Source: Betaproteobacteria bacterium (GTDB lineage Bacteria > Pseudomonadota > Gammaproteobacteria > Burkholderiales > Casimicrobiaceae). From it: 64,000 bases of DNA. The notes beneath the pieces are model-generated. The model searched no databases. It was not told the DNA's origin and saw only the letters and a list, made by a program, of their open reading frames with translations. Of the stretch, positions 1 to 64,000 are shown one piece after another; the first letter of the stretch is position 1, and each line of letters opens with the position of its first letter. The stretch is from positions 682,001-746,000 of the forward strand of contig BOKS01000001.1 in the NCBI GenBank assembly GCA_016861105.1, read 5' to 3'. The position numbers and the translations under genes were made by a program.

Positions 1-582
1 CGCCATCGCCATCGTCTCGTCCATCAGCCGATCGGCCGGCACGACGCGCGCGACGAGCCCCGCGCGCTCGGCCTCGGCCGCGTCCACCATGCGCCCGGTC
101 AGGCACCAGTCCATCGCCTTCGCCTTGCCGACGGCGCGCGGCAGGCGCTGCGTGCCGCCCATGCCCGGCATCGTGCCGATCGTCACCTCCGGCTGGCCGA
201 ACTTCGCCGTGTCCGCGGCGACGATCAGGTCGCACATCATCGCCAGCTCGCAGCCACCGCCCAGCGCGTAGCCCGCCACCGCGGCGATGACGGGCTTGCG
301 CACCGTGCGCAGCGCCTCGTAGTTCTTCGTGATGTAGTCGTCGCCGTACACCTTCGCGTAGCCCCAGTCGGCCATCGCGCCGATGTCGGCGCCGGCGGCG
401 AACGCCTTCTCGCTGCCGGTGACCACGATGACCGAGATGCCGGAGTCGTCGTCGAAGGCGCGCAGCGCGGTCGCCAGCTCCGCGGCGAGCGCATCGTTCA
501 GCGCGTTGAGGCGCTGCGGGCGGTGGAGCGTGACGATCGCGACGCGGTCGCGGGTGTCGGTCAGGATGTGGTCGTAGGGCAT
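1..582 (-). CDS. enoyl-CoA hydratase/isomerase family protein (3' end beyond window)
   Basis: Crotonase-fold enzyme that hydrates or isomerises enoyl-CoA thioesters in the cytoplasm. The visible 194 residues start [14 protein letters not shown], carry the [11 protein letters not shown] substrate loop and the oxyanion-hole segment [12 protein letters not shown]. Both glutamates expected of a true hydratase are present ([11 protein letters not shown] and [15 protein letters not shown]). The family is about 258 residues long, so roughly 64 C-terminal residues lie outside the window. It starts 14 bp after the homogentisate dioxygenase stop, so it is probably the downstream gene of that operon. 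The paa operon here lacks paaF, so this enzyme could supply a dehydroadipyl-CoA hydratase activity; that is inference. Confidence 0.88.
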
Positions 583-596
583 GCGGCGCGGACTCG

Positions 597-1946
597 TCAG
601 GGGCGGGAGGGGTCGAAGTGCTTCGCGAGCCCCTGCCAGCAGCGGTAGTACTCGGGCTGCAGCTGCGCCGATTCGAGCGCCGCGCGCGTCGGGAAGTACG
701 GCAGGCAGGTCTCGACCATGAACGCCATCGTGTCGCGGATCACCGTCGGCTTCGAGGTGTCGATGCGGCTCTGCTCCTCGAAGGTCCTCGCGTCGGGGCC
801 GTGGCCGGTCCAGCTGTTGTGCAGGCTCGCGCCGCCCGGCTGGAAGCCCTCCGCCTTGGCATCGTAGACGCCCTCGATCAGGCCCATGAACTCGGAGGCG
901 ACGTTGCGGTGGAACCACGGCGGCCGGAACGTGTCCTGCATCGCGAGGATGCGCGGCGCGAACACGACGAAGTCGATCGCGTCCACGCCCGGCACCGCGC
1001 TCTGCGACTGCAGCACGAGGAAGATCGACGGGTCGGGGTGGTCGTAGCTGATCGAGCCGATGACGTTGAAGCGCTTGAGGTCGTAGCGGTACGGCGCGTA
1101 GTTGCCGTGCCACGCGACCACGTCGAGCGGCGAGTGGTCGATCGCGGCGACCCAGCGCTGGCCCATGAACTTGGTGACGAGCTCGAAGCGGCCTTCGCGG
1201 TCCTCGTAGGCGGCGACCGGCGTCTCGAAGTCGCGCGGGTTCGCGAGACCGTTGCTGCCGATCGCCCCGAGGTCGGGGATGCGGAACAGGCTGCCGAAGT
1301 TCTCGCAGACGTAGCCGCGCGACGGCCCGTCGGGGAGCTCGGCCGCGAAGCGCACCCCGCGCGGAATGACGGCGATCTCCGTGGGCGCCACCTCCAGCGT
1401 CCCGAGCTCGGTGCGGAAGCGCACGCGGCCCTGCTGCGGCAGCACCAGGAGCTCGCCGTCCGCATTGGCGAAGTAGCGTCCCTCCATCGAGCGGTTCGCG
1501 GCGTACAGGTGGACCGCGCAGCCGCTCATCGACGCGGCGCTGCCGTTGCCGGCCATCGTCACCCAGCCGTCGATCCAGTCGACCGGCTCGGCGGGGATGG
1601 GCAGCGGGTCCCAGCGCATCTGGTTGGGGGGCACGACGGTGTCGCCGAACGCGGCCACCACGCGCCCGCCGTCCACGCGGCGGAATGGCTCGTGCATCGC
1701 GCCGGGCCGGATGCGGTAGGTCCACGTGCGGCGGTTCAGCCAGCGGGGCATCGTGAACGCCGTCCCGGAGAGCTGCTCGGCGTACAGGCCGTACGGGCAC
1801 CTCTGCGGCGAGTTGCGGCCGACGGGAAGCGCGCCGGGCAGTGCCTCGGTCGCGAACTCGTTGCCGAAGCCCGTCATGTAGGCCAGCGCAGCGCCGGCGA
1901 GCGTGGGCCGTGTGGCCTGGACCTGCGTGGTCGTCGCTAGGGTCAT
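597..1946 (-). CDS. hmgA: homogentisate 1,2-dioxygenase
   Basis: Non-heme Fe(II) ring-cleavage dioxygenase converting homogentisate to maleylacetoacetate in tyrosine and hydroxyphenylacetate catabolism. The 449-residue product begins [10 protein letters not shown] and shows the family signature [19 protein letters not shown] near the N-terminus. The three iron ligands are at about H346, E352 ([12 protein letters not shown]) and H382 (WTGHGPDA), a constant offset of 11 from the human enzyme. A longer frame to 2126 is open but reads through an intergenic repeat, so the start at 1946 was chosen. It sits downstream of the DUF2783/FAD-hydroxylase pair and just upstream of an enoyl-CoA hydratase. 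No fumarylacetoacetate hydrolase is visible in the window. Confidence 0.95.
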
Positions 1947-1970
1947 GTCGTCATGCCTCCAGGAAAGACA

Positions 1971-2070
1971 CTGGGTCCCCGCCTTCGCGGGGACGACGAT
2001 GCCACTCGAGCCGCCGCACGGGCACGCAGTGTCTCCGTCCGTCGTCGTCCCCGCGGAGGCGGGGACCCGG
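1971..2070. repeat. REP-like pair of inverted extragenic palindromes
   Basis: Two near-identical units face each other between hmgA and the DUF2783 gene. The first (1971-2001) and the reverse complement of the second (about 2041-2070) differ at only a few positions. Each is itself a perfect hairpin: GTCCCCGC and GCGGGGAC arms of 8 bp with 4-nt loops, CTTC in one and GGAG in the other. This is the usual form of REP/BIME-type elements. The pair lies 25 bp upstream of the hmgA start, so it may act on mRNA stability or partial termination between the two genes. Confidence 0.7.
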
Positions 2071-2214
2071 CGTCGTTTGTCGGGTGCACGGCAATTTTCC
2101 CGTTGCACAGGCACCACGACGGGCAAGGAATACCGCGAGCTTCGCGCCTGCGCGACAACGACGGGCGTGCACGGCCGGACGCCCGCTCGCCCTGGAACGT
2201 CGTCGCGCGCGGGC

Positions 2215-2418
2215 TCACGGCTCGCCGATCCCGCCGCGCGCGGCGGCGAGCGCCTGCGCGAGCACCTCGCGGTCGCCGATGTGGTTGGCGAGCAGCAGCA
2301 CGAGCTTCGCGTTGACCAGCGCGCTCTCGCCGTCCGAGAGCCCGCGGTGCGCGCCGATCAGCTCCTCGTAGAAGTCGTCCGGAGCGGAGAGGTTCGGCTC
2401 GGTGTTCAGCGTGCCCAT
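2215..2418 (-). CDS. DUF2783 small protein, probable hydroxylase coupling subunit (MhaB-like)
   Basis: A 67-residue cytoplasmic protein, about 7 kDa, without membrane segment or signal peptide. Its core ([20 protein letters not shown] followed by a segment ending LLLANHIGD) is the DUF2783 pattern. Proteins of this family sit beside MhpA-like FAD hydroxylases. In Pseudomonas putida U the 3-hydroxyphenylacetate 6-hydroxylase consists of flavoprotein MhaA plus a small coupling protein MhaB of this size. The gene starts 12 bp after the stop of the FAD hydroxylase, so the two are almost certainly co-translated. The family call is firm; the coupling role is inferred from size and position. Confidence 0.82.
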
Positions 2419-2430
2419 GGGTCGCTCCGG

Positions 2431-4077
2431 TCAGTCGTTGCAGGTGGCGCGCGCCATCGCCGCCCGCACGCGCGCGGCGTCGAACGCGCGCCAGCGCGCC
2501 GCGACGTGCTGGTCCGGACGCAGCAGGACGATGGTGCCGAAGCGCCCGTCGTAGCGGCGCGCGACCAGTCCCTCGCGGTCCTCGATCACCGTGGCGCCGG
2601 CCGTCGCGCCGCCGCCGACCTGCACCACGCGGCACGGGATCGGCGCGTGCGCGAGCGCGGCGACGTCGGCCCCTCCCACCGCGTTGCCGAACGCGAGCAG
2701 CGTGAAGTCGTTGCCGACGTGGCCGAGCAGCCAGTCGCCGAGGGGACCTGCGACCGGCGCGTCGGCCGCCGGCGCCCCGGGGATCATCGCGCCCGGCGTT
2801 CGCGCGAAGTCGGCGTCCGTATCGGGCGTGTTCAACGCCGAGTCCGCGAGCACGGCCGGCACCGACAGCCGCCCGCTGTTGACCAGCCGGCGCGCGAACG
2901 GGTGCTCCTTCGCGAGCTCGAGCACTGCGTTGCGGAAGGTGCGCGACGCCGCGCTCTTCGGCGTGATGAAGTCGGTCGCGCGCGTCGAGTTGCGGATGTT
3001 CTCGTCCGCGGCGAACGTGCGCTCCGCGTCGTAGCTGTCGATCAGCCGCTCCGGGGCGCGGCCGGCGAGCACCAGCGCGAGCTTCCACGCGAGATTGTCG
3101 GTGTCCTGGAAGCCGCTGTTCGCCCCGCGCGCGCCGAAGGGCGAGACGAGGTGCGCGCTGTCGCCGGCGAAGACGACGCGGCCGTGTCGGAACGACTTCA
3201 TCCGCCGGCACTGGAACGTGTAGACGCTCGCCCACTCGATCTCGAACTTCGCGTCCGGGCCGAGCATCGCGCGCAGGCGCGGCAGGATGCGCTCCGGGCG
3301 CTTCTCGTCCTCGGGATCGGCGTCCCAGCCGAGCTGGAAGTCGATGCGCCACACGTCGTCCGCCTGCCGGTGCAGCAGCACCGACTGGTCCGGATGGAAC
3401 GGCGGATCGAACCAGAACCAGCGCTCGGTCGGGAAATCCGACTGCATGTGGATGTCCGCGATCAGGAAGCGGTCGCGGAACACCTGTCCCTCGCTTTCGA
3501 GCCCGAGCAGGTGGCGCACCGGGCTGCGCGCCCCGTCGCACGCGATCAGCCACCCCGCCTGCATCGTGTACGGCCCGTCGGGCGTGTCGACCGTCACCGT
3601 CGCGCCGTCGGCGTGCGGCACCACGCCGGTGACCTTGTTGCGCCAGCGCAGGTCGATCGCGGGCAGCTCGCCCGCGCGCTCGACCAGGAACTGCTCCAGC
3701 CAGTACTGCTGCAGGTTGACGAACGCCGGCCGGCGATGGCCGGTCTCCGGCAGCAGGTCGAAGCGGTAGGCCAGCGCGTCGCGTAAGAACACGCGGCCCA
3801 CGTTCCAGCCCACGCCCTTGTCGACGATGCGCTGGCCCACGCCCAGGCGGTCGAGGATCTCCAGCGCGCGCTTGGCGTAGCAGATCGCGCGCGAGCCGAC
3901 CGATACCGTCTCGTCCTCGTCGAGCACGACGCAGCCGACGCCGTGCAGCGCGAGGTCGATGGCGAGCGCGAGGCCGATCGGCCCGGCGCCGACGATCACC
4001 ACGTCGTGCCGCGCCGGCGCGCCGTCCTGGTCGGCGTGGCGGCGGTAGGGGTAGACGGGGTTGGTGTACGTCTTCAT
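2431..4077 (-). CDS. FAD-dependent aromatic hydroxylase, MhpA/MhaA-like
   Basis: Class A flavoprotein monooxygenase of 548 residues, likely adding a hydroxyl to a phenolic acid using NAD(P)H and O2. The dinucleotide-binding motif GAGPIG is at residues 30-35, and the FAD ribityl-binding GD motif is in GRVVFAGDSAHLVSPFGARG. A C-terminal thioredoxin-like region, typical of the MhpA/PheA subfamily, ends the protein. The start MKTYTNPVYPYRR was chosen because upstream in-frame codons lie in a 7-bp repeat array. Position beside a DUF2783 protein and homogentisate dioxygenase suggests 3-hydroxyphenylacetate to homogentisate (MhaA), but 3-hydroxyphenylpropionate or another phenol cannot be excluded. 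Confidence 0.88.
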   Translation of the reverse strand: MKTYTNPVYPYRRHADQDGAPARHDVVIVGAGPIGLALAIDLALHGVGCVVLDEDETVSVGSRAICYAKRALEILDRLGVGQRIVDKGVGWNVGRVFLRDALAYRFDLLPETGHRRPAFVNLQQYWLEQFLVERAGELPAIDLRWRNKVTGVVPHADGATVTVDTPDGPYTMQAGWLIACDGARSPVRHLLGLESEGQVFRDRFLIADIHMQSDFPTERWFWFDPPFHPDQSVLLHRQADDVWRIDFQLGWDADPEDEKRPERILPRLRAMLGPDAKFEIEWASVYTFQCRRMKSFRHGRVVFAGDSAHLVSPFGARGANSGFQDTDNLAWKLALVLAGRAPERLIDSYDAERTFAADENIRNSTRATDFITPKSAASRTFRNAVLELAKEHPFARRLVNSGRLSVPAVLADSALNTPDTDADFARTPGAMIPGAPAADAPVAGPLGDWLLGHVGNDFTLLAFGNAVGGADVAALAHAPIPCRVVQVGGGATAGATVIEDREGLVARRYDGRFGTIVLLRPDQHVAARWRAFDAARVRAAMARATCND

Positions 4078-4087
4078 GCGGAAGAGC

Positions 4088-4195
4088 GGCGATCGGCGAT
4101 GGGCGATGGGCGATCGGAGAAGCTCGAGCCGCCGTCCGGCGGGCGACAGGCCCATCGCCCGTCAGCCATCGCCCATCGCCCATCGCCTATCGCCC
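4088..4195. repeat. inverted arrays of a 7-bp GCGATGG repeat
   Basis: The plus strand carries degenerate copies of GCGATGG/GCGATCG at 4088-4117, then about 33 bp of spacer, then the complementary CCATCGC/CTATCGC copies at 4151-4195. The two arms can pair as a long imperfect hairpin. The right arm contains the TAG stop codon of the metallo-hydrolase gene (complement of 4187-4189). The same repeat type recurs between paaD and paaE at 21288-21357. Confidence 0.75.
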
Positions 4196-5149
4196 GTTTC
4201 CCTCCAGCGCCTCCCACATCTCCTGGTCCCGCTGCGCCGTCCAGACGCGCGGGTCGCGGTACTGCGTGGCCTCGTCGTAGGCGCGCGACACGTCGAACGG
4301 CAGGCAGTGGTCGAAGATCACCCAGTGGCCGAAGCGCGGCTTCAGCGCCTCGTAGGTCTCGCGATAGACGGTGCGCAGGTCCTTGCCCGCCGCGGCGCCG
4401 CGCCGGACGGACTCGAACATCGCGGTGACGAACGCACGCGTCCCGTCGAGCCCCGCCCTCACCTCCTCGGCGGTGCGCAGCGCAGCGCCGCGCCCGGGGA
4501 CGAGCTTCTCCGCGCCCAGTGCGGCGACGGCGTCGAGCGTCGCCGGCCAGTCGGCCAGGTACGCGTCGCCCGTGTACGGCGTCGCGTCGTACTCGACGAG
4601 GTCGCCCGAGAACAGCACGCGGTCCTGCGGCTGCCAGACGACGGTGTCGCCCTTCGTGTGGCCGCGTCCCAGTTGCATGATCTCCACCTGCAGCTTGCCG
4701 AGCCACAGCGTCAGGCGCCGCTCGAAGACGAGCGTGGGCCACGTGAGCCCCGGCACGGACTCCACCGCGCGGAACAGCCGCGGGAAGCGGCCGATCTCGC
4801 TGCGCATGTCGGCCTCGCCGCGCTCGACGATCAGGTCGTAGGTGTCGCGGCTCGCGATCACGTGCCCGGCGCCGTACGCCGACGCCCCCAGCACGCGCAC
4901 GGCGTGGTAGTGCGACAGCACCACGTAGCGGATCGGCTTGTCGGTGACCTCGCGAATGCGGCGGATCACGTCCTGCGCCATGACCGGCGTGGCCTGCGTG
5001 TCGATCACCATCACGGCGTCGTCCCCGACCACGATGCCGGTGTTCGGGTCTCCCTCGGCGGTGTACGCGTAGGCGTGGTCCGAGAGCTTGTCGAACGAGA
5101 CCCGCTTCTCCTCGAGGTCGGCCTGCGAAGCAAATGCCTTCTGCGTCAT
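4187..5149 (-). CDS. metallo-beta-lactamase-fold hydrolase with altered HxHxDH motif
   Basis: A 320-residue MBL-fold protein starting MTQKAFASQADLEEKRV. Core strands and the third motif are clear (GRGHTKGDTVVWQ, RVLFSGDLVE, IFDHCLPF). The first metal motif, normally HxHxDH, reads H80-Y-H82-A-V84-R85, so the Asp and last His that build the second metal site are replaced by Val and Arg. No signal peptide is obvious, so it is probably cytoplasmic. It is the first gene of the operon and faces the IclR regulator. Substrate unknown; a thioester or lactone of the aromatic pathway is possible. The altered site may bind one metal only. Confidence 0.85.
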   Translation of the reverse strand: MTQKAFASQADLEEKRVSFDKLSDHAYAYTAEGDPNTGIVVGDDAVMVIDTQATPVMAQDVIRRIREVTDKPIRYVVLSHYHAVRVLGASAYGAGHVIASRDTYDLIVERGEADMRSEIGRFPRLFRAVESVPGLTWPTLVFERRLTLWLGKLQVEIMQLGRGHTKGDTVVWQPQDRVLFSGDLVEYDATPYTGDAYLADWPATLDAVAALGAEKLVPGRGAALRTAEEVRAGLDGTRAFVTAMFESVRRGAAAGKDLRTVYRETYEALKPRFGHWVIFDHCLPFDVSRAYDEATQYRDPRVWTAQRDQEMWEALEGNGR

Positions 5150-5221
5150 GCGTTCATCCTCCGGGGCGTGCCGCCCGGGCAAGCATACCCCGGACGGCGG
5201 CGGGGCCGCCCGGCCCCGGTG

Positions 5222-5251
5222 TTACACCTATGCGAATGCATTTGATATTAT
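5222..5251 (+). promoter_or_regulatory. candidate promoter and operator in the IclR divergent gap
   Basis: This stretch is AT-rich in an otherwise GC-rich gap between the divergent MBL and IclR genes. A sigma70-like promoter reads TTACAC (5222-5227), 18 bp, TATTAT (5246-5251), pointing to the IclR gene. Between the two hexamers lies the perfect 8-bp palindrome AATGCATT (5235-5242), a plausible regulator half-site region. A promoter on the other strand for the catabolic operon is less clear. Confidence 0.45.
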
Positions 5252-5294
5252 CCGATCGACGGGCGCAGCGCAACCGCGCCCCGCGGGAGCGGCG

Positions 5295-6077
5295 ATGGCG
5301 AAGGCGCAGCGGGGAATCCAGTCGATCGAGGTGGGCGGCGCGCTGCTCAAGGCGCTCGCGGCCGACGGACGCGCGCTGTCGCTCGGCGACCTCGCGCGGC
5401 GCGCGGGCATGACCGCCGCGAAGGCGCATCCGTACCTGGTGAGCTTCGGCAAGCTCGGCCTCGTCGAGCAGGAAGCGGCCTCGGGCCGCTACGCGCTCGG
5501 GCCCTTCTCGCTGCAGCTCGGGCTCGCGAGCCTGCAGCGCCTCGATCCCGTGCGGATCGCGCTGGCCGAGGCGGCGGGGCTGGCCGACGCGCTCGGGCAG
5601 ACGGTCGCGCTCGCGGTGGCGGGTTCGCACGGGCCCACGGTCGTGTCGCTGACCGAGTCGCGCCGCCCGATCCACGTGAACATGCGCGCCGGCACCGTGA
5701 TGTCGCTGACCAACACCGCGACCGGGCGCGTGTTCGCCGCCTACCTGCCGCGTGCTGAGGTCGAGCGGCTGATCGCGCGCGAGGCCGGCGATGGGGAAGT
5801 GCTGACCGCACCGCGCGGCCGGCGTCCTTCCCCGACGGATCTCGACCGGCTCGCCGACGAGGTGCGCCGCCACGGCCTCGCGCGCACCACCGACCGCCCG
5901 ATCCCCGGCGTCAGCGCCCTTTCCGCGCCCGTCTTCGACGCCTGGGGCCGCCTCGCACTCGCCATGACCGTCACGGGGCCCACGGGGACGCTCGACATCG
6001 CGTGGACCGGAAGCGCCGCGCGCACGCTCGCCGCGGCGGCGAAGCGCGTGTCCATTCGGCTCGGCGCACCCCTCTGA
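5295..6077 (+). CDS. IclR family transcriptional regulator
   Basis: A 260-residue regulator starting MAKAQRGIQSIEVGGALLKAL after a GGGAG ribosome-binding site. The N-terminal winged helix-turn-helix spans about residues 8-70 (LGDLARRAGMTAAKAHPYLVSFGKLGL), followed by the IclR effector domain to the C-terminus (MSLTNTATGRVFAAYLP, PGVSALSAPVFD). It is transcribed away from the MBL/hydroxylase/hmgA operon with a 145-bp shared upstream region, the usual layout for a local regulator. IclR members control homogentisate genes (HmgR) in pseudomonads, so control of this operon by an aromatic acid is the simplest reading. Confidence 0.9.
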   Translation: MAKAQRGIQSIEVGGALLKALAADGRALSLGDLARRAGMTAAKAHPYLVSFGKLGLVEQEAASGRYALGPFSLQLGLASLQRLDPVRIALAEAAGLADALGQTVALAVAGSHGPTVVSLTESRRPIHVNMRAGTVMSLTNTATGRVFAAYLPRAEVERLIAREAGDGEVLTAPRGRRPSPTDLDRLADEVRRHGLARTTDRPIPGVSALSAPVFDAWGRLALAMTVTGPTGTLDIAWTGSAARTLAAAAKRVSIRLGAPL

Positions 6078-6510
6078 CACGCAGTTCCGCGTGGCGCGCG
6101 CCCGGGGGCAGCAGCGCCGGAGCGCGGCGCGGCACGGCGTCCGATCGTCGCGTCGGACGTCGCGGCGGCGCGACGCGAGCGCGCGCGGGCTCGGCACGGC
6201 CCGGAGGGCGGCGTTCGGCGAGGGCGGAAACGTTTCGTGGCGTCCGGCCGCCACGTCGTGCTTCGGAAGCACGGGCGCGCGCCAGGCCGCCTGGTCCCAC
6301 GACCCGCGCAATTCCTTCCATCCCCGGCGTGCACTCGGCGTGCGCGACGTGGCGGCGATGACGGCCCCGCCGCCCCCGGCTCGCGAAGCGCGCCCGCAGG
6401 CCACGACGACGTTCCCGTTTCCAATCATGGTCTTCGCGGACGCCCGCGCGTGACGCCGCGCACGCGGCGCCAGCCGACGCATCGGGGCCCCGCCGTAGGA
6501 TGCGCGTGGC
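6078..6510. other. 433-bp gap without a recognisable gene
   Basis: Open frames exist on both strands but are Arg/Ala/Gly-rich and look like compositional shadows. No RNA gene, repeat or clear terminator is seen. A weak TAGGAT hexamer (about 6497) lies just upstream of the oxidase subunit II start and could be a minus-10 element, but no convincing minus-35 partner was found. Confidence 0.5.
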
Positions 6511-7494
6511 ATGCGACCTGCATGCATGTACCTCACCGGAGCAGCCGCACCCCGGTCCGCTGCCCGGGACATCGACGCGCCCCTCGTGAACGCGCTCCAC
6601 GGCATCCAGTCGGCGCTCAATCCGCAATCGCCGCAAGCGTCCGCGATCGCCGAGCTCGCATGGCTGCTCATCGGCGGCGCGGCGGCAATTTTCGCGGTCG
6701 TCATGGTACTGGCGGCACTCGCCGTCTGGCGCCACCCACGCTGGCTCGGCAGCAGGAATGCGATCGTGATCGGGGGCATCGCCGTGCCGATGCTCGTCTT
6801 GTCGGGCCTGCTGGTCCACAGCGTCACCCGGATGGGTGGACTGACCGACCGCGGCGACGCGTCGCTGCGCGTCGAGGTCGTCGGCAAGCAATGGTGGTGG
6901 CGCGTGCGGTACCTGACGGCGTCAGGCGCGACCGACTTCGAGACCGCGAACGAGCTCCGGGTCCCGGCGGGGTCCTCCGTCGAGGTCGCGCTTGCCTCCG
7001 ACGACGTGCTCCACAGTTTCTGGGTTCCGAACCTTGCCGGCAAGCTCGACCTCGTTCCGGGTCGCGTGAACCGGCTCCGCTTCACCGCGACCAACACTGG
7101 AACCTGGCGCGGTCAGTGCGCCGAGTACTGCGGCGGCCCGCATGCACTGATGGCGTTCCACGTGATCGCGCTGCCGGTCGCCGACTTCGAGCGCTGGGCC
7201 GAAAGGCAGCGCGCGCCGGCGGCGACGCCGCCGCCGCCGGCCTTCACCGCCCACTGCGCCGTCTGCCACACGTTGCGTGGAACGCCGGCAGGCGGCGACC
7301 GCGGCCCCGATCTGACGCACGTCGGCGGGCGCATTGCGCTGGCGGCTGGCATCCTCCCGAACAACCGGCAGGCAATCGCGACGTGGATCACGTCCAGCCA
7401 GCACGTCAAGCCGGGGAACCTGATGCCTTCGTTCCGGACGCTCCCGGCGGTCGCGGTCGCCGAGCTCGCCGCCTACCTCGAAGGGTTGGAGTAG
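6511..7494 (+). CDS. ctaC: cytochrome c oxidase subunit II with C-terminal cytochrome c (caa3 type)
   Basis: A 327-residue membrane-anchored subunit that accepts electrons at CuA and passes them to subunit I. Two transmembrane helices lie at about residues 48-72 and 83-104. The CuA ligands are all present: H168 and the cluster C203, E205, C207, H211, M214 (CAEYCGGPHALM). A fused periplasmic cytochrome c domain follows, with heme motif C249-A-V-C252-H253 and axial Met about 305 (NLMPSF). This makes the enzyme caa3-like. The start is uncertain; an in-frame ATG at 6526 is also possible. It heads the oxidase cluster. Confidence 0.92.
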   Translation: MRPACMYLTGAAAPRSAARDIDAPLVNALHGIQSALNPQSPQASAIAELAWLLIGGAAAIFAVVMVLAALAVWRHPRWLGSRNAIVIGGIAVPMLVLSGLLVHSVTRMGGLTDRGDASLRVEVVGKQWWWRVRYLTASGATDFETANELRVPAGSSVEVALASDDVLHSFWVPNLAGKLDLVPGRVNRLRFTATNTGTWRGQCAEYCGGPHALMAFHVIALPVADFERWAERQRAPAATPPPPAFTAHCAVCHTLRGTPAGGDRGPDLTHVGGRIALAAGILPNNRQAIATWITSSQHVKPGNLMPSFRTLPAVAVAELAAYLEGLE

Positions 7495-7498
7495 GACG

Positions 7499-7699
7499 GT
7501 GGCCAGGCACCCGGGATGGTCCGCCGACGTGTCGATCCTCGCGGTGGCCGCGAACGCGGGTGTGGCGCGAACCGCCATCCGTGACGACCGCCCCGACCGC
7601 GGCTTCGACGAAGCGTCCGGCACTGCTTCGATCGACGCCACGGCGCTCGTGATCGTCACGGGCGCTGCCGGACCCGCCGGACACGATCGGATCCGATGA
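7499..7699 (+). CDS. possible small ORF between oxidase subunits
   Basis: A 66-residue frame starting at GTG that fills the gap between subunit II and subunit I. Its stop overlaps the subunit I start as ATGA, which would suit translational coupling. No domain, signal or membrane segment is recognised and the sequence is weakly gene-like, so it may be spacer DNA that happens to be open. Confidence 0.22.
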   Translation: MARHPGWSADVSILAVAANAGVARTAIRDDRPDRGFDEASGTASIDATALVIVTGAAGPAGHDRIR

Positions 7700-10212
7700 G
7701 CGACGAGCGCGCGCTGCCGCTGCCGAACCCCGGCCCGCGTCCCGCAGGCGAGGTGGAGGAGCTGCGTCGCATCTGGGCCGCTCCGAAGGGGCTGCGCTTC
7801 CTCACGGTCATCAACAACAACTACATCGGCGTGCTCTACGTCGGTGCCGCGTTCCTGTTCTTCGTACTCGCCGGCATCCTGGCGCTGATGATGCGCACGC
7901 AGCTCGCGGTCGCCGAGAACGACCTCGTCGGCCCCACGCTGTACAACCGGCTGTTCACGATGCACGGCACGGTGATGATGTTCCTGTTCGCCGTGCCCGT
8001 CGTCGAGGCGATGGGGGTTCTCCTTCTTCCCAACATGCTGGGGGCCCGCGACCTGCCCTTCCCGCGGCTCTCCGCGTACGCCTTCTGGGCGTACTTCATC
8101 GGGGGCACGGTGTTCTTCGCGAGCCTGTTCGTCGGCTGGGCCCCGGCCGGCGGGTGGTTCATGAATCCGCCGCTCACGACCGAGTACTTCTCGCCCGGGT
8201 TCAACGAGGACTTCTGGCTGCTCGGCATCGGGTTCATCGAGATCTCGGCGATCGCCGGCGCCATCGAGATCATCGTCGGCGTGCTTCGCACGCGCGCGCC
8301 CGGCATGACGCTGGCACGGATGCCGCTGTTCGCCTGGGCGATGCTCGTGTTCGCCGTGATGATCATCCTCGCGTTCCCGGCGGTGATCCTCGCCACTGCG
8401 CTCCTCGAGCTGGAGCGCGCGTTCCACTGGCCGTTCTTCACCGCCGAGGCCGGCGGCGATCCGCTGCTCTGGCAGCACCTGTTCTGGTTCTTCGGCCACC
8501 CGGAGGTCTACGTCATCTTCCTTCCCGCGGCGGGCATGGTCTCGATGATCGTTCCCACGATGGCCGGCCAGCCGCTCGCCGCGCAGCGCCTCGTGATCCT
8601 CGCCCTGGTGGCCACGGCGTTCCTGAGCTTCGGCCTGTGGGTGCACCACATGTTCGCCACCGGCATCCCCGGGATCTCGCTCGCCTTTTTCGAGGCGGCG
8701 AGCATGGCCGTGGCGATCCCCAGCGGAATCCAGGTGTTCGCGTGGATCGCGACGTTCGCGCGGGGTCGCGTCCGGCTGGCGGTACCGACGCTCTTCGTGC
8801 TCGGCTTCCTGTTCATCTTCGTGCTCGGCGGCCTGACCGGCGTCATGGTGGCCGCCATTCCGTTCGACTGGCAGGCGCACGACACCTACTTCGTCGTCGC
8901 GCACCTGCACTACGTGCTGATCGGCGGAATGGTGTTCCCGCTGTTCGCCGCCTTCTACTACTGGATGCCGTACACGAGCCGCTTCCCGCTCTCGGAGCGC
9001 GTCGGGCGCTGGGTCTTCGGGCTCCTGTTCGCGGGCGCCAACCTGACCTTCTTCCCGATGCACGTGCTCGGGCTCGCGGGCATGCCCCGCCGCGTCTACA
9101 CCTACCAGTCGGGCCTCGGATGGGACGCCATCAACCTCGCCTCCACCGCCGGCGCGTTCGTGATCGCAGCCGGCGTGCTGCTCTTCCTCGTCGACGTCGC
9201 CCGCAGGTTCCGCATGTCCGCGGAGGACAACGCGGGCGACGTCTGGGGTGCCGGGACCCTGGAGTGGCTGCCGGGCGGCAACTACAGCAACCGCAGCATT
9301 CCCGTCGTGACCGGCCGCTACCCGCTGTGGGAGCAGCCCGGCCTCGCGAAGGACGTCGAGGAAGGACGCTACTACCTGCCCAACGCGCCCACCGGAACCC
9401 GCGAGACGATCCTGACGAGTCCGCTCGAGGCGACGCCGCAGGTGCTGATGCGCATGCCGGTGCCGGGCTGGGCGCCCCAGGTCGCCGCCTTCTTCACCGC
9501 GGCGTTCTTCATGCTGCTCACCGTGAAGCTCGTCTGGCTCGCCGCCGCATGCGGCCTCGTCGCCGTCGGGGCGCTGCTTCACTGGGGCTGGAGCCTCGAC
9601 CCGCCGCCGCTTCCCGACGCGGTCGACATCGGAGGCGGGATCCGCCTCCCGGCCTACGCGAGTGGACCCACGTCGCAGGCATGGTGGGCGATGGCAATCC
9701 TGATGCTGACGGCCGCGTCGCTGTACGCCTGCGCGATCTTCTCGTACCTCTACCTGTGGCTGGTCGCGCCGGGCACGTGGCCGGACGCCTCGGCGCTGCC
9801 GCGGAGCAGCTATCCGGTCGTCTCCGCCGTCCTGCTCGTCGCGAGCAGCGCGGCGTTCGGCTCGGCGAACGGCAGCCTCGCCCGCGGCGCCACTCCGGCG
9901 CCGGCCATCGCCGCGGCGATCGTGCTCGCGCTGGCCGGCTTCGGTACCGAGTTCGCGTCGCACCTCGCCGTCGATCCCAGGGCCTCGGCGTACGGGGCCG
10001 TCGTCCACCTGTTCGTCCTCCTCGGCGGGTTCTTCGTCGCCGTCGCCGTCGTCCTGGCAGCCTTCGCGATGGCCCGCCGGCTCGCCGGGAAGCTCGATCG
10101 CGTCCGGCGCGTCACCTTCGACAACGCCCGCATCTTCTGGCACTACGTCGTGGCGCAGAGCCTCGTCGGGCTACTGCTGCTGCACGGCTTTCCACGTCTC
10201 GCCGCGCCCTAG
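7696..10212 (+). CDS. ctaD: cytochrome c oxidase, fused subunits I and III
   Basis: An 838-residue integral membrane protein joining the catalytic subunit I (about residues 1-560) to a subunit III domain (about 590-838). Low-spin heme ligand: NRLFTMHGTVMMF. CuB and cross-link motif: FFGHPEVYVIFLPAAG, which also carries the proton-channel Glu, so this is an A-type heme-copper oxidase. CuB histidines: WVHHMFATG. Heme a3/a histidines: HDTYFVVAHLHYV. Fusions of I and III are known among caa3-type oxidases. The TAG stop (10210-10212) is part of a CTAG that borders the downstream MITE-like element. Confidence 0.95.
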   Translation: MSDERALPLPNPGPRPAGEVEELRRIWAAPKGLRFLTVINNNYIGVLYVGAAFLFFVLAGILALMMRTQLAVAENDLVGPTLYNRLFTMHGTVMMFLFAVPVVEAMGVLLLPNMLGARDLPFPRLSAYAFWAYFIGGTVFFASLFVGWAPAGGWFMNPPLTTEYFSPGFNEDFWLLGIGFIEISAIAGAIEIIVGVLRTRAPGMTLARMPLFAWAMLVFAVMIILAFPAVILATALLELERAFHWPFFTAEAGGDPLLWQHLFWFFGHPEVYVIFLPAAGMVSMIVPTMAGQPLAAQRLVILALVATAFLSFGLWVHHMFATGIPGISLAFFEAASMAVAIPSGIQVFAWIATFARGRVRLAVPTLFVLGFLFIFVLGGLTGVMVAAIPFDWQAHDTYFVVAHLHYVLIGGMVFPLFAAFYYWMPYTSRFPLSERVGRWVFGLLFAGANLTFFPMHVLGLAGMPRRVYTYQSGLGWDAINLASTAGAFVIAAGVLLFLVDVARRFRMSAEDNAGDVWGAGTLEWLPGGNYSNRSIPVVTGRYPLWEQPGLAKDVEEGRYYLPNAPTGTRETILTSPLEATPQVLMRMPVPGWAPQVAAFFTAAFFMLLTVKLVWLAAACGLVAVGALLHWGWSLDPPPLPDAVDIGGGIRLPAYASGPTSQAWWAMAILMLTAASLYACAIFSYLYLWLVAPGTWPDASALPRSSYPVVSAVLLVASSAAFGSANGSLARGATPAPAIAAAIVLALAGFGTEFASHLAVDPRASAYGAVVHLFVLLGGFFVAVAVVLAAFAMARRLAGKLDRVRRVTFDNARIFWHYVVAQSLVGLLLLHGFPRLAAP

Positions 10213-10403
10213 TGCCCCGAGTCGGAGGTTCGTTGAAGAATGGATCGATCGTGAACGAGCCGGCGGCGCAAAGGCGACGAAAACGGATGCGCTGCGCGAA
10301 GCGGCCCGAAGCGGATATCGCGAATATCGGCGAGGGCCGCGACACTGCAGCGCGCCGTTCTTCGCTCGCCTTTGTGCAACGAACTTCCGACTCGGGGCAC
10401 TAG
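10209..10403. mobile_element. MITE-like element with 27-bp terminal inverted repeats
   Basis: Ends at 10209-10235 and 10377-10403 are inverted copies matching at 26 of 27 positions (CTAGTGCCCCGAGTCGGA at the outer edge). Each begins with CTAG, which can be read as a 4-bp target duplication, giving an element of about 191 bp. The interior has no transposase; short frames through it are not gene-like. Inside, GATAT and ATATC form a small palindrome. The CTAG target and size fit a non-autonomous derivative of an IS5-type transposon (YTAR-like target), which is inference. It lies exactly between the stop of the oxidase fusion and the next ATG at 10405. Confidence 0.75.
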
Positions 10404-10404
10404 C

Positions 10405-10704
10405 ATGGGATCCGGGCTCCACGCACTGCGCATCGCCGCGGGCATCGTCCTGTGGGCCGTGCACTTCGCCCTGGTCTACGGATCGACGGCGTTCGCATGC
10501 GCACGTGGCGCCGCGGCTGCCGTTCCGTGGATCATCGGCAGTGCAACCGTCGTGGCGGCGTTGCTGGCGGCCGCGATCGCCGCCGTCGAGTGGCGCCGCC
10601 GGGAAGCGTTCGAGTCCTGGCTCGCGTCGGGGCTCGCCGCCGTGGCGTTCTTCGCCATCGTGTTCGAGGGCGTCCCCGTGCTCTTCCTCGCGCCATGCGC
10701 CTGA
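10405..10704 (+). CDS. small three-helix membrane protein of the oxidase cluster
   Basis: A 99-residue hydrophobic protein with three predicted helices at roughly residues 8-28, 38-60 and 72-95. A motif like VHFALVYGSTAFACARG is seen in unnamed small proteins encoded beside ctaG in other caa3 clusters. The ATG is only one base from the right end of the MITE-like element, so its original ribosome-binding region was displaced, and translation may now depend on sequence in the element or on an internal start. It overlaps ctaG by 10 bp. Role probably oxidase assembly or stability; not demonstrated. Confidence 0.7.
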   Translation: MGSGLHALRIAAGIVLWAVHFALVYGSTAFACARGAAAAVPWIIGSATVVAALLAAAIAAVEWRRREAFESWLASGLAAVAFFAIVFEGVPVLFLAPCA

Positions 10705-11447
10705 TCGTGCTCGCCGCCGCCCTGTCGTCCGGTCTTGCCCACGCGCATGCGGTCGACGCTCGTCCCGACGCCTACGCCGTCGCCGCGTGGGCGGTGCTGG
10801 CGGCGGCCGCTCTGGGCTACGGCGCGGCATGGCGGCGCGGCGCCGCGTTGCGTGCGCGGAACGCGGCGGCGTTCGGGGGAGGCTGGACGGCGCTGGCGCT
10901 CGCGCTGCTCGTCACGCCCGATGCGCCGGCGCCGTTCGCGCTGCACATGGTGCAGCACGAGCTGATGATGCTCGCCGCACCGCCGTTGCTGATCCTCGGG
11001 CGCCCGTTCACCGCGCTGGCCTCCCTCGCGCCGCGGCCGCTCGTCCGGGGAGCGGCCATCCCGCTGCGCGTGCCGCCGCTCGCCGCCTGGGGATGCCATG
11101 CAGCGGCGTTGTGGGTCTGGCACGTTCCCAGGCTCTTCGACGCCGCCGCGGCGTCGCCCCACCTCCACGCGCTCCAGCACGCCACGTTCTTCGCAAGCGC
11201 CCTGCTGTTCTGGTGGACGGTGTTCCGCCGCCTGCGACGCGGGACCGCCGTGTTCTACATCCTCACGACGTTCATGCACACGGGCGCGCTGGCGGCGCTG
11301 CTCACGTTCGCACCCGCCGCCCTGTATGCCGACACGCCGCTCGCCGAACAGCAGCTCGGCGGCCTGATCATGTGGGTGCCCGCCGGATTCGTCATGCTCG
11401 TCGCGGGACTCGTCGCGTTCGACCGCCTGCTGGTGGAAAGGCCGTGA
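10695..11447 (+). CDS. ctaG: CtaG-like cytochrome c oxidase assembly protein (Caa3_CtaG family)
   Basis: A 250-residue polytopic membrane protein starting with a cleavable or first-helix segment (MRLIVLAAALSSGLAHAHA). Family histidines that may carry copper are present in LHMVQHELMMLAAPP, VWHVPRLF and LHALQHATFF. The C-terminal half has the TTFMHTGALAALLTFAP and GLIMWVPAGFVML segments typical of the Caa3_CtaG family, distinct from Cox11. It is translationally overlapped with the genes before and after it, consistent with a dedicated assembly role for this oxidase, probably CuB insertion. Confidence 0.88.
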   Translation: MRLIVLAAALSSGLAHAHAVDARPDAYAVAAWAVLAAAALGYGAAWRRGAALRARNAAAFGGGWTALALALLVTPDAPAPFALHMVQHELMMLAAPPLLILGRPFTALASLAPRPLVRGAAIPLRVPPLAAWGCHAAALWVWHVPRLFDAAAASPHLHALQHATFFASALLFWWTVFRRLRRGTAVFYILTTFMHTGALAALLTFAPAALYADTPLAEQQLGGLIMWVPAGFVMLVAGLVAFDRLLVERP

Positions 11448-11893
11448 GGGCTGCCCCGGCACCGCCGGCGCCGACGCTCGGGGCGCACGCGACGCGGGAC
11501 AGCGTTGCGAGCCGCGCGGGCGCGCACGCGCGGCGTGCCGCCCTCGCGGCCATGCTGGCAGGCGCCGCGTGCGCGGTCGCCGGCTGCAGTGGGGGAAGTG
11601 CGGCGGATGCGCCGGGGGATGTCGAGAACGGGCGCCTGCTGCTGCGCCAGTTCGGCTGCGGCTCGTGCCATGCCATCCCGGGCGTCGCCACCGCGCGCGG
11701 CCGGGTCGGTCCTCCGCTGGACGCCATTGCGCGCCGGGTCTACCTCGCCGGCGTCATCCCCAACACGCCGGACAACATGGTGCGGTGGATCCGCGACCCG
11801 CAGGCGCTCGTGCCCCGGACCCTCATGCCGGATCTGGACGTGAGCGAGCCGCATGCCCGCGACATGACGGCCTACCTGTACACCCTGCGATGA
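11444..11893 (+). CDS. monoheme cytochrome c, probable lipoprotein
   Basis: A 149-residue protein from a GTG that overlaps the ctaG stop as GTGA; an internal ATG at 11552 is an alternative start. A lipobox follows a hydrophobic stretch (LAGAACAVAGC), so it is probably anchored at the periplasmic face. The heme motif is CGSCH with a likely axial Met in TLMPDLDVS. The mature domain is clearly a paralogue of the second domain of the next gene, sharing VGPPL, LAGVIPNT/LAGVLPNT and MPDL blocks. Likely electron carrier to the oxidase. Confidence 0.85.
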   Translation: MRAAPAPPAPTLGAHATRDSVASRAGAHARRAALAAMLAGAACAVAGCSGGSAADAPGDVENGRLLLRQFGCGSCHAIPGVATARGRVGPPLDAIARRVYLAGVIPNTPDNMVRWIRDPQALVPRTLMPDLDVSEPHARDMTAYLYTLR

Positions 11894-12486
11894 AACCTGT
11901 CTTCGCCACGCTCGCCGGGCTCATGATCGCGGGGGCACTCGCGGCCGCTGCCGTGGTCGGCCTGGGGCTCTACGACATCTCGGCCACCGACCAGCACCTG
12001 CAGCCGACCTACCGCCTGCTCGACGCGTCGATGCGCAGCTCCGTCGCACGCCGGGCCCGTAGCATCGTCGTGCCCGGGCTCGAGGACGCGGCGCAGCGTG
12101 ACCACGGGATGGCGCTGTACGACGCGAATTGCGTTCCCTGCCACGGTGCGCCGGGCGTGGCGCCCGAGCCGTTCGCGCTGGGGCTCACGCCCGCTCCGGC
12201 GAATCTCGCCCACACGGCGCGGGAATGGTCGGCGGCGGAGCTCTACTGGGTGGTGCGGCACGGCATCAAGATGACCGGCATGCCGGCGTGGGCGTATCGG
12301 CTGCCCGACGACGATCTGTGGGCCATCGTCGCGTTCCTGCAGGTCCTGCCGTCGATGCGTCCGCAGGACTACCGGGCGCGAACGGGCCGCACCGACCCGC
12401 CTCGTGCGCGCGAGGCCGCGGAGGGCAAGGCGCGACTGCCCGGCGATGTCGCCCGCGGCAAACGCGCGATCCAGCAGTACGCGTGA
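11890..12486 (+). CDS. membrane-anchored cytochrome c, first domain; frame interrupted by TGA
   Basis: A 198-residue product starting ATGA-coupled to the previous gene. One N-terminal helix (about residues 8-30) anchors a periplasmic cytochrome domain with heme motif CVPCH and axial Met in KMTGMPAWAY. The frame stops at TGA 12484-12486, right after KRAIQQYA. The same frame continues for 78 codons into a second cytochrome domain whose heme motif would start at that TGA. The normal product was therefore probably a diheme cytochrome of about 276 residues. As written, only the first heme domain is made unless the TGA is read through or is a sequencing error. Confidence 0.82.
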   Translation: MKPVFATLAGLMIAGALAAAAVVGLGLYDISATDQHLQPTYRLLDASMRSSVARRARSIVVPGLEDAAQRDHGMALYDANCVPCHGAPGVAPEPFALGLTPAPANLAHTAREWSAAELYWVVRHGIKMTGMPAWAYRLPDDDLWAIVAFLQVLPSMRPQDYRARTGRTDPPRAREAAEGKARLPGDVARGKRAIQQYA

Positions 12487-12720
12487 GTGACTTGCCACCA
12501 GATCCCGGGCATCGTCGGCGCGAACGCCCCGGTGGGACCGCCGCTTCGCGGCGTCGCGCAGCGGAAGATCCTGGCCGGCGTGCTCCCCAACACGTCCGCG
12601 AACCTGGTGCGCTGGCTGCGCGCGCCGCACGGCGTCAGTCCCGCAACCGCCATGCCGGACCTCGGCCTCACGCCGCAGCATGCGGCCGACATCGCAGCCT
12701 ATCTCTCCACGCTCGACTGA
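12487..12720 (+). pseudogene. second cytochrome c domain, cut off by TGA in its CxxCH motif
   Basis: In frame with the upstream cytochrome and intact to a TGA at 12718-12720. It reads VTCHQIPGIVGANAPVGPPL, with LAGVLPNT and axial-Met block MPDLGLTP. Alignment with the neighbour cytochrome (QFGCGSCHAIPG against QYA-stop-VTCHQIPG) puts the TGA exactly at the first heme cysteine. GTG 12487 could be called a start, but a product from it would lack both a signal peptide and the first heme cysteine, so an independent gene is unlikely. Options are a one-base nonsense change from TGC or TGT, a sequencing error, or recoding. Confidence 0.75.
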
Positions 12721-12843
12721 CCGGCGCGGCCGGCGGCATCGATCGTCGACGCACACGACGGCGCGCGCGACCGGGCGTCATCGCTGCGGCGCAGCGTCGC
12801 GACGACAGAACGCGTAGCGCCCCCAACGCGAATGTCCGCAGAG

Positions 12844-14052
<1,209 letters not shown>

Positions 14053-14069
14053 CTGGTCGCTCCGTCCGG

Positions 14070-15374
14070 TCACTTGGGGCGCCGGTCCACGACGCGCTTC
14101 GCCTTGCCGATCGACCGCTCGATCGAGCCGGGCGCGGCGACGCGCACCTCCGCGCTGATGCCGATCATCGACTTGATCAGGTGCTCGAGGCGGCGGCCGG
14201 CCTCGTCGCCCTCGGCGAAGCCCGACTGCGGCGTGCGCTCGACCAGCACGGCGACCTCGTCGAGGTGCTTCGGCCGCGACACCTCGATCTGGTAGTGCGG
14301 CGCGAGCACGCGCTCCTTGACGATCAGCTCCTCGATCTGCGTCGGGAACACGTTGACGCCGCGGATGATCAGCATGTCGTCCGAGCGGCCCGTGATCTTC
14401 TCGATGCGCCGCATCGAGCGCGCGGTCGGCGGCAGCAGCCGCGTCAGGTCGCGCGTGCGGTAGCGGACGATCGGCAGCGCCTCCTTGGTGAGCGAGGTGA
14501 ACACGAGCTCGCCCTTCTCGCCGGGCGGCAGCACGGCGCCGCTCGCCGGGTCGATCACCTCCGGGTAGAAGTGGTCCTCCCAGATCGTGAGCCCGTCCTT
14601 GGTCTCGATGCACTCCTGCCCGACGCCCGGGCCGATCACTTCCGAGAGCCCGTAGATGTCGATCGCGTCCATGCCGCACTTCGACTCGATCGCCTCGCGC
14701 ATCGCCGGCGTCCACGGCTCGGCGCCGAAGATCCCGACCTGCAGCGGGCAGGTGCGCGGGTCGCGGCCCTGCCGCTCGATCTCCTCGGCGATCGCCAGCA
14801 TGTAGCTCGGCGTCACCATGATGATCTCCGGCTCGAAGTCGTAGATCAGCTGCACCTGCCGTTCGGTCATGCCGCCCGACATCGGGATGACCGTGCAGCC
14901 GAGCCGCTCCGCGCCGTAGTGCGCGCCGAGGCCGCCGGTGAACAGGCCGTAGCCGTAGGCGACGTGGACGCGGTCGCCCGCGCGGCCGCCGGCGGCCCGG
15001 ATCGAGCGCGCCATCACGCTCGCCCACATGTCGACGTCGTTGCGCGTGTAGCCCACGACGGTGGGCTTGCCGGTCGTCCCCGACGACGCGTGCACGCGCA
15101 CGACCCGGTCGCGCGGAACGGCGAACATGCCGAACGGATAGTTGTCGCGCAGGTCGGACTTGGTCGTGAACGGGAACTTCGCGAGGTCCGCGAGCGTGAC
15201 GAGGTCCTCGGGGCGAACGCCGGCCGCGTCGAACTTGCTGCGGTAGTGCGCGACGTTGTCGTAGGCGTGCTGCAGCGACCAGCGCAGGCGCGCGAGCTGC
15301 AGCGCCTCCAGCTCGTCGCGGCTCGCGCGCTCGATCGGCTCGAGATCGCCGGGCGCGGGGTGCTTCACGGGCAT
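14070..15374 (-). CDS. paaK: phenylacetate-CoA ligase
   Basis: AMP-forming ligase of 434 residues activating phenylacetate to phenylacetyl-CoA, the entry step of the pathway. The P-loop motif [17 protein letters not shown], the [12 protein letters not shown] acyl-activating motif and the hinge segment [18 protein letters not shown] are all present, and the length is that of PaaK. A strong GAGGAGG ribosome-binding site lies just before the start. The gene is in the second half of the paa operon, between paaI and paaJ. Confidence 0.96.
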
Positions 15375-15420
15375 GCCATCCTCCTCCTGCTTGCGCGTGG
15401 CCGAGGCGGCCCGCGCGGGG

Positions 15421-15879
15421 TTACGCCTCCTCGACCACGTGCCCCTTGATGCGGTAGCTCTTGCCGCGGAAGAGCGCGATCTTCTCGCCGCGCTGGTTCG
15501 TCACTTCGATGTCGTACACGCCGGTGCGCCCGCTGGCGCTGCGCTCGTGCGCGTGCGCCGTCAGCTCGTCGCCCTCGCGCGCCGGCGCGAGGAAGTCGAT
15601 GCTGCAGCCCGAGGCCACGGTGACCAGGTTGTAGCTGTTGCACGCGTAGGCGAAGGCGCTGTCGGCCAGCGTGAAGATGAAGCCGCCGTGGCAGATCCCG
15701 TGGCCGTTCAGCATGTCGCGGCGCACGCGCATCGCGACGCGCGCCTCGCCGGGGCCGACGTCGAGCACGCGCAGGGCCAGCGCCTGCGACGCGTGGTCGT
15801 TCGCCCACATGGCGTCGGCCACCCGGCGCGCCAGCGCGGCGGCCTCCTCGCTGCTGCGTTGCGGATGATGCTCGCCCAT
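15421..15879 (-). CDS. paaI: hydroxyphenylacetyl-CoA thioesterase
   Basis: Hotdog-fold thioesterase of 152 residues that frees CoA from stalled ring-hydroxylated or epoxidised intermediates, protecting the CoA pool. The family signature MLNGHGICHGGFIFTLADSA carries the catalytic region, and the C-terminal KIALFRGKSYRIKG is typical. The start at MGEHHPQRSS was preferred over one 11 codons upstream that overlaps paaH. It is 13 bp downstream of paaH and 46 bp upstream of paaK. Confidence 0.93.
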   Translation of the reverse strand: MGEHHPQRSSEEAAALARRVADAMWANDHASQALALRVLDVGPGEARVAMRVRRDMLNGHGICHGGFIFTLADSAFAYACNSYNLVTVASGCSIDFLAPAREGDELTAHAHERSASGRTGVYDIEVTNQRGEKIALFRGKSYRIKGHVVEEA

Positions 15880-15892
15880 CGTGCGCTCCGTG

Positions 15893-17425
15893 TCAGTGCG
15901 CGAGCCGGCCACCGGTCGCGCAGCGCCGCGCGATCAGCGGCGAGAGCCGGTAGCGCGGCTCGCCGTAGTGCTCGTGCATGTGGCGCAGCGCGTCGCGCAC
16001 GACCGCGGCGCCGAGCGCGTCGCCCCAGGCGAGCGGCCCGCGCGGGTAGTTCACGCCCTTGCGCATCGCGAGGTCCACGTCGGCGGGCGAGGCGATCCCC
16101 TGAACCACCGCGTCGGCCGCCTCGTTGGCCAGCATCGCGACCATGCGCAGCACCGGCAGCCCGGCGACGTCGTCGACGGGCGAGACCGCGAACCCGGCGG
16201 CCTGCAGCGCGCCGACGGCGGCGGCGTACGCCGCGTCGGTGCAGGTGTCCGCGCGCGCGACGGCGAGCCGCGGGGCGGCGGCGTAGTCGAGCGCGAGGTC
16301 GAAGGCGACGAGGTCGCGCACCCCGCACGCGGCCGCGCGCGCAGTGGCCGTGCGCCCGTCCGACAGCGCGAGCCACGCGCCGCCCGACTCGAGGGCCCCG
16401 CCGGGGAACTCGGGTCGCGCCGCGCGGCGCTCCACGCCGACGCCGTGCGCCGACAGCCGCTCCGCCAGCGGCTGCGCCACGCCGAGGTCGCCGCAGGCCG
16501 CTACGCCCGGCGGCGCCGGCATCGGCGGCAGCGTGCACGGCGCGGGCGGCTGCGCCTGCGGCCCGTAGTCGTAGAAGCCGCGCCCCGCCTTGCGCCCGAG
16601 GAAGCCCGCCGCGACCATCTCGCGCTGCGCCACCGACGGGGTGAAGCGCGGGTCGTGGAAGTAGCCCTCCCACACGCCCTGCGTGACGGCCAGGTTCACG
16701 TCGTGGCCGATCAGGTCCATCAGCTCGAACGGGCCCATGCGGAAGCCGCCCGCCTCGCGCAACACGGCGTCGAGCGTGGCGGGATCGGCGGCGCGCTCGG
16801 CGAGCATGCGCCACGCCTCGGCGTAGAACGGCCGCGCGCAGCGGTTCACGATGAAGCCCGGCGTCGACGTGGCGTGCACGGGGGCCTTGCCCCACGCCTG
16901 CGCCGTGGCGTGCACGCGCTGCGCGACCGCCGGATCGGTGGCGAGCCCGCTGACCACCTCGACCAGCGGCATCAGCGGCGCCGGATTGAAGAAGTGCATC
17001 CCGACGACGCGCCCCGGATGGCGGAGGCCCGCGGCGAGCGCGGTGATCGACAGCGACGACGTGTTCGTCGCGAGGACCGCGTCGCGGGCCACGACGACCT
17101 CGAGCTGGCGGAAGAGCTCGCGCTTGGCCTCGAGGTCCTCGACGATCGCCTCGACCACGAGCTGCGCGGAGACGGCGTCGCCGGTCGCGTGGATCGGCTC
17201 GATGCGTCCCGCGGCCGCCGCCGCGTCGGCGGCGGCGAGCTTGCCCTTCTGCGCCAGCGCGGCCAGCGTGGCCTGCAGCCTGCGCTTCGCCTCGTCGGCC
17301 GCGCGCAGGCGCGCGTCGAAGAGCAGCACGCGGTGCCCGGCCTGCGCGGCGATCTGCGCGATGCCCGAGCCCATCGCGCCGGCCCCGAACACGGCGACGA
17401 CGGTGTCCTTCGGCAACGGGTCCAT
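15893..17425 (-). CDS. paaH: 3-hydroxyadipyl-CoA dehydrogenase
   Basis: NAD-dependent 3-hydroxyacyl-CoA dehydrogenase of 510 residues acting on 3-hydroxyadipyl-CoA. The Rossmann motif GAGAMGSG is at about residues 14-21. The catalytic His is in GMHFFNPAPLMPLVE, with TNTSSLSIT before it and the C-terminal dimerisation domain VTQGVWEGYFHDPRF. A second 3HCDH C-terminal repeat (RMVAMLANEAADAVV to the end) gives the PaaH length, longer than simple FadB-type dehydrogenases. It is closely packed with paaG (14 bp) and paaI (13 bp). Confidence 0.94.
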   Translation of the reverse strand: MDPLPKDTVVAVFGAGAMGSGIAQIAAQAGHRVLLFDARLRAADEAKRRLQATLAALAQKGKLAAADAAAAAGRIEPIHATGDAVSAQLVVEAIVEDLEAKRELFRQLEVVVARDAVLATNTSSLSITALAAGLRHPGRVVGMHFFNPAPLMPLVEVVSGLATDPAVAQRVHATAQAWGKAPVHATSTPGFIVNRCARPFYAEAWRMLAERAADPATLDAVLREAGGFRMGPFELMDLIGHDVNLAVTQGVWEGYFHDPRFTPSVAQREMVAAGFLGRKAGRGFYDYGPQAQPPAPCTLPPMPAPPGVAACGDLGVAQPLAERLSAHGVGVERRAARPEFPGGALESGGAWLALSDGRTATARAAACGVRDLVAFDLALDYAAAPRLAVARADTCTDAAYAAAVGALQAAGFAVSPVDDVAGLPVLRMVAMLANEAADAVVQGIASPADVDLAMRKGVNYPRGPLAWGDALGAAVVRDALRHMHEHYGEPRYRLSPLIARRCATGGRLAH

Positions 17426-17439
17426 GCGCGGTCGGGTGG

Positions 17440-18231
17440 CTAGCGACCGGTGAAGCGCGGCGCGCGCTTGGCAGCGAAGGCGGCGACGCCCTCGCGGTAG
17501 TCGTCGCCGAAGCCCAGCTCGCGCTGGAGGTCGCGCTCGACGTCGAGCTGCTGGTCGAGCGTGCGCGCCGACGCGCCCTGGATCGCCTGCTTGATCGCCG
17601 CCAGCCCCCGCGTCGGGCCCGACGCGAACTGCGCGAGCAGCGCCTCGGTGGCCTCGGGGAGGTCGGCGTCGTCGACGCACTTCCAGATCAGCCCCCAGTC
17701 GGCCGCCTGCTGCGCGGGGAGCTTGTCGCCGGTCAGCGCCAGGCCGAGCGCGCGCGCCGTGCCCACCAGCCGCGGCAGGAAGTAGGTGCCGCCCGAGTCG
17801 GGGACGAGGCCGATGCGGCAGAACGCCTGGATGAAGCTCGCCGACTTCGCCGCGATCACGACGTCGCAGGCCAGCGCGATGTTCGCCCCGGCACCCGCGG
17901 CGACGCCGTTGACGGCGCACACCACCGGCATCGGCAGCCCGCGCAGCCCGAGCACCAGCGGCTTGTAGTTGCGCTCGATCGACGCTCCGAGGTCGACGGG
18001 CGCCGTCCCCGGCGCCACCGCGCGGTCGGCGAGGTCCTGCCCGGCGCAGAAGCCGCGCCCGGCGCCGGTGAGCAGCAGCACGCGCGCGGCGCCATCGCCG
18101 CGCACCCGGCCCAGCGCGTCGCGGACCTCCTCGTGCATCCGGTCGTTGAAGCTGTTGAGGCGGTCGGGACGGTTGAGCGTCAGGCGGGCGATGCCGTCGG
18201 CGACGGAGAACAGGATGTGCTCGTAGGCCAT
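17440..18231 (-). CDS. paaG: 1,2-epoxyphenylacetyl-CoA isomerase
   Basis: Crotonase-fold isomerase of 263 residues converting ring-1,2-epoxyphenylacetyl-CoA to oxepin-CoA, and shifting the double bond in later intermediates. The sequence runs MAYEHILFSVADGIARLTLNR-type N-terminus, AGRGFCAGQDLADR and FRIGLVPDSGG-like blocks. The catalytic Asp of PaaG corresponds to that in RIGLVPDSGGTYFLP rather than the Glu of hydratases. A longer open frame upstream runs through the 7-bp repeat array, so the start at 18231 was chosen. Confidence 0.93.
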   Translation of the reverse strand: MAYEHILFSVADGIARLTLNRPDRLNSFNDRMHEEVRDALGRVRGDGAARVLLLTGAGRGFCAGQDLADRAVAPGTAPVDLGASIERNYKPLVLGLRGLPMPVVCAVNGVAAGAGANIALACDVVIAAKSASFIQAFCRIGLVPDSGGTYFLPRLVGTARALGLALTGDKLPAQQAADWGLIWKCVDDADLPEATEALLAQFASGPTRGLAAIKQAIQGASARTLDQQLDVERDLQRELGFGDDYREGVAAFAAKRAPRFTGR

Positions 18232-18239
18232 GGATGGCG

Positions 18240-18418
18240 GGAGGGGAATGGGGACTCGGGATTGGGGATTGGGGAATCGCGATTGACGAACGGGGAGTGA
18301 CGAGCCGGGTGGGCGCGACGGCGGCAGACGAGCCTGCCGAGTGCAAGGCAACTCGCCGGCCGCGCGATCGGGCTCGGGCGCCCTATTCCCTAGTCCCCAT
18401 TCCCCATTCCCCGCTCCC
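18240..18418. repeat. inverted arrays of a 7-bp GGGAATG-type repeat (paaN-paaG gap)
   Basis: The 193-bp gap between paaN and paaG has GGGGAATG/GGGGATT-like copies at about 18240-18280 and complementary CCCCATT/CCCTATT copies at about 18380-18418, so the arms can pair. The right arm shares a run of more than 20 identical bases with the right arm of the paaA-paaB array near 23303, which suggests copying between sites. Confidence 0.75.
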
Positions 18419-18424
18419 GAACAT

Positions 18425-20089
18425 TCACAGATGCTTCCGATGCTGCACGACGCGGAAGCGCCCGGCGACGTACGCCGCGTCGGTGAGCGCGGCGTTCGCC
18501 GCGGGATTCGCGCCGGTGCCGTGGAAGTCGGAGAACGCCGCCGACTGGTTGACGAAGACGCCGGCGGTGAGGTTGATCGACAGCGCCACGCCGGCGTCCT
18601 CCGCGACGTCGATCGCCTCGTCGACGACGCGCGGATCGGTCGCGTAGAGCGACAGCGTCAGCGCACCGTGCTCCTTCGCGGCCGCGCGCGCGATGGCGAG
18701 GCTCTCGGCGGTGTCGCGCGTGGCGATGACGAACGCGATCGGCCCGAACCACTCGGCCAGGTACTTGTCGCGGTCGGCCGCGTCGAGCTTCACGATCAGC
18801 GGCGTGCGGATCGTGGCGCCGGGAAACGACGGGTGCGCGATCGCCCGGCTGTCGAGCACGACCGTGCCCAGCGCGCGGGCGGCGTCGATGCGCCGCGCGA
18901 CGCCCTCGTTCTGCACCGCTCCCAGCACCTCCACTGCGCGGGCGGGGTCGGCGAGCAGCTTGCCGACGCCGTCGGCCAGCGCGGCGGCGACCTCGGCGAA
19001 CGGCACGGTCCCCGACGGCGTCCGGATGCCGCCGGCCGGCACGTAGATGTTCTGCGGCGCCGTGCACATCTGGCCGGTGTAGAGCGACAGCGAGAAGGCG
19101 ACGTTGCGTGCGACCGCACCGAGGTCGTCCGCGGAATCGACGACGATCTGGTTGACGCCGGCCTTCTCGGTGAACACCTGCGCGTGCTTCGCGTGCTGCT
19201 CGAGCCAGGTGCCGTTCGCGGTGCTGCCCGTGAAGTCGATGAGCCTGACCTCCGGCCGCATCGCGAGCGCGCGCGCGACGTCGTCGCCGGGCTCGTGCGC
19301 GACCAGCGTGACGACGTCGGGATCGAAGCCGGCCTCGCGCAGCACTTCGCGCGCGATGCGCACGGAGATCGCGAGCGGCAGGATCGCGCCCGGGTGGGGC
19401 TTCACCACGACGGCGTTGCCGGTGGCGAGCGAGGCGAACAGCCCCGGGTAGCCGTTCCACGTCGGGAACGTGCAGCAGCCGATCACCAGTCCCACGCCGC
19501 GCGGCACGATGCGGAAACGCTTTTCCATGCGGATCGGCTCGCCCTTGCCGGCCGGCTTCTCCCACAGCGCGCCCTCGGGAATGCGCCGCATCTCGTCCCA
19601 CGCGTAGGCCACCGCCTCGAGGCCGCGGTCCTGCGCGTGCGGCCCGCCGGCCTGGAAGGCCATCAGGAACGCCTGGCCGGTGGTGTGCATGACGGCGTTG
19701 GCGACGAGAAAGCTCGACTTGTTGATGCGCTCGAGGATCTCGAGGCACACGCCGACCCACGCCTGCGGCCCGGCCTTGCGCCAGCGCGCGTGCGCCTGCG
19801 CGATGCCGGCGAACAGCGCGTCGAGGTCGGCCTTCGGGTAGTCGATGCCGAGGTCGAAGCCGTACGGCGAGCGCTCGCGGCCCGTGCGGCCCACCGTGCC
19901 CGCCTGGTCGAGTTCGAAGGGCTTGCCGCGCAGCGCCTCGAACGCGGCGCGGCCGGCCTCGGCTGCGCCCTCGCCGTAGACCTTCGGGCTCGCGGACTCG
20001 GGATAGGGGCTCCAGTAGCCGCGCTCGGCGATCGCCTGCAGGGCGCGCTCCAGCGTGGCCTCGTGCTTGTCGAACAGCGGATGCGTCAC
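18425..20089 (-). CDS. paaN: phenylacetate degradation aldehyde dehydrogenase PaaN (no hydratase domain)
   Basis: Aldehyde dehydrogenase family protein of 554 residues starting from GTG (MTHPLFDKHEATLERAL) with a GAGGAG site upstream. The catalytic Cys is in SLYTGQMCTAPQNIYVP and the general base Glu in VFTEKAGVNQIVV. It belongs to the stand-alone PaaN subfamily, which lacks the C-terminal MaoC-type hydratase found in PaaZ. It should oxidise the ring-opened semialdehyde; hydrolysis of oxepin-CoA must then come from another protein. It lies in the middle of the paa operon, 97 bp after paaE. Confidence 0.9.
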   Translation of the reverse strand: MTHPLFDKHEATLERALQAIAERGYWSPYPESASPKVYGEGAAEAGRAAFEALRGKPFELDQAGTVGRTGRERSPYGFDLGIDYPKADLDALFAGIAQAHARWRKAGPQAWVGVCLEILERINKSSFLVANAVMHTTGQAFLMAFQAGGPHAQDRGLEAVAYAWDEMRRIPEGALWEKPAGKGEPIRMEKRFRIVPRGVGLVIGCCTFPTWNGYPGLFASLATGNAVVVKPHPGAILPLAISVRIAREVLREAGFDPDVVTLVAHEPGDDVARALAMRPEVRLIDFTGSTANGTWLEQHAKHAQVFTEKAGVNQIVVDSADDLGAVARNVAFSLSLYTGQMCTAPQNIYVPAGGIRTPSGTVPFAEVAAALADGVGKLLADPARAVEVLGAVQNEGVARRIDAARALGTVVLDSRAIAHPSFPGATIRTPLIVKLDAADRDKYLAEWFGPIAFVIATRDTAESLAIARAAAKEHGALTLSLYATDPRVVDEAIDVAEDAGVALSINLTAGVFVNQSAAFSDFHGTGANPAANAALTDAAYVAGRFRVVQHRKHL

Positions 20090-20186
20090 GGCGTGCTCTC
20101 CTCGTCCTGCGGAACCTGCGACTTTAGCCCAAACCCGGTCCGGTCTCGATCGCCGGCGTCGCCCGGCGCGGATCCCGGACCGCGGC

Positions 20187-21269
20187 TCAGCCGGTGCCGG
20201 TGTCGTCGAAGTTGACCGTCACGCGGTCGGTCGCGGGGTAGCTCTGGCAGGCGAGGATGAACCCGCGCGCCACCTCGTAGTCCTCCAGCGCGAAGTTGAC
20301 GTCCATGTCGGCCTCGCCCTCGACGAGGCGGCAGCGGCACGTCGAGCAGACGCCACCCTTGCACGAGTAGGGCAGCTCGACGCCGTGGCGCAGCCCGCCC
20401 TCGAGGATGCTCTCCTTCGTGCGGTCGAGCGTGAACGTACGCGTCGCGCCGTCGAGGATCACCGTGACCTCGGTCTCGGTCGCGCTGCCCGGCGCCACCA
20501 CCGCCGGCCGGTGCGCGTGGCGGGGGATGCTGGAGGCGAAGCGCTCGACGCGCACCTGCGACGCCGGATAGCCGCGCGCGGCGAGCACCTGCTGGATCGA
20601 GCGCATCATCGCGTCGGGACCGCAGAGGAACACCACGTCGACGTCGTCCAGTGGCGCCCAGTGGTCGAGCAGCGCCGCGGCGCGCTCGCCGTCGATGCGC
20701 CCGTGCAGCAGGTCGATGTCCTGCGTCTCGCGCGAGAGCACGTGCACGAGGTTGAACCGGGTGAGGCAGGTGTCCTTCAGCGCGGCCAGCTCCTCGCGGA
20801 ACATCACGGTTCCCGAGGCGCGGTTGCCGTAGAACAGCGTGAACTGCGACCCGGGCTCCGTCGCCAGCACCGTCCTGGCGATGGACAGGATCGGCGTGAT
20901 GCCGCTGCCGGCGGCGAAGGCGACGTAGTGCCGCGCGGCCGACGGGTCGCGCGGCGGGCAGAAGTGCCCCATCGGCGGAGTCACCTCGAGCGTGTCGCCC
21001 GGCTGCAGCCGCTCGTTCGCGTAGGTGGAGAACGCGCCGCCCGCGCAGCGCTTGACGGCGATCCGCAGCGCGTCGTCCTGCACGGCCGAGCACACCGAGT
21101 AGGAGCGGCGCACGTCGTCGTCGCCGATGCGCGTGCGCACGGTGACGTGCTGCCCCGGCTCGTAGCGGAACTGGTCGGCCAGCGCCGGCGGCACGTCGAA
21201 GGTGATCGCCACCGCGTCGCGCGTTTCGCGGTCGATGCGGGCAATGCGCAGGGGGTGGAAGCGGCTCAT
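20187..21269 (-). CDS. paaE: phenylacetyl-CoA 1,2-epoxidase, reductase subunit
   Basis: Flavin and iron-sulfur reductase of 360 residues that feeds electrons from NADPH to the PaaA diiron site. The ferredoxin-reductase half has the FAD motif RRSYSVCSA and the nucleotide motifs AAGSGITPILSIA and FLCGPDAMM. The C-terminal plant-type ferredoxin domain binds 2Fe-2S through CKGGVCSTCRCR plus a distal Cys in ILACQSYP. Start MSRFHPLRIARIDRETRD. A GCGATGG repeat array separates it from paaD. Confidence 0.95.
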   Translation of the reverse strand: MSRFHPLRIARIDRETRDAVAITFDVPPALADQFRYEPGQHVTVRTRIGDDDVRRSYSVCSAVQDDALRIAVKRCAGGAFSTYANERLQPGDTLEVTPPMGHFCPPRDPSAARHYVAFAAGSGITPILSIARTVLATEPGSQFTLFYGNRASGTVMFREELAALKDTCLTRFNLVHVLSRETQDIDLLHGRIDGERAAALLDHWAPLDDVDVVFLCGPDAMMRSIQQVLAARGYPASQVRVERFASSIPRHAHRPAVVAPGSATETEVTVILDGATRTFTLDRTKESILEGGLRHGVELPYSCKGGVCSTCRCRLVEGEADMDVNFALEDYEVARGFILACQSYPATDRVTVNFDDTGTG

Positions 21270-21287
21270 GGGGTGCGCGGGAGGGGC

Positions 21288-21357
21288 GAAGGGCGATGGG
21301 CGATGGCAAGCGGCCGATCGGCTCCCTTCTATCGCCTATCGCCTATCGCCCTCGCCT
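21288..21357. repeat. inverted arrays of the GCGATGG repeat (paaD-paaE gap)
   Basis: Copies of GCGATGG at about 21288-21306 face complementary CTATCGC copies at about 21328-21357, filling most of the 89-bp gap between paaD and paaE. The motif is the same as in the array at 4088-4195, about 17 kb away. Confidence 0.7.
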
Positions 21358-21358
21358 T

Positions 21359-21931
21359 TCAGTGAGGCTTGAAGTAGTCGAACGGCTCGCGGCACGCCTC
21401 GCAGCGGTAGAGCGCCTTGCAGGCGGTCGACCCGAACTGCGCGACCAGCGTCGTGTTCGTCGCGCCGCACCGCGGACAGGGCACCGCTTCGCGCGCGCGG
21501 CGCAGCGGGCTGATGCCGGCGACGTCGACGCGCGCGGCGGCGCCCGGCGGCGCGATGCCGAACGCGCGCAGCCGGCCCCTCGCTTCCGGCGCGATCCAGT
21601 CCGTCGTCCACGCCGGCGCGAGCGCGACCTCGACGTCGAATGACGGCACGCCGGCGCCGCGCAGCGCTTCCCGGATCCCGTCCATGATGAGGTCGGTGGC
21701 CGGACAGCCGGAGTAGGTCGGCGTCACCACCACGCGCAGCCGCTCGCCCTCCCAGCGGACGTCGCGGACGATGCCCAGCTCGACGATCGACACCACCGGG
21801 ATCTCGGGATCGGGCACGCGCGCGAGCGCCTGCCAGATCGCCTCCGGCGTCGCGCGCACGCCGCCGCGCAGCGCCGCGAGGTCGCCCGCCTCGGCGGCGG
21901 CCGCCACCGCCTTCTGTTCCGCCGTGGTCAT
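21359..21931 (-). CDS. paaD: phenylacetyl-CoA epoxidase subunit PaaD
   Basis: Protein of 190 residues with an N-terminal DUF59/MIP18-type domain (RVPDPEIPVVSIVELGIVRD, TPTYSGCPATDLI) and a C-terminal four-cysteine knuckle (CPRCGATN and YRCEACREPFDYFKPH) that could bind zinc or iron-sulfur. PaaD is needed for a functional epoxidase, probably through metal-centre maturation. A longer frame upstream overlaps paaC; the start MTTAEQKAV lies 4 bp after the paaC stop, so the two are translationally coupled. Confidence 0.93.
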   Translation of the reverse strand: MTTAEQKAVAAAAEAGDLAALRGGVRATPEAIWQALARVPDPEIPVVSIVELGIVRDVRWEGERLRVVVTPTYSGCPATDLIMDGIREALRGAGVPSFDVEVALAPAWTTDWIAPEARGRLRAFGIAPPGAAARVDVAGISPLRRAREAVPCPRCGATNTTLVAQFGSTACKALYRCEACREPFDYFKPH

Positions 21932-21935
21932 CCGC

Positions 21936-22706
21936 TCACCACTTCGCGTCCGGGTAGGCGCGCTGCAGGAACTGCATCTCCGCGAGCAGCCGCCCGAGGT
22001 GCTCGGTGTGCACGCCCGCGATCCCGCCCTTCTGCATCCAGCCGTCCGCGGGGCGCGCGAGCGTCGCCTCGGCGAGGACCGCGGACACGCGCGCATCCCA
22101 CGGCGCCTTCAGCATCGCCGGGTCGACCGCGATGCCCGCCGCCGCCAGCGGGTCGCCGGCGGGCGCTGCAGTGAACATCTCGCCCGTGTACATCCACAGG
22201 CCGTCGATGGCGTCCTGCATGCGCGCGTGCGACACGTCCGTCCCGTCGCCCAGGCGGATCACCCAGTCGGCGGAGCGCTCCGCGTGGTAGGCCGCCTCCT
22301 TCGCGGCCTTCGCGGCGATCCCCGCGACGCGCTCGTCCGCCGACGCGGACAGCGCGCGCAGCAGCAGCAGGTGCCACTGGTCGAACAGGAACTGCCGCGC
22401 GAGCGTGTCGGCGTAGTCGCCGTTCGGCTGCTCGACGAGCAGCAGGTTGCGGAACTCGTGCGCGTCGCGGCGGAACGCGAAGGCGTCCTCGTCGCGGCCC
22501 GTGCCGGCGATGCGCGCCTCGACCTCGCCTGCGTAGCCGTACCACATGCGCGCCTGGCCGAGGAGGTCGAGGCCGACGTTCGTCGACGCGATGTCCTCCT
22601 CGACGACCGGCCCCTTCCCCACCCATTCGCCGAGGCGCTGGGCGAGCACGAGGTCCGTGTCGGCGAGGCGGAGCAGGTAGTCGAGGAGGGAGGCGTCGGG
22701 GGGCAT
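21936..22706 (-). CDS. paaC: phenylacetyl-CoA 1,2-epoxidase structural subunit PaaC
   Basis: Ferritin-like structural partner of PaaA, 256 residues. It starts MPPDASLLDYLLRLADTDLVL and shows the family blocks GLDLLGQARMWYGYAGE, ARQFLFDQWHLLLLRAL and KEAAYHAERSADWVIRLGDG, with a degenerate metal site. Upstream in-frame codons come from the repeat array and were excluded. It lies between paaB and paaD. Confidence 0.95.
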   Translation of the reverse strand: MPPDASLLDYLLRLADTDLVLAQRLGEWVGKGPVVEEDIASTNVGLDLLGQARMWYGYAGEVEARIAGTGRDEDAFAFRRDAHEFRNLLLVEQPNGDYADTLARQFLFDQWHLLLLRALSASADERVAGIAAKAAKEAAYHAERSADWVIRLGDGTDVSHARMQDAIDGLWMYTGEMFTAAPAGDPLAAAGIAVDPAMLKAPWDARVSAVLAEATLARPADGWMQKGGIAGVHTEHLGRLLAEMQFLQRAYPDAKW

Positions 22707-22720
22707 GCGAGGGAGCAAAG

Positions 22721-22793
22721 GTGGGAATGGGGAATGGGGAATGGGGGCTGGGGAATGGGGCACCCTCGTCCCTCATCCCTCATCTCCCATCCC
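22721..22793. repeat. inverted GGGAATG-type arrays (paaB-paaC gap)
   Basis: Tandem GGGAATG copies at about 22721-22760 and looser complementary CTCATCC/CCCATCC copies at about 22765-22793 fill the 94-bp gap between paaB and paaC. The right arm has drifted more than in the neighbouring arrays. Confidence 0.65.
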
Positions 22794-22800
22794 GCCCTCT

Positions 22801-23085
22801 TCAGATGTGCTTCACCTCGTCGGGCATCGGGAAGAACGTCGGGTGCCGGTAGACCTTGCTCTGCGCGGGCTCGAACAACGCCTCCCGGTCGCCGGGCGAC
22901 GAAGCGACGATGTCCGCCGAGCGCACGACCCAGATCGACACGCCCTCGTTGCGGCGCGTGTACACGTCGCGCGCGTTGCGGATCGCCATCGCCGCGTCCG
23001 GCGCGTGCAGGCTGCCCGCGTGCTTGTGCGCCAGGCCGTGCTGGCTGCGGATGAACACCTCCCACAACGGCCACTCTTTCGACAT
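22801..23085 (-). CDS. paaB: phenylacetyl-CoA 1,2-epoxidase subunit PaaB
   Basis: Small epoxidase subunit of 94 residues, MSKEWPLWEVFIRSQHGLAH, ending HPTFFPMPDEVKHI. Signature segments LHAPDAAMAIRNARDVYTRR and SIWVVRSADIVASSP are typical of PaaB, which bridges PaaA-PaaC dimers. Longer in-frame upstream sequence encodes only the FPIPHSP-type heptad translation of the repeat array, so the start at 23085 is firm. Confidence 0.95.
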   Translation of the reverse strand: MSKEWPLWEVFIRSQHGLAHKHAGSLHAPDAAMAIRNARDVYTRRNEGVSIWVVRSADIVASSPGDREALFEPAQSKVYRHPTFFPMPDEVKHI

Positions 23086-23097
23086 GGGGTCTCCAAA

Positions 23098-23332
23098 CTG
23101 GGAATGGGGAATGGGGAATGGGGAATGGGGAATGGAGAATGGAGAATGGAGAATGGGGAATAGGAACGGGGAATGGGGAATCGGGAATGGGGAATGGTGT
23201 CGGAGTCCGCGTACCCGAGGCCGGAAAGCCTCGGCGTCCGAAAGCCCTGGACTCCACCTCGCATCCTCGTGCCGTCTCCTCCCTCGTCGCCGCCCCAGCA
23301 ATCCCCTATTCCCTAGTCCCCATTCCCTCCTC
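23098..23332. repeat. largest GGGAATG heptad array with inverted partner (paaA-paaB gap)
   Basis: About a dozen tandem copies of GGGGAAT/GGAGAAT run from 23098 to 23197. After about 100 bp, complementary CCCTATT/CCCCATT copies lie at about 23301-23332. The array fills a 259-bp gap inside an operon, where neighbouring subunits of one enzyme would normally be tightly packed. Read through in all frames it encodes a heptapeptide repeat, which is not taken as coding. Confidence 0.8.
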
Positions 23333-23344
23333 CGGCCCCTCCTC

Positions 23345-24331
23345 TCACGCCGCCTTCCGCGCCGCGCGCTTCTCCGCGTGCGCCACCGCCGCCTCCCGCA
23401 CCCAGGCGCCGTCCTCCCACGCCTTGACGCGCGTGCGGATGCGGTCGCGGTTGCACGGCCCGTTGCCCTTGAGGACGTCGTAGAACTCGCGCCAGTCGAT
23501 CGGGCCGAAGTCGTAGTGGCCGCGCTCGGCGTTCCAGCGCAGCTGGGGGTCGGGGACGGTCAGGCCCAGGTAGTCGGCCTGCGGGACCGTCTGGTCGACG
23601 AAGCGCTGGCGCAGCTCGTCGTTGGACAGGAGCTTGATCTTCCACTGCATCGACTGGGCCGAGTGCACGCTGTCGGCGTCCGGTGGGCCGAACATCATCA
23701 GCGACGGCTGCCACCAGCGGTCGAGCGCGTCTTGCGCCATCCGCTTCTGCTCCGGCGTCCCTTGCGCCAGATGCATCATGATTTCGTAGCCCTGGCGCTG
23801 GTGGAAGCTCTCTTCCTTGCAGATGCGCACCATCGCGCGCGCGTAGGGACCGTACGACGTGCGCTGCAGCGGCACCTGGTTCATGATCGCCGCGCCGTCG
23901 ACCAGCCAGCCGATCGCGCCGATATCGGCCCAGGTCAGCGTCGGGTAATTGAAGATCGACGAGTACTTGACGCGGCCTGCGTGCAGGTCGGCGATCAGGT
24001 CGTCGCGCGACACGCCGAGCGTCTCCGCGGCCGAGTACAGGTAGAGCCCGTGCCCGCCCTCGTCCTGGATCTTGGCCATCAGGATCGCCTTGCGCTTGAG
24101 CGTCGGCGCCCGCGTCACCCAGTTGCCCTCGGGCAGCATGCCCACGATCTCCGAGTGCGCGTGCTGCTGGATCTGGCGGATCAGCGTGCGCCGGTAGTGC
24201 TCGGGCATCCAGTCCTTGGGCTCGACCTTGACGTCGGCGTCGATGCGCGCCTGGAACGCCTGCTCCTCCGGCGTCATCGCCGCGGCGTCCTTCACGCTGC
24301 GCACGCCGGTGTCGACCATCTGCGCGTACAT
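23345..24331 (-). CDS. paaA: phenylacetyl-CoA 1,2-epoxidase catalytic subunit PaaA
   Basis: Catalytic ferritin-like diiron subunit of 328 residues, [20 protein letters not shown]. Metal-ligand motifs are present in [19 protein letters not shown] and [19 protein letters not shown], and substrate-pocket blocks [19 protein letters not shown] and [19 protein letters not shown] match the family. It is the first gene of the operon, with a GAGAGG site, and is transcribed divergently from paaX across a short region with symmetric promoters. Confidence 0.96.
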
Positions 24332-24369
24332 GGGCCTCTCCCGCCGCCCGATCGGGGCGGCACGGGACA

Positions 24370-24412
24370 CATGATACGCAAATTGCTGCTTACCTGTAAA
24401 GTCTGTATCATG
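24370..24412. promoter_or_regulatory. divergent paaA/paaX promoters with inverted-repeat operator
   Basis: A perfect 8-bp inverted repeat, CATGATAC (24370-24377) and GTATCATG (24405-24412), is separated by 27 bp. Toward paaX: TTGCTG (24383-24388), 17 bp, TATCAT (24406-24411). Toward paaA on the other strand: TTTACA (complement of 24395-24400), 18 bp, TATCAT (complement of 24371-24376). The two promoters overlap face to face, and each minus-10 is inside one arm of the repeat. A repressor bound there, presumably PaaX released by phenylacetyl-CoA, would shut both. Confidence 0.65.
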
Positions 24413-24417
24413 TTGCC

Positions 24418-25338
24418 GTGCGCGACGTCCCCGACCCTGCGATCGCCCGGTGGATCCGCCGCGAGCTCGCCTCGCATCCGCCTCGCGCGCGCTCCCTGGT
24501 CGTCACCGTGTGGGGCGACACGCTCGCGCCGCACGGCGGGGAGGTCTGGCTGTCGACGCTCTTCCGCCTGCTCGCGCCCTTCGGCGCCAGCGAGCGGCTC
24601 GCGCGCACGGCCGTGTTCCGGCTCGCCCGCGACGGCTGGCTCGAGGGCCAGGCCCGCGGCCGCCGCACCCGCTACCGCCTGACGTCGGACGGGGCGCGGC
24701 GGTTCGCGCAGGCCTACCGCCGCGTCTACACGCCGCCGTCGCGGCCGTGGGACGGTTCGTGGGACGTGGCCGTGCTGCCGCCCGAGGCACTCGACGCGAA
24801 GGCGCGCGCGCGGCTGCGCGACGACCTCCTCTGGAGCGGCTTCGCCGCGTTCGCGCCGGGCGTGTTCGCGCGGCCTTCGCGCGACGCCGGAGCCGACGAC
24901 GCGCTCCGCTGGCCCGGGGGCGCGCTGCGCTTCGCCGCGCGCGACGTGCCCGCGGCGAATGGCGCGACGTTGGCGGCACGCGCGGACGACGCGTGGTCCC
25001 TGCCCGCGCTGGCCGTCGAGTACCGCGCCTTTCTCGGCCGGTTCCGCCCGCTGGCGGCGGCAGTCGCAGGCGCGGCGCGGCCCACGCCCGAGCAGGGCTT
25101 CGTCGTGCGCACCCTGCTCGTCCACGAGTACCGGCGCGCGCGGCTGCGCGATCCGCAGCTGCCGCCGGAGCTGCTCCCCGCGGACTGGCCGGGCGCGCAG
25201 GCGTATGCGCTGTGCCGCGACGTCTACCGCGCCGCCGAGCCGCTCGCCCGCGAGCACCTCGCGCGGGCGCTCGACGACGAGGGCGAGGCCCTGCTGCCCG
25301 CGCTGCCGGAGTTCCTCACCCGGTTCGCGCAGGAGTGA
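24418..25338 (+). CDS. paaX: phenylacetate operon repressor PaaX
   Basis: Transcriptional repressor of 306 residues. The N-terminal winged helix occupies about residues 20-95 ([50 protein letters not shown]), followed by the PaaX central and C-terminal domains ([46 protein letters not shown]). The start is GTG at 24418. The nearby ATG at 24410 is in another frame. The predicted transcription start falls at or next to the GTG, so the mRNA may be leaderless. The 3' end overlaps the convergent alcohol dehydrogenase gene by 23 bp. Confidence 0.92.
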
Positions 25339-26605
25339 CGCGCGACGGCGACGGCGCCCCGCGGCGCTTCGCCGGCGGCGGCAGCACCGCGCGCAGCAGC
25401 CGCTCGGCGTCCGCCTCGGACATGTAGCGCGGCACCGGATAGCTCGTGTCGGCCTCGCGGCACGCCGCCTTCGCGAGCGCCGGGATGTCGTCCTCCCGCA
25501 GCGCCTCGACGTGCCTCGGGATCGCGAGGTCGCGGTTCAGCCGCTCGATCGAACCGACGAGCCGCTCCGCCAGCACCGACGGCCGCGTGCCCGCGCGGCC
25601 GACGCCCGCGTGCACGGCGAGCGCGGCGAGCCGGCGGGTCACCGCGGGGGCCTCGAAGCGCAGCACGTGCGGCAGCAGGATCGCGTTCGCGAGCCCGTGC
25701 GGAACGTGGTAGCGGCCGCCGAGCTGGTGGGCGATCGCGTGGACGTTGCCCACGTTGGCGCGCGTGAACGCCAGGCCGGCGTAGGTCGCCGCCAGCGCCA
25801 TGCGCTCGCGCGCCACGAGGTTGCGTGGCTGCCGGTAGGCGACGCGCAGGTTGCCGTAGATCAGTCGGACCGCCGCGAGCGCCATGCGGTCGGAGTGCGC
25901 GGTGGCCCACTTCGACACGTAGGCCTCGACCGCGTGCGTGAGCGCGTCCAGCCCCGTGGCGGCGGTCACCGGCGTCGGCAGCCCGGTCATCAGGGTGGGG
26001 TCGAGCGCCGCCATCGCGGGCACGAGGCGCGTGTCCGCGATCACGTGCTTGCGCCCGCGCGCCGGATCGGAGATGACCGCCGCCACCGTCACCTCGGAGC
26101 CCGTGCCCGCCGTCGTCGGCACCGCGTACAGCGGGACGGGCGCGCGCAGGCCGCGGAAGTAGCCGACCAGCTTGAGCGGCGGCTTGCGGTTGGCGACCGC
26201 CAGCGCGATCGTCTTCGCGGCGTCCATCGGCGAGCCGCCGCCGAAGGCCACGATGGCGTCGCACCGCTGCCGGCGGTAGAACGCGATGCCCTGCTCGATC
26301 AGCGGGACGGGCGCGTCCGGGGTGATTGCGTCGAACACCGCGTGCTTCGTGCCGCCGGCCGCGAGCGCGGCGATCAGCCCTCGCGCGAGGCCGAGCTGCG
26401 ACACGACGCGGTCGGTCACGATCAGCACCTTGCGGTGGCCGAAGCCGGCCAGCGCCTCGCCCAGGCGCGCGCTCGCCCCCGCGCCGACGAGCAGCACCGG
26501 CTGCGGGATCGGCAGCAGTCCCGTGACCACGCCGGCCGCGCGCATCGCCGCCGACAGCCCCACCGACCGCACGACCTCGGACACGACCCCCGGCATCTCG
26601 ATCAT
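25316..26605 (-). CDS. iron-containing alcohol dehydrogenase
   Basis: Group III Fe-type dehydrogenase of 429 residues, interconverting an alcohol and aldehyde with NAD(P). The nucleotide-binding GGGSPMDAAK and the PTTAGTGSEVT block are present. Metal ligands are the Asp/His set in TGLDALTHAVEAYVSK and in HQLGGRYHVPHGLANAILLPH. The start MIEMPGVVSE follows a GAGGTG site; a GTG 8 codons upstream is possible. It is divergent from an acyl-reductase-like gene, suggesting that the two enzymes handle the same aldehyde. The C-terminal 20 residues are Pro/Arg-rich and overlap paaX. Confidence 0.9.
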   Translation of the reverse strand: MIEMPGVVSEVVRSVGLSAAMRAAGVVTGLLPIPQPVLLVGAGASARLGEALAGFGHRKVLIVTDRVVSQLGLARGLIAALAAGGTKHAVFDAITPDAPVPLIEQGIAFYRRQRCDAIVAFGGGSPMDAAKTIALAVANRKPPLKLVGYFRGLRAPVPLYAVPTTAGTGSEVTVAAVISDPARGRKHVIADTRLVPAMAALDPTLMTGLPTPVTAATGLDALTHAVEAYVSKWATAHSDRMALAAVRLIYGNLRVAYRQPRNLVARERMALAATYAGLAFTRANVGNVHAIAHQLGGRYHVPHGLANAILLPHVLRFEAPAVTRRLAALAVHAGVGRAGTRPSVLAERLVGSIERLNRDLAIPRHVEALREDDIPALAKAACREADTSYPVPRYMSEADAERLLRAVLPPPAKRRGAPSPSRVTPARTG

Positions 26606-26728
26606 CGCCACCTCGCGCGCCTTCGCCACCAGCGACTGTGCACCAGAAGGCGCGGCCCGCGCACGCCGCAAGCGCCGAAAGTCGACCAGGATCAAAGGAA
26701 GGCGGGCCCGCGGGCGCGCAGCGCGTCC

Positions 26729-26789
26729 TACAATCGGCCGGAGGGGCGCGCGCGGCGCACCGTCCGTGCACGCGCGTGCCGCAAGGAGG
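26729..26789 (+). promoter_or_regulatory. candidate minus-10 and Shine-Dalgarno of the acyl-reductase-like gene
   Basis: TACAAT (26729-26734) is a good sigma70 minus-10 and lies about 60 bp before the start; no good minus-35 is seen. AAGGAGG (26783-26789) is a full Shine-Dalgarno but only 3 nt from the ATG at 26793, an unusually short gap. Confidence 0.4.
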
Positions 26790-26792
26790 CGC

Positions 26793-29009
26793 ATGAAGAC
26801 CGTCGTGGGCATCAGCCTGGGCAAAGGCGACCAGGATTTCGCGTTCCGCACCCGGTTCATGGGCGAGGCGTTCGACGTCCGGCGCATCGGCACCAACGGC
26901 AGCCTCGCGCAGGCCGTGAAGCTCGCCCGGCACTGGGAGCGCCGCGCCGACGCGATCGGCCTGGGCGTGGTGAAGGACAGCTACACGGTCGGTTCGCGCC
27001 ACTTCGTCGAGAAGGACAGCGTCCGCCTGCGCAGCGCCGTGACGCTCGTGCCCGCCACCACGGGCGGCCGGCTGGGGGACATCCTGCAGGAGTGGGCGCT
27101 GCGCCACGTGCAGGGCAAGCTCGGCGGCTACTTCAACAACGCCAACGTGCTCTTCTTCTCCGGGCGGACGCACTACAAGCTCGCGCAGGCGATGGCGGAG
27201 TTCACGCCCAACCTGCAGTTCGCCGACGCGCTGCTGCAGCTCGGCGTGCCGAAGATGCTGACCTCGCTGGACATGCTCGAGCTGTACGCGAGCGGAGCGC
27301 ACTACGTGCTCGACTGGACGCCCGACGCCCTCGTCGGCTCGGCGCCGGTCCGGGAGTGGACGCGCTACGTCCTGCGCAAGGCGATGCGCGACGCGACGGT
27401 CGTCGTCGCGCCGGTGCACGAGCTCGATCGCTTCGGCCGCGAGGAGCTCGCGGGCAAGATCGTCGTGACCTCGACGGTCAACGACCATCGCCTCGCGCGG
27501 TTCAAGGCGAAGCGCGTCGCGACCGTGATCGACGGGGCGCCGCTGGTGCAGGGGCACGTGCTGGGCCCGAGCCTGCTCGACGCGATGATCGTCGCGGCGA
27601 CGGGGAAGGCGCCGGAGGACATCCTCGAGGACGACTACCTCGCGATCATCGGCGAGCTCGGGCTGGAGCCGCGCGTCCTGCAGCCGGGCGGGTTCAGGCG
27701 CGTCAACCGCTTCGCGTTCGTCATCCACCCGCTGTCGCAGGAGTACTTCAAGAACGTCAAGCCGATCGAGCTCCTGTCGCAGGTGTCGCCGCCGATCCTG
27801 ATGGACACCGTCGAGAAGGTGATGGCCTACGCCCCCCCGTTCGTCTACTCGAAGGTGACGGGCATCCGCTCGCCCACGGGCGTCGAGGCCGAGGGCTGGC
27901 TCATCTCGGTCGGCGGCACGCCGCGGGAGATCATGGGCCACAGTCCCGAGTTCACCTACCGGCGGCTGCTGGACGCGGCGCGGATGGCGCGCCGGCTCGG
28001 CGCGCAGATCATGGGGCTGGGGGCCTTCACCAAGGTCGTCGGCGACGCCGGCCTGACGGTCGCGCGTCGCGCCCCGCTGCCCATCACCACCGGGAACAGC
28101 TACAGCGCGTCCGGCGCGCTGTGGGCGGCGCACGACGCGGTGCTGAAGCTCGGGCTCGTGAAGAAGCCGCGGCGCGGCGAGAAGGTCGCGCTCAAGGCCA
28201 TGGTCGTCGGCGCGACCGGCGCGATCGGCTCGGTCTGCGCGCGGCTGCTCGCCATGGTCGCCGAGGAGGTGTACCTCGTCTCGCCGGAGACGGCGAAGCT
28301 GCTCGCGCTGAAGGAGTCGATCGCGAAGGAGGCGCCCGACGCGAAGCTCGTCCTGTCGGCGCGCGCGGACAAGGACATCGCCGGCATGGACATGATCGTC
28401 ACCGCGACGTCGGGCGCCGGCAAGAAGGTCCTCGACATCACCCGCGTGAAGCCGGGCTGCGTGATCACCGACGTCGCGCGCCCGCTCGACCTGCCTCCGG
28501 AGGAGGTGGCGAAGCGTCCCGACGTGCTGGTCATCGAGTCCGGCGAGATCCTCCTGCCCGGGCGCGTGTCGATGAAGAACATCGGCCTGCCGAAGAACGT
28601 CGCGTACGCCTGCCTGGCCGAGACCATCGTGCTCGCGCTGGAAGGCCGCTTCGAGAACTTCACCGTCGGCCGCAGCATCGAGTGGGAGAAGGTCCGCGAG
28701 ATCTACCGGCTCGGCCGCAAGCACGGCATGAAGCTCGCCGCCATCTCCGGCGTGAACGGTCCGTTCACCGACGCCGACATCCGCCGCGTGCGCCGGCTCG
28801 CGCTCGCGGCCCGCGCACGCGCCGCCGCCGAGGCGTCGCCGGCGGGCGCGTCCGAAGTGCCGGCGAAGCGCGGCCCGCCGGTGTCCAAGGGCGTGGCGGC
28901 GGGCGCCGCCAGGCGGCGTGCCGCGGGACCGGCCGCGAAGGCGGCGCCCGCGAAGCGGCCGGGCGCGCGCCGCGGCAAGGCTGTCGTGCGCAGCGCGACG
29001 CCGGCCTGA
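26793..29009 (+). CDS. acyl-ACP/acyl-CoA reductase-like protein with novel N-terminal domain and basic tail
   Basis: A 738-residue soluble protein in three parts. Residues about 300-655 resemble cyanobacterial long-chain acyl-ACP reductase (AAR): start RFAFVIHPLS, MGLGAFTKVVGDAGL, LPITTGNSYSASGALWA, NADPH motif VVGATGAIGS (471-480) and NVAYACLAETIVLALEGRFE, where C607 matches the catalytic Cys of AAR. Residues 1-300 form a domain I do not recognise (GYFNNANVLFFSGRTHYKLA). Residues about 665-738 are an Ala/Lys/Arg/Pro-rich histone H1-like tail. Divergent Fe-alcohol dehydrogenase suggests acyl thioester to aldehyde to alcohol. Substrate is inference; shikimate-dehydrogenase-like annotation is an alternative. 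Confidence 0.72.
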   Translation: MKTVVGISLGKGDQDFAFRTRFMGEAFDVRRIGTNGSLAQAVKLARHWERRADAIGLGVVKDSYTVGSRHFVEKDSVRLRSAVTLVPATTGGRLGDILQEWALRHVQGKLGGYFNNANVLFFSGRTHYKLAQAMAEFTPNLQFADALLQLGVPKMLTSLDMLELYASGAHYVLDWTPDALVGSAPVREWTRYVLRKAMRDATVVVAPVHELDRFGREELAGKIVVTSTVNDHRLARFKAKRVATVIDGAPLVQGHVLGPSLLDAMIVAATGKAPEDILEDDYLAIIGELGLEPRVLQPGGFRRVNRFAFVIHPLSQEYFKNVKPIELLSQVSPPILMDTVEKVMAYAPPFVYSKVTGIRSPTGVEAEGWLISVGGTPREIMGHSPEFTYRRLLDAARMARRLGAQIMGLGAFTKVVGDAGLTVARRAPLPITTGNSYSASGALWAAHDAVLKLGLVKKPRRGEKVALKAMVVGATGAIGSVCARLLAMVAEEVYLVSPETAKLLALKESIAKEAPDAKLVLSARADKDIAGMDMIVTATSGAGKKVLDITRVKPGCVITDVARPLDLPPEEVAKRPDVLVIESGEILLPGRVSMKNIGLPKNVAYACLAETIVLALEGRFENFTVGRSIEWEKVREIYRLGRKHGMKLAAISGVNGPFTDADIRRVRRLALAARARAAAEASPAGASEVPAKRGPPVSKGVAAGAARRRAAGPAAKAAPAKRPGARRGKAVVRSATPA

Positions 29010-29043
29010 CGCGCGGCCGCGCGCCGGGGGCGCGGCCGCGCGT
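29009..29043. terminator. 14-bp GC hairpin at the 3' end of the acyl-reductase-like gene
   Basis: A perfect 14-bp stem (29009-29022 with 29030-29043, arms ACGCGCGGCCGCGC and its complement) with a 7-nt loop begins at the last base of the stop codon. No T-run follows, so it may be a mRNA 3'-end stabiliser or a GC-type terminator rather than a classical one. Confidence 0.55.
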
Positions 29044-29056
29044 GGTAACGTGCCGC

Positions 29057-30214
29057 GTGGTCCCGCACGTCGCCGGCGCGGGGACGAGCGCCCCGCACCG
29101 CATCCTTCGTCCGCCCGTGCGCGCCGCCGCGCTGGCCGTTGCGCTCGTGCTCGCCGGCTGCGCCGTGGAGCCGCCACGCCCGCCGCCGATCCCGGCGAGC
29201 GAGGGGCGCGCTTTCGTCGCGCGCCTGCTGCCCGCGCACGTGCGCGACCGTCCGGGCTGGGCGACCGACGTCTACGCGGCCATCGCGGCGCTTGACCTGC
29301 CGGCGACGGCCGAGAACGTGTGCGCGATCCTCGCGGTGACCGAGCAGGAGTCGAGCTACCGGGCCGACCCGCCGGTGCCGGGATTGCCGGCGATCGCGTG
29401 GAAGGAGATCGAGCGCCAGCGCGAGCGTGCCGGCATCCCGCGCGCGGTGCTCGACGCCGCGCTCGCGCTGGAGTCGCCGGACGGCCGCAGCTACAAGGCG
29501 CGGCTGGACGCGGTGCGCACCGAGCGCGCGCTGTCCGCGATCTTCGAGGACTTCATCGGCATCGTGCCGCTGGCCAAGCCGTTCCTCGCGAGCCGCAATC
29601 CCGTGCGCACCGGCGGGCCGATGCAGGTGTCGATCGCCTTCGCCGAGGCGCACGCGCGCGCGCGCCCGTATCCGTATCCGATCGAGCGGGACGTCCGGCA
29701 CGAGGTCTTCACGCGTCGCGGCGGGCTGTACTTCGGCACGGCGCACCTGCTCGACTACGCGGCGCCGTACGACCGCCACCTCCACCGCTTCGCCGACTTC
29801 AACGCCGGCCGCTACGCGAGCCGCAACGCCGCGTTCCAGCGCGCGGTGACCGGGCTGACCGGCATTCCGCTCGCCCTCGACGGCGACCTGCTGCGCTACG
29901 ACGGCGAGCGGGCCGTCCGCGAGAGCGGCCACACCGAGAGCGCGGTGCGCGTGCTCGGCGGCCGCATCGACATGAACGCGGCCGAGATCCGCCGCGACCT
30001 CGAGCGCGCGCGCGAGGCCGACTTCGAGCGGACGCGGCTCTACGCCCGGGTGTTCGACCTCGCCGACCGCGCCGCGGGGAAACGCGTGCCGCGCGCGGTC
30101 GTGCCGGACATCCCGCTCAGGAGCCCGAAATTCACGCGGCCGCTGACGACCGCCTGGTTCGCGCAGCGCGTGCAGACGCGCTTCGCCGCCTGCCTCGGGC
30201 GCGCCGGCGCGTGA
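29057..30214 (+). CDS. DUF1615 family lipoprotein
   Basis: A 385-residue protein from GTG 29057, or 365 residues from GTG 29117; neither has a clear ribosome-binding site. A signal with lipobox (AVALVLAGC) indicates outer- or inner-membrane anchoring. The body matches DUF1615: TAENVCAILAVTEQESSYRADP, FIGIVPLAKPFLASRNPVRTGG-type block, MQVSIAFAEAH, REVFTRRGGLYFGTAHLLDY and FADFNAGRYASRNAAFQ. The ExxSSYRADP segment recalls the active-site Glu of lysozyme-like folds, so a role in peptidoglycan is possible, but no activity is established for the family as far as I know. Confidence 0.8.
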   Translation: MVPHVAGAGTSAPHRILRPPVRAAALAVALVLAGCAVEPPRPPPIPASEGRAFVARLLPAHVRDRPGWATDVYAAIAALDLPATAENVCAILAVTEQESSYRADPPVPGLPAIAWKEIERQRERAGIPRAVLDAALALESPDGRSYKARLDAVRTERALSAIFEDFIGIVPLAKPFLASRNPVRTGGPMQVSIAFAEAHARARPYPYPIERDVRHEVFTRRGGLYFGTAHLLDYAAPYDRHLHRFADFNAGRYASRNAAFQRAVTGLTGIPLALDGDLLRYDGERAVRESGHTESAVRVLGGRIDMNAAEIRRDLERAREADFERTRLYARVFDLADRAAGKRVPRAVVPDIPLRSPKFTRPLTTAWFAQRVQTRFAACLGRAGA

Positions 30215-30230
30215 CGCGCGCGCGGGACGG

Positions 30231-30869
30231 TCAGGGCGCCAGCCGCTCGCGCAGCCAGCCGCCGTCGGCCTGCAGCGTGTAGCGCAGCCGGTCGTGCAGC
30301 CGGCTCGCGCGCCCCTGCCAGAACTCGAAGCGGTCGGGGACGAGCCGGTAGCCGCCCCAGTGCGGCGGCCGCGGCGGCGCGAGCAGGTACTTGGCGCCGA
30401 TGCGCGCAGCCTCGGCGACCAGCACAGCGCGCGAGGCGATGACGCGGCTCTGCGGCGAGGCCCAGGCGCCGATCCGCGAGTCGAGCGGCCGCGTGGCGAA
30501 GTAGGCGTCCGACTCCTCGTCGGCGGTCTTCGCGACGCGGCCTTCGATGCGCACGACGCGCTCGAGCTCGGGCCAGTGGAACTGGAGCGCCGCCTGCGGA
30601 TTCGCCGCGAGCTCCTGCGCCTTGCGGCTCTCGTAGTTGGTGTAGAACACGAACCCCGCGTTGTCGCACCCCTTCAGCAGCACGACGCGCGTCGACGGCC
30701 GGCCGTCGGCGCCGACCGTGGCCAGCGTCATCGCGTTGGGATCGGGCAGCCGCGCCGCGATCGCGTCCTGCAGCCAGCGCTCGAACTGCTGCAGCGGGAC
30801 GCTCGCTGCCGCGTCCTCGTCGAGCTCCGCCCGCTCGTAGCTGCGGCGCAGGTCGCGCAGGCCGCTCAC
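30231..30869 (-). CDS. pdxH: pyridoxamine 5'-phosphate oxidase
   Basis: FMN oxidase of 212 residues that makes pyridoxal 5'-phosphate from the pyridoxamine or pyridoxine phosphate. Family blocks: [65 protein letters not shown] and the C-terminal [14 protein letters not shown]. Length is exactly typical. The start is GTG ([16 protein letters not shown]). It lies 28 bp after the end of gnd on the same strand and may be co-transcribed with it. Confidence 0.96.
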
Positions 30870-30897
30870 CGGACCGACTCCTCGCGTCGCATCGGCA

Positions 30898-32370
30898 TCA
30901 CGGTCGCGGCGCGCGCCGGCGCTCGAGCCACTCGGTGTGGAACGCGGCCGCGTCGTCGACGCGCTGGTAGGTGTGCGCGCCGAAGTAGTCGCGCTGGGCC
31001 TGCAGCAGGTTCGCCGGCAGCCGCTCGCGCCGGTAGCTGTCGTAGTACGCGAGCGCCGTGCCGAACGCCGGCACCGGGATGCCCGTGGACGCCGCTGCGG
31101 CCACGACGGCGCGCCACGCCGGCTGCGCGCGCGCGACGGCGTCGCGGAAGTACGGCGCGAGCAGCAGGTTCTCGAGGTCCGGCCGGGCGTCGAAGGCCTC
31201 CTTGATCCGGTCGAGGAACTGGGCGCGGATGATGCACCCGCCGCGCCACAGCAGCGCGCAGGCGCCGTAGTCGAGGCCCCAGCCGTGCTCGCGGCTCGCC
31301 TCCTGCAGCTGCACGAAGCCCTGCGCGTAGCTGACGATCTTCGACGCGTACAACGCCTGGCGCACGGACTCGACGAAGGCGACCCGGTCGGCGACGAGCT
31401 GGCGCACGCCGCCGCGAAACGCCGCGTTCGCGTCGTCGGCGGGCCCTGGCAGCACGCGGCTCGCTCGCGACCGCGCCTCCTTCTGCGCCGACAGCGCGCG
31501 CGCGAACACGGCCGCCGTCACCAGCGTGCTCGGGACGCCCAGGTCGAGCGCGTGCTGGCTCATCCACTTGCCGGTGCCCTTCGCGCCGGCGACGTCGAGG
31601 ATGCTGTCGACCAGCCAGCCGTCGCCCCGGTCGTCGCGCACGCTGAAGATGTCGCGCGTGATCTCGATCAGGTAGCTCTCGAGCTCGCCGCGGTTCCACG
31701 CGTCGAAGACTTCGTAGAGCTCCGGATTGGAGAGGCCGCCGAGCTCGCGCAGCAGGTGGTAGGCCTCGGCGATGAGCTGCATGTCGCCGTACTCGATGCC
31801 GTTGTGCACCATCTTGACGTAGTGCCCCGCGCCGCGCGGCCCGACCCACTCGCAGCACGGGATGTCGCCGTTCGGGCCCACCTTCGCCGCGATCGACTGC
31901 AGCAGCTCGCGCAGCGGCGGCCACGCCGCGGCAGAGCCGCCGGGCATCAGGCTCGGGCCCTTGAGCGCGCCCTCCTCGCCGCCGGACACGCCGCAGCCGA
32001 CGTAGAGGAAGCCCATGGCCTCGACCTCGCGCGTCCGCCGCTCGGTGTCGAGGAAGTGCGTGTTGCCGCCGTCGATGACGATGTCGCCCGGCGCGAGGTG
32101 GGGGCGCATCTGCGCGATCAGGTCGTCGACCGCGGGGCCGGCCTTCACCAGCATCATCAGCTTGCGCGGGCGCTTGACGGCCGCGACCAGCTCGGCCACG
32201 GTGCGGCAGCCGACGAAGTTGCGGCCCGCCGCGCGGCCGCGCAGGAACGCGTCCACGCGCTCCGTCGACCGGTTGTGGACGGCCACGCGGTAGCCGCGGC
32301 TCTCGACGTTCAGGGCGAGGTTCTCGCCCATGACGGCCAGGCCGACCAGGCCGAAATCGCAGTCGCTCAT
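30898..32370 (-). CDS. gnd: 6-phosphogluconate dehydrogenase, decarboxylating
   Basis: Homodimer-type 490-residue enzyme of the oxidative pentose phosphate pathway, converting 6-phosphogluconate to ribulose 5-phosphate with NADP. The cofactor motif is [15 protein letters not shown]. Substrate-site motifs are [38 protein letters not shown] and [19 protein letters not shown] with the catalytic Lys. The C-terminal domain includes [16 protein letters not shown] and the HTEW end region. No other pentose phosphate gene is nearby. Confidence 0.97.
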
Positions 32371-32484
32371 CGTGGTGCCGATCTCCGGGGACAGGCGGCA
32401 AGTATCGCAAAATCGGCCGCGGCGGCTCCGCCCGGGCCGCGCGTGCCGGCGCCGGCGCGGGACGCCCGGAGCGCGCCGGTGCGG

Positions 32485-33657
32485 TCAGCGCTCCCCGACG
32501 AGGCGGAAGGCGGCGACGGGGCGGTCGAAGCCCTTCAGCACGAGCGCTTCGACCGGCTCGAGCGCGAAGCGCTCCTCGAGGCTCGCCTGCGCGCGGCGGT
32601 CCACCAGGACGTGCCCGCCCCTCGCCTCGCCGCACAGCCGCGCCGACAGGTTGACGACGCTGCCGATGGCCGAATAGTCGAAGCGCCCCTCGTAGCCGAC
32701 CGCGCCCAGCGTCGCGTAGCCGCGCGCGATGCCGATGCCGAGCCCGAGGTCGTGGCCGAGCTTGCCCCAGCGCTGCGCGAGCGGCGCGAAGGCCTCCTGC
32801 ATCGCCAGCGCCATGCGCGCGGCGCGCCCGCACGGGTCGTCGATCGGCAGCGGGTCGTTGAAGAAGATCAGGATGCCGTCGCCGGCGAAGTGCGGCACCG
32901 TGCCCTCGTGGGCCGTGATCAGCGGCCCCATCGCCGCGTGGAAGTCGCCCAGCACGCTCATCACCTCCTCCGGCTCGGCGCTGTCGGTGAACGCCGTGAA
33001 GCCGCGCAGGTCGACGAACACGCAGCAGATGTCCCTGCGGTGCGGCGCGAGGAGCGACTGCTCGCCGGCGGACACGATCGCCTCGGCCACCGGCGCGGAG
33101 AAGAAGCGCTTGAGCCGCTGCAGGTGCCCGATCTCAGCAAGCGAAGCGTTCACGCGTTCCTCCAGCGTCGCGTTCCACGCGCGGAGCTCGGCGGCCTGCC
33201 GGGCGACTTCGTCCTGCAGCGACTTGATGCGCAGCAGCGAGCGCACGCGCGCGAACAGCTCGGCCTGGTGGATCGGCTTCTGCAGGAAGTCGTCGGCGCC
33301 CGCCTCGATGCCCTTCACGCGCTCGGCCTGCGGGTCGAGCGAGGTGACCAGCACGACCGGCAGCAGCGCTGTCGCCGGATCCGCGCGCAGCCGGCGGCAG
33401 ACGTCGTAGCCGGAGAGCCCCGGCATCATGATGTCCAGCAGCACCAGGTCCGGGGCCTCGGCCGCGACCTTCGCGAGCCCCTCCTCGCCCGACGCCGCGG
33501 TGATCGCCGCGTAGCCTTTCGCGCCGAGGATGTCGGCGAGCAGCTTGACGTTCTGCGGCGTGTCGTCGACGACGAGCACCTTCGCCGCCCGCGGCGCGGT
33601 GCCGGCCGCCGGCACGAGCGTCCCGTCCCGGTCGCCCGCGGCTCCCGCCGCCGTCAC
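32485..33657 (-). CDS. response regulator with class III adenylate/guanylate cyclase domain
   Basis: A 390-residue cytoplasmic protein: receiver domain (about 25-140, phosphoacceptor D75 in PDLVLLDIMMPG, Lys in FLQKPIHQ), a coiled-coil linker (about 145-180) and a class III nucleotide cyclase domain (about 205-370). Both metal Asp residues are kept (CVFVDLRGFTAF and HFAGDGILIFFND), as are the Asn and Arg of the active site (SVVNLSARLCG). Thus cAMP or cGMP synthesis under phosphorylation control is likely. Start is GTG, overlapping the preceding response regulator stop. Third gene of the kinase operon. Confidence 0.9.
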   Translation of the reverse strand: MTAAGAAGDRDGTLVPAAGTAPRAAKVLVVDDTPQNVKLLADILGAKGYAAITAASGEEGLAKVAAEAPDLVLLDIMMPGLSGYDVCRRLRADPATALLPVVLVTSLDPQAERVKGIEAGADDFLQKPIHQAELFARVRSLLRIKSLQDEVARQAAELRAWNATLEERVNASLAEIGHLQRLKRFFSAPVAEAIVSAGEQSLLAPHRRDICCVFVDLRGFTAFTDSAEPEEVMSVLGDFHAAMGPLITAHEGTVPHFAGDGILIFFNDPLPIDDPCGRAARMALAMQEAFAPLAQRWGKLGHDLGLGIGIARGYATLGAVGYEGRFDYSAIGSVVNLSARLCGEARGGHVLVDRRAQASLEERFALEPVEALVLKGFDRPVAAFRLVGER

Positions 33658-34028
33658 GCCGCCCCCGCGAGGTGGCTGCGCACGGCCTCGAGGAACGGGC
33701 GCAGGCTGATCGGCTTGCCGATGTAGCCGTCGAACCCGGCCTCGACGATCTGGCGGCGGTCGGTCTGCATCACCGACGCGGTGACCGCGACGACCGGGAT
33801 CGACGCGGTGGCGGGGTCGGCGCGCAGCTGCCGCAGCGCCTCGATGCCGCTGATGCCGGGCAGCTGGATGTCCATCAGCACGAGGTCGGGCCCGCGCTCG
33901 CGCGCGAGCCGCACGCCGTCCTCGCCGGTCACCGCCTCGAGCGTCGCGTAGCCCTGCGCCTGCAGGATGTCGCGGGCGAGCTTCATGTTCTTGTCGTTGT
34001 CCTCGACGATCAGGATCGTGGCGGCCAC
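33654..34028 (-). CDS. single-domain response regulator (DivK/CheY-like)
   Basis: A 124-residue receiver without output domain: acidic pair ED at 9-10, phosphoacceptor D53 (DLVLMDIQLPGISG), the Thr in VVAVTASVM and Lys in YIGKPISL. Start GTG. It sits between the five-GAF kinase (16 bp upstream) and the receiver-cyclase (overlapping), so a phosphorelay from the kinase to both receivers is the likely circuit. Confidence 0.92.
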   Translation of the reverse strand: MAATILIVEDNDKNMKLARDILQAQGYATLEAVTGEDGVRLARERGPDLVLMDIQLPGISGIEALRQLRADPATASIPVVAVTASVMQTDRRQIVEAGFDGYIGKPISLRPFLEAVRSHLAGAA

Positions 34029-34044
34029 GGCGCCCTCCCGGGAG

Positions 34045-38553
<4,509 letters not shown>

Positions 38554-38753
38554 GGTCGCGGCCGAAGTCTCCCCCGTCCGGGCGCCGGCCGCAACCGGCG
38601 CCGGCCGGCCCGGAACGGCGCGTCCGGACGTGCGCGCCGCCGCAGCGGACGTCGCCTTGCAGGGGGGATGGCACCGATCCTGCTAAACCAGGCGGGCCGG
38701 CGGGCCCGCGGGGCCCGCATCGCTCTCCCACCCCACCTGCAAGGAGCTCCCCG

Positions 38754-39026
38754 ATGACCGACTCCACGACGCCGCGCGCCGCCGACCTCGATGCCCGCGC
38801 CCGCACCACGATCGACCGTGCCGCCTCGAGCGCCCACGGCGCCGTCGACCGCGCCCACGACACCGTCGACCAGATGCAGCAGCGCGCGCACGACGTGGCC
38901 GACCGCGTGAGCGGCGCGACGAGCCAGCGCGTGCACGACGCGTCGCGGTGGATCGCCGATCACCCGATGAAGGCGCTCGCCGGCGCGCTCGTCGCCGGGT
39001 ACCTCGTCGGCCGCATGCGGCACTGA
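38754..39026 (+). CDS. DUF883-like small membrane-anchored protein (ElaB/YqjD type)
   Basis: A 90-residue protein with an ideal AAGGAG site 7 nt before the ATG. A long amphipathic helical region (AHGAVDRAHDTVDQMQQRAH) is followed by a C-terminal hydrophobic helix with GxxxG-like spacing (MKALAGALVAGYLVGRM). This is the layout of the ElaB/YqjD family, inner-membrane proteins that bind ribosomes in stationary phase. It is divergent from the kinase gene. Confidence 0.8.
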   Translation: MTDSTTPRAADLDARARTTIDRAASSAHGAVDRAHDTVDQMQQRAHDVADRVSGATSQRVHDASRWIADHPMKALAGALVAGYLVGRMRH

Positions 39027-39106
39027 CGACAGGCGACGATCCAGGCGACCCCGGTTCCCGCGGCCACGCGGACCCGGGGGCCGAGGGCGCGCCGCGCGTG
39101 CCGGCG

Positions 39107-39583
39107 TCACTCGCCGCGAGGGGAATCCAGGCCGTGCGGAGCGGCCAGTGCGTGCAGGAGTTCGCCGGCGATCGCCCCGATCGCCTCCTCGTAGCGCGGC
39201 TCGGCGCCGGACACGCCGATCGACCAGCCGCGGCGATGCACGCCGCCGGCGAACGGCAGGCCTTCGACGAGCAGTGCGGCGGCGTGCTCGCGAACCACCG
39301 AGGTGTCCGCGCGCCCGCGGTGGCTGGCGCGCGCCTTGTCGAGCGCGTGCCGCTCGTAGTCGATCGCGCCGGCGTGCGTGCGGCCGAACGTGAAGCAGCC
39401 GAGCAAGGCGTCGTCGAACGGAACGTCGGGCCGCGAACTGTCGGCCACGGCGATGGCCAGCGCCCCGCCGGGACTGATCGCCGGGTCGGCGATGATCGCC
39501 TCGATCGTCGGCCGCAGCAGCGCCATCGCGCGCTCCGCATTCGCCCGCGATCGCGCAACCGGCGCGGCTGCCCCGGCCTGCAT
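39107..39583 (-). CDS. GlcG/HbpS-like domain protein
   Basis: A 158-residue cytoplasmic protein. The pattern AERAMALLRPTIEAIIADP, GGALAIAVADSSRPD, DDALLGCFTFGRTHAGAIDY, KARAS, and SIGVSGAEPRYEEAIGAIAG resembles the GlcG/HbpS family (PF03928-like), in which SAVADxxG, KAxTA and GVSGG segments recur. Members bind heme or cofactors, but function is mostly unknown. It follows the 81-residue membrane gene by 2 bp, so the two are likely co-expressed. Confidence 0.5.
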   Translation of the reverse strand: MQAGAAAPVARSRANAERAMALLRPTIEAIIADPAISPGGALAIAVADSSRPDVPFDDALLGCFTFGRTHAGAIDYERHALDKARASHRGRADTSVVREHAAALLVEGLPFAGGVHRRGWSIGVSGAEPRYEEAIGAIAGELLHALAAPHGLDSPRGE

Positions 39584-39585
39584 CG

Positions 39586-39831
39586 CTACCGCGGCAGCCC
39601 CGCAGGATGCGGCAGGCCGCCGCCCTCGCCTTCCCAGCGCGCGATCGCCTCGTCGCGCGCCTCGACGCCGCGCCGCGTCCGGCGCAGGTACTGGTGCGCG
39701 GCGAGCGCGCCGGCAGCGAGGCCGAGCGCGATCCAGCCGTAGGGGCCGACGCGACGGACGAGGGGCAGGACGCGGCCGGACATCGCGGGAACCGCGGGGA
39801 GCCGCAGGGCGGCGAGATTGGGAAGGTGCAT
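39586..39831 (-). CDS. small single-pass membrane protein
   Basis: An 81-residue frame with one hydrophobic helix (about residues 29-48, GPYGWIALGLAAGALAAHQYL) followed by a basic, then Glu/Gly-rich tail. A GGAGCG-like site precedes the ATG. No family recognised. It is tightly coupled to the GlcG-like gene downstream. The roughly 295 bp upstream of it (39832-40126) contain no gene or clear repeat that I can see. Confidence 0.55.
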   Translation of the reverse strand: MHLPNLAALRLPAVPAMSGRVLPLVRRVGPYGWIALGLAAGALAAHQYLRRTRRGVEARDEAIARWEGEGGGLPHPAGLPR

Positions 39832-40126
39832 GGGACGCTCCGATCGTGGGTGGGGTCGATGCGCCGGCGCGCCCGGGGCGCGCGGCAGGACGGGATCGAT
39901 CAGCAACCCCCGTGCCCGCGACGACGCCCGCGCAGTTGCGACCCGCCGTTGCGCCGCTCGCGCTGGCAGCCGGTGCTCCGGACGCCGAGCGCCGGTGGGG
40001 CTGCGCAATTGCGCCGCACCCGTCGCGAAGGAGTTGCAACGACGTCGGCGATCGGCCCGCGCCCTCCGGCAGGATCGCCGACGGCCCGCGGGCGGGATCC
40101 CGTCGACCGCCGGCCGGCGCCGGACG

Positions 40127-40330
40127 TCAGATCATCTCGATGCCGTCGTCGTCCTCGTCGTCGTCCTCGTCGTCGTCCTCGTCGTCGCCGTCTTCGTCGT
40201 CGTCCGGATCGCCGATCGGCCGCTCGTCGTCCTCGTCGTCGTCGTCCTCGAACGGATCGGGCCGATGCGCGCGCGCCGCCCCGGGGGCCGGCGCGGGCAC
40301 GGCGGCAACGAACGGTGCGGGCAGGACCAC
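40127..40330 (-). CDS. possible acidic Asp/Glu-repeat small protein
   Basis: A 67-residue frame from GTG, starting 10 bp after the LysM gene stop on the same strand. Residues about 27-62 are almost all Asp and Glu (EDDDDEDDERPIGDPDDDED), encoded by a GTC/CTC trinucleotide microsatellite on the plus strand. No domain is known. It may be a real intrinsically disordered acidic protein or only a microsatellite that is open. Confidence 0.4.
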   Translation of the reverse strand: MVLPAPFVAAVPAPAPGAARAHRPDPFEDDDDEDDERPIGDPDDDEDGDDEDDDEDDDEDDDGIEMI

Positions 40331-40339
40331 CTCAGGCCG

Positions 40340-40843
40340 TCACTTCGGCGGGATGCGGAGCTTCTGCCCCGGGTAGATCTTGTCGGGGTGCGTCAGCATC
40401 GGCTTGTTGGCCTCGAAGATCTTCATGTACTGGTTGGCGTCGCCGTAGTGCTGCTTGCTGATCTTCGACAGCGTGTCGCCGGACACCACCGTGTAGTACT
40501 GCGCCTCCGGCTCGCTGCGGTCGACGGTCATCATGTCCTTCACGTGCGAAACGCCGGCCACGTTGCCGCAGCACAGCACGATCTTCTCGCGCGTCGCCTG
40601 GTCCGGCGCCACGCCGTACACGGCCGCCGTGCCGCTCGCGCCGTCGAAGGTCACGGTGAGTCCTGTCGCCGAGAGGTTCTGCGACTTGATGTAGTCGAGG
40701 ATCGCGTCGCCGGCGGCGGCGTTCGCCGCCTCGACCTTCGCCGTGTCCGCCGGGGCCGCCTTCGCCTCCGTCATCGCGGCTTGCGCCTTGCCCCGTCCGA
40801 AGAGCTTCTCGCCGGCGTCGCGCACGAAATCGATCAGTCCCAT
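40340..40843 (-). CDS. lysM: BON and LysM domain protein (Kbp/YgaU-like)
   Basis: A 167-residue protein with an N-terminal helix (GLIDFVRDAGEKLFGRGKAQ), a BON domain at about 40-110 (VTFDGASGTAAVYGVAPDQ, AGVSHVKDMMTV) and a C-terminal LysM domain at about 115-165 (YYTVVSGDTLSKISKQHYGD, PGQKLRIP). This is the architecture of E. coli Kbp (YgaU), a potassium-binding stress protein. There is no signal peptide, also as in Kbp. Confidence 0.9.
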   Translation of the reverse strand: MGLIDFVRDAGEKLFGRGKAQAAMTEAKAAPADTAKVEAANAAAGDAILDYIKSQNLSATGLTVTFDGASGTAAVYGVAPDQATREKIVLCCGNVAGVSHVKDMMTVDRSEPEAQYYTVVSGDTLSKISKQHYGDANQYMKIFEANKPMLTHPDKIYPGQKLRIPPK

Positions 40844-41059
40844 GGCATCTCCCGTTGACGTTGGTGGAGGTTCGTTCGTGGTGGGTCGTCGGCGGGCAGC
40901 ACACGCGCGACCGCCTTCGCGTTCCTGCTCACAGCTTACACCGGCCGGCACGTCGCCGGAGGGCGCTTCCGGCAACGTCCAGCCGGGGCGGAGGATTTGC
41001 TACGATCGCGCGCCGATGATTGTAAGAATTGCGCATCCGGTGCTGGCCGGGACGGTCCA

Positions 41060-41983
41060 TTGAGCGCGCACACGTCCGGCGCGATCCGCCCCGGCTCGCT
41101 CGCGGCGTGGAGCGTCGCACTGCGTCCGCGAACGCTGCCGATCGCGGCGGTGCCCGTGGTCGCCGGGACGGCGCTCGCGTGGGCGCGGCACGGCGCCTTC
41201 GAGGCGTGGATCGCGCTGCTGTCCCTCGCCGGCGGCCTGCTCGTGCAGATCGTCTCCAACCTGCAGAACGACGTCGGCTACACGGTGCGCGGCGGGGAGA
41301 CGGGGACGCGCACGGGACTGCCTCGCGCCACCGCCCGCGGATGGCTCTCGGTGCGTGCCGTGCGCGCGGCGATCGCCGTCGCGATCGTGCTCGCGGTCGC
41401 CGCCGGTGCGCCGTTGGTGGTGCTGCGCGGCTGGCCCATCGCCGTCATCGTCGTCACCTCGCTCGTCGCCGCGTACGCCTACATGGGCGGACCGCGGCCG
41501 ATCGCGTACACCCCCTGGGGCGAGGCCACCGTGTTCGTGTTCTTCGGCGTCGTCGCGCTGGCCGGCACCATCTATGCGCAGGCGGGCACCATCGACGCCG
41601 CGGGTGGCGTGGCCGGCGTCGCCTTCGGCCTGCTCGCGGCGTCCGTGCTCGCCGTGAACAACCACCGCGACATCGCGCACGACGCGTCCACGGGCCGCCG
41701 CACGATGTCCGTCGTGCTCGGCGCGGCGGGCTCGCGCCTCGTCTACCGCGCGAGCATCTGCGTCGCGTTCGCGCTGGTGCCGGTGATCGCCGTATTCGGC
41801 GCGTCGGCCTGGTACATGCTGCCGCTCGCGCTCCTTCCGCAGGCCGTGCGGGTGCTCGGCTCGTTCGACGCGGCCGGCGGCGGGCACGCGCTGACCCCCG
41901 TCCTCTTCCGCACCGTCATGCTCGAGGCCGCGTTCGGCGTCCTGCTCGCGGCCGGCGCGCTCGCGTCCGCCCTCGCCGGCTGA
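41060..41983 (+). CDS. UbiA-family prenyltransferase, MenA-like
   Basis: A 307-residue polytopic membrane enzyme, probably transferring a polyprenyl chain to an aromatic acceptor. The first Asp-rich motif is NLQNDVGYTVRGG and the second is NNHRDIAHDASTGRRTM, both closest to 1,4-dihydroxy-2-naphthoate prenyltransferase (MenA). Eight or nine hydrophobic helices are evident. The start is uncertain: TTG at 41060 is taken because it gives the usual length and no ATG is available; the frame is open to 40997. No other menaquinone gene is nearby, so the acceptor is unproved. Confidence 0.75.
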   Translation: MSAHTSGAIRPGSLAAWSVALRPRTLPIAAVPVVAGTALAWARHGAFEAWIALLSLAGGLLVQIVSNLQNDVGYTVRGGETGTRTGLPRATARGWLSVRAVRAAIAVAIVLAVAAGAPLVVLRGWPIAVIVVTSLVAAYAYMGGPRPIAYTPWGEATVFVFFGVVALAGTIYAQAGTIDAAGGVAGVAFGLLAASVLAVNNHRDIAHDASTGRRTMSVVLGAAGSRLVYRASICVAFALVPVIAVFGASAWYMLPLALLPQAVRVLGSFDAAGGGHALTPVLFRTVMLEAAFGVLLAAGALASALAG

Positions 41984-42001
41984 GCCCGCCGGCGTGCGCC
42001 C

Positions 42002-42457
42002 TCAGCCTCCCGCGCCGTCCCGCGGGATGATCGCGATGTCGCCGCTGGCCTCGAGCACCGCGTAGCGCACGTCCTCCATCCGCCGCAGCCCGTGCTTGAC
42101 GCGCGCCGCGCTCAGGATGTCAGACGCGTCGACGCGCGCGCGACGCATGCGATGCGCGATCGGCCGGCCGTCCTCGACGAGGATCACCGGCCCCCCGTCG
42201 AGCAGCGTGCGCAGGCCGCGCCAGCGCGTCTTCGCCTCCCCGAGCACGATGTCGAGACCGACGAGCGTGACGATGACGATCGCCGCATGCGTGATCGAGT
42301 AGTCGTCGCCGAGCAGCGCCTGCTGCGTCGCCTCGCCGATGACCAGCAGCAGGACGAAGTCGAACGTCGTGATCTGCGCGATCGCGCGCTGTCCCGCGAT
42401 GCGGAACACGACGATCAGCAGCGCGTAGATCGCGAGCGCGCGGACGACGGCGTCCAC
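42002..42457 (-). CDS. DUF421/YetF-like membrane protein
   Basis: A 151-residue protein from GTG. Three N-terminal helices (VVRALAIYALLIVVFRI, FVLLLVIGEATQQALLG, IVIVTLVGLDIVLG) are followed by the conserved cytoplasmic DUF421 segment (LDGGPVILVEDGRPIAHRMRRARV, DASDILSAARVKHG, VLEASGDIAIIP). YetF-like proteins are of unclear function. It is paired with the gene at 42466, whose stop is 9 bp before this start. Confidence 0.85.
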   Translation of the reverse strand: MDAVVRALAIYALLIVVFRIAGQRAIAQITTFDFVLLLVIGEATQQALLGDDYSITHAAIVIVTLVGLDIVLGEAKTRWRGLRTLLDGGPVILVEDGRPIAHRMRRARVDASDILSAARVKHGLRRMEDVRYAVLEASGDIAIIPRDGAGG

Positions 42458-42465
42458 GGCCGCCC

Positions 42466-42957
42466 TCAGGGCAGGACGACGTGGCGCAGCCGGCCGGCCG
42501 CACGTCCCGCGACCGTGCTCGCCGTCTCGCGCACGCCGACGCCCGGCGGCTCGAACTCGAAGACGGCGTCGAGCGAACCGTCGCGCGCAGCGAAGACGAA
42601 CGTGGTCGTGCCACCGCCGCCCACCACCCGCAGCGGGGGCGGCACGACGCTGCGCAGGCGCATGGCGGTCACGTAGCCGCTGTCCAGCGCGACCGTCACC
42701 TCGTCGCCGCGGCCGGCCGCCCGCCGGATCTCGACCCGCGTGGGGGCGCCCTGCCGCACCGGATTCTGGTAGTCGATCCGCGTGCCGTCCGCCACGAGCA
42801 CGCGCCGGCTGGCCGGGCCGTGGCCGAGCACGCCCGCCAGCGCTGCGGCGACGATCGCCGCCAGCAGCACCCGGCCTGCGCGCTGCAACCGCCACCCGCG
42901 CTCGATGCCGGGATCGTCGCCAAGGTCGAGCGCCTGCGTCGTCTTCCGCTGGGGCAC
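42466..42957 (-). CDS. hypothetical single-pass membrane protein
   Basis: A 163-residue protein from GTG after a GGGAGG site. One hydrophobic helix at about residues 27-47 (GRVLLAAIVAAALAGVLG) leads to an extracytoplasmic beta-rich part (RIDYQNPVRQGAPTRVEI, VTVALDSGYVTAMRL, TTTFVFAARDG). No family recognised. Organised as a two-gene unit with the DUF421 protein, so they may work together. Confidence 0.7.
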   Translation of the reverse strand: MPQRKTTQALDLGDDPGIERGWRLQRAGRVLLAAIVAAALAGVLGHGPASRRVLVADGTRIDYQNPVRQGAPTRVEIRRAAGRGDEVTVALDSGYVTAMRLRSVVPPPLRVVGGGGTTTFVFAARDGSLDAVFEFEPPGVGVRETASTVAGRAAGRLRHVVLP

Positions 42958-43033
42958 GGGGCCTCCCGGAGAGCATCGTGTGGCAGCGAGCAGCAAACTT
43001 CGGGCCCGGCGCGCGCCGTTCGGCCGTTCGCGC

Positions 43034-43062
43034 TTGTGCGTCCCGGCGCGGCATCCTAGGAT
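43034..43062 (+). promoter_or_regulatory. candidate sigma70 promoter for the secreted protein at 43097
   Basis: TTGTGC (43034-43039), 17 bp, TAGGAT (43057-43062), ending 35 bp before the ATG, with a GGAAG ribosome-binding site in between. Confidence 0.45.
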
Positions 43063-43096
43063 GGACGCCGGTCCCGTGGCCCTCCGGAAGCGCCCC

Positions 43097-43468
43097 ATGA
43101 TCCTTCGCCCCCCGATGACGGTCCTCGCCGCGGCGCTTGTCCTGCTCGCCGCCGCGCCGGCCGCGCACGCCGTGACCTGCTACGTGGTCATGGACCGCAA
43201 CGACAACGTGATCTACCGCGACGTGGTGCCGCCGGTCGACCTCTCCGACGCCGGGATCCGCGAGCGCGAGGCGCTGCGCATGCGCGGCGAGTACTTCCTC
43301 TTCCACGAGGCCGACACGTGCCCGCGCGTCGAGTTCTTCACGGGGGCGGCGGGAAGCGTCGGACTGCGGCTCGACCAGACGCTGTCGCCGACGACCGCGC
43401 CGCCCGCGAGCGCCCCCGCCGTGCCGCCCGCAAGCGCCCCCGTGGCGCCCGCCCGGTCGCGCCGCTGA
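43097..43468 (+). CDS. hypothetical secreted protein
   Basis: A 123-residue protein with a Sec signal (MILRPPMTVLAAALVLLAAAPAAHA, cleavage after AHA at about residue 25). The mature part begins VTCYVVMDRNDNVIYRDVVPP, contains two Cys (about residues 28 and 75), and ends in a Pro/Ala-rich tail. A CYVVMDRxDNVIYRxxxPPVDLS pattern occurs in short unnamed betaproteobacterial periplasmic proteins, so it is probably real. Function unknown. Confidence 0.7.
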   Translation: MILRPPMTVLAAALVLLAAAPAAHAVTCYVVMDRNDNVIYRDVVPPVDLSDAGIREREALRMRGEYFLFHEADTCPRVEFFTGAAGSVGLRLDQTLSPTTAPPASAPAVPPASAPVAPARSRR

Positions 43469-43626
43469 CCGGCCACTGCGGCGCGCAGGCGCCGCCGGCA
43501 CGCGAGGCGGCCCGCGCGGCCCCCGTGCTAAGCTCGCCATCCTGCGCAACCGGAGGGCGTGCGCCGGGCAGTGCGTCCTCGGGGCTGGTGGACTGACGTG
43601 GTGCACGAGCCCCCACGCCGCCGCGC

Positions 43627-46600
43627 GTGAACGCGGAGCGCCAGGGCCCGGCACGACCTCCCGTGGCCGCCCGCGTCCCCGTTCTCGCGAAGCTCTCGCG
43701 CCCGAAGCACTTCGACGCGCTGGCGCGGCCGCGGCTGTTCGAGCGACTCGACGAGGCGCGCGCGCGGCCCGTCATCTGGCTGTGCGCGCCGCCGGGCTCC
43801 GGCAAGTCGACGCTGGCGGCGACGTGGATCGAGGCACGGCGCGTCCCGCACCTGTGGTACCAGGTCGACGCCGCCGACAGCGACCCGGCGACGTTCATGC
43901 ACTACATGCGCATGGCCGCGCAGGTGCTGGTCGGCAAGCGTGCGGCCGCGCTCCCGCCGTACGCGTCCGAGCCGCAGCAGGACCTCGCGCGCTTCGCGCG
44001 GAGCTTCTGCCGCGAGCTCTTCGCGCTGCTGCCGCGGCACACGGTGATCGTCCTCGACAACTTCCACGAGGCGCGCTCGTCGCCGGAGCAGCGGGCGGCC
44101 TTCGCGCAGGGGCTGGAGGAACTCCCCGAAGGGGTCAACATCCTCGTGCTCTCGCGCGGCGACCCGCCGCCCGAGTTCTCGCGCCTGATGGCCGGCCGGC
44201 GCATCGCGCGCATCGACGCCGCGGAGCTCCGCTGCACCGACGACGAGGCGGACCGGCTGCTCGGCAGCGTCGGGCTGCCGCGCGACGACGTGCAGCGCAT
44301 CGTCCGCCAGAGCGACGGCTGGGCGGCCGCGCTGGTCCTGCTGCGCGAGCACCTGTCGCGGCCCAGTGCGACGCTCGAGGAGTCGCTCGGCGAGGGCAAG
44401 GACGCGATCTTCCGCTACTTCGCCGGCGAGATCTTCGGCCGCGCACGGCCCGAGAACCGGCACGCGCTGATGGTCACGGCGATCCTCCCGTCGATCACCG
44501 AGGGCGAGGCGCGCGAGCTGACCGGCAGCGACGACGCCGGGCGCCTGCTCGACTACCTGTACCGGCGGCGGCTGTTCGTCGACCGCCGCCGCGGCGCCGC
44601 CGTCACCTACCAGTACCACGCGCTGTTCCGCGAGTTCCTCGTCGAGGAGGGCCGGCGGCGGCTGCCCGCCGCGCGTCGGTGCGAGCTCACCGCGCACGCC
44701 GCGCGCCTGGTCGAGCAGCGCGGCGAGCCCGAGTCGGCGCTCGCGCTCTATCGCGACGCCGGTGACTTCGCGGCGATGCACCGGCTGATCGTGGCGAACG
44801 CGCTCGACTGGGCACGCCACGGCCGCTCGCAGGCCCTGTCGGACTGGATCGAGGCGCTGCCCCCGTCGGTGCGCGAGGCCGATCCGTGGCTCGCGTACTG
44901 GCTCGGCCGGGCGTGGGTGTTCGTGCAGCCGGCGCGCGGACAGGCCGCGCTGGAGCGCGCGTTCGAATCGTTCCGCGCGGCGGGGGACCTGCGCGGCCAG
45001 GCGCTCGCGCTCAACACGATCGTGACGGGCTATTACTACGAGTGGGCGAACTTCGCGCCCATCGACCGCTGGCTGCCGGAGTTCAGCAGGCTGCTCGGCG
45101 GCGACGGGGACGTGCCGCTCGACCGCGAGAGCGAGCTGCGCGCGCGCTCCGCCTGGCTCATCGCGATGCTGTTCCGCACGCCCGACGACGGGGCGCTCGC
45201 CGCGTGCGCGCAGCGGCTCGACGCGCTGCTCGACGGCGAACCCGACGTCAACGCGCGGATGATGGCCGCGTCCACGCTGTTCAACTACCTCAACTGGCAC
45301 ACGAAGGGCGACTCGGCGGACGCGCTGGTCGCCCGCGTCGAGCCGCTGCTCGCGCGGCCGGACGTGACGCCGATGATGCAGCTGTGGTGGCGCACGCACC
45401 TCGCCTTCTGGCACTTCATCAACGGGCGCTACGACCGCTCCGCGGCGGTCACCGCCGAGGCGCGCGACATCGCCGAGCGCTACGGGCTCGCGGCCTACCT
45501 GTTCGAGATCGACCACGCGGAGGCGTCGGCGCTGGTGAGCAAGGGCGCGCTGGCCGAGGCGAAGGCGCGGCTGGACGCGATCGAGCGCCGCCTGTCGCCG
45601 TCGCGGCGCATGGACTGGGCCTACTTCCACCACCTCAAGGCGACGCTGGAGCAGCGGATGGGGTTGCCGGCGGCGGCGGTGAAGTCCGCCGAGCGCGCCG
45701 TCGCGCTCGCCCGCGAGACCGGCCTGCCGACGCTGCAGCTGCCGCATTTCATCGCGCGCCTCGGGCACGCGCGCGCGGGAGCGGGCGACCGCGCCGGCGG
45801 CCTCGCCGCGCTCGACGAGGCCCTGCGGCTCGCCGCGGGCGCGGACCGCTGGGCGCTCGAGCAGCAGCGGCTCGCCGTGGAGATCGGCTTCGACCTCGAG
45901 GCGGCCGACGACGACGCGGCCCGGGGGAAGATCGCCCGCCTCGTCGACGCCTACAAGTCGCGCGGCTACGTCGTCTTCCTGCGCAACCGCCCCGACCTCG
46001 CGGCACGCATCGCCGCGTTCGCACTGCGCGAGGGCATCGAGCCCGACTACGTGCGCCTGCTGATCGCGCGCAACGCGCTGGTCGCCCCGGCGGGTGCCGG
46101 CGAAGCGTGGCCTTTCCGCCTGCGGGTGCACGCGCTCGGCGGCTTCGAGCTGGTGCGCGACGGGCAGCCGATGCGCTTCGCGGGCAAGGCGCAGCAGCGA
46201 CCGCTCGACCTGCTGAAGCTCGTCGTCGCGCTGGGCGGCGAGGACGTCGAGAGCGCCGCCGTCACGGCGGCGCTGTGGCCGGATGCCGACGGCGCCGCGG
46301 CCAAGACGTCGTTCGACACCGCGCTCTTCCGCCTGCGCAAGCTGCTGGACGTCGACGGCGCGCTGCGGCTCGCCGGCGGCAAGCTCTCGCTCGCCCCGGA
46401 GCTCGTGTGGACCGACGTCGCCGCGCTGCAGGACACGCTCGACGCGGCGCAGCGCGACTACGAGGCGAAGGCCGGGGCGGCGACGCTCGCGCAGGCCGCG
46501 CGCGCGGTGCTGGCCGCCTGCCCGGGCCCGCTGCTCGGCGCCGAGGAGGCGCCGTGGATCGCGCAGCCCCGCGACGCGCTGCGCGCGCGCATGCTGCGGA

Positions 46601-46890
46601 TCCTGCTCGCGCTCGGCGAGGCCCTCGAAGCGGCGCGCGACTGGGCGACCGCCGTCGACGTCTACCGGCGCGGGCTCGAGGCGGACAACCTCGCGGAGCC
46701 GTTCTACCGCGGGCTGATGCGCTCGCTCGCGGCGCGCGGCGAGCACGCCGAGGCGCTCGTCGCCTTCCGTCGCTGCCGCGAACTCCTCTCCGTCGTGCTG
46801 GGCATGAAGCCGTCGGCCGAGACCGAGCGGCTGTACCGCGAGATCACCGCGCCGCCCCCGGCGGCCGGGACGCCGAAGGCCACGACGTAA
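43627..46890 (+). CDS. STAND/TPR transcriptional activator with SARP-type DNA-binding and BTAD domains
   Basis: A 1087-residue MalT-like regulator from GTG. Walker A CAPPGSGKST (about 53-62) and Walker B TVIVLDNFH define a STAND NTPase, followed by a long helical TPR-type region (about 350-800). The C-terminus differs from MalT: instead of LuxR HTH it has an OmpR-like winged helix (LGGFELVRDGQPMRFAGKAQ, DTALFRLRKLL, about 830-925) plus a bacterial transcriptional activation domain to about 1075. It is followed on the same strand by a small membrane protein, a cytochrome c and a hemerythrin-like protein, its likely targets. Confidence 0.9.
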   Translation: MNAERQGPARPPVAARVPVLAKLSRPKHFDALARPRLFERLDEARARPVIWLCAPPGSGKSTLAATWIEARRVPHLWYQVDAADSDPATFMHYMRMAAQVLVGKRAAALPPYASEPQQDLARFARSFCRELFALLPRHTVIVLDNFHEARSSPEQRAAFAQGLEELPEGVNILVLSRGDPPPEFSRLMAGRRIARIDAAELRCTDDEADRLLGSVGLPRDDVQRIVRQSDGWAAALVLLREHLSRPSATLEESLGEGKDAIFRYFAGEIFGRARPENRHALMVTAILPSITEGEARELTGSDDAGRLLDYLYRRRLFVDRRRGAAVTYQYHALFREFLVEEGRRRLPAARRCELTAHAARLVEQRGEPESALALYRDAGDFAAMHRLIVANALDWARHGRSQALSDWIEALPPSVREADPWLAYWLGRAWVFVQPARGQAALERAFESFRAAGDLRGQALALNTIVTGYYYEWANFAPIDRWLPEFSRLLGGDGDVPLDRESELRARSAWLIAMLFRTPDDGALAACAQRLDALLDGEPDVNARMMAASTLFNYLNWHTKGDSADALVARVEPLLARPDVTPMMQLWWRTHLAFWHFINGRYDRSAAVTAEARDIAERYGLAAYLFEIDHAEASALVSKGALAEAKARLDAIERRLSPSRRMDWAYFHHLKATLEQRMGLPAAAVKSAERAVALARETGLPTLQLPHFIARLGHARAGAGDRAGGLAALDEALRLAAGADRWALEQQRLAVEIGFDLEAADDDAARGKIARLVDAYKSRGYVVFLRNRPDLAARIAAFALREGIEPDYVRLLIARNALVAPAGAGEAWPFRLRVHALGGFELVRDGQPMRFAGKAQQRPLDLLKLVVALGGEDVESAAVTAALWPDADGAAAKTSFDTALFRLRKLLDVDGALRLAGGKLSLAPELVWTDVAALQDTLDAAQRDYEAKAGAATLAQAARAVLAACPGPLLGAEEAPWIAQPRDALRARMLRILLALGEALEAARDWATAVDVYRRGLEADNLAEPFYRGLMRSLAARGEHAEALVAFRRCRELLSVVLGMKPSAETERLYREITAPPPAAGTPKATT

Positions 46891-47429
46891 GCCATCGGTA
46901 AGGCGCGGCCGCGCCCGCGCAAGTGGCGGCGGCCCGCGCGTGCCGGCCGGGTCCTCCGCCCCGCGGCCGCGGCTGCCGCGGCGGCCAATGTCTTCCCTCG
47001 GATCAACGGGTTGCGGCATCGTTCGCCCCAGGCTCCTCGCGGCGGGCAGCCCGCGACCGCCGGACGCGCATCGGTAAGCGATCGGCAAGCGGGCCGCTCC
47101 CACACTGCCGGCATCCCGACACGAGAGCCCCGACCCGGGCCCACGCAAGCGATGCCGCCGACCCGCAAGACCCGCGACGTGAACGCCGGCCGGAGCGCCG
47201 CATGAAGCGCGACGCCCCGCCGGCCGCCGAGGCGGCCGACGCGCCCGACGCGCCCGACGCGCCGGCCCGCGCCGACGCCGCGCTGCCCCGACGGCCCGCC
47301 AGTGCGGGGGGGCGGGGCGCCGCGATGCCGACCGGCGCCACGTCGCGGTCCCCGGCGACGACACGCCGGCGGGCCCGCTGCAAGCCTTTCGTGCTCTAGG
47401 GGCCGCAAGCCGACGACAAGGAGCAAGCC
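46891..47429. other. 539-bp region between the regulator and the redox genes
   Basis: No convincing gene. A short frame from ATG 47202 to 47399 (65 residues) is Ala/Pro/Asp-rich and includes a 9-bp tandem GACGCGCCC repeat; it looks like low-complexity sequence. The region holds three ATCGGTAAG-type motifs (46894, 47070, 47081) described separately, and is probably the regulatory region of the genes from 47430. Confidence 0.55.
47070..47091. promoter_or_regulatory. two 11-bp direct repeats, candidate SARP-type operator
   Basis: ATCGGTAAGCG (47070-47080) is followed immediately by ATCGGCAAGCG (47081-47091), identical at 10 of 11 positions. A third copy, ATCGGTAAG, lies at 46894 just after the regulator stop, 176 bp (16 x 11) upstream. 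SARP-family winged-helix proteins bind direct repeats spaced by 11 bp, one helical turn, and the adjacent gene encodes such a protein. Confidence 0.5.
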
Positions 47430-47696
47430 ATGGATCTCGTCCTGCAACGCATGCGCGACACGAACGGACTGGTGCAGCGCGCCGGCCCGTACGTGCTGCT
47501 CGAACTGCTGCTGCCCGGTGGGACGCTGTTGGCGCTGCTCCTGTTCCTGTGCCGCCGGTCCGACCGTCCTGCCGCAGCGCTCGACTGGGCGCTCGCGCGG
47601 CTCGAGGACGCGCTGGGCGTGCGCGTGCCTGCGGCGCGCCGCCGCGACGCGCAGCACGACGGCCTCGAGCCGCTGGGCTTCGTGGCGGACCGCTGA
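47430..47696 (+). CDS. small membrane protein
   Basis: An 88-residue protein with a good AAGGAG site 7 nt upstream of ATG. One strong hydrophobic helix (about residues 21-43, YVLLELLLPGGTLLALLLFL) precedes a charged C-terminus. No family recognised. First gene after the candidate operator and in line with the cytochrome and hemerythrin-like genes. Confidence 0.6.
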   Translation: MDLVLQRMRDTNGLVQRAGPYVLLELLLPGGTLLALLLFLCRRSDRPAAALDWALARLEDALGVRVPAARRRDAQHDGLEPLGFVADR

Positions 47697-47759
47697 CTGG
47701 GCGCACGCACCGCCTTCACCCCCGACCGCTCACCACACGCCAACACCGAGGAGGACACC

Positions 47760-48488
47760 ATGAAGAAGACGCTCGCCACGATCGCCGCCGCGCTTGCGCT
47801 CGCCGGCGCCACCGCCGCCCACGCCCGCGACCAGGACTACACGGTCGACTTCAACCTCGCCTACCTGCTCGGGACGACGCTCGCCGACGCGCGCGCCGCC
47901 GAACGGCAGTCGCCGGCGACCGTGCCGTCGGGCAGCGCGAGCGCCGCCGCGGACCGGGCCTACGTCGCTCCGTTCAACCGCTCGTACCTGCTCGGCACGA
48001 AGCTCGCCCAGGCAGGCAGCCCGGAAGTGGCCGCCGCCGCGCGCCGCTACACCGGCCAGACGACCACCGGGCTCGCCGAGCGCGGCCGCTACCTCGTGCG
48101 CACCGCGGGTTGCAACGATTGCCACACGCCGGCTTACATGGAGAAGTCGGGCGAGGTCCCCGAACGCGAGTGGCTGACGGGAACGCCGGTCGGCTTCCAG
48201 GGCCCCTGGGGAACGACCTACGCCGCCAACCTGCGCATCCTGTTCGCCAAGGCGAGCGAGCAGCAGTGGCTCGCGCGCGCGCGCCAGCCGATGCGCCCGC
48301 CGATGCCCTGGTTCAACCTGCGCGACATGAGCGACGACGACCTGCGCGCGATCTACGCCTACGTGCGCTCGCTCGGCGCGGCCGGCGTGCCGGCGCCCGC
48401 GTACGCGGCGCCTGGCCAGAAGGTCGACACCCCCTATTTCGTGTTCGTGCCCCAGAACCTGCCGGGACCGCAGGCGCGGGCGCACTGA
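47760..48488 (+). CDS. periplasmic cytochrome c family protein with duplicated N-terminal motif
   Basis: A 242-residue protein with a GAGGAGG site and Sec signal (cleavage after AHA, residue 22). One heme motif CNDCH (about 118-122) is in a cytochrome domain with MRPPMPWFNLRDMSDDDLRA, where Met candidates for the sixth ligand lie. Between signal and heme domain, a 14-residue motif occurs twice: FNLAYLLGTTLADA (31-44) and FNRSYLLGTKLAQA (72-85). The heme domain resembles cytochromes of dehydrogenase complexes. Likely an electron carrier; partner unknown. Confidence 0.82.
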   Translation: MKKTLATIAAALALAGATAAHARDQDYTVDFNLAYLLGTTLADARAAERQSPATVPSGSASAAADRAYVAPFNRSYLLGTKLAQAGSPEVAAAARRYTGQTTTGLAERGRYLVRTAGCNDCHTPAYMEKSGEVPEREWLTGTPVGFQGPWGTTYAANLRILFAKASEQQWLARARQPMRPPMPWFNLRDMSDDDLRAIYAYVRSLGAAGVPAPAYAAPGQKVDTPYFVFVPQNLPGPQARAH

Positions 48489-48511
48489 GGTTTCCGCAGG
48501 AGGACAAAGCC

Positions 48512-49255
48512 ATGGAATACACGCTCGACGACGTCCGCGCCGCACCGACCGCGCAGACAGAACCGGCGCGGAGCGCGCGCCCCGCCGCGCGGCCGCCGCG
48601 CCATGATCTGTACGCCCTGATCCACAAGGCCCTGCGCCTCGCGCTGGCACAGGCGCTCGTGCGCATCGGCCGCCTCGACACCGACGACGACGGCGACGTG
48701 CGGGGTGCGGCGATGGCCGTCCGCGAACTCGTCGAACTGTGCCGACTGCACCTCGAGAAGGAGGAGCAGTTCGTGCACCCGGCGCTCGAGTCCGCCATCC
48801 CCGGCTCGGCGGGGCGCACGTCGCGCGACCACGACGACCACCTGCGCGCGTTCGACCGCCTCGAGGCAGGCGTGCGTGCGGTCGAGCGCTCGACCGGGGG
48901 GCGCTCCGCGGCGGCGGCGGCGCGCCTCTACCGCGACCTCGCGCTGTTCGCCGCGGAGAACTTCGTGCACATGCACGGGGAGGAGGTCGACAACAATGCC
49001 GTGCTGTGGGCGAGCTACTCCGACGAGGAGCTCGCCTCGATCGAGCGGCGCATCGTCGCCAGCATCGCCCCGGCGAAGATGGGCGCGGTCCTGCGCTGGA
49101 TGGCGCCGGCGATGACGCCGGTGGAGCGCGCGGCCTTCTTCGCGAACCTGCGCAGCAAGCTGCCGCCGCCTGCCTTCGCGACGGTGATGAGCGACGTCAT
49201 GGGCGAGCTCGACGCCGAAGCGAAGCGCAAGCTGCTGCAGGCGCTCTCCGTCTAG
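48512..49255 (+). CDS. hemerythrin-like domain protein
   Basis: A 247-residue cytoplasmic protein with a GCAGGAGG site. The N-terminal four-helix bundle keeps a diiron-type His/Glu set: YALIHKALRLAL, CRLHLEKEEQFVHPALE, RDHDDHLRAFDRLE and NFVHMHGEEVDNNAVLW. Such domains bind O2 or sense oxygen, NO or iron. The C-terminal part (APAKMGAVLRWMAPAMTP, FATVMSDVMGEL) is helical and resembles the tail seen in related bacterial proteins. It lies 23 bp after the cytochrome gene, so the two are co-transcribed. Confidence 0.82.
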   Translation: MEYTLDDVRAAPTAQTEPARSARPAARPPRHDLYALIHKALRLALAQALVRIGRLDTDDDGDVRGAAMAVRELVELCRLHLEKEEQFVHPALESAIPGSAGRTSRDHDDHLRAFDRLEAGVRAVERSTGGRSAAAAARLYRDLALFAAENFVHMHGEEVDNNAVLWASYSDEELASIERRIVASIAPAKMGAVLRWMAPAMTPVERAAFFANLRSKLPPPAFATVMSDVMGELDAEAKRKLLQALSV

Positions 49256-49274
49256 CGACGGGAGCGCTCCGCCC

Positions 49275-49310
49275 CGTCCCGCCGTCCCTCCCCCGGGGGA
49301 TGGCGGGACG
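49275..49310. terminator. hairpin after the hemerythrin-like gene
   Basis: A 9-bp perfect stem (CGTCCCGCC 49275-49283 with GGCGGGACG 49302-49310) encloses a second short CCCCC/GGGGG pairing. It lies 20 bp after the stop codon, with no T-run. Probable transcript end of the cytochrome/hemerythrin unit. Confidence 0.5.
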
Positions 49311-49348
49311 GACCCGGCGGTCCGGCGCCGGAATGGCATCATCGCAGG

Positions 49349-49918
49349 ATGCGCGACTGGATCAGGCAACGACTCCCCGGCGAGGACACGCTGAAGGCCC
49401 ACCCCGGGCTGCGCTGGATGGGGCCGTTGCTCCGCCGTCCGTGGCTGTGGCACCTCAACCGCCGGCGCGTGGCGGTCGGCGCGGGGATCGGCGTGTTCTT
49501 CGGATTCCTGATCCCCGTGCTGCAGATCGCGGCGGCGGCCGCGTTCGCGGTCATGCTGCGCGCGAACCTGCCCGTCGCCGCCGCGGCGACGCTGGTCTCC
49601 AACCCCCTCACCTACGCACCCATCGCCGTGCTCGCCTACCAGACCGGCGCTGCCGTGCTCGGCCAGCGCGTCGATCCCAAAGCCGCCGCGGCGCTCTCGG
49701 ACGCGGCGGCCCGCGAGGCCACGCACGCGGCCGCGTCCGTCGGCTGGGTCGAGCGCGCCAAGGCCATCGGCAAGCCGCTGTTCGTCGGCCTGGCGATCTT
49801 CGCGACGGTCGGCGGGCTCGCCGCGTGGGCGCTGGTCCACGGACTGTGGACGCTGGGCGTGTGGCTCAAGCGCCGGCGACGCCGCCGCGCGCGCGCGGTG
49901 CGCGGCTCGCCGGTGTGA
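49349..49918 (+). CDS. DUF2062 membrane protein
   Basis: A 189-residue protein with the DUF2062 pattern: LWHLNRRRVAVGAGIGVFFGFL, PVLQIAAAAAFAVMLRANLP, AATLVSNPLTYAPIAVLAYQ. Three or four membrane helices; C-terminus strongly basic (KRRRRRRAR). Family of unknown function, often encoded near envelope genes. Convergent with asnS. Confidence 0.88.
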   Translation: MRDWIRQRLPGEDTLKAHPGLRWMGPLLRRPWLWHLNRRRVAVGAGIGVFFGFLIPVLQIAAAAAFAVMLRANLPVAAAATLVSNPLTYAPIAVLAYQTGAAVLGQRVDPKAAAALSDAAAREATHAAASVGWVERAKAIGKPLFVGLAIFATVGGLAAWALVHGLWTLGVWLKRRRRRRARAVRGSPV

Positions 49919-49935
49919 CGGTCGGCCGCCTGTCC

Positions 49936-50059
49936 GGAAACGAGGGTCAGACTCGCATTTTCTGACGCAAAGCCCGTTCCCCGGGGAGCGGACGAAAATG
50001 CGAGTCTGACCCTCGTTTCCCGGGGAGCGGACGAAAATGCGAGTCTGACCCTCGTTTCC
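49936..50059. repeat. perfect 27-bp inverted repeat with a tandem third copy
   Basis: Left arm 49936-49962 (core GAGGGTCAGACTCGCATTTT) is exactly complementary to 49994-50020 and again to 50033-50059; the two right copies repeat with a 39-bp period. The structure fills the 145-bp gap between convergent DUF2062 and asnS genes, so it can form a long hairpin and act as a two-way terminator. It resembles dispersed extragenic repeats of Betaproteobacteria. Either right copy can pair with the left arm. Confidence 0.8.
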
Positions 50060-50063
50060 TCGT

Positions 50064-51464
<1,401 letters not shown>

Positions 51465-51539
51465 CGGGATCCTGGCGGGCGGTTCGGCGCTGGGCGCGAA
51501 CCCGCTATTCTATCGGCCCGCCCCCGTCCCGCCGCCCCC

Positions 51540-52538
51540 ATGCTCGACGCCTCCGTCACGCCCCGCGCCATCGTGCGCCGCCTCGACGAGTTCGTCGTCG
51601 GACAGGACGCGGCGAAACGCGTCGTCGCCGTCGCCGTCTGGACGCACTTCCGCAAGATCGCGCGCTCGAGGGCGCAGGGTCTGCCACTCGAGAAGAGCAA
51701 CGTGCTGCTGATCGGCGCGTCGGGCACGGGCAAGACGCTCACCTGCGACACGCTGGCACGCATCCTGGGCGTGCCGTTCGTGACCGCCGAGGCGACCTCG
51801 CTCGCGCAGAGCCGCTACGTCGGCGACGAGATCGAGGCGATGCTGCAACGGCTGGTCGACAAGGCCGGCGGCGACGCGGCGCGGGCCGGCCGCGGGATCG
51901 TGTTCATCGACGAGATCGACAAGCTGAAGGCCGGCGGCGGCGGCGACGCGCGCGCGCTGTCCGGCGAGTCCGTGCAGCACGCGCTGCTCAAGATCATGGA
52001 AGGCGCGCAGGTCCGCCTCGGCGACGGCCGCTACGTCGACACGAGCGAGGTGCTGTTCATCTGCGGCGGCGCGTTCGTCGGGCTCGACCGCATCCTCAAG
52101 GACACGCACGGCTACGGCTTCATCGCCACCTCGTCGAAGGAGAGCCGCCAGATCCTCGAGCGTCTCAACGCGCGCGTGAAGCCGACGGACCTGTTCACCT
52201 ACGGCCTGATCCCCGAGTTCACCGGACGGCTGCCGGTGATCGCACGCTTCGACGAGCTGTCGAAGCCGACGCTCGTGCGCATCATGACCGAGCCGCGCAA
52301 CGCGCTCTACCGGCAGTTCCGCGACCTGTTCGCCGCGGAGGGCGTCGAGCTCGTCGTCGAGCCACGCGTGTTCGAGCAGATCGCGGAGGTCGCGCTCGAG
52401 TACAAGACCGGCGCACGCAGCCTGCGCGGAATCTTCGAGGAGCTGATGTCGCCGGTGCTCTTCGAGCTGCCCGAGCGCGCCGGTGCGCGCCGCGTCACGT
52501 TCGTCTCGCTGTTCGCCGAGCCGGCCTGGCAGGCCTGA
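51540..52538 (+). CDS. ClpX-like AAA+ ATPase lacking the N-terminal zinc domain
   Basis: A 332-residue unfoldase-type ATPase. Walker A GASGTGKT (59-66), Walker B IVFIDEID (120-127), pore loop RYVG (92-95), ALSGESVQHALLKIMEGA, sensor region LIPEFTGRLPVI and sensor-2 GARSLRGIFEEL match ClpX. The zinc-binding domain (about 60 residues) that recruits adaptors is missing; the protein begins at the AAA core. The ClpP-contact loop, IGF in E. coli ClpX, here reads GYGF (191-194). No clpP or lon is adjacent, so this is probably a paralogue with specialised substrates. Confidence 0.85.
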   Translation: MLDASVTPRAIVRRLDEFVVGQDAAKRVVAVAVWTHFRKIARSRAQGLPLEKSNVLLIGASGTGKTLTCDTLARILGVPFVTAEATSLAQSRYVGDEIEAMLQRLVDKAGGDAARAGRGIVFIDEIDKLKAGGGGDARALSGESVQHALLKIMEGAQVRLGDGRYVDTSEVLFICGGAFVGLDRILKDTHGYGFIATSSKESRQILERLNARVKPTDLFTYGLIPEFTGRLPVIARFDELSKPTLVRIMTEPRNALYRQFRDLFAAEGVELVVEPRVFEQIAEVALEYKTGARSLRGIFEELMSPVLFELPERAGARRVTFVSLFAEPAWQA

Positions 52539-52554
52539 CGCGCGCAGCGACTCG

Positions 52555-52989
52555 TCAGCGCTGCAGCGTGCCGCGCGTGCGCGCCAGCCGCGCATCGACG
52601 GCCGGCAGGATCGCCCCGAGCGGTGTCGCGGCCAGTGCCAGCCCCGCCGCGACGCCCAGCACGTCGTCGCGCATGTCCGCGTACGAGAAGGTCCGGTATC
52701 CGGTCCATCCCTGCAGCACCTCGAGGCCGATGCCGAGCGCGCACAGCGCGGCGGCGGTGGCGATCCACGGGACGCCGCGCCGCCGCAATTGCGCGAACCA
52801 GAACGCGAGCCAGGCGTACGCTGCCGCGTGCGCGACGTCGAGGTCGCCGAGCTCTGCCGGGGGCAGGGGATCCGGCGTCAGGGAGAGGTAGACCACGAGC
52901 GCCACGCATGCCCAGCCGATCGCGCGCCACAGGCGCGGGAAGGCGAGCCGTGGCGCGGTGGAAGGGTGCTTCGCCGGCTCCGGACGCAT
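52555..52989 (-). CDS. VanZ-like membrane protein
   Basis: A 144-residue protein with four hydrophobic helices and the VanZ-like pattern: YLSLTPDPLPPAEL, DLDVAHAAAYAWLAFWFAQL, ALGIGLEVLQGW and SYADMRDDVLGVAAGLA. Members are small membrane proteins of unknown function. ATG at 52989 is preferred to a GTG six codons upstream. Tail-to-tail with the ClpX-like gene (16-bp gap). Confidence 0.85.
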   Translation of the reverse strand: MRPEPAKHPSTAPRLAFPRLWRAIGWACVALVVYLSLTPDPLPPAELGDLDVAHAAAYAWLAFWFAQLRRRGVPWIATAAALCALGIGLEVLQGWTGYRTFSYADMRDDVLGVAAGLALAATPLGAILPAVDARLARTRGTLQR

Positions 52990-53052
52990 CGCCGCGCAAG
53001 CGTACACCGCGGCCGCCCGCGCGGGCAGTCCGCAGGCCGGTACGCGTTTCCT

Positions 53053-53916
53053 TCAGCGCGCGTCGTTGAGCCTCCAGTCGTAGTCGAGATGCCGGATCGG
53101 CGCGGCCTTCGCCCGCAGCCGCGCGCGACCGGCCTCTTGCGTCGCGAGCAGGTCCGCGTAGCGCTCGCCGACGTCGGCGACGTCGGCGTACCCGCTCGCT
53201 CCGAGGAACGACGTCCGGCCGTGCCGGAAGTCCTCGCCGTACCACGCGAAGATCGGCGACAGCTCGAGCGTGCCGCTGGCCGGATCGTAGCGATTGCGCG
53301 TCCGGTCGGCCATGAAACGGCGCATCAGCGTCTCGAGCTGCTCGTCGAGCCGCGTGGCGACGAGCGCCCGCTCGCCCAGCATCGGGCAGCCGATCGACGC
53401 GCAGTTGACGGCGACGTGCACGCGCGGCTCGTCGAAGACGCCCGCGGCACGCAGCAGGCCGTGCTCGATGCCGTCGAGGTGCTCGCGCCGGCCGAGCAGC
53501 GTGAAGAAGCGGTCCTTCCACGGGTTGCCGATGACCGTGCCGAAGTCGCGGATCGACGCGAGGCGCGGATAGCGCGTCAGGACCTTCTCGACGGTGAACG
53601 CGTTGTACGCGTTGGCGAGGAACGCGAACTGCTGCGCCTTCGTCCAGCGCGCGTATTCCCGCGGGTCCACGCGCGACAGCGTGTCGAGGTAGGCGCGCAG
53701 CGCCGGCCGGTCGGCCGCGAAGCCGCGATAGTCGACGCGTGAGCTGGCGGCATCCGGTGCGAGGCGGACGTGCCGCGCCAGCAGCGCATCCCAGGCCGCG
53801 TGCGCGTGGTCGAACGGCGGCTCGGCGGCTCTCCCCGGCGCGGCGACTGCGAGCAGGACGCAAAGCATCCCCGGCGCAGCGAGCCGCAGCAAGGGAAACC
53901 GGCAGGAGTGCGGCAT
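53053..53916 (-). CDS. DUF547 secreted protein
   Basis: A 287-residue protein with Sec signal (LLRLAAPGMLCVLLAVAAPGRA, cleavage near residue 30). DUF547 blocks: QQFAFLANAYNAFTVEKVL, SIRDFGTVIGNPWKDRFF, VHVAVNCASIGCPML and LSPIFAWYGEDF. The Asn/Tyr/Asn and Cys-containing motifs look like a conserved site, but no function is established. It is upstream of and on the same strand as the VanZ-like gene. Confidence 0.88.
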   Translation of the reverse strand: MPHSCRFPLLRLAAPGMLCVLLAVAAPGRAAEPPFDHAHAAWDALLARHVRLAPDAASSRVDYRGFAADRPALRAYLDTLSRVDPREYARWTKAQQFAFLANAYNAFTVEKVLTRYPRLASIRDFGTVIGNPWKDRFFTLLGRREHLDGIEHGLLRAAGVFDEPRVHVAVNCASIGCPMLGERALVATRLDEQLETLMRRFMADRTRNRYDPASGTLELSPIFAWYGEDFRHGRTSFLGASGYADVADVGERYADLLATQEAGRARLRAKAAPIRHLDYDWRLNDAR

Positions 53917-53973
53917 GGGGCGGGCGTGGTGCGCGAAGGCGACCGCGATGGGTCGCTTGGCGCCGCCCGGAGC

Positions 53974-54918
53974 TTACGAGCCGCCGCCGGCGACGAGCGC
54001 GGACACGGCCGGGGCGTGGCGGGCGTCGAAGGGGTGCCGGTCGGTGCGATACAGCGCCAGCACCTTGCGCACGTAGGCCTGCGTCTCGGCGAACGGCGGG
54101 ATGCCGCCGTGCCGGTCGACCGCCTTCTCGCCCGCGTTGTAGGCTGCAGCGGCGAGCACGACGTCGCCGCGGTAGTACGCGAGCAGGAAGCGCAGGTACG
54201 CGAGCCCGCCCTGCACGTTCTGCCGCGGGTCGTAAGGGTCGCGCACGTTGAAGCGCTCGGCGGTCTCCGGGATCAGCTGCATCAGGCCGCGCGCGTCCTT
54301 CGGCGAGCGGGCCTTCGGATCGAAGTTCGACTCCACCGCGATGACGGAGAGCGCGAGGCGCGGATCGACGCCGAAGCGCGGCGCGAGCCGGTCGACGAGG
54401 TCCGCGATCTGCCGCTTCCAGCGCGGGAGGTCGGCGAACGGGTCGGGCTCGGGCGCGGCGGCTGCCGCGGGCGGCGGCGCGGCGATCTCGACGACCGGCT
54501 CGGGCGGTCCCCACGCGAGCGGCGGGACCGCGGGACGCAGGCAATCGGGCGGGTCGGGCGCGGTGCTCCGCATGAGCGCGAGCATCGCCTTCGACTGCGC
54601 GTGCCCGGTGTGCGCCGCCCAGGCGAACATGGCCACTGCGCGCGCGTCGTCGCGCGGCACGCCGCGCCCGTTGGCGAGCATCCAGCCCAGCGCGTACGCG
54701 GCATCGGCGTCGCCGTCGCGCGCCGCCTCGCAGTACAGCGCGGCCGCGCGCGCCGCGTCGCGCTTCACGCCCTCGCCGTGCTCGTAGGCGCGTGCGAGCA
54801 GCGTGCGCTGCCCCGGCGCCGCGAGCGCGCCTTCGCCGGCCACCATTGCGATGCACGCGGCCGCGGCGAGGAGCCGCAGGGCAACGGCGCGCTTCGGCGG
54901 TGCGGTTGTGGACGACAT
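53974..54918 (-). CDS. lytic transglycosylase with Sel1-like repeats
   Basis: A 314-residue exported protein. Signal at residues about 10-34 (AVALRLLAAAACIAMVAGEGALA), then two Sel1/TPR-like repeats (LARAYEHGEGVKRDAARAAA, LGWMLANGRGVPRDDARAVA), a Pro/Ala linker, and a C-terminal SLT domain (about 170-300) with catalytic Glu in LALSVIAVESNFDPKARS, GLMQLIPETAERFNV and AAAAYNAGEKAVDRHGGIPP. It would cleave peptidoglycan glycan strands in the periplasm. Start MSSTTAPPKRA at 54918. Confidence 0.9.
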   Translation of the reverse strand: MSSTTAPPKRAVALRLLAAAACIAMVAGEGALAAPGQRTLLARAYEHGEGVKRDAARAAALYCEAARDGDADAAYALGWMLANGRGVPRDDARAVAMFAWAAHTGHAQSKAMLALMRSTAPDPPDCLRPAVPPLAWGPPEPVVEIAAPPPAAAAAPEPDPFADLPRWKRQIADLVDRLAPRFGVDPRLALSVIAVESNFDPKARSPKDARGLMQLIPETAERFNVRDPYDPRQNVQGGLAYLRFLLAYYRGDVVLAAAAYNAGEKAVDRHGGIPPFAETQAYVRKVLALYRTDRHPFDARHAPAVSALVAGGGS

Positions 54919-55086
54919 CGATCGACGACGGCGGGCGGGTCCGGGACGCGGATGATGCGCGAGCGCACGCGGCGCCGCAATACGCAGCGTCCCGCCGTCC
55001 GGCGGACGCGTCCGGCGCCTGTGCGCTGGCACGGCGGTGCGCTTCGCGGCATCATGCGCATCCCGCCCCCTGCCTCCGCGCCCGCC

Positions 55087-55761
55087 ATGCTCCGCTTCTA
55101 CTACAGCCTCGCACCGAATCCAATGAAGGTCGCGCTGTTCCTCGAGGAGGCCGGCCTCGCCTACGAGGCGATTCCGGTGGACACGCGCAAGGGCGAGCAG
55201 CACGCGCCGGCGTTTCGCGCGATCAACCCGAACGGCAAGGTGCCGGCGATCGTCGACGGGGACGTCGCGGTGTTCGACAGCGGCGCGATCCTGCTCTACC
55301 TCGGCGAGAAGACCGGCAAGTTCATGCCGCCGGCCACGCCGGCGGCGCGTGCCCCGCTGCTGTCGTGGATGTTCTTCGTCGCGTCGGGCCTCGGACCGTT
55401 CTGCGGGCAGGCCGTGCACTTCGAGAAGTACGCGCCGGAGAAGCTGCCCTACGCGCAGAAGCGCTACCTGTTCGAGGCGCGCCGCCACCTGTCGATCGTC
55501 GACGCCCGCCTCGCGTCGCGGCGCCACATGCTCGGCGACGACTACACGATCGTTGACATGAACGTCTGGGGCTGGGCACGCCTCGCGCCGTTCGTGCTCG
55601 GCGACGAGGGTGCGTGGACGTCGTTCCCGAACCTCAAGCGGCTGGTCGACGAGATCACCGCGCGGCCCGCCGCGCAGCGCGCGCTGGCCCTCAAGGAGCG
55701 GCACGCGTTCAAGACCGAGATGGACGACGAGGCGCGGCGGGCGATGTTCCAGCATCTCTGA
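55087..55761 (+). CDS. glutathione S-transferase family protein
   Basis: A 224-residue protein with N-terminal thioredoxin-like domain (MLRFYYSLAPNPMKVALFLE, INPNGKVPAIVDGDVAVFDS, ILLYLGEKTGKF) and C-terminal helical domain (ARRHLSIVDARLASRRHMLG, YTIVDMNVWGWARLA). The NPxKVxLxLEE/NPNGKVPAI pattern fits the bacterial nu-class-like GSTs. The frame is open a little upstream (ATG 55051), but 55087 fits the fold start. Confidence 0.88.
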   Translation: MLRFYYSLAPNPMKVALFLEEAGLAYEAIPVDTRKGEQHAPAFRAINPNGKVPAIVDGDVAVFDSGAILLYLGEKTGKFMPPATPAARAPLLSWMFFVASGLGPFCGQAVHFEKYAPEKLPYAQKRYLFEARRHLSIVDARLASRRHMLGDDYTIVDMNVWGWARLAPFVLGDEGAWTSFPNLKRLVDEITARPAAQRALALKERHAFKTEMDDEARRAMFQHL

Positions 55762-55927
55762 CCCCGCCCCGCTGACCCCGCACCCGAGGCTTCGCGCAGC
55801 GCTGGCCATCCGGCGGCAATGACGGCGGGATAAGACTTCGGGATCGCCGCAGCGGCGACCGGGCCGCCCGGCCCGCCGGCTGCTTGGCGGCCCGCTGCAC
55901 AGCGGTGGGCGACGAGCCCGAAAACGC

Positions 55928-55956
55928 TTGACTGCACAATATGCCATTGGTATATT
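55928..55956 (+). promoter_or_regulatory. strong sigma70 promoter with palindromic operator
   Basis: TTGACT (55928-55933), 17 bp, TATATT (55951-55956): the best promoter in the window, in the only clearly AT-rich patch of a 296-bp gap (55762-56057), which otherwise shows nothing. A near-perfect palindrome, AATATGCCA-T-TGGTATATT (55938-55956, arms matching at 8 of 9), covers the minus-10, so a repressor site is likely. It points to the secreted Fn3/PKD protein at 56058. Confidence 0.65.
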
Positions 55957-56057
55957 TGTGCTGCACACCGGGCACAACGCCCCGAAGGCGCACGAACAAG
56001 AACTGGTGAGCAGGATCGGCGGGATCCGTCCCCGTCCGTTGCACCATTTCTCGTCCG

Positions 56058-57356
56058 ATGCCCGGTCTTCCGCCCGGCGCGCCCGCACGCGCGCGCGCTT
56101 CGTCGCACCCGCACCCGCTCCCGCAGTCCCTGCAGGCCCCTGCCGGGCGCACCGTCCCGCCGGCCGTTGCGCGCGCATCCCCGCCGCGGTCGCCTGCCTG
56201 GCTCGCGCTCGCCGCCGGCGCCGTGCTGCTGGCGTGGGCGCTGGCGGCGCAGGCCGCCAGCGTCGGTCTCGCCTGGGATCCGGTCCCGAGCACGGCCCTG
56301 CGCGGATACATGGTCTACTACGTGCCCGCCGGATCGGGCACGCTCACGCAGCCCGTGCAGTCGCCCGCAGTGCGCCTCGACGTCGGCAACCGCACCACCC
56401 ACACGCTGTCGAACCTCGCCGCCGGCACCACCTACCAGATCGCGGTGACGGCCTACGACGCGTCCGGCGCCGAGAGCGCGTTCTCCAACGTCGTCAGCTA
56501 CACGACACCGGCGGCGAGCGTGCCGCCGGTCGCGCGATTCTCGGCCAGCACGACGTCCGGCACGGCGCCGCTGGCGCTCAACTTCGTCGACGAGTCGACC
56601 GGCACGATCAGCGGCTACGCGTGGACGTTCGGCGACGGCACGACCAGCACGGCGCGCAACCCGGCGAAGGTCTATTCCAGCCCGGGCACGTACACCGTGA
56701 GCCTCACCGTCGCCGGTTCCGCCGGAAGCAACACGCTCACGAAGAGCGGCTACGTGACGGTGAGCGCGCCGCCGCCCTCCGGAGGCTCGGACGGCACGGT
56801 GCTCCTGTCGCAGGACTTCGCCGGCACGAGCCTGGCCGGCTGGCGCGTGCAGGACGACGGCCTGTCCTACCAGCGCTCGCGCTGGCTGGTCAGCGGCGGC
56901 GAGCTCGCGCAGCTCAACGAGACCTACGGCGGCAGCACGGCCACCGCCGACCTCGCCAAGCCCGGCACCTACCTCCTCTACGAGGGCGGCGCCACCTGGG
57001 CCGACTACCGCCTGCGCTTCCGCATGCGCGGCGCCGACGACGACGCGATGGGCGTCATGTTCCGCGTGCGCGACGGCAGCAACTACTACCGCTTCTCGTG
57101 GGACAAGCAGCGCGCCTACCGGCGCCTGGTCAAGAACGTCGGCGGCACCTTCACGCTGCTCGCCTCCGACAGCGTCCCCTACCAGCAGAACCGCAACTAC
57201 GACGTCGAGGTCGTCGTGCAGGGCTCGACCATCGAGGTGTGGATCGACGGCGCGCGCATCTTCCGCGTCACCGACGGCGCGCACCCGCGCGGCAGCATCG
57301 CCTTCTACACCTGGGCGCAATCGGGCGCGTACTTCGACAACCTCGTCGTGCAGTAG
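56058..57356 (+). CDS. secreted Fn3-PKD protein with C-terminal lectin-like domain
   Basis: A 432-residue exported protein. A long basic N-region precedes the signal helix (WLALAAGAVLLAWALAAQAA, about 48-67). Domains: fibronectin type III (about 68-150, VGLAWDPVPSTALRGYMVYY), PKD (about 155-240, YAWTFGDGTTSTARNPAKVY), and a C-terminal jelly-roll similar to DUF1080/laminin-G-like carbohydrate-binding domains (about 248-432, ASVGM-like WADYRLRFRMRGADDDAMGV, VEVWIDGARIFRVTD). No catalytic domain or sorting signal is visible. Probably binds an extracellular glycan or matrix. Preceded by a strong regulated promoter. Confidence 0.82.
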   Translation: MPGLPPGAPARARASSHPHPLPQSLQAPAGRTVPPAVARASPPRSPAWLALAAGAVLLAWALAAQAASVGLAWDPVPSTALRGYMVYYVPAGSGTLTQPVQSPAVRLDVGNRTTHTLSNLAAGTTYQIAVTAYDASGAESAFSNVVSYTTPAASVPPVARFSASTTSGTAPLALNFVDESTGTISGYAWTFGDGTTSTARNPAKVYSSPGTYTVSLTVAGSAGSNTLTKSGYVTVSAPPPSGGSDGTVLLSQDFAGTSLAGWRVQDDGLSYQRSRWLVSGGELAQLNETYGGSTATADLAKPGTYLLYEGGATWADYRLRFRMRGADDDAMGVMFRVRDGSNYYRFSWDKQRAYRRLVKNVGGTFTLLASDSVPYQQNRNYDVEVVVQGSTIEVWIDGARIFRVTDGAHPRGSIAFYTWAQSGAYFDNLVVQ

Positions 57357-57452
57357 CGGCACGGGCGCGGCGCATCTCCATCGCCCGGACGACGCGCGTC
57401 GGTCGATCTGGAGGCGAGGGGCCGCGCGCGGCCGGCAACCCCGCCGACGGCG

Positions 57453-58427
57453 CTATTCCGCCTTCGCGCCGGACAGCTCGATCACCTTCTTCCACTTCGC
57501 CTGCTCGCTCAGGACCTGCGCCCCGATCTCCGCCGGCGTGCTCGCCGACGGCAGGACGCCCAGCCCGAGCATGCGCTCGCGGATGGCGGGCATCGCGAGC
57601 ACGGCGTTGATCTCGCGGTTGATGCGCTCCACGATCTCCGGCGGCGTGCCGCCGCGCACCGACAGGTAGTTCATCGGCGAGGCGTCGAAGCCGGAGAGCG
57701 TGTCGGCGAGCGTCGGCACGCCCGGCAGCACCGGCGAGGGCTCCAGCGTGGTCACGGCCAGCGCGCGCAGCTGCCCGGCCTTGATCGCCGGCTGCAGCGC
57801 GGCGAGACTGTCGATCGTCATCTGCACGTTGCCGGCGATCAGGTCCTGCAGGGCGTTGCCCGTGCCCTTGTAGGGGACGTGCACGATGTCGATGCCCGCG
57901 ACCGTCCTGAAGTACTCGCTGGCGAGGTGGCTGCCCGAGCCGATGCCGGCGCTCGCGAAGTTGAGCTTGCGCGGGTTCGCCTTGGCGTAGTCGATCAGCT
58001 CCCTCACCGTCCGCGCGGGAACGCCGGGGTGCACCGCGAGCACGCTGGTGAACGTACCGAGCCGCGCCACGGGGAGCAGGTCCTTCTGCGGATCGTACGG
58101 CAGCTTCTTCATCAGGTGCGGATTGATGATCTGCGGGCCGGGCGAGGTGTACAGCCACGTGTAGCCGTCGGGCTGGGACTTGGCGACGAAGTCGGCGCCG
58201 ATCGTCGCCCCGCCGCCGGGCTTGTTGTCCACCAGCACCGGCTGGCCGAGCCGCTGCGACAGCGGCTCGGCAAGGATGCGCGCGAGGACGTCCGATCCGC
58301 CGCCCGCCGCGAACGGAATCACGAAGGTGACCGGCCGGGCCGGCCACGCCTGCGCGGGCGCGGTACCCGGAACGAGGAGGAGCGCTGCGGCGAGCGCGGC
58401 GAGCGCCCGGGCGACGGGCCGGGTCAT
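57453..58427 (-). CDS. Bug family periplasmic substrate-binding protein (TctC)
   Basis: A 324-residue periplasmic receptor of the tripartite tricarboxylate transporter type. Signal cleaved after PAQA (about residue 26), then the Bug pattern WPARPVTFVIPFAAGGGSDVLAR, VDNKPGGGATIGADFVAKSQPDGYT, and HVPYKGTGNALQDLIAGNVQM. Ligand usually an aromatic or carboxylic acid. No TctA/TctB membrane subunits nearby, as is common for the many orphan Bug genes of Burkholderiales. Follows the second Bug gene by 13 bp. Confidence 0.92.
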   Translation of the reverse strand: MTRPVARALAALAAALLLVPGTAPAQAWPARPVTFVIPFAAGGGSDVLARILAEPLSQRLGQPVLVDNKPGGGATIGADFVAKSQPDGYTWLYTSPGPQIINPHLMKKLPYDPQKDLLPVARLGTFTSVLAVHPGVPARTVRELIDYAKANPRKLNFASAGIGSGSHLASEYFRTVAGIDIVHVPYKGTGNALQDLIAGNVQMTIDSLAALQPAIKAGQLRALAVTTLEPSPVLPGVPTLADTLSGFDASPMNYLSVRGGTPPEIVERINREINAVLAMPAIRERMLGLGVLPSASTPAEIGAQVLSEQAKWKKVIELSGAKAE

Positions 58428-58440
58428 GGCGCTCGCCCGG

Positions 58441-59415
58441 TCAGTCGACCAGCTTCACGTTGGCCTCGCGTGCGACCTTGCGCCACTGCTCGAGGTCCGC
58501 GACGATGTAGTCGCGGAAGTCGTTGCCGGCGAGGTACGAGACCTGGTAGCCAAGCGTGTCCAGACGCGAGGTGACCTTCGGGTCCTTGAGCATGTCGGCG
58601 ATCTCTGTGCGCAGCCGCGCCAGCACCGGCTCGGGCGTGGCCGCCGGCGCGAGGACGCCGTACCACACGACGACCTGCACGTTCTTCAGGCCCGCCTCCT
58701 CGAGCGTGGGCGTGTCCGGGAACAGCGGATGGCGCACGGGCCCGGTCGTCGCGATCGCGCGGAACGCGCCGGAGTCGGTGTGCGGCTTGACGGTCGGCGG
58801 CGTGATCAGCGCGATGTCGATCGTGTCCCCGCGCAGGGCCGTGATCACCGCCGAGATGCCGGCGAAGGGCACGTGCAGCATCTCGATGCCGGCGTTCTTC
58901 TCCATCAGCGCCGTGCCCATGTGCGGCGCTCCGCCGATGCCGGAGGTACCGTAGCGGATCTTGCCCGGGTTCGCCTTCGCGTACGCGATCAGCTCGGCCA
59001 CCGACTTGACCGGCAGGCGCGGGCTGACCGCCAGCACGAACGGCAGCTGGACGATGCGCGCGATGTAGGCGAAGTCGTCGGGAACCTTGTAGGGCATGTT
59101 CTGCTTGACGGCGGGCAGGATCGAGATGCCGTCGGAGGCGGCCCAGATCAGGTGGTAGCCGTCCGGCTTGCTCTTGGCGACGAAGTCGATGCCGATCATC
59201 GAGCCGGCCCCCGCCTTGTTCTCGACGATGACCGTCTGGCCGAGGCGCGGCGTCAGGTGCTCGGCGGTCAGGCGCCCGAGCAGGTCGTTGCCCGCGCCCG
59301 GCAGGAACGGCACGATGATCTTGACGACGCCGGCCTTCGGGTACTCCTGGGCGGCGACGACCGGCGACATCGCGGCGGCGAGCGCGGCGGTTGCGGCGGC
59401 GAGCAGTCTGCGCAT
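58441..59415 (-). CDS. Bug family periplasmic substrate-binding protein (TctC), second copy
   Basis: A 324-residue receptor with signal (MRRLLAAATAALAAAMSPVVAA). Bug blocks: VVKIIVPFLPGAGNDLLGRL, VENKAGAGSMIGIDFVAKSK, HVPFAGISAVITALRGDTID. It differs from its neighbour across the ligand pocket, so substrates probably differ. Start choice: AGGAGG lies 7 nt before ATG 59415 but only 1 nt before ATG 59421, so 59415 is preferred. It is downstream of an aldo/keto reductase and a Gfo/Idh/MocA gene on the same strand. Confidence 0.92.
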   Translation of the reverse strand: MRRLLAAATAALAAAMSPVVAAQEYPKAGVVKIIVPFLPGAGNDLLGRLTAEHLTPRLGQTVIVENKAGAGSMIGIDFVAKSKPDGYHLIWAASDGISILPAVKQNMPYKVPDDFAYIARIVQLPFVLAVSPRLPVKSVAELIAYAKANPGKIRYGTSGIGGAPHMGTALMEKNAGIEMLHVPFAGISAVITALRGDTIDIALITPPTVKPHTDSGAFRAIATTGPVRHPLFPDTPTLEEAGLKNVQVVVWYGVLAPAATPEPVLARLRTEIADMLKDPKVTSRLDTLGYQVSYLAGNDFRDYIVADLEQWRKVAREANVKLVD

Positions 59416-59455
59416 GTGCATTCCTCCTTTGGATTGACGACGGTCGGGCGCGCCG

Positions 59456-60403
59456 CTACGCGGGCGGCGAGGTGGCGCGATCGACCCGGGCGAGCGTCTG
59501 CGCGTCGAGCGTCGACGTACAGGCGGCGACGTTGGCTTCGACCTGCTCCGGCGACGTGGCGCCGGCGATCACGCTGGCCACGAACGGACGGGACGCGACC
59601 CAGCCGACCGCCACGTCGAGCAGCGACCGGCCGCAGGATTCCGCGACCTGCACCAGCTCGTCGACGACGCGCCAGTTGCGCTCGGTGAGAAAGCGATCGG
59701 CGGAACGCTTGGTCTGCGCGAGCCGCGATCCGGCCGGCAGCTGCGCGTCGCGCCGGTACTTGCCGGACAGCAGGCCGCCGGCCAGCGGATAGTAGGGAAG
59801 CAGGCCGATGCCGAAGTGCGCCAGCGCCGGCCCGAGGTCCCGCTCGGCATCGCGCACCAGCGCGCTGTACTCGTTCTGCGCGCTCACGAAGCGCGCCAGT
59901 CCGCCGGCGCGCGACGTCCAGTCCGCGTCGGCGAGCTGCCACGCCGCGAAGTTCGAGCAGCCGACGTAGCGCACCTTGCCCTGCGTGACGAGATCGTCCA
60001 GCGCGCGCAGAGTCTCCTCGATCGGTGTGCGCTGGTCGGGCTTGTGGAACTGGTAGAGGTCGATCCAGTCGGTCCGCAGGCGCCGCAGGCTGTCCTCGAC
60101 GGCGCGCATCACGTAGCCGCGCGCACCCCCGCGCAGGGCGCCGGCGTCGTCCATCTCCCAGCCGAACTTCGTCGCGAGGACGACGTCACGGCGTGCCGTG
60201 CCCAGGATCTCGCCGAGCTGCGCTTCGGATCCGCCGCGGCTGCCATACGCATCGGCCGTGTCGAGCAGCGTGACGCCGAGGTCGAGCGCGCGGTGCACGA
60301 CGCGACGCGTCTCGCCGACGTCGAGCCGCGACCCGAACTGGTTGCAGCCGAGCCCCGCGACCGAGACCCGGAGGCCGCTGTTCCCGACGTTGCGGAACTC
60401 CAC
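59456..60403 (-). CDS. aldo/keto reductase
   Basis: A 315-residue NADPH-dependent oxidoreductase of TIM-barrel fold, from GTG with a GAGGGAG site. The catalytic tetrad is visible: Asp and Tyr in LLDTADAYGSRGGSE, Lys in VVLATKFGWEMDD, His in LYQFHKPDQRTPIEETL. Cofactor-site segments GLLPYYPLAGGLLSGKYRRD and SVIAGATSPEQVEAN are typical of the YajO/Gpr-like group. It starts 11 bp after the Gfo/Idh/MocA gene. Confidence 0.9.
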   Translation of the reverse strand: MEFRNVGNSGLRVSVAGLGCNQFGSRLDVGETRRVVHRALDLGVTLLDTADAYGSRGGSEAQLGEILGTARRDVVLATKFGWEMDDAGALRGGARGYVMRAVEDSLRRLRTDWIDLYQFHKPDQRTPIEETLRALDDLVTQGKVRYVGCSNFAAWQLADADWTSRAGGLARFVSAQNEYSALVRDAERDLGPALAHFGIGLLPYYPLAGGLLSGKYRRDAQLPAGSRLAQTKRSADRFLTERNWRVVDELVQVAESCGRSLLDVAVGWVASRPFVASVIAGATSPEQVEANVAACTSTLDAQTLARVDRATSPPA

Positions 60404-60414
60404 GCCGCGCTCCC

Positions 60415-61476
60415 TCAGCCGGCGTCGACCAGCCGCTGCACCGCCACCGGCGCGCCGCACCGGCTGCTTTCGATGGCCGCGAAGACCAGCGCGCTGGCCT
60501 GCACGTTCTCCTCGACGCGCGTTTCCATCGGCGGACCGCCATCGCGCCAGCGCGCGAACTGCTCGATCAGCCAGTGGTTGATCCACTTCGGCTGCTGCAG
60601 CAGCGCGACCTTCTGCCCCCGCCCCTCGCGGTGCTGCTGCCGCCAGATGTCCTGACGCATGAACACCTCGACGTCGCGGTGCGCGAGGATGGCCGTGCCG
60701 CGCTCGCCGTCCACGCGGATGTACTCCTTGTAGAACGTGTTCAGCCCGACCGGGTGCGACACCGAGCCTTCGTAGACGGCACGCACGCCGTTGGCGAACG
60801 CCATCGTCACGATCGCGTCGGTGTCGCCGCGGTACTCCGCCCAGTCCGGCTTCCACGTCGTCGCGAACAGCGTCTCGCAGCGCGCGCCGGCCAGGTCGCC
60901 GATGATGTCGAGGTGATGGATCGCACCCTCGACGAGCAGCGGGTCGGCCATCTCGTGGCGGAACAGCGAGCTCCACGCCATCCGCTGGCGCATGTCGCCC
61001 TGGAAGCGCATGCCGATCGCGTTGATCCTGCCGAGGACGCCCGAGCGCACGATGCGCCGCAGCGTCGTCTTGTCCTGGTCGAAGCGGTGGCTCATCGTCA
61101 CCGCCATCTTCCGGCCCGCGCGGCGCACGTTGCGCGCGATGCGCAGCGTCGCCTCCATCGTGTCGGCGATCGGCTTCTCGCACAGCACGTCGAGCCCGCG
61201 CGCCAGCGCGAGGTCGATGATCGCCTCGTGGTGCGCCGGCGTCACCGCGACGGTGCAGAAGTCCGCCGCCACCTCGTCGAAGGCCCGGGCCGCGTCCGTG
61301 TAGCACCGCTCGGCCGGCAAGCCCAGCGACTGCCGCCCGGCCTCCAGCGCGTCGCGGTCGAGGTCCACCAGCGCGACGACCTCGATCGTCCCGTCGGCGA
61401 CGTTCGACTTCAGGAACTCGCTGCACCAGCGCCGGCCGAAGACGCCGATGCCGACGTGGATGACGCGCTGGGACAT
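60415..61476 (-). CDS. Gfo/Idh/MocA family oxidoreductase
   Basis: A 353-residue NAD(P)-dependent dehydrogenase. The Rossmann motif is GIGVFGRRW, the family signature is DVLCEKPIADTMEATLRIA with the catalytic Lys of EKP, and the C-terminal domain carries VEGAIHHLDIIGDLAG with the expected His pair. Substrate would be a sugar, polyol or similar; not determinable here. Together with the AKR and Bug genes it may form a small uptake and oxidation unit. Confidence 0.9.
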   Translation of the reverse strand: MSQRVIHVGIGVFGRRWCSEFLKSNVADGTIEVVALVDLDRDALEAGRQSLGLPAERCYTDAARAFDEVAADFCTVAVTPAHHEAIIDLALARGLDVLCEKPIADTMEATLRIARNVRRAGRKMAVTMSHRFDQDKTTLRRIVRSGVLGRINAIGMRFQGDMRQRMAWSSLFRHEMADPLLVEGAIHHLDIIGDLAGARCETLFATTWKPDWAEYRGDTDAIVTMAFANGVRAVYEGSVSHPVGLNTFYKEYIRVDGERGTAILAHRDVEVFMRQDIWRQQHREGRGQKVALLQQPKWINHWLIEQFARWRDGGPPMETRVEENVQASALVFAAIESSRCGAPVAVQRLVDAG

Positions 61477-61488
61477 GGATGCCGTAGC

Positions 61489-62088
61489 CTAGAGCACGGG
61501 CACCGTCGCGCGGAACGATTCGCGCTGCGAGACGCGGTCGAACCAGGCGCGCAAACCGGGCCAGTGCGGAAAGCCGACCACCTCGTCGAGGCGCAGCGGC
61601 ATGTAGCCGAGCGCGCAGCCCACGGCGACCTGCCCGAGGTCGATGTCGCCGAACGAGCCGACGACGGACTCGAGGTGATCGAGCCCGGTGCGGACCTTGC
61701 GCATCTGCCAGTCGATCCAGTCGGCCGACCGGAGCTCGGGCGGGCGCGCGCGCTCGTGGCGGACGATGATCGACGCGTCGAGCAGGCCGTCGGCCAGCGC
61801 CATGCGCGTCAGCACTTCCCAGCGACGCGGCCCGGTGGCCGGCAGCAGGCGGTGGTTGCCGAACTCGGCGTCGAGGTACTCGCAGATCACGGGGGAGTCG
61901 TACAGCGCTGCGCCCGCGTCGGTGATCAGGACCGGAATCTTGCCGAGCGGGTTGAGCGGTGCGACGCGCTCCGGCTCCGAGCGCGTGTTGACCTTGGTCA
62001 GACGCAGTTTCCCGGCAATGCCGTGCTCGTGCGCGACCACGCTCACCTTGCGCACGTAAGGCGACAACGGGCTGTACATCAGTTCCAT
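61489..62088 (-). CDS. glutathione S-transferase family protein
   Basis: A 199-residue protein with an N-terminal thioredoxin-like domain (MELMYSPLSPYVRKVSVVAHEHG; LNPLGKIPVLITDAGAALYDS; ICEYLD) and all-helical C-domain (HLESVVGSFGDIDLGQVAVGCALGY-type region). The SPxSPYVRKV motif places Ser at the likely glutathione-activating position. It resembles YibF-like GSTs rather than the zeta class, so it is not an obvious maleylacetoacetate isomerase. 237 bp upstream hold no gene that I can support. Confidence 0.88.
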   Translation of the reverse strand: MELMYSPLSPYVRKVSVVAHEHGIAGKLRLTKVNTRSEPERVAPLNPLGKIPVLITDAGAALYDSPVICEYLDAEFGNHRLLPATGPRRWEVLTRMALADGLLDASIIVRHERARPPELRSADWIDWQMRKVRTGLDHLESVVGSFGDIDLGQVAVGCALGYMPLRLDEVVGFPHWPGLRAWFDRVSQRESFRATVPVL

Positions 62089-62325
62089 GGGAAAGGGCGG
62101 CGGCCGCGCGTCGTGGACCCCCGCAACGCTAGCACCGCCGGCGTCGCCGCGGTGTGCGCATCCACGAGAAGCATCTTTACACGGCGCGCAAACCGGCGCG
62201 CCATGCTGCACCGCAATGACGACGATTGCGGAGGGCGCAAAGCTGCTCTGCACGCGATGGCGGTTCCGGCGCGGCGGCGCCCGGCGTATAACGTGCGGCG
62301 TCGACACCATCCTGCGAGGGCGTGC

Positions 62326-62769
62326 GTGGTCACCGGCCGCTATACCAGCGACCTGTCCGAGGGCGACGAGCTCGGGCCGGTCGAGTACACGATGAGCCGC
62401 TTCGTCGCGCGCGAATACGCGCACGCCAACGAGATGCACCAGCCGTGCTTCCAGGGCGTGGACGGCCAGATCGCGCCGCCGACGCTGGTCCACATCGACA
62501 AGCTGCGTCTCTACAAGCTCGCCTGCCCCGGCGGCGCTGGCCCCTCCGCCCGCATCCACTACGAGTTCGACGCCACCATCCACGAGCCGATCCGCGTCGG
62601 CACGCGCATCGTCAGCCGCGGCCGCGTGGTAGGCCGCTACGCGAAGAAGGGGCGCGAGTACGTGGTGACCGCTATCGAGATGCGCGCCGCCGACGACGGC
62701 CGCCTGCTGGTCGAGTATCGGGACACCGTGATCCTCTCGTACCGCCAGGCGGCCGGAGCGGCATCGTGA
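62326..62769 (+). CDS. MaoC-fold (FAS1-like) dehydratase, first of pair
   Basis: A 147-residue hotdog-fold protein from GTG (VVTGRYTSDLSEGDELGPVEY). Hydratase-type segments: EYAHANEMHQPCFQG, IAPPTLVHIDKLRL, IHYEFDATIHEPIRVGTRIV and GRYAKKGREYVVTAIEMRA. Its stop overlaps the next gene's GTG. Such pairs act on enoyl-CoA or hydroxyacyl-CoA substrates, probably as a heteromer. Confidence 0.75.
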   Translation: MVTGRYTSDLSEGDELGPVEYTMSRFVAREYAHANEMHQPCFQGVDGQIAPPTLVHIDKLRLYKLACPGGAGPSARIHYEFDATIHEPIRVGTRIVSRGRVVGRYAKKGREYVVTAIEMRAADDGRLLVEYRDTVILSYRQAAGAAS

Positions 62770-63242
62770 ACGCGCCCGCCGCCCTGCCCTTCGGCGCCGG
62801 CCACGAGTTCCGCGCGCCCGCGCGGCCGATGACCCGCGAGCGGATGCGCTGGTACGTCGACATCCAGGAGACGGTGCAGGCGGACACGGGCCGCATCGTG
62901 ACGCAGCCGCCGACCATCCACGACGACGACGACTACGCCCGCAAGAACGGGCTGCCCGGCATCATCGCCGACGGCATGATCACCACGAACTGGATTCTCG
63001 CGCTGCTCGTCGATGTGTTCGGCGCGCAGGCCGCCGGCGGCGGGCGCCTGCGGACCAAGTACATCGCCCCCGTCTACGAGGACCAGGTCATCGTCGCGTG
63101 CGCCCGCGTGGGCCGCGCCTTCCTCGACGGGGCGGGGCGCGCCGTCTACGACCTCGAAGTCTGGTGCGAGGACGACCGCGGCCTCAAGGTCACGGTCGGC
63201 GAAGCGCTCGTGCGCACCGCGTCCGACCGGGCGGCCGCGTAG
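62766..63242 (+). CDS. MaoC-fold dehydratase, second of pair
   Basis: A 158-residue hotdog protein from GTG, coupled by GTGA overlap to the previous gene. Segments RWYVDIQETVQADTGRIVTQ, PPTIHDDDDYARKNGLPGII, ADGMITTNWILALLVDVFG and RTKYIAPVYEDQVIVACARV are MaoC-like; a catalytic Asp/His pair may be IHDD with the loop preceding ADGM. With the first subunit and the following CoA-transferase it suggests a pathway that activates a carboxylic acid and hydrates or dehydrates it. Confidence 0.78.
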   Translation: MNAPAALPFGAGHEFRAPARPMTRERMRWYVDIQETVQADTGRIVTQPPTIHDDDDYARKNGLPGIIADGMITTNWILALLVDVFGAQAAGGGRLRTKYIAPVYEDQVIVACARVGRAFLDGAGRAVYDLEVWCEDDRGLKVTVGEALVRTASDRAAA

Positions 63243-63327
63243 GCGCGCGGCCCGCAATGCCGGCAACCCGGAGCCTGCGCCAGCGGGCGCGACGCTAGCC
63301 CGGGCGCGCGCCCGCCACGGAGCCCCC

Positions 63328-64000
63328 ATGTGGAAGATCCTCACCGGCATCCGCGTCCTCGACCTGTCGCGCGTGTTCGCGGGACCGGCGGCAACGCAGG
63401 TGCTCGGCGACCTCGGCGCCGACGTGATCAAGGTCGAGGAGCCGGGCCGCGGCGACGAGGCCCGGCACTTTGGCGTCACGCAGGCAACCCGTGAGCGGCT
63501 GCGCGAAGGCAGCCCCTCGTTCCTCGCCCTCAACCGCAACAAGCGCAGCATCGCGATCGACCTCTCCGGCGAGCCGGGCCGTCGCACGGTGCGCCGGATG
63601 GCCGCAGGCTGCGACGTGGTCGTCCACAACTTCCGGCCGGGCGCGATGCGCCGCTTCGGGCTCGACTACGAGGCGCTGCGCGCGCTGCGCGGCGACGTCA
63701 TCTTCTGCGAGTTCTACTCCTACGGCGCCCGGGGTCCACTGTCGCACATCGGCGCGAACGACCTCGCGCTGCAGGCGCACAGCGGCATGATGAGCATCAC
63801 CGGCGAGCCGGACCGGCCGCCCGTGCGCTGCGGCACCTCGGTCGTGGACCTGCACGCGAGCCTGGCCCTCGTCGCCGCGATCCTGGCCGCGCTGTTCCAC
63901 CGCGAGCGCACCGGCCAGGGGCAGGCGCTCGACACGTCGCTGCTGCGCAGCTCGGCGCACCTGATGAACTACTTCTACGGCGAGTACTGGGCGCTGGGCA
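63328..64000 (+). CDS. class III CoA-transferase (CaiB/BaiF), 3' end beyond window
   Basis: The first 224 residues of a family III CoA-transferase, about 400 in full. Family motifs: GIRVLDLSRVFAGPAATQVLGD, LGADVIKVEEPGRGDEAR, FLALNRNKRSIAIDLS, VHNFRPGAMRRFGLDYEAL and RTGQGQALDTSLLRS. The catalytic Asp is in the NDLALQAHSGMMSITGEPD region. It moves CoA between carboxylic acids, likely supplying the substrate of the MaoC pair upstream. A GGAG site precedes the ATG. Confidence 0.9.
   Translation, partial: MWKILTGIRVLDLSRVFAGPAATQVLGDLGADVIKVEEPGRGDEARHFGVTQATRERLREGSPSFLALNRNKRSIAIDLSGEPGRRTVRRMAAGCDVVVHNFRPGAMRRFGLDYEALRALRGDVIFCEFYSYGARGPLSHIGANDLALQAHSGMMSITGEPDRPPVRCGTSVVDLHASLALVAAILAALFHRERTGQGQALDTSLLRSSAHLMNYFYGEYWALG

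Follow-up and report, generated by a model that had tools for sequence, protein, structure and literature searches.

An in-frame TGA at a heme-binding cysteine codon in the last cytochrome c gene of a caa3-type oxidase cluster

Results

In a draft betaproteobacterial genome (Casimicrobiaceae, GCA_016861105.1), an in-frame TGA interrupts the gene at the end of a caa3-type oxidase cluster, exactly where two-domain orthologues encode the first cysteine of their second CxxCH heme motif. The gene lies in the window, the whole stretch of 64,000 nucleotides analysed here. The TGA is almost certainly a nonsense change confined to one codon, from Cys to TGA, or a consensus error that mimics one; within this reading we lean towards a real and recent mutation. 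The most likely outcome is a nonsense allele that leaves a monoheme cytochrome, and recoding of the codon is very unlikely. As found, the locus is nothing out of the ordinary: a nonsense allele, or an error of assembly, in a single accessory cytochrome of an oxidase.

Organization of the oxidase cluster and of the interrupted gene

The neighbours expected for a two-domain cytochrome of this kind, coxB, coxA and ctaG, were all three found in the window by Pfam. A coxB-like gene for subunit II with a C-terminal cytochrome c domain (6511-7494, forward strand) matched COX2 with 70.7 bits and Cytochrom_C with 31.1 bits, both above the cut-off. The subunit I gene (7696-10212, forward strand) is open throughout and codes for 838 amino acids, of which residues 44-489 matched COX1 (467.1 bits); the part beyond these residues gave no Pfam match and, from its length, may be a fused subunit III-like tail. 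The subunit I gene is followed by a short frame (10372-10704) that matched no Pfam family, and then by the gene for the caa3 assembly factor CtaG (10686-11447, forward strand; Caa3_CtaG, 128.6 bits). A lipoprotein-like monoheme cytochrome c with an intact CGSCH motif is encoded at 11444-11893 on the forward strand. Its sequence AVAGC is what we take to be a lipobox-like motif, and no Pfam family matched the protein at E up to 0.01. This cytochrome is a paralogue of the interrupted domain, with 51% identity over query residues 183-274. The start codons of ctaG, of the monoheme gene and of the interrupted gene (ATG 11890) were chosen by us.

As now read, the interrupted gene (11890-12486, forward strand) codes for a cytochrome c of 198 amino acids with a CVPCH motif and GMPAW (Pfam Cytochrome_CBB3, 63.9 bits), and its hydrophobic N-terminus suggests a membrane anchor. 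Codons 12472-12504 read CAG CAG TAC GCG TGA GTG ACT TGC CAC CAG ATC, which places the TGA (12484-12486, forward strand) at the first Cys position of the second CxxCH. Behind it, a second cytochrome c domain, presumed to be untranslated, occupies 12487-12720 on the forward strand (77 codons and a final TGA at 12718-12720; Pfam Cytochrom_C, 27.5 bits against a cut-off of 21.3). Read through, the full frame 11890-12720 would give 276 residues. In two-domain proteins of this kind, a single open frame codes for both cytochrome c domains, each of which has a CxxCH and an axial Met; here the first domain is complete and the second stands behind the TGA.

The open frame that follows the TGA is in itself weak evidence for a domain, since the G+C content is 73% (over the 264 kb examined) and, at such base composition, an open run of 77 codons or longer comes after 380 of the window's 1273 stops. 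It is homology that identifies the second domain as real: the Pfam Cytochrom_C match, and the orthologues that align through the TGA and carry Cys there.

Codons of the orthologues at the position of the TGA

A search of genome contigs with the read-through protein gave 186 relatives, of which the best 80 were used. Among the alignments that start before query residue 100, 49 extend over the TGA codon, and their codons there were TGC (42), TGT (4), TGA (2) and GGC (1). Both TGA rows (L001 and L030) were the window itself, fetched twice, and the GGC row is a locus of the same genus (L003, described below). Two others were left out: L022 (TGC), with 32% identity over query residues 93-205 only and an internal stop, and L025 (TGT), with 24% identity. 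The remaining 44 two-domain orthologues have no stop inside the alignment and align across the TGA codon at up to 61% identity. All of them encode Cys at this codon, by TGC in 41 and by TGT in 3, and none has TGA. Thus, of the heme-binding Cys residues of domain 2, it is the first that the TGA has replaced.

In the tree, the window cytochrome grouped with that of an Azoarcus sp. metagenome-assembled genome (L031, support 0.70) and then with that of Aromatoleum buckelii (L032, support 0.89). These two-domain cytochromes of caa3 clusters, from Burkholderiales and relatives, have the same domains, the same sequence blocks and the same oxidase neighbours as the window gene, at 59-61% identity, but differ from it in the Cys codon found in 44 of 44 where the window has TGA. 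At the 45 two-domain loci (the 44 orthologues and L003), a coxAC match was found within the stretch examined in 35, a coxB match in 38, some of these hitting the cytochrome domain of coxB alone, and a ctaG match in 6.

Conservation of the domain behind the stop

The window protein was aligned with the 45 two-domain relatives. In domain 2, 25 columns were at least 90% conserved; the TGA codon had been entered as Cys in the query by construction and its column was not counted, and the other 24 of 24 were all kept in the window protein. In domain 1, 29 of 29 conserved positions were kept. The ratio of mean identity to the 44 orthologues in domain 2 over that in domain 1 was 1.058 for the window protein, rank 12 of 46, within the range of the orthologues themselves (0.975 to 1.187); L003 had 1.393. 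Codon-position G+C was nearly equal before and after the TGA.

The absence of decay behind the stop means that the change is recent, that it is an error, or that the stop is read through. A single stop, a frame that is otherwise conserved and the absence of this stop from relatives are what is expected of a gene truncated by a nonsense mutation, and a consensus error would look identical. With all other conserved positions kept and normal identity to the orthologues, a recent change or an assembly error is indicated; as a counterpoint, functional read-through would likewise leave an undecayed domain. The observation of the original prediction is confirmed, both for the place of the TGA, at the codon of the first Cys in the second heme motif, and for the MPDLGLTP, VGPPL and LAGVLPNT blocks, which are present. 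The comparison of orthologue codons for which it had called supports its default, a recent nonsense mutation or read error.

An error of the consensus or of sequencing at the TGA, with an undamaged diheme cytochrome in the organism itself, is a serious possibility, short of likely; it is a sub-case of our preferred explanation with a different biology. The TGA is the sole lesion found in the gene, the domain is otherwise conserved, and the genome is a draft assembly in 28 contigs, 85% complete. Against an error, the site lies within a contig of 795 kb, and a codon-usage scan of 264 kb of this contig, to which frameshifts are invisible, met by our reading no second comparable interruption, so that stop-producing errors are at least not frequent.

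If the nonsense mutation is real, a Cys codon in the last gene of the caa3 cluster would have mutated to TGA, with UGA assumed to terminate in the ordinary way. The product would be an N-terminally anchored monoheme cytochrome of 198 residues, the first heme of which could still pass electrons, and the second cytochrome domain would be lost. We propose that this loss may be tolerated because similar domains are present in the neighbouring monoheme cytochrome and in CoxB, and because four other genes of the COX1 family are present in the genome. Five such genes scored above the cut-off, including the one of this cluster; some of the other four may be nitric-oxide reductases, and the weakest (202.8 bits) could be one.

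Selenocysteine machinery and folding of the RNA

A TGA at a heme Cys followed by an intact downstream domain mimics the signature of a selenoprotein and calls for caution; orthologue codons together with a search for the Sec genes settle most of such cases. A genuine UxxCH would mean that heme is attached by a novel chemistry. The original prediction had raised Cys to selenocysteine recoding as an alternative that would look the same, and the exact position of the TGA and the conservation of the domain behind it do fit insertion of selenocysteine into a UxxCH heme-binding motif. The pairing with Cys in homologues (Cys in 44/44, TGA in 0/44) suits selenocysteine and nonsense mutation equally, and the lack of TGA in all 44 orthologues counts against selenocysteine.

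No match to selA was found in the source assembly (85% complete). The best match to the selB model in this assembly reached 190.6 bits against a cut-off of 242.25 and covered model positions 1-338 only; it is probably EF-Tu. For tRNA-Sec, 150 of 582 candidates were scored and gave 9 matches, the best with 38 bits where 47 are required; eight of the nine were examined and were ordinary tRNAs (Leu, Leu, Cys, Gly, Tyr, Ser, His and Gly). Fourteen control genomes were searched as well: selB was over the cut-off in 2 and tRNA-Sec in 5, and all the others gave matches below it. Since sub-cut-off matches also appear in control genomes, only the cut-offs count for these two models. Given the completeness of 85%, the absence of the Sec machinery is strong but not final evidence against selenocysteine. 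In favour of it, selA was found in 2 of the 22 genus genomes and in 19 of 64 of the family. One of the two genus genomes with selA (G017) is the source of the decayed copy L003, which has GGC at the codon and not TGA.

A SECIS element was assessed by general folding and by Rfam, and the outcome speaks rather against one. Three stretches, two starting at the TGA and one spanning it, folded no better than shuffled sequences (z of -0.06, 0.93 and 0.50), and Rfam gave no match over 11900-13000 at E up to 1. The hairpin drawn in the original prediction (CCACC at 12495-12499 with GGTGG at 12531-12535) has both its arms in the sequence, but it was absent from the minimum-energy folds of the two stretches that hold both arms.

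Cytochromes have been named among selenoproteins. In the passages available from the review PMC13188914, selenoproteins of the multiheme cytochrome type are listed, among them the ExtKL family and an octaheme cytochrome, and these passages give no Sec motif for them. PMC1914089 describes, as a selenoprotein candidate, a c-type cytochrome (GSU2937 + GSU2936) of two Geobacter species with an in-frame TGA, and homologues in four other deltaproteobacteria. The in-frame TGA within the gene of a c-type cytochrome is what this candidate shares with the window gene. It differs in that its TGA belongs to a cluster from two Geobacter species, whereas the TGA of the window is found in one genome, at a CxxCH Cys and with no Sec machinery above the cut-offs; moreover, the Geobacter candidate has five CXXCH motifs N-terminally and a C-terminal part without known similarity. 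The term UXXCH was absent, and a UxxCH heme motif was not found, in the one limited literature collection searched, as far as its texts were available in part.

Taken with the orthologue codons, these results leave selenocysteine at this TGA barely credible. The wider proposal, that the lineage decodes the TGA as Sec (or Cys), with a selenoether or mixed heme linkage in UxxCH and with the Sec genes in the unassembled part of the genome, is hardly more so.

Stop codons elsewhere in the genome

UGA is generally the leakiest of the stop codons. Together with the undecayed domain, this would suit read-through of the UGA by tRNA-Trp or tRNA-Cys, weak or programmed, with some two-domain product. There is no sign of general recoding: the stops of 150 training genes were TGA in 104, TAG in 43 and TAA in 3. 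No suppressor tRNA was seen among 8 genome loci and the window. We consider such read-through very improbable.

A codon-usage scan of 264 kb, which is blind to frameshifts, covered 1129 stops with open flanks of 50 codons. At 19 of them the flanks look coding on both sides in one shared frame; 12 of these stops are TGA and 7 are TAG, and the TGA at 12484-12486, which is among them, ranked eighth by score. By our reading, no second gene runs through a stop in these 264 kb. Of the other 18 sites, the four with the strongest coding signal just behind the stop were read at length, and by our reading their flanking proteins look like unrelated neighbouring genes; the remaining 14 of the 18 were judged on a short stretch alone. 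With TGA terminating 104 of the 150 training genes, and with only 19 such sites among the 1129 stops scanned, genome-wide recoding of TGA was rejected.

ARAGORN reported in the window a tRNA-like match of unknown type with a two-base anticodon (44891-44981). It lies inside a frame of 1087 codons, and Rfam gave no tRNA there at E up to 10; it was rejected as an odd tRNA and is most likely a false positive.

Single-domain homologues and copies in the genus

Among the loci retrieved, homologues with domain 1 only are frequent. At 37 loci the match ended before residue 215, and in 36 of them, a count that includes one frame break (L072), no CxxCH was found in the rest of the frame; at the remaining locus (L079) a second domain is present after a longer linker. 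In Methylotetracoccus oryzae, an isolate and named strain, a single-domain homologue (L073) adjoins coxB and coxAC homologues. Such proteins resemble the window product in that the first heme domain is followed by a stop, and differ from it in that no second domain continues in that frame. Since single-domain homologues occur naturally, the truncated cytochrome with its one heme may plausibly function.

In L073 (3001-4100) and L081 (3001-3776), behind the domain-1-only cytochrome lies a second, monoheme gene that has its own signal-like start. Orthologues whose second domain is a separate gene with its own signal peptide had been named in the original prediction as evidence against an interrupted two-domain gene. 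Genes of this form do exist at these two loci; they may instead correspond to the gene at 11444-11893 of the window. The same loci bear on the idea that two functional genes have arisen from one at the stop, with the GTG at 12487, directly after the TGA, as the start codon of the second. The product of this second gene would have neither a signal peptide nor the first heme Cys and would presumably be neither exported nor matured as a normal c-type cytochrome, and the natural split forms have a signal-like start of their own. The probability of a working split is negligible.

In the complete chromosome record of Diaphorobacter aerolatus (L072, 3001-3755), the two parts of the homologue lie in different frames, with the break within the first domain.

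Among 22 genomes of the genus (66-99% complete), near-full-length matches were found in the source genome, G021 and G017 only. The copy of G021 has an open frame with TGC at the codon, and in G014 a fragment at a contig end begins after the motif. With near-full matches in few of the genomes and a degraded copy in G017, the gene seems to be dispensable in the genus.

The G017 copy (L003, 1501-2320, reverse strand) is decayed and lies beside a tRNA-Arg gene, which is just upstream. Besides GGC at the Cys codon, it has VPNLG in place of MPDLG in the axial-Met block, the first heme motif in another frame and no visible signal-like start. Since this copy is otherwise broken, it is uninformative on whether a motif without this Cys can work. 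A loss of the Cys shared across the genus was considered on account of the GGC and rejected: L003 is broken in other ways and is a decayed remnant.
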